A DNA stretch of 33,840 nt from Prochlorococcus sp. AG-409-D09. GTDB taxonomy: Bacteria > Cyanobacteriota > Cyanobacteriia > PCC-6307 > Cyanobiaceae. A program made the translations under genes and the position numbers. The DNA lies in assembly GCA_003215935.1 (NCBI GenBank), contig QCJQ01000010.1, forward strand, positions 1-33,840, written 5' to 3'. Of the stretch, positions 1 through 33,840 are shown in pieces. Position 1 is the stretch's first letter; each line of letters starts with the position of its first letter. The notes under the pieces were generated by a model, which saw only the letters and a list, made by a program, of their open reading frames with translations, searched no databases and was not told the DNA's origin.

Positions 1-185
1 CTGCTGCAGAGAAGAAATCTGTTTTAAAACCGTCTAAAAGTACCTCTGAAAAGAAAAGAGATCAGAAAACCGAATTGTTAACTGTTTCTGTTGCAGTAGA
101 TACAGGGAAAATCGCTGGAATTGTAGCTATTGGAGTTATTGCAGCAGCACTTTTGGTTTCTGTCATGTCATTTATTATTCGCTAA
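1..185 (+). CDS. C-terminal fragment of a single-span membrane protein (partial at window edge)
   Basis: An open frame enters from the left edge (first full codon at position 3) and ends at TAA 183-185, giving the last 60 residues of a protein whose start lies outside the window. The visible part is a lysine/serine-rich hydrophilic stretch, then a hydrophobic Gly/Ala/Ile/Val segment of about 20 residues ending in Ile-Ile-Arg, so this looks like a tail-anchored or C-terminally anchored membrane protein. I do not recognise the family from this fragment. The next gene follows about 100 bp later on the same strand and is also a single-span membrane protein. Confidence 0.6.
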   Translation, partial: AAEKKSVLKPSKSTSEKKRDQKTELLTVSVAVDTGKIAGIVAIGVIAAALLVSVMSFIIR

Positions 186-286
186 TTCACGATTAGGTAT
201 GAATTGGTTAATAGCTTGTCTTTTATTGAATTAATTTTCCTCTTGGGTGCTTGAATATCCTTTTAATATTTGAAAGGGGTTTACTA

Positions 287-856
287 GTGGTTAAGGAAAG
301 AGTTCAAGAAGTAATTGATTTTGCTACTAGTGAGTCTCCTTATCAATCAGCAAATAAAGGATGGGTTGCTGAAGATGTCTATCTTCAGCTTGGAGATTCA
401 TCTCGTTCACTTAATAGTAAAAACGAATTAGCAAATGTATCTATATTTTGGAATCCCATAAAAAAAATCATTTTAATACTTCTGTTTGTAATTCTTTTGG
501 CCACGATATTTGTTTTCTCTTCAATATCCATTGCTAAAGGCAGAATTAATATCCCTTTCTCATCAGGGTTATTACAAAAGGTCGATCACAATTCTAATGA
601 AAGCTCTTTTGATGATTACCAAGATGTTCAAAAAGAAATTGAAGTCATACAGAATGAAAGGGTAAATTCTGAACCAGGACTTGATATTGAAGAGAATTTT
701 GAAGTAAAGGGTTTAGCAGCCGATCTCAAAAATAAAAAATTTCAAACAGAGGATCCCGTTTCTTTGGAGACTAAGACTCCAATTGAACAATTGACTTCAG
801 CCAAAAAGCCTCAAACTCCAATTGCTAATAAAAAATCAAAATCTAACTTTTTTTAG
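287..856 (+). CDS. Hypothetical single-span membrane protein, 189 aa
   Basis: The frame could begin at TTG 251, but GTG 287 is preferred because a strong Shine-Dalgarno sequence (AAAGGGG, 273-279) lies 7-8 nt before it. The protein has a hydrophilic N-terminal part of about 58 residues, one strongly hydrophobic segment at about residues 60-80, and a charged, acidic then lysine-rich tail with low-complexity character. By the positive-inside rule its orientation is unclear. No catalytic motif or known domain is visible, and I do not recognise the family. It sits between two other small membrane proteins on the same strand, but gaps of about 80-100 bp do not prove an operon. Confidence 0.6.
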   Translation: MVKERVQEVIDFATSESPYQSANKGWVAEDVYLQLGDSSRSLNSKNELANVSIFWNPIKKIILILLFVILLATIFVFSSISIAKGRINIPFSSGLLQKVDHNSNESSFDDYQDVQKEIEVIQNERVNSEPGLDIEENFEVKGLAADLKNKKFQTEDPVSLETKTPIEQLTSAKKPQTPIANKKSKSNFF

Positions 857-939
857 CTTTCAATGACAGTTGATTATTGATTCTTCATTCAGTGCTGATT
901 GATGATGTTGAATAAGGGGCGTTTATTAAAGGATTTTCA

Positions 940-1074
940 GTGGCAGACAACAAAAGCAACCAACTCGCGACAATATCCGTTTATTTGAATACACCAATCA
1001 TTGCAGTGCTTTTGGGTGTTGGCTTTATTGTTGGATCAGTTTTGTTTGCTGGGATTATGTTGATTGCAAAATAA
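940..1074 (+). CDS. Small single-span membrane protein, 44 aa
   Basis: A GTG start at 940-942 is preceded at 6 nt by AAAGGA (928-933), and the frame ends at TAA 1072-1074. The 44-residue product has about 18 polar residues and then one hydrophobic, glycine-containing helix of about 22 residues ending in Ala-Lys. Its size and shape resemble the many one-helix thylakoid proteins of cyanobacteria. However, it lacks the chlorophyll-binding AExxNGRxAMxG motif of high-light-inducible proteins, and I could not match it to a Psb, Psa or Pet subunit. It ends 2 nt before the end of the opposing serine hydrolase gene. The good ribosome binding site and clean composition make it a likely real gene of unknown function. 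Confidence 0.55.
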   Translation: MADNKSNQLATISVYLNTPIIAVLLGVGFIVGSVLFAGIMLIAK

Positions 1075-1076
1075 AA

Positions 1077-1988
1077 TCATTGGGTGTCTTCTTCATTGAT
1101 GATGATTTTGTTTAATTCATTAGCGATAGCAGGTAATAAAAAGGTGTCATTGGCTAATTTCTTGCCTGATGTAAATACCACTAAGAGCATTGGATTTCCT
1201 CCTTTACTTACCCACCATGCGGCATCATTTCTTGCTTCGCTCATCCACCCAGCTTTACTCCATATCTGTGTTTCATTTGGAAGACCTTCACCTAAAAAAC
1301 CATCAATTTGATTTTCTGGATTCAGTTTTCGTTCATTTAAATTAAGTGATCTTGATAAGATATTTTTTATTTTCTGACTAGAGATTGGAGGTAGTAAGTC
1401 ATCGGTCATTAAAGATTCTAAAAATCTAGCAGTAGCTTCAGTAGAGAGAGCATTGCGATTCTCGTTATTGCAACCATAAAATTTCTTTTCTCTTCCATAT
1501 GGACTATCCTCCCAGGTTTTTTGGCAGCAATTAACTGTTTTCATTTCTGGCCAATTGAAACTTCTGATCCAATTGTTTATTAAATTTCTTTGTAATTTCC
1601 AGTTTTTCCAAAGCTCATTCTTCAGAACTGGGCCACTTGATGTACCTGTTAGAAGATCAATTAAAAAACTGGTTGCATCATTACTGGAATTTTGGATCAT
1701 TTCATAAAGAGCTTTTCTAAGTTCATTAGATTCAATAATTAAATCTTTTCTGAGCCAATGCTCTACTGCTACTGCATAAAATAGTTTGACAATACTTGCT
1801 GGATAAAACAATTTCTGTTCATTCCAGCTCGCACCTACACCACTTTCAGGAAATGGTTTTGGGGTCTTGTACTGAATCCAATTAATTGCAATATTGTTAG
1901 AAAGGCCAGGTCGGCCTTCTTTCTCAAATCTATTAATTAGGTCTTTAAGGCATAAAGCCAATTTAGGATCTTTTTTATAGAACGCCAT
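1077..1988 (-). CDS. Class A beta-lactamase-like serine hydrolase
   Basis: This is a 303-residue protein of the beta-lactamase/transpeptidase-like fold. The three catalytic elements are visible in order and with plausible spacing: the SxxK tetrad with nucleophile Ser65 and Lys68, an SxN-type motif at Ser101-Ser102-Asn103, and a KxG box at Lys245-Ala246-Gly247. No clear signal peptide is seen at the annotated start, so export is uncertain. Family members include true beta-lactamases and D,D-peptidase-like enzymes of unknown substrate. In a streamlined phototroph, a cell-wall or housekeeping peptidase role is more likely than antibiotic resistance, but that is inference. It is divergent from the NlpC/P60 gene with only 18 bp between start codons, which fits a shared cell-wall theme. 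Confidence 0.75.
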   Translation of the reverse strand: MAFYKKDPKLALCLKDLINRFEKEGRPGLSNNIAINWIQYKTPKPFPESGVGASWNEQKLFYPASIVKLFYAVAVEHWLRKDLIIESNELRKALYEMIQNSSNDATSFLIDLLTGTSSGPVLKNELWKNWKLQRNLINNWIRSFNWPEMKTVNCCQKTWEDSPYGREKKFYGCNNENRNALSTEATARFLESLMTDDLLPPISSQKIKNILSRSLNLNERKLNPENQIDGFLGEGLPNETQIWSKAGWMSEARNDAAWWVSKGGNPMLLVVFTSGKKLANDTFLLPAIANELNKIIINEEDTQ

Positions 1989-2006
1989 AGCGCCCCGTAT
2001 GTATTA

Positions 2007-2789
2007 ATGAAAACCTTAGCTAATGTTGGTGTAATCGACAGATTAGAAGTTGGAAGTTGTTGGAAACTCCTTAATCATATTAATGGATATGAAGCTTCTG
2101 AAAGTTCAGTTTTATCAACGCAAGCTGCAGCTGGGAGGTGTTTTAAAGTTTTATGCATGAATGGGATAAAAAAATGTTGTGTATCAAATCAAAAAAGGAT
2201 AAAAATCAAACTCTTTGAAGATGGATATGAGTGTTGGTGTGATTTATCGAAACTCCTGGGGAATATATTTCTTGTTGATCAATGGGAACCAAATTTATTA
2301 ACTAGTTGTGAAATTAAATCAAGACTTCCAAATGTTTTAAAATGGATTCAAAATGCTTTTAGAATTTCTTCAAAATACTATTGGGGTGGGACAATTGGCC
2401 CAAATTTCGACTGTTCCGGTTTGGTTCAGGCAGCCTTTGCAAGTCAAGAAATATGGTTACCTAGAGATGCGTATCAGCAAGAAAGATTTTGTGAAAAAAT
2501 CGAAGTGTCTTTGGATGATTTAACTAATCTTGAACCTTGTGACTTGCTTTTTTTCGGTTCTCAAGAAAAATGTACTCATGTTGCGATACATATAAATAAT
2601 GGTTTGTATTGGCATAGTTCTGGAATATCTAAAGGACAGGATGGCATTGGCATTAATGGATTAGGTTTTGCTAGTAAAGATCATATTTCTGCGCATTACA
2701 AAGCACATTTTAGATCTGCTGGAAGAGTAGTTAATTGTTTTAATCCAGGAAGAGTTGTGAATCACTTTCAAAGAGGTTTCTTTATATGA
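2007..2789 (+). CDS. NlpC/P60 family cell-wall peptidase
   Basis: The 260-residue protein has an N-terminal region of about 100 residues consistent with an SH3-like cell-wall binding domain, followed by an NlpC/P60 papain-like domain. The catalytic cysteine is in the FDCSGL motif (Cys136), the histidine in THVAIHI (His191), and a third polar residue is His203 in the LYWHS context. Such enzymes cleave the D-glutamyl-diaminopimelate bond in peptidoglycan stem peptides. No obvious signal peptide is present at this start. The stop codon overlaps the start of the glycosyltransferase by 4 nt (ATGA), so the two are co-translated. Upstream it faces the serine hydrolase across an 18-bp gap. Confidence 0.85.
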   Translation: MKTLANVGVIDRLEVGSCWKLLNHINGYEASESSVLSTQAAAGRCFKVLCMNGIKKCCVSNQKRIKIKLFEDGYECWCDLSKLLGNIFLVDQWEPNLLTSCEIKSRLPNVLKWIQNAFRISSKYYWGGTIGPNFDCSGLVQAAFASQEIWLPRDAYQQERFCEKIEVSLDDLTNLEPCDLLFFGSQEKCTHVAIHINNGLYWHSSGISKGQDGIGINGLGFASKDHISAHYKAHFRSAGRVVNCFNPGRVVNHFQRGFFI

Positions 2790-3751
2790 ACAAAAAAATT
2801 TTAATATCAGTAGTTGTGCCAATTTTCAATGAGGAAGAAAGTCTTCCTTACTTAGTAGACCAATTGTTGGCCGTAATGCGTCCTTTAGGAGAGACTTTTG
2901 AATTAGTACTGATAAATGATGGCAGTACTGACAGAAGTGCAGAAGTTTTGAAAAATTTGAGCATTGATATACCTGAGATTTTATGTGTTTTATTGAGAAA
3001 AAATTATGGCCAAACTGCCGCAATGGCGGCAGGTTTTGATTTGTCCAATGGTGAAATAGTCCTTACTTTGGATGGAGATTTGCAAAACGATCCTGCTGAT
3101 ATTCCATTGCTTATAGGTAAATTAAGAGAAGGCTTTGATTTGGTTAGTGGATGGAGATTTCAAAGAAAAGACCCTGCTTTGCATAGAAAACTTCCCTCAA
3201 AGATTGCTAATCGTTTAATTGGTAGTGTTACTGGTGTTCGGTTGCATGATTATGGTTGCTCTCTAAAAGCTTATAGAAGAGAAGTTCTTTCTGACATGAG
3301 ATTATATGGAGAACTGCATAGGTTTTTACCGGTATTAGCTAATATCGAAGGTGCAAGAATTACTGAGGTTAAAGTTAATCATCGTTCCCGACAATATGGG
3401 CAAAGTAAATACGGAATAGATCGTACTTTTCGTGTGTTGATGGATCTTCTAACGGTTTGGTTTATGAACAGGTTTTTAACTCGGCCGATGTATGTATTTG
3501 GATTCGGAGGAATATTATCCATATTAGGTAGTGTATGTATTAGTGCGTATTTGTTGATAATTAAAATTCTTGGAGAAGATATAGGAAGTCGGCCTCTATT
3601 GATTCTAGCTCTGCTACTTGCTATATCAGGCCTTCAACTTTTTGGATTTGGCCTCTTAGGAGAATTGCAGATTAGAACTTATCATGAGAGTCAAGGCCGC
3701 CCGATTTACCGCATAAGGAAGACATTGCGGGGAGGACGCATAGTTCGGTAA
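2786..3751 (+). CDS. Family 2 glycosyltransferase, membrane-anchored (GtrB/DPM1-like)
   Basis: The 321-residue protein starts with the GT-A signature VVVPIFNEEES (about 9-19), has DGST at 45-48 and the metal/nucleotide-binding DGD at Asp96-Asp98 followed by LQNDP, and a conserved HDYGCSLKAYRR segment near 154-165. Two hydrophobic segments follow at about 236-258 and 270-292. This layout matches polyprenyl-phosphate glycosyltransferases such as GtrB, ArnC and DPM1, which load a sugar from a nucleotide donor onto undecaprenyl phosphate at the cytoplasmic face of the membrane. The sugar cannot be told from sequence. Translationally coupled to the NlpC/P60 gene by a 4-nt overlap. Its last 46 nt overlap the 3' end of the convergent HEAT-repeat gene. 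Confidence 0.88.
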   Translation: MNKKILISVVVPIFNEEESLPYLVDQLLAVMRPLGETFELVLINDGSTDRSAEVLKNLSIDIPEILCVLLRKNYGQTAAMAAGFDLSNGEIVLTLDGDLQNDPADIPLLIGKLREGFDLVSGWRFQRKDPALHRKLPSKIANRLIGSVTGVRLHDYGCSLKAYRREVLSDMRLYGELHRFLPVLANIEGARITEVKVNHRSRQYGQSKYGIDRTFRVLMDLLTVWFMNRFLTRPMYVFGFGGILSILGSVCISAYLLIIKILGEDIGSRPLLILALLLAISGLQLFGFGLLGELQIRTYHESQGRPIYRIRKTLRGGRIVR

Positions 3752-4167
3752 TTATTTAGCTTGGCATTTTTAATTTTCTTTAACCCAGCAGCAGAAGCAA
3801 TAACTACTCTACTATCAAAATCTTTTAAACCTCTAATCAATAATGGTAGTACTACTGCATTGCCCCATTTTTGCGCTTCATTTATAGCTATTAATCTTTC
3901 TTCTGGGCCTTTAGACATAAGTTTAAATAGCTTTTTTTTCAAGATGATTTTTTCTTGCTTGGTTTTTGGAGGGATATAGGTGTTTGAGTGTTTTGGATGT
4001 GAAGTTAATTTGTTTTTGATCCGTGATTCAATAATTAAAGATCTCTCTTCAACTCCTCTTTGAAGGAAGTTTTTTTGGCTTTCAAGGCTTCCTTGTGTTT
4101 TTTTACCTAAAGCCCATAGAACAAATGCGAATAAGACTCCTACACAGCCAGCGAATATTTGGTTCAT
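3706..4167 (-). CDS. Membrane-anchored HEAT-repeat protein, 153 aa
   Basis: The protein begins with a hydrophobic segment at about residues 4-20, continues with a charged linker, and ends with a HEAT-type helical repeat region at about 85-135 (pattern of LIAINEAQKWG, AVVLPLLIRGLKD, VVIASAAGLKKI). HEAT repeats mediate protein-protein contacts; cyanobacterial examples include phycobilin lyases, but this protein is too short for one and has no lyase features. Its 3' end runs 46 nt into the 3' end of the convergent glycosyltransferase gene. It is divergent from psaI across 143 bp. Function unknown. Confidence 0.65.
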   Translation of the reverse strand: MNQIFAGCVGVLFAFVLWALGKKTQGSLESQKNFLQRGVEERSLIIESRIKNKLTSHPKHSNTYIPPKTKQEKIILKKKLFKLMSKGPEERLIAINEAQKWGNAVVLPLLIRGLKDFDSRVVIASAAGLKKIKNAKLNNYRTMRPPRNVFLMR

Positions 4168-4234
4168 AAATCAAGTGATAAATGTTTGCTTGAATGGAAA
4201 AAGCTCAATGCAAAATGCTCTGGATTGAACTTTT

Positions 4235-4261
4235 ATGTCATCAATGGGCTTTTAATGACAT
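4235..4261. promoter_or_regulatory. Inverted repeat upstream of psaI
   Basis: A perfect 7-bp dyad (ATGTCAT at 4235-4241 and ATGACAT at 4255-4261, 13 nt between) lies about 50 bp before the psaI start, in the 143-bp divergent region with the HEAT-repeat gene. It could be an operator for psaIL, but it does not match the HLR1 direct-repeat pattern bound by RpaB that I know for photosystem I genes. A 7-bp dyad in AT-rich DNA can arise by chance. Confidence 0.25.
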
Positions 4262-4310
4262 TAATAGTTGATCATTCTCTAGAGTAACAATGGATCTATA
4301 GAAATAAGCA

Positions 4311-4427
4311 ATGGCTAGCGAATTTGCTGCAAATTTTCTCCCAAGTGTTTTGGTTCCGCTTGTTGGGATAATGGGCCCAGCAGTTTTTATTGTTTTAATT
4401 GGTCGCTACATCACTGCTTCTGAATAA
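4311..4427 (+). CDS. psaI: Photosystem I reaction center subunit VIII (PsaI)
   Basis: A 38-residue ORF (ATG 4311, TAA 4425-4427) encodes a short one-helix protein. It has the PsaI signature of a polar N-terminus, LPSVLVPLVG and a Pro-containing hydrophobic helix, ending in GRYITASE. PsaI is a one-helix subunit of photosystem I that contacts PsaL in the trimer core region and helps keep PsaL stable. It lies 38 bp upstream of psaL on the same strand, the usual cyanobacterial psaI-psaL pairing, which supports the call. The ribosome binding site is weak, as is common in this genome. Confidence 0.85.
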   Translation: MASEFAANFLPSVLVPLVGIMGPAVFIVLIGRYITASE

Positions 4428-4465
4428 AAATCAAATTTACTTGCCCGTAAAATCACTTCTAAACT

Positions 4466-4993
4466 ATGTCTGACACTCAAGAATCACTGATGGAAAAGTG
4501 GGCTGTTAAAACAGTCTCTGACCCAACCGTAGGAAATTTGCAGACTCCTGTTAATAGTGGGTCTTTTACCAAATGGTTTATTAATAATCTGCCTGTTTAT
4601 AGAGAAGGACTTGCTCCAAATTTTCGAGGATTAGAAACAGGTGCTATTTTTGGATATCTTTTGTACGGCCCTTTTTCGATGACTGGGCCTTTAAGAAATA
4701 CTGATTTTGCAGTTACAGCTGGATTACTTGGAGCAGTTGGTGCGATACAAATTTTAACGGCTTTATTTATTCTCTATAACGCTCCTGGTAAAGCACCAAA
4801 TGTACAACCTCCTGATGCCACTGTAGCTAATCCTCCTTCAGATCTATTTACAAGAGCTGGATGGGCTGACTTTACGAATGGTTTTTGGCTAGGTGGAACA
4901 GGTGGTGCTGTATTCGCATGGCTTTTAATTGGTACTTTGCACTTGGATATTTTGCTTCCACTTGTAAGGCAGTATCATTTATTTGGCGCATAA
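4466..4993 (+). CDS. psaL: Photosystem I reaction center subunit XI (PsaL)
   Basis: The 175-residue protein matches PsaL: a hydrophilic stromal N-terminus, the [19 protein letters not shown] segment (about 41-59) including the conserved chlorophyll-binding region, and hydrophobic helices near 62-105 and 130-165. PsaL holds the three photosystem I monomers together in cyanobacterial trimers. Length is within the usual range. It is preceded by psaI, so the two are likely cotranscribed. Unusually, its last 158 nt together with 54 nt of downstream DNA recur exactly 266 bp further on (see repeat entries). This gene copy is complete and appears functional. Confidence 0.95.
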
Positions 4994-5047
4994 TACTATT
5001 TAATTAGAAGGGAAATTATTTTTATACTATTGTTGATAATATTTGAA
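4836..5047 (+). repeat. Direct repeat, copy 1: psaL 3' end plus 3' flank
   Basis: Bases 4836-5047 (212 bp) are identical, base for base in my reading, to 5102-5313. Allowing one mismatch (C4835 versus A5101), the match extends left to 4830/5096 (218 bp). This copy covers the last 158 nt of psaL, including its stop, and the next 54 nt of noncoding DNA. The copies are in the same orientation with a 54-bp unrelated spacer. Confidence 0.97.
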
Positions 5048-5079
5048 CCAATTATTAATTTTTATCTGTTTATTTTCCT

Positions 5080-5259
5080 GTGATCTGTTCTAGTTATCCT
5101 ACTTCAGATCTATTTACAAGAGCTGGATGGGCTGACTTTACGAATGGTTTTTGGCTAGGTGGAACAGGTGGTGCTGTATTCGCATGGCTTTTAATTGGTA
5201 CTTTGCACTTGGATATTTTGCTTCCACTTGTAAGGCAGTATCATTTATTTGGCGCATAA
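5080..5259 (+). pseudogene. psaL: psaL C-terminal fragment (duplicated, probably not translated)
   Basis: The duplicated segment keeps the psaL frame and encodes its last 51 or so residues, including the final membrane helix, up to a TAA at 5257-5259. An in-frame GTG at 5080-5082 would give a 59-residue product, with the first eight residues coming from unrelated spacer sequence. No Shine-Dalgarno sequence precedes that GTG, and the N-terminal two thirds of PsaL are missing, so I treat it as a non-functional fragment. It could be transcribed by read-through from psaIL, because no strong terminator appears before 5435. Confidence 0.7.
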
Positions 5260-5313
5260 TACTATTTAATTAGAAGGGAAATTATTTTTATACTATTGTT
5301 GATAATATTTGAA
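5102..5313 (+). repeat. Direct repeat, copy 2: duplicated psaL tail
   Basis: Second copy of the 212-bp repeat, offset by exactly 266 bp from copy 1. Identity continues through the noncoding part as well as the coding part, which points to a recent duplication or ongoing gene conversion rather than selection on protein. No terminal inverted repeats, transposase or target-site duplication are visible at its edges. Confidence 0.97.
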
Positions 5314-5434
5314 TCTTAATATGGTTGTAAATATATTCATTCATTAATTTATTTATGCTATCAAATCTTGGAAACTTTAATCATTTTGTTTTTAGTTTTG
5401 CAAGTAATATATCAAATTTATAAACAATCTAGAT

Positions 5435-5494
5435 AAATAAAAAGCATAAAAAATCACCCTAAATTAAAAGGGTGATTTTTTATGCTTTTTATTT
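5435..5494. terminator. Bidirectional terminator between psaL and psaB
   Basis: Two 26-nt arms (5435-5460 and 5469-5494) are perfectly complementary around an 8-nt AT loop (5461-5468). The loop-proximal part of the stem is GC-containing (ATCACCCT/AGGGTGAT), and it is flanked by A and T tracts on both sides. It therefore works as an intrinsic terminator in both directions, between the converging psaIL and psaAB transcripts. It ends 6 bp from the psaB stop codon. Confidence 0.92.
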
Positions 5495-5500
5495 TATTGA

Positions 5501-7729
5501 TTATCCAAATTTCCCAGATGTAGATGCAATTACAAAGGCACCAAAGGTAACAAAATTACCAACTGTGAAATGAGTTAAACCAACTAATCTTGCTTGGACG
5601 ATTGATAAAGCTACAGGCTTATCTCTCCATCCAACAAGGTTCGCTATTGGTGTTCTTTGATGGGCCCAGACAAGTGTTTCAATAAGTTCTTGCCAGTATC
5701 CTCTCCAGGAAATTAGGAACATAAATCCGGTCGCCCATATTAAGTGACCGAATAGGAACATCCAAGCCCATGGAGATAGTGCATTGACACCAAATGGGTT
5801 ATATCCATTTATAAGTTGTGAACTATTTAGCCATAAGTAATCTCTGAACCAACCCATTAGATATGTTCCAGATTCATTGAACTGGGCGGTATTGCCCATC
5901 CAAATTGCTAAATGCTTCCAGTGCCAATAGAAGGTTATCCAAGCAATTGTATTAAGAGCCCAAAACATAGCAAGATAAGTTGCATCCCAAGATGAACTAT
6001 CACATGTGCCTCCTCTACCAGGTCCATCACATGGGAAGGCAAACCCTAAATCTTTTTTGTCAGGGATTAATTTTGTTCCTCTAGCATCCAAAGCTCCTTT
6101 GATAAGGATTAAAGCTGTGGTATGAAGTCCTAGTGCTATCGCATGATGTACTAAGAAATCTGCAGGGCCAATTGGCAAGAAATTAGTTAAAGCATCTTGT
6201 CTATTTATCATATCCATCCAGTAATGATTCCCAGGCATTTGACTGGCTGCAATACTTGCTGAACTTGAAGCATTTGCAAGTAATGCATTAAACCCATACA
6301 TCATCTTTCCACTAGCTGCTTGCGCAAATTGAGCAAATACAGGCTCTATAAGAATTTGCTTTTCAGGGTTACCAAAAGCAACTACTACATCATTGTGAAC
6401 ATATATCCCTAGAGTATGGAATCCAAGAAGCATAGTCACCCAACTTAAATGGCTGATCAGTGCCTCTTTTGTACTTAAGATCCTTGCTAAAACATTATCT
6501 TTATTTAATTCAGGATCATAATCCCTTACAAAAAAGATAGCGCCATGAGAAAAAGCTCCAACCATCAAGAACATTGCTATGTATTGATGGTGTGTATAGA
6601 GGGCTGATTGAGTTGTGTAATCCCTAGCAAGAAAAGCATAAGAAGGTAGTGCTCCCATATGCTGAGCAACAAGACTACAAGCAACTCCTAAAGAGGCAAG
6701 AGCTAGTCCTAATTGGAAGTGAAGAGAATTGTTGACAGTCTCATATATACCTTTATGACTAATTCCGAAATAACTCTTATGTGGATCTTTGGGATGACTT
6801 GTGTTATGCGCCTCAGTTATTTCCTTCAGACTATGACCTATGCCAAAAGTAGTCCTATACATATGGCCAGCAATTATAAATACTGTACCAATAGCTAAAT
6901 GATGGTGAGCTATATCGGTTAACCATAGAGATTCACTTTGAGGATGTAACCCTCCTAAAAATGTAAATATTGCTGTTCCTGCTCCTTGCGCTGTACCAAA
7001 AACTGCATCTAGTGAATCAGGATTCTGAGCATAAGCACCCCAGTTCCCAGAAAAGAAAGGTGTTAAACCTTCTGGATGAGGCATAACTGTTAACCAGTTA
7101 TCCCAGCCAACATGAATACCTCTTGATTCAGGAATTGCAACGTGAACTAAATGTCCAGTCCAAGCAATACTACTAAAACCAAACAGTACAGCTAAATGAT
7201 GATTGAGCTGAGATTCTGCATTTTTAAACCAGGCTAATGAAGGCCGATATTTTGGCTGAAGATGTAACCATCCTGCAAAAAGAAGCCAACAGACAAGGAT
7301 GTTAATAAAAATCGCACCTTGAAATAGTTGCTCATTAGTTCTCATACCAATGGTGTACCACCAATGATATAAACCAGAGTAAGCAACATTAACGGGTGAA
7401 GTTGCACCAGCTTGAGTTAAGGCATCAGTTAAACCTTGCCCGAAATGAGGATCCCAAATTGCATGAGCAATAGGACGAGTATGGATTGGATCAATTACCC
7501 ATTGTTCAAAATTACCTTGCCAAGCTATATGGAATAAGTTTCCTGCAACCCACAATCCAATAATTGCAAGGTGACCAAAATGAGTAGAAAAGAGTTTTTG
7601 ATATAACTGTTCTTCAGTCATACCATCATGACTTTCAAAGTCATGAGCTGTTGCGATGCCGTACCAGATTCTTCTGGTAGTAGGGTCTTGAGCAAGACCC
7701 TGACTGAACGACGGAAATTTCGTTGCCAT
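5501..7729 (-). CDS. psaB: Photosystem I P700 apoprotein A2 (PsaB)
   Basis: The 742-residue protein is PsaB, one half of the photosystem I reaction-centre heterodimer. It carries P700, most antenna chlorophylls and the early electron acceptors. The conserved [12 protein letters not shown] loop gives Cys567 and Cys576, two of the four ligands of the interpolypeptide [4Fe-4S] cluster FX. Eleven membrane helices rich in histidine chlorophyll ligands are expected, and His-rich hydrophobic segments are seen throughout. Length is typical for the family. It follows psaA on the same strand with a 22-bp gap, so the two form an operon. It has no clear Shine-Dalgarno sequence. Transcription ends at the perfect hairpin just downstream. 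Confidence 0.98.
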
Positions 7730-7751
7730 TGAAGGAAAATATCAGAGAGGG

Positions 7752-10058
7752 TCAGCCGAGGCCGATAAGACGAGCATGGAAGAATGCCCATGTGGTGGCT
7801 ATTCCTCCTAGAAGGAAATGAGCTACACCTACTGCCCTACCTTGAGTAATTGATAAAGCTCTTGGTTGGATAGTTGGAGCTAACTTCAGTTTATTGTGAG
7901 CCCAAATAATTGACTCAAATAATTCCTGCCAATAACCTCTTCCACTGAAGAGGAACATGAGACTAAACGCCCATACAAAATGAGCACCTAGGAACATAAG
8001 TCCGTACATGCTTATTGGTTGGCCATAGCTTGTGAGTACTTGAGAGGACTGCGCCCATAAGAAATCTCTAAGCCATCCATTAATAGTTATGGAGCTTTGA
8101 GCCCAGTTTCCTCCAGTTAGTCCCCAAACATCACTTTGCATTTTCCAAGAAAAATGGAAAATAACTATTGATAAGCCGTTGTACATCCAAAAAAGACCAA
8201 GGAAAACATGATCCCAGGAAGAAACCTGACATGTACCTCCTCGGCCTGGTCCATCACAAGGGAAACGGAAACCAAGGTTTGCTTTGTCTGGAATTAAGCG
8301 TGAGCTTCTTGAGAAAAGAACACCCTTTAAAAGAATTAGAAGTGTTACGTGAATAGTAAAGGCATGAATATGGTGAATCATAAAATCAGCAGTTCCAAGT
8401 GGAATTGGAGCAATACCTATTTTTCCACCTACTTGACTAACAGTTCCATTGAAAACTTCACTAACTAGTCCACTTTGAAGATTGACATTTGCCCCTGCAA
8501 GGGTTGTTGATCCAGCCGCAGAATGATGGATGTTTTGAATCCATTGAGCAAAAACAGGCTGCAGTTGAATACCTTTATCACTAAACATATCCTGAGGTCT
8601 ACCTAAAGCCCTCATTACATCGTTATGAATATAAAGACCAAAACTATGGAAGCCTAAGAACATACATGCCCAGTTTAAATGACTAATTAATGCATCTCTG
8701 GCTTTGAGTATTCTGTCTAAAACATTATCTATATGTTGAGCAGGATCATAATCTCTAATCATTGCTATAGCTGAGTGTGCAGCTGCTCCAACAATGAATA
8801 GCCCACCTATCCACATGTGGTGTGTAAATAGCCCTAATACAGTTGGGTAATCAGTTGATAAATAAGGGTAAGGAGGCATCGCATACATATGATGCGAAAT
8901 GATTATGCTCAAAGAGCCAATCATGGCTAGGTTTATACCTAGTTGAGCATGCCAACTATTAGCTAAGAATTCATAAATACCTTTATGCCCTTTAGGAGCA
9001 GGGAAAAGGATTGGGTCTCCTTGATGATTATCCATTATTTCTTTTAAGCTATGGCCAATGCCAAACATAGTCCTATATAAATGTCCACCAAAAACTGCTA
9101 AAACACCAAAAGCTAAGTGATGATGAGAAATATCAGTCATCCAAAGACTTCCAGTTACTGGATTTAAGCCGCCTTTAAAAGTTAGAAAATCACTAAATGC
9201 CCACCAATTTGTAGTAAAGAAATTTTCTACTGTTCGACCAGCTAAACCAGGGAAAATCTGACTAGCAATTGCAGGATTACATAGTTCATGAGGCATAGGC
9301 ATATCAGCAACGCTTGCAATTGATACTCCATCAATAACTAGAGGCTTGCCTGCGTCTATTGCATCTAAAAGCGCTGCAGTTGGAGCTCCAATATGTATGC
9401 AGTGTCCTGCCCAAGCTATAGAGCCTAAACCGACCAAGCCAGCAATATGGTGATTGAGCATTGATTCAAGATTTCTGAACCAATCAATTTTTGGCGCAGC
9501 TCTGTGATAGTGATAAATACCACCATGAAGCATGATTGCTGCCATGAGCAGTGCACCAATAGCTAAGGCCATTAGCTCTGTCTCATTGGTTACACCCCAA
9601 CCTCTCCACATTTGGAAAATGCCAGATGTAATCTGAATGCCGTGATAGTTGCCGCCTAAATCTGCATTGAGCATTTCTTGCCCAACAATTGGCCATACAA
9701 CCTGAGCTCCAGGTTTTACATGAGTTGGGTCAGCAAGCCATCCTGAATAGTTGGAGAAACGTGCACCATGGAAAAATGCAGCGCTCATCCATATAAATAT
9801 GACGGCTAAATGCCCAAAGTGAGCTGAGAAAATCTTCCTACTAGTTTCCTGTAGGTCTCCAACATGAGTTTGGAAATCATGCGCATCAGCATGAAGGTTC
9901 CAAATCCAAGTTGTCGTTTTTGGTCCTTTCGAAAGGGTTTTGGACCAAAATCCAGGTTTATCTAACTTAGAAAAGTCAACTGGAATTCCATCAGTCTCAA
10001 TAGGTTTATCGAGAACTGGTTTGGTTTTTCTTTCTTTTTCTGGTGGGCTAATGGTCAT
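7752..10058 (-). CDS. psaA: Photosystem I P700 apoprotein A1 (PsaA)
   Basis: The 768-residue protein is PsaA, partner of PsaB in the P700 heterodimer in the thylakoid membrane. The FX-cluster loop [12 protein letters not shown] is present with Cys601 and Cys610, which together with the PsaB cysteines hold the [4Fe-4S] cluster. The N-terminal tail is soluble and charged, followed by the usual His-rich membrane segments. It is the first gene of the psaAB operon. An AGGA-type ribosome binding site lies 8-10 nt before the ATG inside a small 5-bp hairpin (10065-10078), and a second, stronger hairpin is in the leader. Both suggest control at the mRNA level. Confidence 0.98.
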
Positions 10059-10064
10059 CGAGTG

Positions 10065-10078
10065 ATTCCTGTTGGAAT
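10065..10078 (-). promoter_or_regulatory. Small hairpin covering the psaA ribosome binding site
   Basis: On the minus strand ATTCC-AACA-GGAAT can fold into a 5-bp stem whose 3' arm contains the GGA of the psaA Shine-Dalgarno sequence, ending about 7 nt before the ATG. Such pairing could limit ribosome access. The stem is short, so the effect is uncertain. Confidence 0.35.
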
Positions 10079-10103
10079 GTGATCGAGGTGGAGTGCGACC
10101 GCT

Positions 10104-10127
10104 ATTTCATGCTTAGTAGCATGAAAT
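10104..10127 (-). promoter_or_regulatory. Perfect 10-bp hairpin in the psaA upstream leader
   Basis: ATTTCATGCT (10104-10113) and AGCATGAAAT (10118-10127) are perfect complements around a 4-nt loop, centred about 57 nt upstream of the psaA start. It may be an mRNA leader structure or a palindromic protein-binding site. No run of T follows in the psaA direction, so it is not a typical terminator. Confidence 0.5.
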
Positions 10128-10693
10128 TCATTGGGACCAAAGTAATATGAGTCCTAATGAATCGTGGATGAATTCAGCAAGTCAAAATTCTTTGTAAAAA
10201 ATTCAGACCTGCAGCCTTAGATCATTCTGACAAGCATAAAACCGACATTCAGTTACTACGGATTCATGTAACAAATGTTCTCCACCTGTATTCCTTTTTG
10301 TGAGCTTTTTGCTCTTGTTTGGGATTTTCGGTAGATGTGAATTCGTTTGTCAGCAGACTTAAGGAACGATCAGGTTAAGTTTTCATATCCAATTATAGAC
10401 TTTTAAATAAGCTTAAAAGGATTATTAACACTAATTATTTGCGACAGTTACTAAGTAGTAGGTAATAACTATTAGGTATTAATTACCTTTAAGCAAGATT
10501 TTGGTATTGGATTCGTATTTTGATTCATTTTTTCTGCATTTTTGAAATTTGATGTCATGCTTTTTAAGCATTTGATAACGAATTTTGCTCAAATGGAATT
10601 GAATTAGTTTATAAGCTTTAAATAAAAACTCTGACCAAACCATCAATTACCAAGAAAAAAAAAAGACTTGCAATTGGACTTTCATCTAGTTCT

Positions 10694-12469
10694 TTGCATA
10701 TTTTGGATATGCTTTTATTTAGGAAGCATGTTGACCAAATAGCGATTACTCCTAAAGCAGCTTCGAGCCAAGAACTTTCTTCAAAGGACATATTGATAGG
10801 GCATGCAAGTCAATTAATTTCTCAGTTTTGGCATTCTGGAGGACAATTAATAATTATTGGATCTATTTCATCAGCAGTAAGGCTCATATCTCCGTTACTT
10901 AAGTCTAAAGAACAAGACCCTGCCGTTCTTGTAATTGATGCCAACGGATTGAATATTGTCCCATTGATTGGATCTCATAAGGCAGGAGCAGATCAATTAG
11001 CTCTTGATTTAGCTGAAGACTTAGGAGGAAAACCTATATTTACAAGTGATTCTAAAACTCAGAGGAGAATTGCAATCGATAGTTTCGGTGATGCTTGGGG
11101 ATGGACAAGAGAAGGTTCTTCCTCGGATTGGAGCAATTTAATGAAGTCTTTATCTGCAGGGGAACAATTGTCCATTTTTCAATCTTCTGGATCTAGATTG
11201 TGGCAAGAGGGATTGATAAATATTAATTTTATTGGATTAGATAAAAGAAATTTTTCTTCTAATGATCCTTCATTATTTATTGGGTGCGAAAAAGGGTTTA
11301 AGTGTTCATGGCACCCACGAACGTTGTGGGTAGGTATTGGTTGTGAAAGAAACACTAGTGAGAATCTTATTGCAAGAGCCATTAAACAAGCTTTTTTGCG
11401 ATTAGGGTTTTCAACAAAATCTATTGCAGGTATCGCAACCATTGATAGAAAAAGAGATGAATCTGGCTTGCTTTCATTGATTGAAAGAAAAGGTTGGCCA
11501 ATTCGTTTTTTTAAGTCGAGTGAACTTTCCTCTGTGGAGGTACCAAATCCTTCTAAGGCAGTATTTCTAGAAATGAATACTCCATCCGTTGCTGAGGCTG
11601 CATCATTACTTGCTTCAGGAGAAAAAGCTCAATTGAAGCTAGAAAAACAAATTTTCCATTCAAAAATTAACGAATCTGGTGCAGTAACTATTGCAATTTC
11701 TGAGTCACTATTTCCATTTGCTCCTCAAATAGGAGAATTGAATTTGGTGGGATCAGGTCCAGGTGATCTTTCATTAATTACGCAAGATGCTCGATCCGCT
11801 CTTTCCAGGTCTGTTGTTTGGATTGGCTATAAAAAGTATTTAGATTATTTAGAACCTCTAAGAAGATTTGATCAAATCCGACTTGACAGTTCTTTAACTA
11901 AAGAGAGATATCGCTGTCAAAAAGCATTGGAATTGTCGCGAGAAGGAGTTCGAGTTGCTCTTATTTCTTCAGGAGATAGCGGTATTTATGGTATGGCTGG
12001 ACTTGCTTTAGAGTTGTCTCTTAAAGCTCCTAAAAGTGAAAGACCTTCAATATATTTTCATCCTGGTATAAGTGCATTTCAAATGGCTGGGGCTAAAATA
12101 GGAGCCCCTTTAATGCATGATTTTTGCACTATTAGTTTAAGTGATTTATTGACCCCGTGGAGCAAGATTGAAGAGCGTATAGTCGCAGCGGCTAAAAGTG
12201 ATTTTGTTATAGCAATTTATAACCCTAAGTCTAAAGATAGATCATGGCAACTACCAAAAGCAATAGATATTATACTCTCTTTTCGTAACTCTAAGACCCC
12301 AGTTTGTGTGGGGAGAGAGTTAGGAAGACCTAATGAAAAAATTGAAATTAACAATTTATCTTCCATTAAATTTGATGAAATAGATATGCTTACAGTTTTA
12401 ATTATTGGTAATAGTAAAACTTATACGAAAGATGGTTTTATTGTTACTCCAAGAGGATATTTACCTTGA
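10694..12469 (+). CDS. cobJ: CbiG-CobJ fusion: precorrin-3B C17-methyltransferase / cobalamin biosynthesis
   Basis: The protein joins two cobalamin-pathway modules. Residues up to about 340 resemble CbiG, with a C-terminal CbiG motif around WVGIGCERNTSENLIARAIKQAF. From about 348 on is a CobJ/CbiH SAM-dependent methyltransferase domain beginning LNLVGSGPGD, with the conserved SSGDSGIYGMAG and IAIYNPKSKDR segments. The product methylates C17 during corrin ring contraction, and the CbiG part opens the delta-lactone in the cobalt-early route. The fusion is common in cyanobacteria, which make pseudocobalamin. The TTG at 10694 is the first usual start in this frame, but the frame stays open back to 10622 and the added residues (RLAIGLSSSS) look homologous to the family's N-terminus, so the true start is probably upstream at a rare codon. 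Confidence 0.88.
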   Translation: MHILDMLLFRKHVDQIAITPKAASSQELSSKDILIGHASQLISQFWHSGGQLIIIGSISSAVRLISPLLKSKEQDPAVLVIDANGLNIVPLIGSHKAGADQLALDLAEDLGGKPIFTSDSKTQRRIAIDSFGDAWGWTREGSSSDWSNLMKSLSAGEQLSIFQSSGSRLWQEGLININFIGLDKRNFSSNDPSLFIGCEKGFKCSWHPRTLWVGIGCERNTSENLIARAIKQAFLRLGFSTKSIAGIATIDRKRDESGLLSLIERKGWPIRFFKSSELSSVEVPNPSKAVFLEMNTPSVAEAASLLASGEKAQLKLEKQIFHSKINESGAVTIAISESLFPFAPQIGELNLVGSGPGDLSLITQDARSALSRSVVWIGYKKYLDYLEPLRRFDQIRLDSSLTKERYRCQKALELSREGVRVALISSGDSGIYGMAGLALELSLKAPKSERPSIYFHPGISAFQMAGAKIGAPLMHDFCTISLSDLLTPWSKIEERIVAAAKSDFVIAIYNPKSKDRSWQLPKAIDIILSFRNSKTPVCVGRELGRPNEKIEINNLSSIKFDEIDMLTVLIIGNSKTYTKDGFIVTPRGYLP

Positions 12470-12578
12470 TAGATTTTTTTATCTGAGCTTATTTGCTTAT
12501 AAGTTTGCAGATAGCTATATTCTTGGCTCAAATTTTAACGATGGTATACAATTTTCTCAATAGATTTTAGGAGAAGTT

Positions 12579-12605
12579 AAAAATTCTAGAAAAATTAGAG
12601 TTTTT
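12579..12605 (+). terminator. Possible terminator after cobJ
   Basis: A 10-nt stem with one mismatch (12579-12588 with 12596-12605, 7-nt loop) is followed by T-rich sequence. It lies about 110 bp after the cobJ stop and just before the lipA promoter region. The stem is AT-rich, so it is weak. Confidence 0.35.
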
Positions 12606-12608
12606 ATC

Positions 12609-12614
12609 TATGAT
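12609..12614 (+). promoter_or_regulatory. lipA: Possible -10 element of lipA
   Basis: TATGAT lies 22-27 nt upstream of the lipA TTG start, directly after the cobJ terminator candidate. No clear -35 is seen. This would give a leader of about 15 nt. Confidence 0.3.
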
Positions 12615-12635
12615 TAATTTGTTATTTTTAAAGTC

Positions 12636-13505
12636 TTGCTAAAACCAAGTTGGTTACGTGTTAAGGCCCCTCATCAAGAACGCATAGGAAATGTTGCTGA
12701 TTTATTAGTCGATCTCAACTTAAATACCGTTTGCCAAGAAGCAAGTTGTCCTAATATTGGAGAATGTTTTGCAGGTGGAACGGCAACTTTTTTGATAATG
12801 GGACCTGAGTGCACAAGGAAATGTCCATACTGTGATATTGGTTCAATTCAAAAAGGAAAGCCTTTAGACCCTACTGAACCTAAGAGATTAGGCGAAGCTG
12901 TTTCTAGATTAGGTTTAAAGCATGTCGTGATTACTTCAGTTAATAGAGATGACTTGCAAGATGGAGGAGCGAGTCAATTTGTTAAATGTATTGAAAATAT
13001 TCGTGATAGATCTTCAAACACAACTATTGAAGTTTTAATTCCTGATTTTTGTGGTAATTGGGAAGCTCTTAATAATGTTTTAAATGCTGCTCCAAATGTT
13101 TTAAATCATAATATTGAAACTGTGCCGAGGTTATATAAAAGAGTTCGCCCTCAGGCGGATTATAAAAGATCTTTAAATTTACTAAAGAGAGTTAGAGAAG
13201 GTTGGCCTAAGGTATATACCAAGTCAGGGTTAATGGTTGGTTTGGGTGAAACTGATTCTGAAATTAAAGAAGTTTTAATTGATTTGAATCTTCATCACGT
13301 AGATATAGTTACAATTGGTCAGTATCTTTCTCCTGGTAAGAATCATCTTCCTGTAGATCGTTTTGTAAGTCCCGATAAATTTGAAACATATAAAAAATTA
13401 GGTGAGGAGACGATGAGCTTTCTTCAAGTAATTAGTTCTCCTTTGACTCGAAGTAGTTATCATGCCGGTGAAGTTAAAAAATTGATGGCTAGTTTCCCAA
13501 GATAG
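12636..13505 (+). CDS. lipA: Lipoyl synthase
   Basis: The 289-residue radical SAM enzyme inserts two sulfurs into octanoyl groups bound to E2 subunits or GcvH. Both cluster motifs of LipA are present: the auxiliary cluster ligands Cys33, Cys38 and Cys44 ([12 protein letters not shown]), and the radical SAM CxxxCxxC with Cys59, Cys63 and Cys66 (CTRKCPYC). The C-terminal RSSYHA motif includes the serine that ligates the auxiliary cluster. TTG is the start; the protein begins at the usual place for the family. It ends 1 nt before the convergent YCII-domain gene. The gene is separated from cobJ by 166 bp and probably has its own promoter. Confidence 0.96.
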
Positions 13506-13506
13506 A

Positions 13507-13821
13507 TTAGTTTAATTCAATCTGATTATTTGTAGTTGAGACCCATTGATGTATTTCCCATGTGACAAGGTTATTATTAATCATTGGATCTTCTTTTATT
13601 ATTGATTCTGCCTCTTTATATGAAGTAGCTTGTAAAAATAAAATTCCACCACCTCCAGGATTACCGTTCTTGTCGATTAGATAACCACTAATTATATTGA
13701 GACCTGAATTATTTTTTTTTATTACCCAATCCTTATGTTTTTGTATATATTTTTGACGATCTTTTTTGCTTAGCTTTTGTGTTGTTTTTGTGAAAGTTTC
13801 CGTTTTTATAAACCAGGGCAT
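13507..13821 (-). CDS. YCII-domain (YciI-like) protein
   Basis: The 104-residue protein has the size and pattern of the YCII ferredoxin-like fold: an N-terminal strand (MPWFIKTETF), a helical charged region with H29, a GYLIDKNGNPGGGGILFLQA core, and the EAESIIKEDPMINNNLVTWEIHQW C-terminal part with the conserved DP motif. Family members are thought to act as small dimeric hydrolases or lyases, but the reaction of this one is unknown. It starts 4 nt after the gltB stop on the same strand, so it is almost certainly the distal gene of a gltB operon. Its stop is 1 nt from the end of lipA. Confidence 0.8.
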   Translation of the reverse strand: MPWFIKTETFTKTTQKLSKKDRQKYIQKHKDWVIKKNNSGLNIISGYLIDKNGNPGGGGILFLQATSYKEAESIIKEDPMINNNLVTWEIHQWVSTTNNQIELN

Positions 13822-13825
13822 TTCT

Positions 13826-16800
13826 TTAAACTGTTTGCTCTTGCAATACTTCTAATCCTAATCTTATTTTTTCACTTGGAGGTACAATTATCTTGAAAAG
13901 TTTTTTCCAGTAGTTCCAATTTTCAAGAATTTTATTAGTTTTTGGACTATTTGTATTTTTGAAATGTCTTTTTAGTAAATCTAAGAGAATAATCTCTTGT
14001 TTTTCTAAAGATAAGCTTACAATTTCAACTATTTCAGTATTAACTTTTGGAAATAAATTGTCTTCTTCATCTAATAGGAATGCGACACCTCCTGTCATCC
14101 CTGCACCTATGTTTCTACCAATTTTACCAATAACTACAACTATTCCTCCAGTCATGTATTCGCAACAATGATCTCCTGCTCCTTCAATTACTGCTTCTGC
14201 TCCACTATTTCTTACTGCAAAACGCTCTCCAGCTTTCCCTAAAGCAAATAAGCTTCCCCCTGTTGCGCCATAAAGACACGTATTTCCTAGAATTACTTGA
14301 TTTGAAGATTCTTGATTTATCAGTGGGGGAGTTATGGATATTTTCCCACCATTCATACTTTTCCCTACATAATCATTTGCTTCTCCTATTAAAGATATTT
14401 TCATTCCTTGCAATGTAAAAGCACCAAAACTTTGACCGGCATATCCTTCAAAATCTAAATTAATAGTTCCTTTAAATCCTTTATTCCCATGCCTTTTTGC
14501 GATTTCTCCTGATATTCGAGCACAGACACTTCTATCAGTATTTTTAATAGATATCTTTTTATAGAAACTTCCATGATTATTGATTGTTTTAATGATTTCT
14601 CTATCTTCAAGTAAAGTATTTTCAAGTACTGGACCATTGCTATGAGCATTATCTTTGTGATTAAGCCATGTTCTATCTGCAATATCATTTATAGGTTTTA
14701 AAAGGCTAGAAAGATCAATAGTTTTAGTTTTTGCGAGATTCACATCTCTTCCCATTAATAATTCCGTTCTGCCAATTAAATCTTCGAATTTTGCTATTCC
14801 TAATAAACTCATTAATTGTCTAACTTCTTCAGCAATAAATAGAAAAAAGTTAACTACATGTTCAGGAAGGCCTGGGAACCTTTTTCTAAGATGCTCTTGC
14901 TGAGTTGCAACTCCAACAGGACATTTATTGGTATGACAGATGCGAGCCATTATGCAACCTTCTGAAATCATTGCAACAGTACCAAAACCAAACTCTTCAG
15001 CGCCAAGTAGTGCTGCGATTACTACATCCCAGCCTGTTTTTAATCCACCATCAGTTCTAAGTAAAACTCTGTCTCGTAATCCATTAGCAAGAAGAGATTG
15101 ATGTACTTCTGTAAGTCCTAATTCCCACGGGAGTCCAGCATGCTTGATTGAACTGAGAGGTGACGCCCCTGTACCTCCATCATGTCCAGAGATTTGAATG
15201 ACATCAGCATTGGCTTTAGCAACTCCTCCTGCAATGGTTCCAATCCCAATTTCAGCGACTAATTTCACACTTACTTTTGCTGAAGAATGTATTTGATGAA
15301 GGTCATGGATTAATTGAGCTAGATCTTCAATTGAATAAATATCATGATGAGGAGGAGGCGAAATTAATGCTACTCCTGGCTTGCTATTTCGTAATTTTGC
15401 AATGTAAGGATCGACTTTTAGTCCAGGCAGTTGCCCTCCTTCCCCGGGTTTTGCGCCTTGAGCAACTTTTATTTCTAATTGTTTGGCGCTTCTTAAATAT
15501 TCAGGCGTAACTCCAAATCGACCAGATGCAATTTGTTTAATAGCAGAACAGGCTGTATCTCCGTTACTTAGACCTTTTATATTAGGGAGACTTGCAGAGA
15601 GATGGTTTGAGTCCACATCTTTAATAATTTTAAATCGAGCTGGATCTTCTCCACCTTCGCCACTATTGCTTTTTCCTCCAATTCTATTCATTGCTATAGC
15701 TAACACTTCATGAGCTTCTCTTGATAGAGCCCCAAGACTCATTCCTCCAGTACAAAATCTTTTGCAAATATCTTCTGCACTTTCAACGTTCTCAAGTGGT
15801 ATTGGCTTGTTTTCGATTCGAAAAGTTAGTAAATCTCTTAAACAAGTAGTGGGCCTATTCTCAAGGAGTTCTTTATAAGTTTTGAAGTGATTGTATTCTG
15901 ATCCTGACTTAACTGCATTATGAAGTATTTTTGACATTTCCGGACTATTTAAGTGATACTCTCCATTATTTCTATATTGCACGAAACCTAGAAATTCCAG
16001 TTTATTATGATGCAATTCGGGATATGCCTTCAGATGGAAAGAGCGTGTTTCTTGCTCTAATTCTTTTATGCTTAAACCGGCAATTCTGCTTGTTGTACCT
16101 TTAAATGCTAATTCAATAAGATCTGCTCCAATACCAATTGCCTCGAATATTTGAGCTCCGTGATAGCTAGCAAGAACTGATATTCCTATTTTTGAAAGAA
16201 TTTTTCTGAGTCCATCTTCTAATGATTTACGTACATTTTCTTGAGCTAAAGTTATAGATAAATTTTTTAATTTACCATTTTGAATCAGTTTCTGAGTTTT
16301 TGATGACTCCCACCAATGTCGAACAGTTTCTAGCATCATCCACGGACATATTGCACTTGCTCCATAACCAATAAGACAAGCTAAGTGATGCGTACTCCAG
16401 CATTGAGCAGTGTCAATTACTAAAGATGCTTTTAGCCTTAATCCCTTTTTAAGAAGATGATGGTGTACCGCTCCAGTAGCAAGTAGAGGTGGAATATATA
16501 TATTTTTTTCATCTACACCTCTGTCAGAAAGGATTAGTATCTCAACGCCATTATTAATTAATTTTTCTGCATTTTCGCATAGTTGTTTAATACCTTCTTC
16601 TAATTCTTTTTCGATAGGCATTAATGTTGTGAGAGTTTCACACTTTAGACCTTTTTTTTCAAGAGAAGTTAATTCGGCTTCATTTAAAATAGGTGAATTT
16701 ATATGAAGAACTGATGCGCCTAAAGGGCTTGGTTTAAGAGGAGTCCTTCTCTTCCCAAGCGTCATCTCTAAACTTGTAACTAGTTTCTCTCTTAAAGGAT

Positions 16801-18406
16801 CAATTGGAGGATTTGTAACTTGTGCGAATCTTTGCTTGAAGTAGTTATATAGAATATGAGATTTATTAGAAAGTATGGCAAGTGGAATATCATCACCCAT
16901 ACAGAAAGTAGGCTCTTTCCCTCCACTAGCCATTGCATCAATTATGAAATTAAAATCTTCTAAAGTAAACCCAAATACTGTTTGTAATTTAAGTAAACTT
17001 AATTCATTTAGCTGACTTTTTTTATTATATTCTTCTTTTTGAAGATTAATTCTAAATTTTTTAATCCATTCTAAATATGGATATCGATGGGCTACTTCTT
17101 TCTTAACATCCCAATTTCTTAAAATACGACCTTTTTCTAGATCTACTGCGAGCATTTGGCCTGGTCCAAGTCTTCCTTTTTCAACTATTTCACTTTCTTT
17201 AAGTTCAACAACGCCAGTTTCGGATCCCATGATTACATAACCATCTTTAGTAATGCAATATCGAGCTGGTCGTAAACCATTCCTATCTAATGTTGCCCCA
17301 ATGCTTGACCCATCGCTAAATGCAATTAAAGCTGGACCATCCCAAGGTTCTTGTGTCCCTGCAGAGTATTCGTAAAATGCAGTTATTTCTTCTTTATTTA
17401 TTAACTCTGGCTGATCTCTGAAAGCTTCAGGAATAAGCGTTAATAGACTATCAGTGATAGGGCGCCCACTTCTTACTAAAAGTTCTAAGGTTGCATCCAG
17501 ATTTGCTGAGTCACTAAATGATGAATTAACAATTGGTTTGAGATCATCTGCAGTCTCACCCCATACCGATTCAATATTACTTTCACAAGCTTTTGCCCAA
17601 TTTAAATTACCTAGCAAAGTATTTATCTCTCCATTATGACCAAGTAATCTCATTGGTTGAGCTAAAGGCCAGCGAGGGAGTGTATTCGTGCTAAATCTTC
17701 GATGGTATAGAGCAAAAGAAATTTTAAAACTAGGCTCTTGCAAATCTTTATAGAATGGCGCCAATACTTCAGATCGGACCATTCCTTTGTAAATAATAGT
17801 TTTACTACTTAAGGAAGCAATATATAAATCTATAGATTTTTCTTTTAGGTTTTGCCTAGCTAGTTTTCCTATTTTTCTTCTTAATCTAAAAAGAAGAGCT
17901 TCTAGATCATTCCCTTGCTTTTTACTAGTAACAAGCCATTGAACAATAAAAGGTGCTGTTTTTTTTGCAAGTGGTCCTAAAACAGAAGTATTTATTGGTA
18001 CGTTTCTCCACCCAACTGATTGCAACCCAAATGAAGCTGCTGCTGCTTCAAATAATTGTTTACATTTTTGTCTGAGTTTTTCATCTTGAGGCATGAAAAT
18101 CATGCCTAAACCTGTTGATTCTATCGAAATATATTTTGATTCTTCCCAATTTTCTTTCAAAAATCCCCATGGGATTCCACAAAGAATTCCTGCTCCATCG
18201 CCTGAATCACTATCTCCTCCGCATCCACCTCTATGCTCCATGCAATTGAGGCCTCGTAATGCTTGTTTGAGTAACCAATTACTTTCAAGCCCATTTATTT
18301 GAGCTAAAAAACCTACTCCACATGAATCTTTTTCTCCTGAGATTGGATCAGGGGCATTACTGTCGCAGTAAGGCCAATTGGTTTTATCAGGCACTTGAGG
18401 CATCAT
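13826..18406 (-). CDS. gltB: Ferredoxin-dependent glutamate synthase (Fd-GOGAT)
   Basis: The 1526-residue protein converts glutamine and 2-oxoglutarate to two glutamates with reduced ferredoxin, the second step of ammonium assimilation. After a 28-residue leader comes the class II glutamine amidotransferase nucleophile Cys29 (CGVGF). The N-terminal amidotransferase domain (to about 430) includes LLGHNGEINTL. A central domain, an FMN-binding synthase domain (about 820-1190), and a C-terminal glycine-rich GXGXG beta-helix domain follow. The [3Fe-4S] ligands are Cys1151, Cys1157 and Cys1162 in CIMARICHTNKCPVG. No NADPH-type partner GltD gene is adjacent, consistent with ferredoxin use. Two ATGs stand at the start; either could be used. 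The gene is divergent from rpsL and is followed by the YCII gene. Confidence 0.97.
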   Translation of the reverse strand: MMPQVPDKTNWPYCDSNAPDPISGEKDSCGVGFLAQINGLESNWLLKQALRGLNCMEHRGGCGGDSDSGDGAGILCGIPWGFLKENWEESKYISIESTGLGMIFMPQDEKLRQKCKQLFEAAAASFGLQSVGWRNVPINTSVLGPLAKKTAPFIVQWLVTSKKQGNDLEALLFRLRRKIGKLARQNLKEKSIDLYIASLSSKTIIYKGMVRSEVLAPFYKDLQEPSFKISFALYHRRFSTNTLPRWPLAQPMRLLGHNGEINTLLGNLNWAKACESNIESVWGETADDLKPIVNSSFSDSANLDATLELLVRSGRPITDSLLTLIPEAFRDQPELINKEEITAFYEYSAGTQEPWDGPALIAFSDGSSIGATLDRNGLRPARYCITKDGYVIMGSETGVVELKESEIVEKGRLGPGQMLAVDLEKGRILRNWDVKKEVAHRYPYLEWIKKFRINLQKEEYNKKSQLNELSLLKLQTVFGFTLEDFNFIIDAMASGGKEPTFCMGDDIPLAILSNKSHILYNYFKQRFAQVTNPPIDPLREKLVTSLEMTLGKRRTPLKPSPLGASVLHINSPILNEAELTSLEKKGLKCETLTTLMPIEKELEEGIKQLCENAEKLINNGVEILILSDRGVDEKNIYIPPLLATGAVHHHLLKKGLRLKASLVIDTAQCWSTHHLACLIGYGASAICPWMMLETVRHWWESSKTQKLIQNGKLKNLSITLAQENVRKSLEDGLRKILSKIGISVLASYHGAQIFEAIGIGADLIELAFKGTTSRIAGLSIKELEQETRSFHLKAYPELHHNKLEFLGFVQYRNNGEYHLNSPEMSKILHNAVKSGSEYNHFKTYKELLENRPTTCLRDLLTFRIENKPIPLENVESAEDICKRFCTGGMSLGALSREAHEVLAIAMNRIGGKSNSGEGGEDPARFKIIKDVDSNHLSASLPNIKGLSNGDTACSAIKQIASGRFGVTPEYLRSAKQLEIKVAQGAKPGEGGQLPGLKVDPYIAKLRNSKPGVALISPPPHHDIYSIEDLAQLIHDLHQIHSSAKVSVKLVAEIGIGTIAGGVAKANADVIQISGHDGGTGASPLSSIKHAGLPWELGLTEVHQSLLANGLRDRVLLRTDGGLKTGWDVVIAALLGAEEFGFGTVAMISEGCIMARICHTNKCPVGVATQQEHLRKRFPGLPEHVVNFFLFIAEEVRQLMSLLGIAKFEDLIGRTELLMGRDVNLAKTKTIDLSSLLKPINDIADRTWLNHKDNAHSNGPVLENTLLEDREIIKTINNHGSFYKKISIKNTDRSVCARISGEIAKRHGNKGFKGTINLDFEGYAGQSFGAFTLQGMKISLIGEANDYVGKSMNGGKISITPPLINQESSNQVILGNTCLYGATGGSLFALGKAGERFAVRNSGAEAVIEGAGDHCCEYMTGGIVVVIGKIGRNIGAGMTGGVAFLLDEEDNLFPKVNTEIVEIVSLSLEKQEIILLDLLKRHFKNTNSPKTNKILENWNYWKKLFKIIVPPSEKIRLGLEVLQEQTV

Positions 18407-18628
18407 CTTCTCAGTTCTATTGACACTCGCGTTTGCGGGTATAAATCAGAGAAAGGGTTATTTAGTTATCTTAGAGAAGCAAAGGTTGAATATTCAAAGA
18501 TAACTAGCAAGATCAACTAATACACAATTTTTTTGATTAAAACTTTTCTTTGATTTGGTTAGTTTTTGCATGATCTTCAATTGTTATTAATTGATCTGCA
18601 TAGTTCAGATGGTTTTTTTAAAGTAGAG

Positions 18629-18634
18629 GATAAT
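18629..18634 (+). promoter_or_regulatory. Possible -10 element of the rpsL operon
   Basis: GATAAT lies about 108 nt before the rpsL ATG. No strong -35 match is seen. If used, the leader of about 100 nt would carry the two hairpins at 18674-18688 and 18712-18729. Confidence 0.35.
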
Positions 18635-18673
18635 TAGGATCGTGACAAAATTTTGATATTTGGATTTGAGAAT

Positions 18674-18729
18674 TTGGTCTTTGACCAAGTAATGTGGTGG
18701 ATTGATGGTAAAGGTCGTAAGATCGACCT
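18674..18729 (+). promoter_or_regulatory. Two hairpins in the rpsL leader
   Basis: Hairpin 1 is TTGGTC-TTT-GACCAA (18674-18688). Hairpin 2 is AGGTCG-TAAGAT-CGACCT (18712-18729), ending 12 nt before the rpsL ATG. Both have perfect 6-bp stems. Ribosomal protein operons are often controlled by binding of one of their products to leader RNA, so these are candidate autoregulatory elements. This is inferred from position only. Confidence 0.45.
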
Positions 18730-18741
18730 ATTAAAATTTCG

Positions 18742-19116
18742 ATGCCAACTATTCAACAGCTAATTAGAAGTGAGCGAAAGACACTCACAAGAAAGACTAA
18801 ATCCCCCGCTCTTAGAGGATGTCCCGAGCGTCGTGGAGTATGCACAAGGGTCTATACCTCTACACCTAAAAAGCCAAATTCAGCGTTGCGTAAAGTTGCG
18901 CGTGTAAGACTAACTTCAGGGTTTGAAGTTACTGCTTATATACCTGGAATAGGTCACAATCTTCAAGAGCATTCTGTTGTTCTTCTTAGAGGTGGACGAG
19001 TGAAAGACCTTCCAGGTGTTAGATATCACATAATTAGAGGAACTCTTGACACTGCAGGTGTTAAGGATCGTCGACAAGGTCGATCAAAATATGGAGCCAA
19101 ATCTCCGAAGACATAA
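18742..19116 (+). CDS. rpsL: 30S ribosomal protein S12
   Basis: The 124-residue protein is S12, located at the decoding centre of the small subunit. The highly conserved [17 protein letters not shown] segment carries Lys43, and the [16 protein letters not shown] segment carries Lys88; both sites are the wild-type residues associated with streptomycin sensitivity. Length and start are standard. It is the first gene of a conserved str-type cluster rpsL-rpsG-fusA-tuf-rpsJ. Confidence 0.98.
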
Positions 19117-19169
19117 AATTAGTGTTTACTAGTTTTTGCTTAATTATCCAATCTCATTATTAATTTTCC

Positions 19170-19640
19170 ATGTCTCGTCGAAACGCTGCTATCAAAAGAC
19201 CAGTATTACCAGATCCACAATTTAATAATCGTTTAGCAAGTATGTTGGTACATAGATTAATGAAACATGGGAAAAAATCCACTGCTCAAAGGATTCTGTC
19301 TGATGCCTTTGGTTTAATTAATGAAAGAACAGGTTCTGATCCTATTGAACTTTTTGAAACTGCTATTAAAAATATAACGCCTTTAGTGGAGGTTAGAGCT
19401 AGAAGGGTTGGAGGTGCTACTTATCAAGTCCCTATGGAAGTTCGTCAAGAAAGAGGAACAGCAATGGCACTTAGATGGCTTGTTAATTTTTCTCGCTCTA
19501 GGAATGGACGTAGTATGGCTCACAAATTAGCTGGAGAACTTATGGATGCTGCTAATGAGGCTGGAAATGCAGTAAGGAAAAGGGAAGAGACGCATAAAAT
19601 GGCTGAAGCTAATAAAGCCTTTGCTCATTATCGCTATTGA
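19170..19640 (+). CDS. rpsG: 30S ribosomal protein S7
   Basis: The 156-residue protein is S7, a primary 16S rRNA binding protein that nucleates the small-subunit head. It starts [22 protein letters not shown] and contains the typical [16 protein letters not shown] segment. It lies 53 bp after rpsL and 104 bp before fusA in the same operon. In enterobacteria S7 regulates this operon by binding the rpsL-rpsG spacer. The spacer here is short and AT-rich, with no clear structure, so the same control is not evident. Confidence 0.98.
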
Positions 19641-19744
19641 GTTTGATCAACACGTGCCAGTTAAATTACTGAAAAATTTTCTTTTTAGCATGCTGGCCTG
19701 TAGAGTCTCATCTCCCTTTTAATGTACTAAACGGAGAATTCCTC

Positions 19745-21820
19745 GTGGCACGCGCTTTTCCTCTGGAACGCGTCAGAAATATCGGGATCGCTGCCCATAT
19801 TGACGCTGGTAAAACAACTTGTACAGAACGAATACTGTTCTATTCAGGTGTAGTTCACAAGATGGGTGAAGTCCATGACGGTGCAGCTGTAACCGATTGG
19901 ATGGCTCAAGAAAGAGAAAGAGGCATCACTATTACTGCAGCAGCGATTTCAACAACTTGGCAGGACCATAGGATCAATATTATTGATACTCCGGGTCACG
20001 TTGACTTCACTATTGAAGTTGAGCGTTCCATGAGAGTGCTTGATGGTGTTATTGCTGTATTTTGTGCAGTTGGAGGCGTTCAACCTCAGTCAGAAACAGT
20101 TTGGCGACAAGCAGATCGCTATTCAGTTCCTAGAATGGTTTTTGTTAATAAAATGGATCGGACTGGGGCTGATTTTTTAAAAGTTTATAACCAAATAACA
20201 GATCGATTAAAAGCAAATGCTGTTCCTCTTCAACTTCCTATCGGTGCTGAAAATGATTTAAAAGGAATTGTTGACCTGGTTGGAAATAAGGCTTATATCT
20301 ATAAAGATGACTTAGGAAAAGATATAGAAGAGACAGAGATCCCTGAAGATATGACTGATTTGGCTGCGGAGTGGCGAAATAAATTAATGGAATCAATTGC
20401 TGAAACAGATGAAAATCTTATTGAGGTTTTTCTCGAAACAGGTGAATTAAATGAAACTCAATTAAAAAATGGAATTAGAGAAGGTGTTTTAAAGCATGGT
20501 TTGGTTCCAATGCTTTGTGGCTCAGCTTTTAAGAATAAAGGTGTGCAATTACTTTTAGATGCAGTGGTTGATTATTTGCCAGCTCCAGTTGACGTGCCCC
20601 CTATTCAAGGCTTATTGCCTAATGGTAATGAAGATGTAAGGCCTTCTGATGACAGTGCACCGTTTAGTGCATTGGCTTTTAAGGTAATGTCAGATCCATA
20701 TGGAAAACTAACGTTTGTGAGGATGTATTCAGGCGTTCTTGCTAAAGGAAGTTATGTTTTAAATTCAACAAAAGATGAAAAAGAGCGTATTTCTAGATTA
20801 ATTATTCTTAAGGCTGATGATAGAGAAGAAGTTGACGAATTAAGAGCAGGTGATTTAGGTGCGGTTCTAGGACTAAAAAATACAACGACAGGAGATACTT
20901 TATGTTCTTCTGATGATTCAATTGTTCTCGAAACACTTTATATACCTGATCCAGTTATTTCTGTTGCGGTAGAACCTAAGACAAAAAGTGATATGGAGAA
21001 ATTAGGTAAGGCTTTAACAGCTTTATCAGAAGAAGACCCAACTTTTAAAGTTAGTACTGACCAAGAAACTAATCAGACAGTAATTGCTGGAATGGGTGAA
21101 TTACACCTGGAGATTTTGGTTGATCGTATGTTGAGAGAGTTCAAAGTAGAAGCAAATATTGGTGCGCCTCAAGTTTCTTATCGTGAAACAATTCGCGCGA
21201 GTTCATCTGGTGAGGGTAAGTTTGCGCGTCAAACAGGTGGTAAAGGCCAATATGGTCATGTTGTTATAGAAGTTGAACCTGGAGAACCAGGAACAGGATT
21301 CGAATTTGTCAATAAAATAGTTGGTGGTGCAGTTCCTAAGGAATACATTAAACCAGCAGAATCTGGGATGAAAGAGACCTGTGAGTCAGGAGTTATAGCC
21401 GGATATCCGTTAATTGATGTCAAGGTAACTCTTGTTGATGGTTCCTATCATGATGTGGACTCTTCTGAGATGGCATTTAAGATTGCAGGGTCAATGGCTT
21501 TCAAAGATGGTGTCAAAAAATGCAATCCTGTATTACTTGAGCCAATGATGAAAGTTGAGGTAGAGGTCCCTGAGGACTTCTTAGGCTCTATTATTGGAGA
21601 CCTGTCCTCTAGAAGAGGTCAGGTTGAAGGTCAGTCTATTGATGATGGACAATCAAAGGTACAGGCTAAAGTACCTTTAGCCGAAATGTTCGGTTATGCC
21701 ACTCAACTCCGATCAATGACTCAAGGTCGGGGTATTTTCTCAATGGAGTTCAACACTTATGAGGAAGTTCCTCGTAATGTTGCTGAGGCAATCATCTCCA
21801 AGAATCAGGGCAATTCCTGA
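19745..21820 (+). CDS. fusA: Elongation factor G
   Basis: The 691-residue GTPase drives ribosomal translocation. It shows the G1 motif AHIDAGKTT (about 17-25), the switch region [18 protein letters not shown] (G3), NKMD (G4), and the domain IV/V sequences GKGQYGHV and [11 protein letters not shown] expected of EF-G. It begins with GTG, supported by GGAG about 9 nt upstream. It is followed 43 bp later by tuf. The protein is of ordinary family length without insertions. Confidence 0.98.
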
Positions 21821-21863
21821 TCTCTAAAAAAATTCACTATTAACACCCCGATTCTTTAAACAA

Positions 21864-23063
21864 ATGGCTCGCGAGAAGTTTGAGAGGAACAAACCTCATG
21901 TCAACATTGGAACAATTGGTCATGTTGACCATGGAAAAACAACCCTTACTGCGGCAATTACAAAAGTATTAGCTAAGAAAGGGCAGGCTCAGGAACAGGA
22001 TTATGCCGATATTGATGGTGCTCCTGAGGAGCGTGAGCGCGGTATCACCATTAATACAGCTCATGTTGAATACGAGACTGATGGTCGCCATTATGCCCAT
22101 GTTGATTGTCCAGGGCATGCGGACTACGTAAAAAATATGATCACTGGTGCCGCACAGATGGATGGCGCAATTTTGGTTGTTGCTGCTACTGATGGAGCAA
22201 TGGCCCAAACAAAAGAGCACATACTATTGGCTAAGCAGGTAGGAGTTCCAGCACTAGTTGTAGCTTTAAATAAATGCGACATGGTGGATGACGAAGAAAT
22301 GATAGAACTCGTGGAGATGGAAATTCGTGAACTTTTATCTAGTTATGATTTCCCTGGTGATGACATTCCAGTTATTCAAGTTTCTGGATTAAAGGCGATT
22401 GAAGGAGATGCTGATTGGGAGGCAAAAATTGATACTTTGATGACTGCTGTTGATGAATCAATTCCTGAACCTGAGAGGGAAGTTGACAAACCTTTCTTGA
22501 TGGCAGTTGAGGATGTTTTCTCTATTACTGGGCGTGGAACTGTTGCAACAGGTCGTATTGAAAGAGGTAAGGTAACAGTAGGAGAAGAGGTTGAAATAGT
22601 TGGTATTCGAGATACACGTCTTACAACTGTTACAGGCGTTGAAATGTTTAGAAAGCTTCTTGACGAAGGTATGGCTGGAGACAATGTTGGCTTATTGTTA
22701 CGTGGTATTCAAAAAGAAGATATCGAAAGAGGAATGGTTCTAGTTAAGAAGGGTTCTATTACACCGCATACGCAATTTGAAGGTGAGGTTTATGTTTTAA
22801 AGAAAGAAGAAGGCGGAAGACATACACCTTTCTTCGCTGGTTATCGTCCTCAGTTTTATATCAGAACTACTGATGTGACCGGACAAATTACTGCTTTCAC
22901 TTCAGATGATGGAAGTAATGTTGAAATGGTTATGCCTGGTGACAGAATTAAGATGACAGGAGAGTTGATCAGTCCTGTGGCTATTGAGCAAGGTATGAGA
23001 TTCGCAATTAGAGAAGGTGGGCGCACAATTGGTGCAGGTGTTGTTTCAAAAATTCTTAAATAA
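21864..23063 (+). CDS. tuf: Elongation factor Tu
   Basis: The 399-residue GTPase delivers aminoacyl-tRNA to the ribosome. Motifs are at G19-T26 (GHVDHGKT), D81-H85 (DCPGH) and N136-D139 (NKCD), followed by domains 2 and 3 ending [14 protein letters not shown]. Only one tuf copy is seen in this window. It is followed by a hairpin terminator candidate and then by rpsJ, an arrangement seen in many cyanobacteria. Confidence 0.98.
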
Positions 23064-23068
23064 TTTTC

Positions 23069-23101
23069 AAGGATGGCTTGGAAATGGTCTAGGCCATCCT
23101 T
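23069..23101 (+). terminator. Hairpin after tuf
   Basis: AAGGATGGC (23069-23077) pairs with GCCATCCTT (23093-23101), a perfect 9-bp stem with a 15-nt loop, starting 5 nt after the tuf stop. The following T tract is short, so termination may be partial. Confidence 0.65.
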
Positions 23102-23121
23102 TAGATTAAAAACTTCTATCA

Positions 23122-23145
23122 AGATTGTTTTAAATTAAACAATCT
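23122..23145 (+). terminator. Second hairpin in the tuf-rpsJ gap
   Basis: AGATTGTTT (23122-23130) pairs with AAACAATCT (23137-23145) around a 6-nt loop, followed by AAATTTT. It is AT-rich, but the stem is perfect. With the preceding hairpin it may reduce transcription from tuf into rpsJ. Confidence 0.4.
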
Positions 23146-23206
23146 AAATTTTAGAAACTCGAAAATCTGTTCTTTTTATCCCTCCGGTGTGTTTTAGGTT
23201 ACGACT

Positions 23207-23527
23207 ATGTCTACAGCAATAGCTCAGCAGAAAATTCGAATACGCCTTAAAGCATTTGATAGGCGTATGCTTGATCTTTCTTGCGAGAAAATCATTGAGA
23301 CTGCAGATACTACATCTGCTAGTGCTATTGGTCCTATACCTTTACCAACTAAAAGAAAAATTTATTGTGTTCTTCGATCTCCTCATGTAGATAAAGATTC
23401 AAGGGAGCATTTTGAAACACGTACTCATAGAAGGATTATTGATATTTATAGTCCTTCAGCTAAGACCATTGATGCATTGATGAAATTAGATTTGCCCAGT
23501 GGGGTGGATATAGAAGTTAAGCTTTGA
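23207..23527 (+). CDS. rpsJ: 30S ribosomal protein S10
   Basis: The 106-residue protein is S10 ([13 protein letters not shown]... [35 protein letters not shown]), a small-subunit head protein that also serves as NusE in antitermination. In cyanobacteria rpsJ often follows tuf rather than leading the S10 operon, as here. The 143-bp gap from tuf contains two hairpins. A Lon-N-domain gene follows 64 bp later. Confidence 0.98.
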
Positions 23528-23591
23528 TTATTAAAATCCATCAATTTTGTGATCAATTCCCTAGGATTTAGTTCTATTTGCAGATCTTCTC

Positions 23592-24257
23592 GTGAGTGAA
23601 CAACTTTCTGTGAGGGAGTTGCCCATTTTCCCATTACCTGAAGTTGTTCTCTTCCCTCAGGAGTTCCTACCCCTTCATATTTTTGAGTCTCGTTATAGGA
23701 TTATGCTAAAGAGTGTTTTGGAGACTGATAGCAGATTTGGGGTAGTAAGATGGGATCCAAAGTCAAAAAGCATGGCTCATGTAGGCTGCTGTGCTCAGAT
23801 AGTCAAGCATCAAACTTCAGATGATGGTAGGAGTAATTTGGTTACACTTGGTCAGCAACGCTTTCGGATTCTTGAAATAACACGAGAGGCCCCTTTTTAC
23901 ACAGCTTTGGTTTCCTGGATAGATGATGAGAAAGTTTTGGATCAGGATGAGTTACAAAAAATTTCTGATTTAGTTTTAATAGCTTTGAAGGATGTTGTTT
24001 CTTTGACTGGAAAATTAACAAATTCGCCTTCTGTTCTCCCAGAAGGCCTACCAAATATTCCAAGAGAATTATCATTTTGGATTGCTTCTCATTTAGGAGG
24101 GCCAGTGGCTGATGAACAGCAAAAACTTTTAGAGATTACTAATACAACTGATCGACTTAAAAGACAATATGAATTATTAGATAATACGCGTAAACAGTTA
24201 GCCGCAAGAACAGCTTTAAAAGATACATTCTCAAATGCCGATCAGACTAATTCTTGA
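23592..24257 (+). CDS. Lon N-terminal (substrate-binding) domain protein
   Basis: The 221-residue protein starts at GTG with ELPIFPLPEVVLFPQEFLPLHIFESRYRIML, the hallmark of the Lon protease N-terminal substrate-binding domain. It has no AAA+ ATPase or protease domain, so it is a stand-alone member, a type found in cyanobacteria and plastids whose role is not well defined. The C-terminal third is helical and charged (about 160-215). It overlaps the next gene by 1 nt (TGATG), so translation of the two is probably coupled. Confidence 0.88.
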   Translation: MSEQLSVRELPIFPLPEVVLFPQEFLPLHIFESRYRIMLKSVLETDSRFGVVRWDPKSKSMAHVGCCAQIVKHQTSDDGRSNLVTLGQQRFRILEITREAPFYTALVSWIDDEKVLDQDELQKISDLVLIALKDVVSLTGKLTNSPSVLPEGLPNIPRELSFWIASHLGGPVADEQQKLLEITNTTDRLKRQYELLDNTRKQLAARTALKDTFSNADQTNS

Positions 24258-25192
24258 TGAAAGATAATTTCTTATTAATAGTGGTTCTGATTTCTATAGC
24301 TGCAATTGTTTTTTTGATTTGGCTTTTAAAAGGCAGGAAATATGAATCAAGTCAAAGTGTAGCTTCCTCTTATGATTCATGGACTAATGATTTTCTTTTG
24401 GAAAAATTGTGGGGAGAACATATCCATTTAGGTTTTTATAAAACCCCTTATAAATTAAATGATTTTAAAAAGGCAAAAGTAGAATTTGTTCATGAATTAG
24501 TTGAATGGAGTGGATTAAATAAACTACCTAAGGGCTCTAGAATATTAGATGTAGGATGCGGTATTGGAGGAAGTTCACGAATATTAGCTAGAGACTATGG
24601 TTTTGATGTTTTAGGAATAAGTATTAGTCCTTCTCAAATAAAAAGGGCTACTGAATTAACTCCAAGAGATGTAAATTGCAAGTTTGTAGTAATGGATGCT
24701 TTAGATTTAAAATTATCACAAGGTAGTTTTGATGGAGTTTGGAGTGTTGAGGCAGGCCCACATATGCCTGACAAACAGTTATTTGCAGATGAAATGCTTC
24801 GTGTTTTAAGGCCAGGTGGTCTATTGGCTATTGCTGATTGGAATCGGAGAAGTGTTAAAGGGAAACCATTAAGTATTTTTGAGAGATTTATTCTTAATCA
24901 ATTACTTAATCAATGGACTCATCCAGAATTTTCCAGTATTAATGGATTTAAAAATAATTTATTAAATAGTCCTTATTTCGGAGGATCTGTTGAAACCTCT
25001 GATTGGACAAAATTCACAATTCATTCATGGAATGATTCAATATTCGAAGGTTTTCGTAGGCCTGGTGTATTTTTAAAATTAGGACCCAATTCATTACTAA
25101 AAGGGCTTAAAGAAATACCTACAATAATTATGATGAGATGGGCTTTTGCTCACGGCTTAATGCAATTTGGTGTTTTTAAAGCAAGAGGATAA
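24257..25192 (+). CDS. 2-methyl-6-phytyl(solanyl)-benzoquinol methyltransferase (MPBQ/MSBQ MT)
   Basis: The 311-residue protein has an N-terminal membrane anchor (about 5-24) followed by a class I SAM methyltransferase domain with motif I ILDVGCGIGGSSRIL (about 96-110). Across its length it closely resembles, from memory, Synechocystis Sll0418, for example SSQSVASSYDSWT, LWGEHIHLGFY, GISISPSQIKRATELTP and VWSVEAGPHMPDKQLFA. That enzyme adds the ring methyl group in tocopherol and plastoquinone synthesis. Because plastoquinone is essential for photosynthesis, this step is expected here. ATG 24257 is chosen over TTG 24254 since it forms a TGATG overlap with the previous gene. It ends 2 nt from convergent pheA. 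Confidence 0.9.
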   Translation: MKDNFLLIVVLISIAAIVFLIWLLKGRKYESSQSVASSYDSWTNDFLLEKLWGEHIHLGFYKTPYKLNDFKKAKVEFVHELVEWSGLNKLPKGSRILDVGCGIGGSSRILARDYGFDVLGISISPSQIKRATELTPRDVNCKFVVMDALDLKLSQGSFDGVWSVEAGPHMPDKQLFADEMLRVLRPGGLLAIADWNRRSVKGKPLSIFERFILNQLLNQWTHPEFSSINGFKNNLLNSPYFGGSVETSDWTKFTIHSWNDSIFEGFRRPGVFLKLGPNSLLKGLKEIPTIIMMRWAFAHGLMQFGVFKARG

Positions 25193-25194
25193 AT

Positions 25195-26034
25195 TCAAAT
25201 TTCTAATACATTGCTCATATATGTACCAAAATTAACTATATGATCACAATATTTTTCTAAAGCTAAATGGAGAGATTCACTTAGGTGATTTCCCTTATTA
25301 TTTATCTCTAAATCAACAAAAAATACATATTCTCCTAACTCTCTCTTAGAAGGTCTTGATTCTATTCGACTCATGTTTAACCCTAATTCTGCTATACAAT
25401 TTAATGCTTTTAATAGAGACCCAGGCGTATTAGATTTCAATGAAAATGCAAAACTAGCCATCTTACCTTCTTGAACAATATTCCCATTTTGAAGTAATAC
25501 AAAACGAGTGCAATTTCCTTTTATGTCATTAATTGGATAGGCTAGTTCTTTTATGTCTTTGCTCTCTGATGAGAGCTTTGGTCCAATTGCTGCTCTAAAA
25601 GGGCTTCCTTTTACCATTCTGATTGCCTCAGCAGTTGAATTGGTAGGAAGTTGAAGAGCATTAGGAAGATTCCTCCCTAGCCATTCACTGCATTGTCCTA
25701 GAGCCTGTGGATGCGACAAAACTTCTGAGATTGACTCTATTGAGCCGCTACCAATAAGTGAATGTCTGATAGGGAGAACGACAGCTCTTCTAATTGATAG
25801 TTCAGGATGTTTCCATAAAGAATCAAGAGTGCTTGTTACGCCACCTTCTACGGAATTTTCAATAGGTACAACAGCAACTTCACAAAGTTTATTGGCTAAA
25901 TTTTCGATAACTGAACGCAGCCCCTTACAAGGCAAAAAGACTGGTGTATCAATGCTTTCTAGCTTTGTCAGAGCAAAAGCAGCCTGCTCTGCAAAGGTTC
26001 CTTTGGGTCCAAGAAAGGCCACTCGTGTTGCCAT
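25195..26034 (-). CDS. pheA: Prephenate dehydratase
   Basis: The 279-residue monofunctional enzyme converts prephenate to phenylpyruvate in phenylalanine synthesis. The N-terminal catalytic domain begins RVAFLGPKGTFAEQAA and contains the catalytic TRF motif at Thr176-Phe178. The C-terminal ACT domain (about 195-275) has the ESRP motif used for phenylalanine feedback binding. No chorismate mutase domain is fused. It is divergent from the DUF1997 gene (53 bp) and ends 2 nt from the methyltransferase gene. Confidence 0.96.
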   Translation of the reverse strand: MATRVAFLGPKGTFAEQAAFALTKLESIDTPVFLPCKGLRSVIENLANKLCEVAVVPIENSVEGGVTSTLDSLWKHPELSIRRAVVLPIRHSLIGSGSIESISEVLSHPQALGQCSEWLGRNLPNALQLPTNSTAEAIRMVKGSPFRAAIGPKLSSESKDIKELAYPINDIKGNCTRFVLLQNGNIVQEGKMASFAFSLKSNTPGSLLKALNCIAELGLNMSRIESRPSKRELGEYVFFVDLEINNKGNHLSESLHLALEKYCDHIVNFGTYMSNVLEI

Positions 26035-26087
26035 TAGCAGAAAAAGAGAGCAAGTGTCGATAAAATTTGCCGGAGAAGCTTTTGATC

Positions 26088-26603
26088 ATGTCTCTGGCCT
26101 TTAATGCTCGACAGAAACTTGATTTGCCTGTTAAAAGCGATTCTCAGCGACTTCCTGATTATCTCTTACAACAGGAAAGAGTAGTAGGTGCAATGCTGGA
26201 TCCTAAAAAACTCACACCTTTAGGTCCAAATAGATTTCGCTATGAGGTTACGAGCTTTAAGGTTTTTCAATTGCAGGTTAACCCTGTTGTGACAATAGAA
26301 GTGGTGAATACACAAAGTCAAATTCATATGTATGTAACAGAAAGTCATTTAGATGGATTGGGCTTAGTTGATGATTTTGTTCTTACGTTGGATGCGAGGT
26401 TGAAAGCCACATCAGAAGGCCTTGATGGTGAAGCACTTTTAGGAGTTACTGTTAGTCAGCCACCTTTGTTGAAATTAATTCCTCCTAGAATTCTAGAGTC
26501 AACAGGAGAATCAATATTAAATGGGATTCTGCTTGGAATTAAGGCTAGAGTCGGTCAACAACTGGTAAAAGATTTTGAAGATTGGTGCAACAAACAGAAC
26601 TAA
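26088..26603 (+). CDS. DUF1997 family protein
   Basis: The frame can begin at TTG 26067, but ATG 26088 has a Shine-Dalgarno sequence (GGAGAAG, 26072-26078) at about 9 nt and gives the usual family N-terminus (MSLAFNARQKLDLPV), so it is preferred (171 aa). The sequence (LPDYLLQQERVVGAMLDPKKLTPLGPNRFRYEV..., VTIEVVNTQSQIHMYV, a C-terminal amphipathic helix) fits DUF1997, a family restricted largely to cyanobacteria and plastids with a START-like appearance and no known function. It is convergent with rnhB across an 11-bp gap. Confidence 0.85.
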   Translation: MSLAFNARQKLDLPVKSDSQRLPDYLLQQERVVGAMLDPKKLTPLGPNRFRYEVTSFKVFQLQVNPVVTIEVVNTQSQIHMYVTESHLDGLGLVDDFVLTLDARLKATSEGLDGEALLGVTVSQPPLLKLIPPRILESTGESILNGILLGIKARVGQQLVKDFEDWCNKQN

Positions 26604-26614
26604 AAAAGTATTTC

Positions 26615-27202
26615 TTAACTATTAATTATTTTTTTTAAGAATGATTTTCTGTGCAAATTTAATACGCCATTCTGTTTAATTGCCTTAATATGCGCTTTAG
26701 TTCCATATCCCACATGACTTTCTAATCCATAGCCAGGAAATTTCTTTGAAAGTCTTTTAATTATTAGATCTCTTTCTTCTTTTGCAATTACACTAGCTGC
26801 TGCTATTGCTGGTGATTTATCTTCACCGTTTACTATTGTTATCTGTTGACCTGTCCATGCTCTTAGTGGAAGTTTTCCATCGACCAAAATAATTCTAGGT
26901 ATTTTAGGTAAACGTTGAAGTGCCCTAATCATAGCAATTTCAGTCGCTTCTCTTATCCCTAATAAATCTATTTCCTCTGCAGATGATTGACCAAGAGACC
27001 AAAAATTTGCTTTTTTCTTTATTAGTGGAACTAAAATTTTTCTTTGTTTTGCAGTTAATTTCTTGCTATCTTTAAGTCCTTTATTTAGTAAGTATTCTCC
27101 CTCTACATTAGATATTATAACTGCTCCAGCAAGAACTGGACCGAATAAACATCCTCGCCCAACCTCATCTAATCCAGCAATATCCTCTCCATTAAAATTC
27201 AT
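26615..27202 (-). CDS. rnhB: Ribonuclease HII
   Basis: The 195-residue enzyme removes ribonucleotides and RNA primers from RNA-DNA hybrids. IAGLDEVGRG holds the metal-binding Asp12 and Glu13, and VDGKLPL and SPAIAAASVIAKEERD are further conserved blocks. The frame extends to ATG 27247, but that would add a low-complexity peptide read from the rne arginine-repeat region in another frame. ATG 27202, 1 nt after the rne stop, places the catalytic motif at the usual distance from the N-terminus and is preferred. It is cotranscribed with rne. Confidence 0.93.
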   Translation of the reverse strand: MNFNGEDIAGLDEVGRGCLFGPVLAGAVIISNVEGEYLLNKGLKDSKKLTAKQRKILVPLIKKKANFWSLGQSSAEEIDLLGIREATEIAMIRALQRLPKIPRIILVDGKLPLRAWTGQQITIVNGEDKSPAIAAASVIAKEERDLIIKRLSKKFPGYGLESHVGYGTKAHIKAIKQNGVLNLHRKSFLKKIINS

Positions 27203-27203
27203 C

Positions 27204-29141
27204 TTATACCGAAGCTGATGATCTTCTTCTCCTTCTTCGTGGGTCATCTACTTGTTCTTGATTTTCTATTGATGAATCTTCCTTCTCTTCTTCTATTGTC
27301 TTGATATTGTCTTTTTGTTCTATTACTTCTTCACTTATTTGTATTTTTGAGGAGTCTATATTGATAGTCTCTTCTTCTTTTTTATTTAAAGTAGTATGAT
27401 TGGACATTTCTTCATTGGTAGATATATTGAGTGCCACTTCCGATTTATGTGATATACGAGAGACTATTTTCCCTTTCTTTCTTTTTTTTGTTGAACTCAT
27501 AGCTAGCTTTTCTTGAGCTTCTTTGATAATTGTATTTTCATCTTCTCCTGGTCTAACAATTTGAACTATATAGTTTTCAGTTTCAGGTAAATTTTCATTT
27601 AATAGAATTGGATTGAAACCTAATGAGCTAAATACCAATTCTTCTTCGCTGTTAATCTTTATAGAAATAATTTCTGTTTCTTGTTTCTGTTGAAAAGTCT
27701 CAATTGAACTTTCTTCTTGTGATGATTCAGATGAATTTGTATTATCGGTTTCATGATTATTTTCGTTATCTTCAACTATTGCATTTATTTCTTGTTCGCG
27801 ATTACGCTGCGATCGTTTTTTCTTATGTGAGTCATTTTCAACAATAGTATTGTTTTCTTTTTGATGATTATTTGAAGTAGGAATGTAACCACTTACATTG
27901 GCTAATGGTTGTATTTGCTCTTTACCTGGAAGATTTGTTATGTGTCCTTTGCCTGAACAATTAGGACAGGTTTTACCAAATAACTCATATATATTTTGTC
28001 CTTGTCTTTTTCGTGTAAGTTCGACTAATCCAAGTTCAGTAAGTTGGGCAATTTGTGGCCTAGCAGAATCATTTTTAATTGAGGAAGTAAAGTGCTCTAA
28101 AAGTTGAAGTTGATCTCTTCGAGAATCCATATCTATAAAATCAATTATGATTACACCTCCGATATTTCTTAGTTTTAATTGACGTGCAATTTCAACAGCA
28201 GCTTCACAGTTTGTCCAAAGCACAGTTTCACGTGAATTTGCTGATCTTGTAAAAGAACCTGAATTGACATCTATAACTGTTAAAGCTTCTGTGGGTTCAA
28301 TAATTATGTATCCGCCAGATGGCAACTCTACTCGAGGTTTTAAAGCATTATTGATGGCAGAATTGATTCTATAATATTCAAGTAATTCACTAGATTCGTT
28401 ATGAACTTGTATTGCTACTTCACCTTTATCTGAACCTAAAAATTTTCGAATTCGTTCAACATCAGAATTATTTTCAACAATAATTTTGTTTAGACTTGGT
28501 GAAACATGATCCCTTAATATTCGGTGAATAAAATCTTCGTCTCTATTTAATAAAATAGGAGGATTACATGTTTCAGATGCTTGTTGAATTAATTCCCATT
28601 GTTTTAAAAGGTTTTCAAGATCATCTATTAGTAAATCTTCGTTAATACCTTCAGCTTCAGTTCTTATTAAAACACCTGTAGATGGAGGTTTAACTAAAAC
28701 ACCTAAAGCACGCAGTCGATTGCGTTCACTCTCAGTATTAATGCGACGCGATATATTTACTCCTTGACCATTGGGTTGCAGTATTAGGTATCGACCAGGA
28801 AGAGATAAATTACCTGTCAATCTGGGACCTTTGTTACCAGTAGGCTCTTTCATTACTTGCACCAGTACTTTTTGGCGCGGTTCTAAAAGCTCAGTGATTC
28901 CAGCAGCACCTTCTTTTAAACGTAGTGGACCTAAATCACTTACATGAATAAATCCATTCTTTTCACTTTCTCCAATGTTTACAAATGCTGCATCTATTCC
29001 TGGTAAAACATTTTCGACAGTTCCTAAAAATACATCTCCAATTTGGTAGCGACCTTGAGCGACAATTAATTCGTCAATTCTCTCATCAGTGAGCAAAGCT
29101 GCTATTCGCAGCTGCTCAGAGATGACAATTTGTTGGGGCAT
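27204..29141 (-). CDS. rne: Ribonuclease E/G family endoribonuclease
   Basis: The 645-residue protein is the cyanobacterial RNase E that starts mRNA decay and processes rRNA. It has an N-terminal S1 domain (about 30-120), catalytic Asp291 and Asp334 (spaced 43, as in the E. coli enzyme), and the zinc-link CPNC at Cys392/Cys395. After about residue 410 it becomes disordered and rich in Glu, Asn, Ser and Lys. It ends with a six-arginine run plus SSASV, the conserved cyanobacterial C-terminal motif known to bind PNPase. It lacks the long E. coli-type degradosome scaffold. rnhB follows 1 nt later. Confidence 0.97.
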   Translation of the reverse strand: MPQQIVISEQLRIAALLTDERIDELIVAQGRYQIGDVFLGTVENVLPGIDAAFVNIGESEKNGFIHVSDLGPLRLKEGAAGITELLEPRQKVLVQVMKEPTGNKGPRLTGNLSLPGRYLILQPNGQGVNISRRINTESERNRLRALGVLVKPPSTGVLIRTEAEGINEDLLIDDLENLLKQWELIQQASETCNPPILLNRDEDFIHRILRDHVSPSLNKIIVENNSDVERIRKFLGSDKGEVAIQVHNESSELLEYYRINSAINNALKPRVELPSGGYIIIEPTEALTVIDVNSGSFTRSANSRETVLWTNCEAAVEIARQLKLRNIGGVIIIDFIDMDSRRDQLQLLEHFTSSIKNDSARPQIAQLTELGLVELTRKRQGQNIYELFGKTCPNCSGKGHITNLPGKEQIQPLANVSGYIPTSNNHQKENNTIVENDSHKKKRSQRNREQEINAIVEDNENNHETDNTNSSESSQEESSIETFQQKQETEIISIKINSEEELVFSSLGFNPILLNENLPETENYIVQIVRPGEDENTIIKEAQEKLAMSSTKKRKKGKIVSRISHKSEVALNISTNEEMSNHTTLNKKEEETINIDSSKIQISEEVIEQKDNIKTIEEEKEDSSIENQEQVDDPRRRRRRSSASV

Positions 29142-29157
29142 ATAAAGAAATGAGTGT

Positions 29158-29172
29158 GAGCCCTGCTGGCTC
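29158..29172 (-). promoter_or_regulatory. Hairpin in the rne leader
   Basis: On the minus strand GAGCC-AGCAG-GGCTC forms a 5-bp GC-rich stem, 17-31 nt upstream of the rne ATG. RNase E is autoregulated through its leader in enterobacteria. Similar control here is only a possibility. Confidence 0.35.
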
Positions 29173-29275
29173 TTAATTAATCATGGATTTGCAGAAATGC
29201 TGCGATTTTAGTTACTAGTTAACGAAGTAAATCTTGTTGGAAGAGATAGTTGAGCCGAAGATCTTAGTTTTGATA

Positions 29276-29359
29276 ATGAGTGACTATCCCGCATTAATTG
29301 CCAGACTTGGCAAGGAGAAAAAACTGTCTCTTCCTTCAGGACGAACGTTAGCTGAATAA
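29276..29359 (+). CDS. Possible 27-codon small gene upstream of rne, antisense to its leader region
   Basis: ATG 29276 to TAA 29357-29359 encodes a 27-residue hydrophilic peptide (MSDYPALIARLGKEKKL...). A TTG at 29234 would extend it to 41 residues. A stable hairpin (29358-29390) begins at the stop codon. No good Shine-Dalgarno sequence is seen. It lies in the 258-bp region between rne and the radical SAM gene, both on the other strand. The peptide is not low-complexity and lies in a clean frame, but short ORFs are common by chance. Confidence 0.3.
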   Translation: MSDYPALIARLGKEKKLSLPSGRTLAE

Positions 29360-29390
29360 ACATTAGAGCCTAACTTCGGCTCTTATGTTT
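29358..29390. terminator. Hairpin terminator downstream of the radical SAM gene
   Basis: AAACAT-T-AGAGCC (29358-29370) pairs with GGCTCT-T-ATGTTT (29378-29390) across a 7-nt loop, with a single T-T mismatch. It starts 9 bp after the stop of the minus-strand radical SAM gene, so it most likely ends that transcript. It could also end a transcript of the small plus-strand ORF. Confidence 0.7.
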
Positions 29391-29399
29391 AGAGTAGCA

Positions 29400-32066
29400 C
29401 TAGTGCAACTTAAGTTCATCTCTTTTTATACATTTTATATTAAGAGGTTGATTTAAAAATTTTGATAACCAGTGTTGAATTTGAATAGGTTTAACACTTC
29501 TTCCCATTGAATCGATTAATGCATCTAGCTTTACTTTTATAATTTCAACTGGCTCTAGTTCATTTTCTATATTTCCTATGTCTTTTATAATTAGAGATTT
29601 AAGAGCAGGCCTACAATCCCTTTGGCGATCTCGACCTTTTTTATCTTTATCACTCCAAACAAGTTCTTGTGAATAAAGTAAATGCTTCAAACCTTCTTCC
29701 CAGTCCGTTAATAAAGGTTTTTTATCTGAAATTGCCTGTAATTCAAAACTCCATATAGCTTCTGAAAGTTCTTGGGATAGACTTTTACTATTAATAGGAA
29801 TTTTTATAGCTGAGAGAATTTCAAGTCCAATTGGTAATTCTTCTTGAAGATCTTTCATAACAGTTTCTGCCTCTAAAGGCTGATAAAAATCAATATCCAT
29901 TAGTTCACTTAGCCCCTCTATCCCTAAAGGTAAAGCTAACCCAATTTGTAATCTTGGAAGCGGGTGAAATCCACCGGAATAGCTCACAGGTAGATTACTT
30001 CTTCGTAATGCTCTTTCTATTATGCGAGTTAAATCTAGATGACTAGTTAAATGCATTGGGTTTCTTTTACTGAATCTCATTCTTACTTTGCAATTTTTTT
30101 CAGTATGAGGTTTTTGCTCAATTCTTTGTTTGGGTATAGGTGGACTAGGGATTATTTTATTTTCACCTAATTCTGGCCCACATACTCCACATTTACTACA
30201 ACTATTGAATGAACAATCAGGAATTACTTTTTGGTTTAGGGCTCTTTGAAAGTCTTGTATTAACCACTCTTTATTTAATCCTGTATCGATATGATCCCAA
30301 GGTAATGGTTGTATACAAAAATTGTAAATCTCTTTACCTTTTAAGTTAGAAATAGAACTCCAATTTCCTATTTCTAACTCTCTATATTTTTCTTGCAAAT
30401 TAGCATTTTTTATTGCTTTCATCCACGCTGCGTAAGCACGTTCTTGTGATTCAAACCAAGCATCCATTCCGGCACCTGATTTCCATGCATTTTCTATTAC
30501 TGAAGATAATTCTCTATTTCCTCTGCCAATAAAATCTTCAATTGCAGAAATCCTAACATCAGTATAATTAACCTTTATTCCCTTTGATCTTTGAAAAGCT
30601 TCTTTAAGTAAGTTTTGTTTTCTTACAAAGTCCTTAGAAGAGACGCTGTGCCATTGAAAAGGTGTATGAGGTTTTGGTGTGAAATTACTAATAGTTATGT
30701 TTAAACTTAGCTTCCCTAAATGAATGCATTGTTTTTGAATCCACCTACATGTATTTGCAATACCTATAACATCTTCGTCATTTTCACCCGGTAATCCAAT
30801 CATAAAATATAATTTTATTTTTTTGTACCCATTTTCCATAGCCTTTGTAATTCCATTCAGAAGATCATCATCTGTAAGACCTTTATTTATTATGTCTCTG
30901 AGCCTTTGAGATCCGGCCTCGGGAGCAAATGTAAGGCCGGATTTTCTATTTCCACCTAAAATATGTGCAATATTTTCGTCAAATTGGTCAATTCGTTGAC
31001 TAGGTAATTGCAAAGATATGTTTTTTTCTGCAAGACGATTCCTTAATTCAATTCCTACAGAAGGTAGAGATAAATAATCACTGCAACTTAGAGATAAAAG
31101 TGAAAAATCACTAAAACCAGTTTTTTCCATCCCTTTTTCAACTGCTTCAATAACTTCCATAGGTTCTAAATCTCTTGCAGGACGAGTAATCATGCCTGGT
31201 TGACAAAAGCGGCATCCTTTAGTGCATCCTCTTCTTATCTCAATCGTCAGACGGTCATGAACAGTTTCAATATTTGGGACTAGTCCCATGCCATAACTAG
31301 GAATAGGTTTCGCAACTCTTCGAAGAATTTTTTTTGGAACTTCTGCTTTAATAGGTTCCAGAGAAATATTGTCTTTCCCAATTTCATATAAAGATGGTAC
31401 ATAAACGCCAGGGATCTCTGAAAGTTCTTTTAGTAGTGCAGATCTACTTAAATTGTTTTTCTTGAGTTCTGAAATACATAATCCAATCTCGGGAAGTAAT
31501 TCTTCCCCATCTCCTAAAGCAAAAAAATCGAAGAAGTTGGCATATGGTTCAGGATTGCTTGTTGCAGTCGGTCCTCCAGCAAATATAAGAGGTGGAGAAG
31601 ATATATGATCTATTGGAAGATTACCTCTGTGTTTTGAGTAAATAGGTATATTTGCCAAGTCAAGCATTTCTAGAATATTTGTAGCGCCAAGCTCATAGCT
31701 AAGACTGAAACCAAGAATGTCAAAAGCAATCAAAGGCATTCTTGTTTCAACGCCAAATAATGGTTCTGATTTTTCTCTTAGTTTTTGTGATAGGTCATCG
31801 GCAGGTAAGTAAGCTCTGTCACAAATTTGATGTGGAACCTCATTCAGAATTGAGTAAAGGATTATGTGCCCTAAGTTGCTCGCGCCAATTTCATAAATTT
31901 CTGGATACGTTAAGGCCCAACGAACTTTGGCTTTTGTCCAGTCTTTAGTTTTAACTCCGATTTCATGCCCCATATATCTGGCTGGTTTATTGATATCACT
32001 ATCAATAAGTTTGTCAAAGTCAATTTTTTTATGCTTGTTTAAAGCACTTAGAATTTTTCTTTCCAA
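29400..32066 (-). CDS. Radical SAM protein fused to DUF2344 domain
   Basis: The 888-residue protein has an N-terminal B12-binding-like region (about 40-220), then a radical SAM domain with Cys281, Cys285 and Cys288 (RRGCTKGCRFCQPG) and the LYFMIGLPGE motif. A linker rich in cysteines follows (about 620-650: CSFNSCSKCGVCG, a possible extra Fe-S site), and then a C-terminal DUF2344 domain starting VRMRFSKRNPMHLTSHLDL. This corresponds to the TIGR03960 plus TIGR03936 pair, which in other bacteria is often encoded as two genes near an RNase E/G gene. Here it lies just upstream of rne on the same strand. Substrate unknown; the RNase linkage suggests an RNA or ribosome-related modification, which is inference. 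Confidence 0.88.
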   Translation of the reverse strand: MERKILSALNKHKKIDFDKLIDSDINKPARYMGHEIGVKTKDWTKAKVRWALTYPEIYEIGASNLGHIILYSILNEVPHQICDRAYLPADDLSQKLREKSEPLFGVETRMPLIAFDILGFSLSYELGATNILEMLDLANIPIYSKHRGNLPIDHISSPPLIFAGGPTATSNPEPYANFFDFFALGDGEELLPEIGLCISELKKNNLSRSALLKELSEIPGVYVPSLYEIGKDNISLEPIKAEVPKKILRRVAKPIPSYGMGLVPNIETVHDRLTIEIRRGCTKGCRFCQPGMITRPARDLEPMEVIEAVEKGMEKTGFSDFSLLSLSCSDYLSLPSVGIELRNRLAEKNISLQLPSQRIDQFDENIAHILGGNRKSGLTFAPEAGSQRLRDIINKGLTDDDLLNGITKAMENGYKKIKLYFMIGLPGENDEDVIGIANTCRWIQKQCIHLGKLSLNITISNFTPKPHTPFQWHSVSSKDFVRKQNLLKEAFQRSKGIKVNYTDVRISAIEDFIGRGNRELSSVIENAWKSGAGMDAWFESQERAYAAWMKAIKNANLQEKYRELEIGNWSSISNLKGKEIYNFCIQPLPWDHIDTGLNKEWLIQDFQRALNQKVIPDCSFNSCSKCGVCGPELGENKIIPSPPIPKQRIEQKPHTEKNCKVRMRFSKRNPMHLTSHLDLTRIIERALRRSNLPVSYSGGFHPLPRLQIGLALPLGIEGLSELMDIDFYQPLEAETVMKDLQEELPIGLEILSAIKIPINSKSLSQELSEAIWSFELQAISDKKPLLTDWEEGLKHLLYSQELVWSDKDKKGRDRQRDCRPALKSLIIKDIGNIENELEPVEIIKVKLDALIDSMGRSVKPIQIQHWLSKFLNQPLNIKCIKRDELKLH

Positions 32067-32164
32067 CAGTTAAAGACACTTCTTAAATACATCGTATGGA
32101 TTATTTCTATACATAGGTACTGATTCCATAGCAATATGAATTAGATGTTTCGGCATTTGTTCTT

Positions 32165-33391
32165 TTGTTTAAAGTCAACACTAATTACCTCAAGCTGAAG
32201 GCTGGCTACCTTTTCCCAGAGATAGCTAGAAGAGTAAAAGCTTTTAGTCTAGAAAATCCTGAGAAATCCCTCATTCGTTTAGGGATTGGAGATGTTACTG
32301 AACCACTACCTAAAGCTTGTTGCAAAGCAATGCATTCAGCTATTGAGGAAATGGCCACGCATGATGGTTTTCATGGTTATGGCCCAGAGCAAGGTTACTT
32401 TTGGCTTAGAGAATCCATAGCAAAGTTTGATTATCAACTAAGAGGTTGTGATATATCACCTGAAGAAATATTTGTTTCTGATGGTTCAAAATGTGATAGC
32501 AGTAATATTTTAGATATTTTGAGTTCTAATAACAAAATAGCTGTAACTGATCCTGTATATCCTGTATATGTTGATAGTAATGTTATGAAAGGTCATACTA
32601 GAGAAGCTAATGAATTTGGACAATATGAAGGACTTGTTTATATAGCCATTAATGAAGATAATAATTTTGTAGCAAAGATACCTGAAGAATCAGTTGATAT
32701 CATTTATCTTTGTTTTCCAAATAATCCTACTGGTGCTGTAGCTACAAAAAACCAATTAACTGATTGGGTTAATTATGCAAAGAAAAATGATGCATTAATT
32801 CTTTTTGACGCAGCTTATGAGGCATTTATTCAGGATCAATCATTACCTCATTCTATCTATGAAATAGAAGGAGCGAGAGATTGTGCAATTGAATTTCGTT
32901 CGTTTTCAAAAAATGCTGGATTTACTGGAACGAGATGTGCTTTTACTGTGATACCTAAGGCTTTAGTTGCTAAATCTTTAACTGGATCAGAAATTGATTT
33001 ATGGTCTTTATGGAATCGTCGTCAATGTACCAAATTTAATGGTGTTAGTTATATAGTCCAACGTGGTGCTGAGGCTATTTATTCAGATGAAGGTAGAGTA
33101 GAAATAAAAAAATTAATTGACTTTTATATGAATAATGCTGAAATTATTAGAAATTCTTTAACTAAATCTGGCTTTAAAGTTTATGGAGCTGAAAATGCTC
33201 CTTATGCTTGGATTAAAGTGCCAAAATCAATGAATTCATGGGAGTTTTTTGACTTTCTTTTAAATCGAGCGAATGTCGTGGGAACTCCTGGGAGTGGATT
33301 TGGTTCAGCTGGTGAAGGTTATTTTCGTTTATCGGCGTTTAATACATTAGAAAATGTTGAGCAGGCAATGTATAAGATTGCAAAAATGTGA
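32165..33391 (+). CDS. dapL: LL-diaminopimelate aminotransferase
   Basis: The 408-residue PLP-dependent transaminase makes LL-diaminopimelate directly from tetrahydrodipicolinate, the lysine/peptidoglycan route of cyanobacteria and plants. N-terminal [18 protein letters not shown] and [12 protein letters not shown] are typical. The conserved NNPTGA motif is present, and Lys249 in [14 protein letters not shown] is the PLP Schiff-base lysine. A TTG start at 32165 gives the usual N-terminus. It overlaps the possible GTG start of the clpS frame and is divergent from the radical SAM gene over 98 bp. Confidence 0.96.
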
Positions 33392-33426
33392 GATTAGCTA
33401 TGAGTAATCAATTTGGAGCATTAATA

Positions 33427-33765
33427 ATGGTTGCATTTGAGCCTCTTAATCAGATGGTCGAAGCTCCAGATAGAAGCCCAGGTGGTGCAACAGTTTTAGA
33501 CAAGCAAAAAGAACGTCAGCGAAGACTATCGCCTCGATACAAAGTTTTGCTTCATAATGACCCTATTAACTCAATGGATTACGTCGTAACCACCTTGAGG
33601 CAGGTGGTCCCTCAATTAAGCGAGCAAGATGCAATTAAAGTTATGCTTGAAGCTCATAATACGGGTGTTGGTTTAGTTATTATTTGTGATCTTGAACCGG
33701 CAGAATTCTATTGTGAAACTTTAAAATCAAAAGGACTAACATCTACCATTGAATCCGAAAACTGA
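33427..33765 (+). CDS. clpS: ATP-dependent Clp protease adaptor ClpS
   Basis: The 112-residue protein contains the ClpS core: SPRYKVLLHNDPINSMDYVVTTLRQVVPQLSEQDAIKVMLEAHNTGVG and the C-terminal EPAEFYCETLKSKGL. ClpS binds the N-domain of ClpC/ClpA and delivers N-degron substrates. The HNDxxxxMDYV segment supplies the substrate-binding acidic pair. The frame could start at GTG 33388 or ATG 33400, but ATG 33427 has TTGGAG (33413-33418) 8 nt upstream, so it is preferred. The N-terminal 35 residues are poorly structured. The gene is downstream of dapL on the same strand and probably cotranscribed. Confidence 0.9.
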   Translation: MVAFEPLNQMVEAPDRSPGGATVLDKQKERQRRLSPRYKVLLHNDPINSMDYVVTTLRQVVPQLSEQDAIKVMLEAHNTGVGLVIICDLEPAEFYCETLKSKGLTSTIESEN

Positions 33766-33793
33766 TTCCTTAATTTTAAATGTTTGGGGGAAA

Positions 33794-33819
33794 TGGCTGT
33801 TACAGCCAAATACTATAAT
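33794..33819 (+). promoter_or_regulatory. Palindrome plus -10 box at the right edge (candidate promoter)
   Basis: TGGCTG-TTA-CAGCCA (33794-33808) is a perfect 6-bp dyad. A TATAAT box follows at 33814-33819, 5 nt later. The layout suggests a regulated promoter for a gene beyond the window, with the dyad near the -35 region. It could instead be a weak terminator for clpS, but no T tract follows. Confidence 0.45.
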
Positions 33820-33840
33820 CCCAACTTTAACCATATTCCC

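Follow-up and report, generated by a model that had tools for sequence, protein, structure and literature searches.

Gene tails duplicated in the psaL-psaB gap of Prochlorococcus and their probable homogenisation by gene conversion

The Prochlorococcus genome is a textbook case of streamlining in which repeated DNA is scarce, and an exact partial copy of a photosystem gene in such a genome raises the question of how the copy came about and what keeps it identical to its source. We addressed this question for a detached tail of psaL in a 33.8-kb window (the whole stretch of DNA analysed) from a draft genome of 1.22 Mb (49 contigs, 65% complete), the sole member of its GTDB genus among the genomes compared.

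The repeat and its setting

In the window, psaI (4311-4427, forward strand; PF00796, E = 4.4e-11) is the upstream member of the psaIL pair, and the full-length psaL open reading frame (4466-4993, forward strand; PF02605, 1e-52) is the donor of the tail. The final 158 nt of psaL, which include its stop codon, together with 54 nt of downstream noncoding DNA (copy 1, 4836-5047), recur base for base and in direct orientation at 5102-5313 (copy 2), at an offset of 266 and across a spacer of 54 bp (5048-5101); when a single mismatch (4835 C, 5101 A) is allowed, the match grows to 218 bp (4830-5047 against 5096-5313). The sequence-only reading had reported this 212-bp identity, its extension, offset and spacer with exact coordinates, and was equally correct in carrying the identity 54 nt past the psaL stop and in seeing no transposon hallmarks: the short spacer holds no element. 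Within the window, no other direct repeat of at least 30 bp occurs, and this one is far above chance. Copy 2, on the forward strand like copy 1, encodes C-terminal residues of PsaL alone (PF02605 profile positions 113-149), in a 59-aa open reading frame that starts with GTG (5080-5259). The two window tails share 140 identical nt, and their identity to any other genome compared is at most 79%.

Convergent with psaL lies psaB (5501-7729, reverse strand; PF00223), whose own tail is duplicated in relatives. The only strong terminator in the gap is a bidirectional terminator-like hairpin at 5441-5488, and neither psaL copy is itself followed by such a hairpin, so that psaL transcripts probably run through copy 2. 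No Rfam family exceeded its gathering score in the gap, and the sub-threshold matches fall nearly all on this hairpin. The right part of the spacer (~5067-5101) looks like further psaL-copy sequence that has diverged (~62% across 39 alignment columns).

Tail copies among relatives

The comparison set comprised 37 genomes from three Prochlorococcus GTDB genera, the window's included, in which 228-646 bp separate the convergent psaL and psaB. A tail copy lies inside the gap in thirteen of them (a psaL tail in four, a psaB tail in nine), and the main search found none in the other 24; since relatives were sampled at one genome per species, these counts are not rates. The psaL tails belong to the window genome (G000), L005 (G327, AG-410-A05), L112 (G003) and L119 (G312), and the psaB tails to L006 (G317, AG-363-A03), L007 (G365, AG-409-J03), L008 (G205, AG-402-P18), L092 (G195), L095 (G055), L096 (G160), L098 (G129), L103 (G265) and L120 (G356). 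A fourteenth genome, L002 (AG-409-P19), which adjoins the window genome in the psaL tree, holds a decayed psaB tail (z = 9, with 0 of 100 shuffles as high); suspected remnants in L009 and L093 were not convincing. The partial photosystem-gene copy had been taken for a peculiarity of one genome, a view refuted by the recurrence of tails of either gene at this gap.

These carriers also bear on the concern that the repeat is a product of assembly or of MDA. The window contig comes from a fragmented and incomplete draft, and ~1.5 misassemblies per 100 kb have been reported for a Prochlorococcus single-cell workflow using plates of several relatives (PMC6122165). Against this, like structures occur in several independent assemblies and in four single-contig carriers (G003, G055, G160 and G129; 1.80-1.93 Mb each), which rules out an assembly artefact as a general explanation, although not for this contig; here, the diverged edge and the unique spacer at the window copy are not expected of a simple chimera of one sequence. 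We consider an artefact in the window contig extremely unlikely, and we advise against dismissing repeats of this kind in draft Prochlorococcus genomes as misassembly.

The duplication appears confined to this locus. Across 400 genomes of the family, the psaL tail was matched in 355 and the psaB tail in 350, and, outside the convergent group, none of the ~318 family genomes in which the psaL tail was matched had an adjacent tail copy (Fisher's test for 13/37 against 0/318, 2e-14, a figure that is only a guide, the genomes being related). In 65 relatives with both genes on the examined stretch, psaB precedes psaL and is read in the same direction. In genus g5 (G185, G272, G278, G296 and G313), the additional psaL matches proved to be open reading frames of ~170-190 aa located elsewhere in the genome rather than adjacent tails, and the additional psaB matches of G313 and G331 were long psaB open reading frames on other contigs.

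We also scanned 2.0 Mb of five carrier genomes, in 20-kb stretches containing 1653 open reading frames of at least 100 aa and 309 convergent pairs (psaL and psaB included), and found no duplicated tail of any other gene nearby. Having been picked as tail carriers, the five genomes give absence elsewhere and no rate, and the scan is blind to strongly decayed copies such as that of L119. The remaining close direct repeats belong to repetitive open reading frames or to small paralogous peptide genes with a lantipeptide-type leader. Several carriers have, at a distance of a few kb from psaL, an open reading frame of ~290-350 aa that contains a tandem repeat of 18/36 bp (7870-8931 in L145 of G160, 8604-9641 in L176 of G003, 16127-17152 in L230 of G129 and 17156-18037 in L244 of G055). 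In L238 of G055, several small open reading frames at 18492-19721 have a common leader like MSEEKKDQELSTDELKDVAGG and presumably resemble prochlorosin-type lantipeptide precursors.

Identical cores, diverged edges and junctions

Noncoding identity had been read as the sign of a very recent event, of gene conversion or of selection on the RNA. Very recent origin does not follow from the identity by itself, for relatives show identical cores inside diverged edges. In L112, all 11 differences fall within one edge, after which 138 bases match exactly; L005 has diverged flanks on both sides of a core with a single mismatch; and 246 identical bases in each of L096 and L098, and 209 in L007, adjoin a diverged left edge. 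In none of 20,000 shuffles was the clustering of differences as strong as in each of these five genomes and in the window, and such core/edge clustering is weak or absent in L103, L120 and L008. The edges are themselves homologous in L112 (left), L005 (right) and the window (left), with anchored alignments above all 400 shuffles, narrowly so in the window (20.4 against 19.6 for the best shuffle); at the right edge of the window, the shuffle test found no homology. Sharp-edged identical tracts within an older duplication were thus seen in L112, L005, L007, L096 and L098, and in weaker form in the window, whose own evidence on age is modest. Tails that are simply young would be expected to show an even spread of differences, and the clustering that is observed instead points to gene conversion.

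Among the real genes compared, psaB tail copies are nearest to the gene of their own genome, or tied; the tail copies of L096 and L098 are identical to each other and tied with other members of their group. In L008, L092 and L095, the two copies are 2.8-6.6% apart, further than the real gene is from the nearest other genome. The psaB tree (700 bp) and the tree of the psaL 5' part are discordant (L002-L012, L085-L120), and L007 clusters with L089, L096 and L105 by psaB and not by psaL. To judge from these trees, psaB alleles are exchanged between strains, apparently with a breakpoint near the gap, and such exchange complicates arguments from descent.

The breakpoints point to several events. 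Seven psaB tails (L007, L008, L092, L095, L096, L098 and L103; offset 265-276) have one junction in common, which follows CAAGAGTTT and is degraded in L008 and L092; the tail of L006 (offset 237) is compatible with that event if 39 bp were later lost between TCT repeats. In L120 the breakpoints are different (offset 382), and the fossil in L002 (offset ~415) may be related to the L120 event. The psaL tails of the window, L005 and L112 begin at about the same psaL codons, and that of L119 extends further upstream. The psaL tails and the psaB tails are separate events, and this, together with the differing breakpoints, means that at least three independent duplications were needed, and probably more. 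The derived junction GAGTTTTTATAGAT is common to L007, L096 and L098 and missing from their own psaB and gap, the parental segments; the three genomes differ from one another where the two copies of each agree, and exchange of psaB could have spread GAGTTTTTATAGAT as well as descent.

Origin, persistence and rival readings

We consider it probable that tandem tail duplications arise at a recurrent gap, are partly old, are homogenised by gene conversion and are lost by deletion or decay. A small tandem duplication reaching from inside psaL into the psaL-psaB gap would leave a detached 3' tail, and either gene could donate its tail where the two converge. Homologous conversion would then keep the core identical, with the intact essential gene effectively serving as template, and the edges would drift until the copy either decayed or was removed by a clean deletion from one repeat to the other. 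Of the causes originally offered, gene conversion agrees best with the identical cores, the diverged homologous edges and the agreement within genomes. Conversion as the homogenising process is nonetheless something that we infer, and so are an origin of the duplications in microhomology, the loss of copies by clean deletion, and their near-neutrality.

The closest competitor dispenses with conversion and holds that the tails are recent, microhomology-mediated tandem copies at favoured sites. It would account for copies nearest to the gene of their own genome and for the motif CAATA/CTATA found in both psaB and the gap at the commonest psaB junction; in L103, CTATA stands at the junction in both, and in other genomes the motif is degraded. 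The fairly uniform similarity along the copies of L103 and L120 likewise fits recent duplication. Fresh duplication alone leaves unexplained, however, the identical cores beside diverged homologous edges in the window and five relatives, the derived junction common to three genomes, and the common junction region of L008 and L095, whose copies are 5-7% divergent, and we regard it as unlikely to be the whole account. Delivery by phage or transfer, in which incoming psaAB or psaL DNA was integrated at one side only and a tail stayed behind, is in our judgement very unlikely: the disagreement of the trees would suit it, and cyanophages with psaA and psaB exist, but no psaL match was found among 50,697 phage records and the tails resemble the resident gene, not a foreign allele.

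A selected function, whether as a second 3' UTR or terminator or as a spare template guarding the end of an essential photosystem gene, would explain why unstable direct repeats persist and why they are confined to two essential adjacent photosystem genes, and readthrough of psaL, whose window tails have no terminator, would probably include copy 2. The 24 convergent genomes in which the main search found no copy speak against it, and so do the lack of an RNA family above gathering score in the gap and the fate of old copies. The tails of L008, L095, L119 and L002 form a decay series; the reading frame is lost to frameshifts or stops in L119 and L095, which makes a peptide or coding role unlikely, and terminators have decayed in old copies, as in the right flank of L005. 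Selection on the RNA, the last of the causes proposed, is not supported in view of this decay, and we hold a selected function to be distinctly improbable. Direct repeats of this size should nevertheless be deleted fast in a huge population, and neutrality does not fully explain their persistence and identity; persistence would then need recurrent formation, selection or both.

Returning to recurrent duplication with conversion, our guess is that the hot spot is due to convergent transcription of two photosystem operons, to frequent psaB allele exchange, or to both. Convergent transcription suggests itself first, since the carriers have that arrangement in common, and yet the main search found no copy in 24 of the 37 convergent genomes. 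We would only tentatively suggest, as a somewhat doubtful extension, that head-on transcription of these heavily used operons creates, converts and deletes the tails and also drives psaB exchange; if true, transcription conflict would focus recombination in a streamlined genome. In any case, the gap records in nature how duplication, gene conversion and deletion act in the most abundant phototroph of the ocean, and it could be used to examine directly whether recombination is concentrated where two strongly transcribed genes converge.

In a limited and mostly open-access literature, we found no earlier description of psaL or psaB tail duplication or of a duplication hot spot at convergent genes. 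Tycheposons are integrative elements at tRNA genes that restore or duplicate the 3' end of a gene. The psa tails resemble them in the duplicated 3' end and differ in that spacers of only tens of bases hold no element, integrase or cargo; reading the gaps of the convergent genomes in full revealed no integrase-bearing element between the gene-end copies. As in the microhomology-mediated tandem duplications generally known from bacteria, the copy is short and head to tail and the commonest junction has a short common motif, but the psa tails recur at one gap, involve either convergent gene, and persist or recur across species. The closer agreement within than between genomes, noncoding DNA included, recalls the concerted evolution of cyanobacterial 16S rRNA copies by gene conversion (PMC3552681); unlike those copies, a psa copy is a truncated, apparently useless tail beside its source, with edges that decay. 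One minor observation concerns the terminators of the psaB tails in L103, where the hairpin is inverted between the copies (AACACTGTCTTTATAGGCGGTGTT in one and its exact reverse complement AACACCGCCTATAAAGACAGTGTT in the other), a pattern expected from a template switch or from inversion of the arms.
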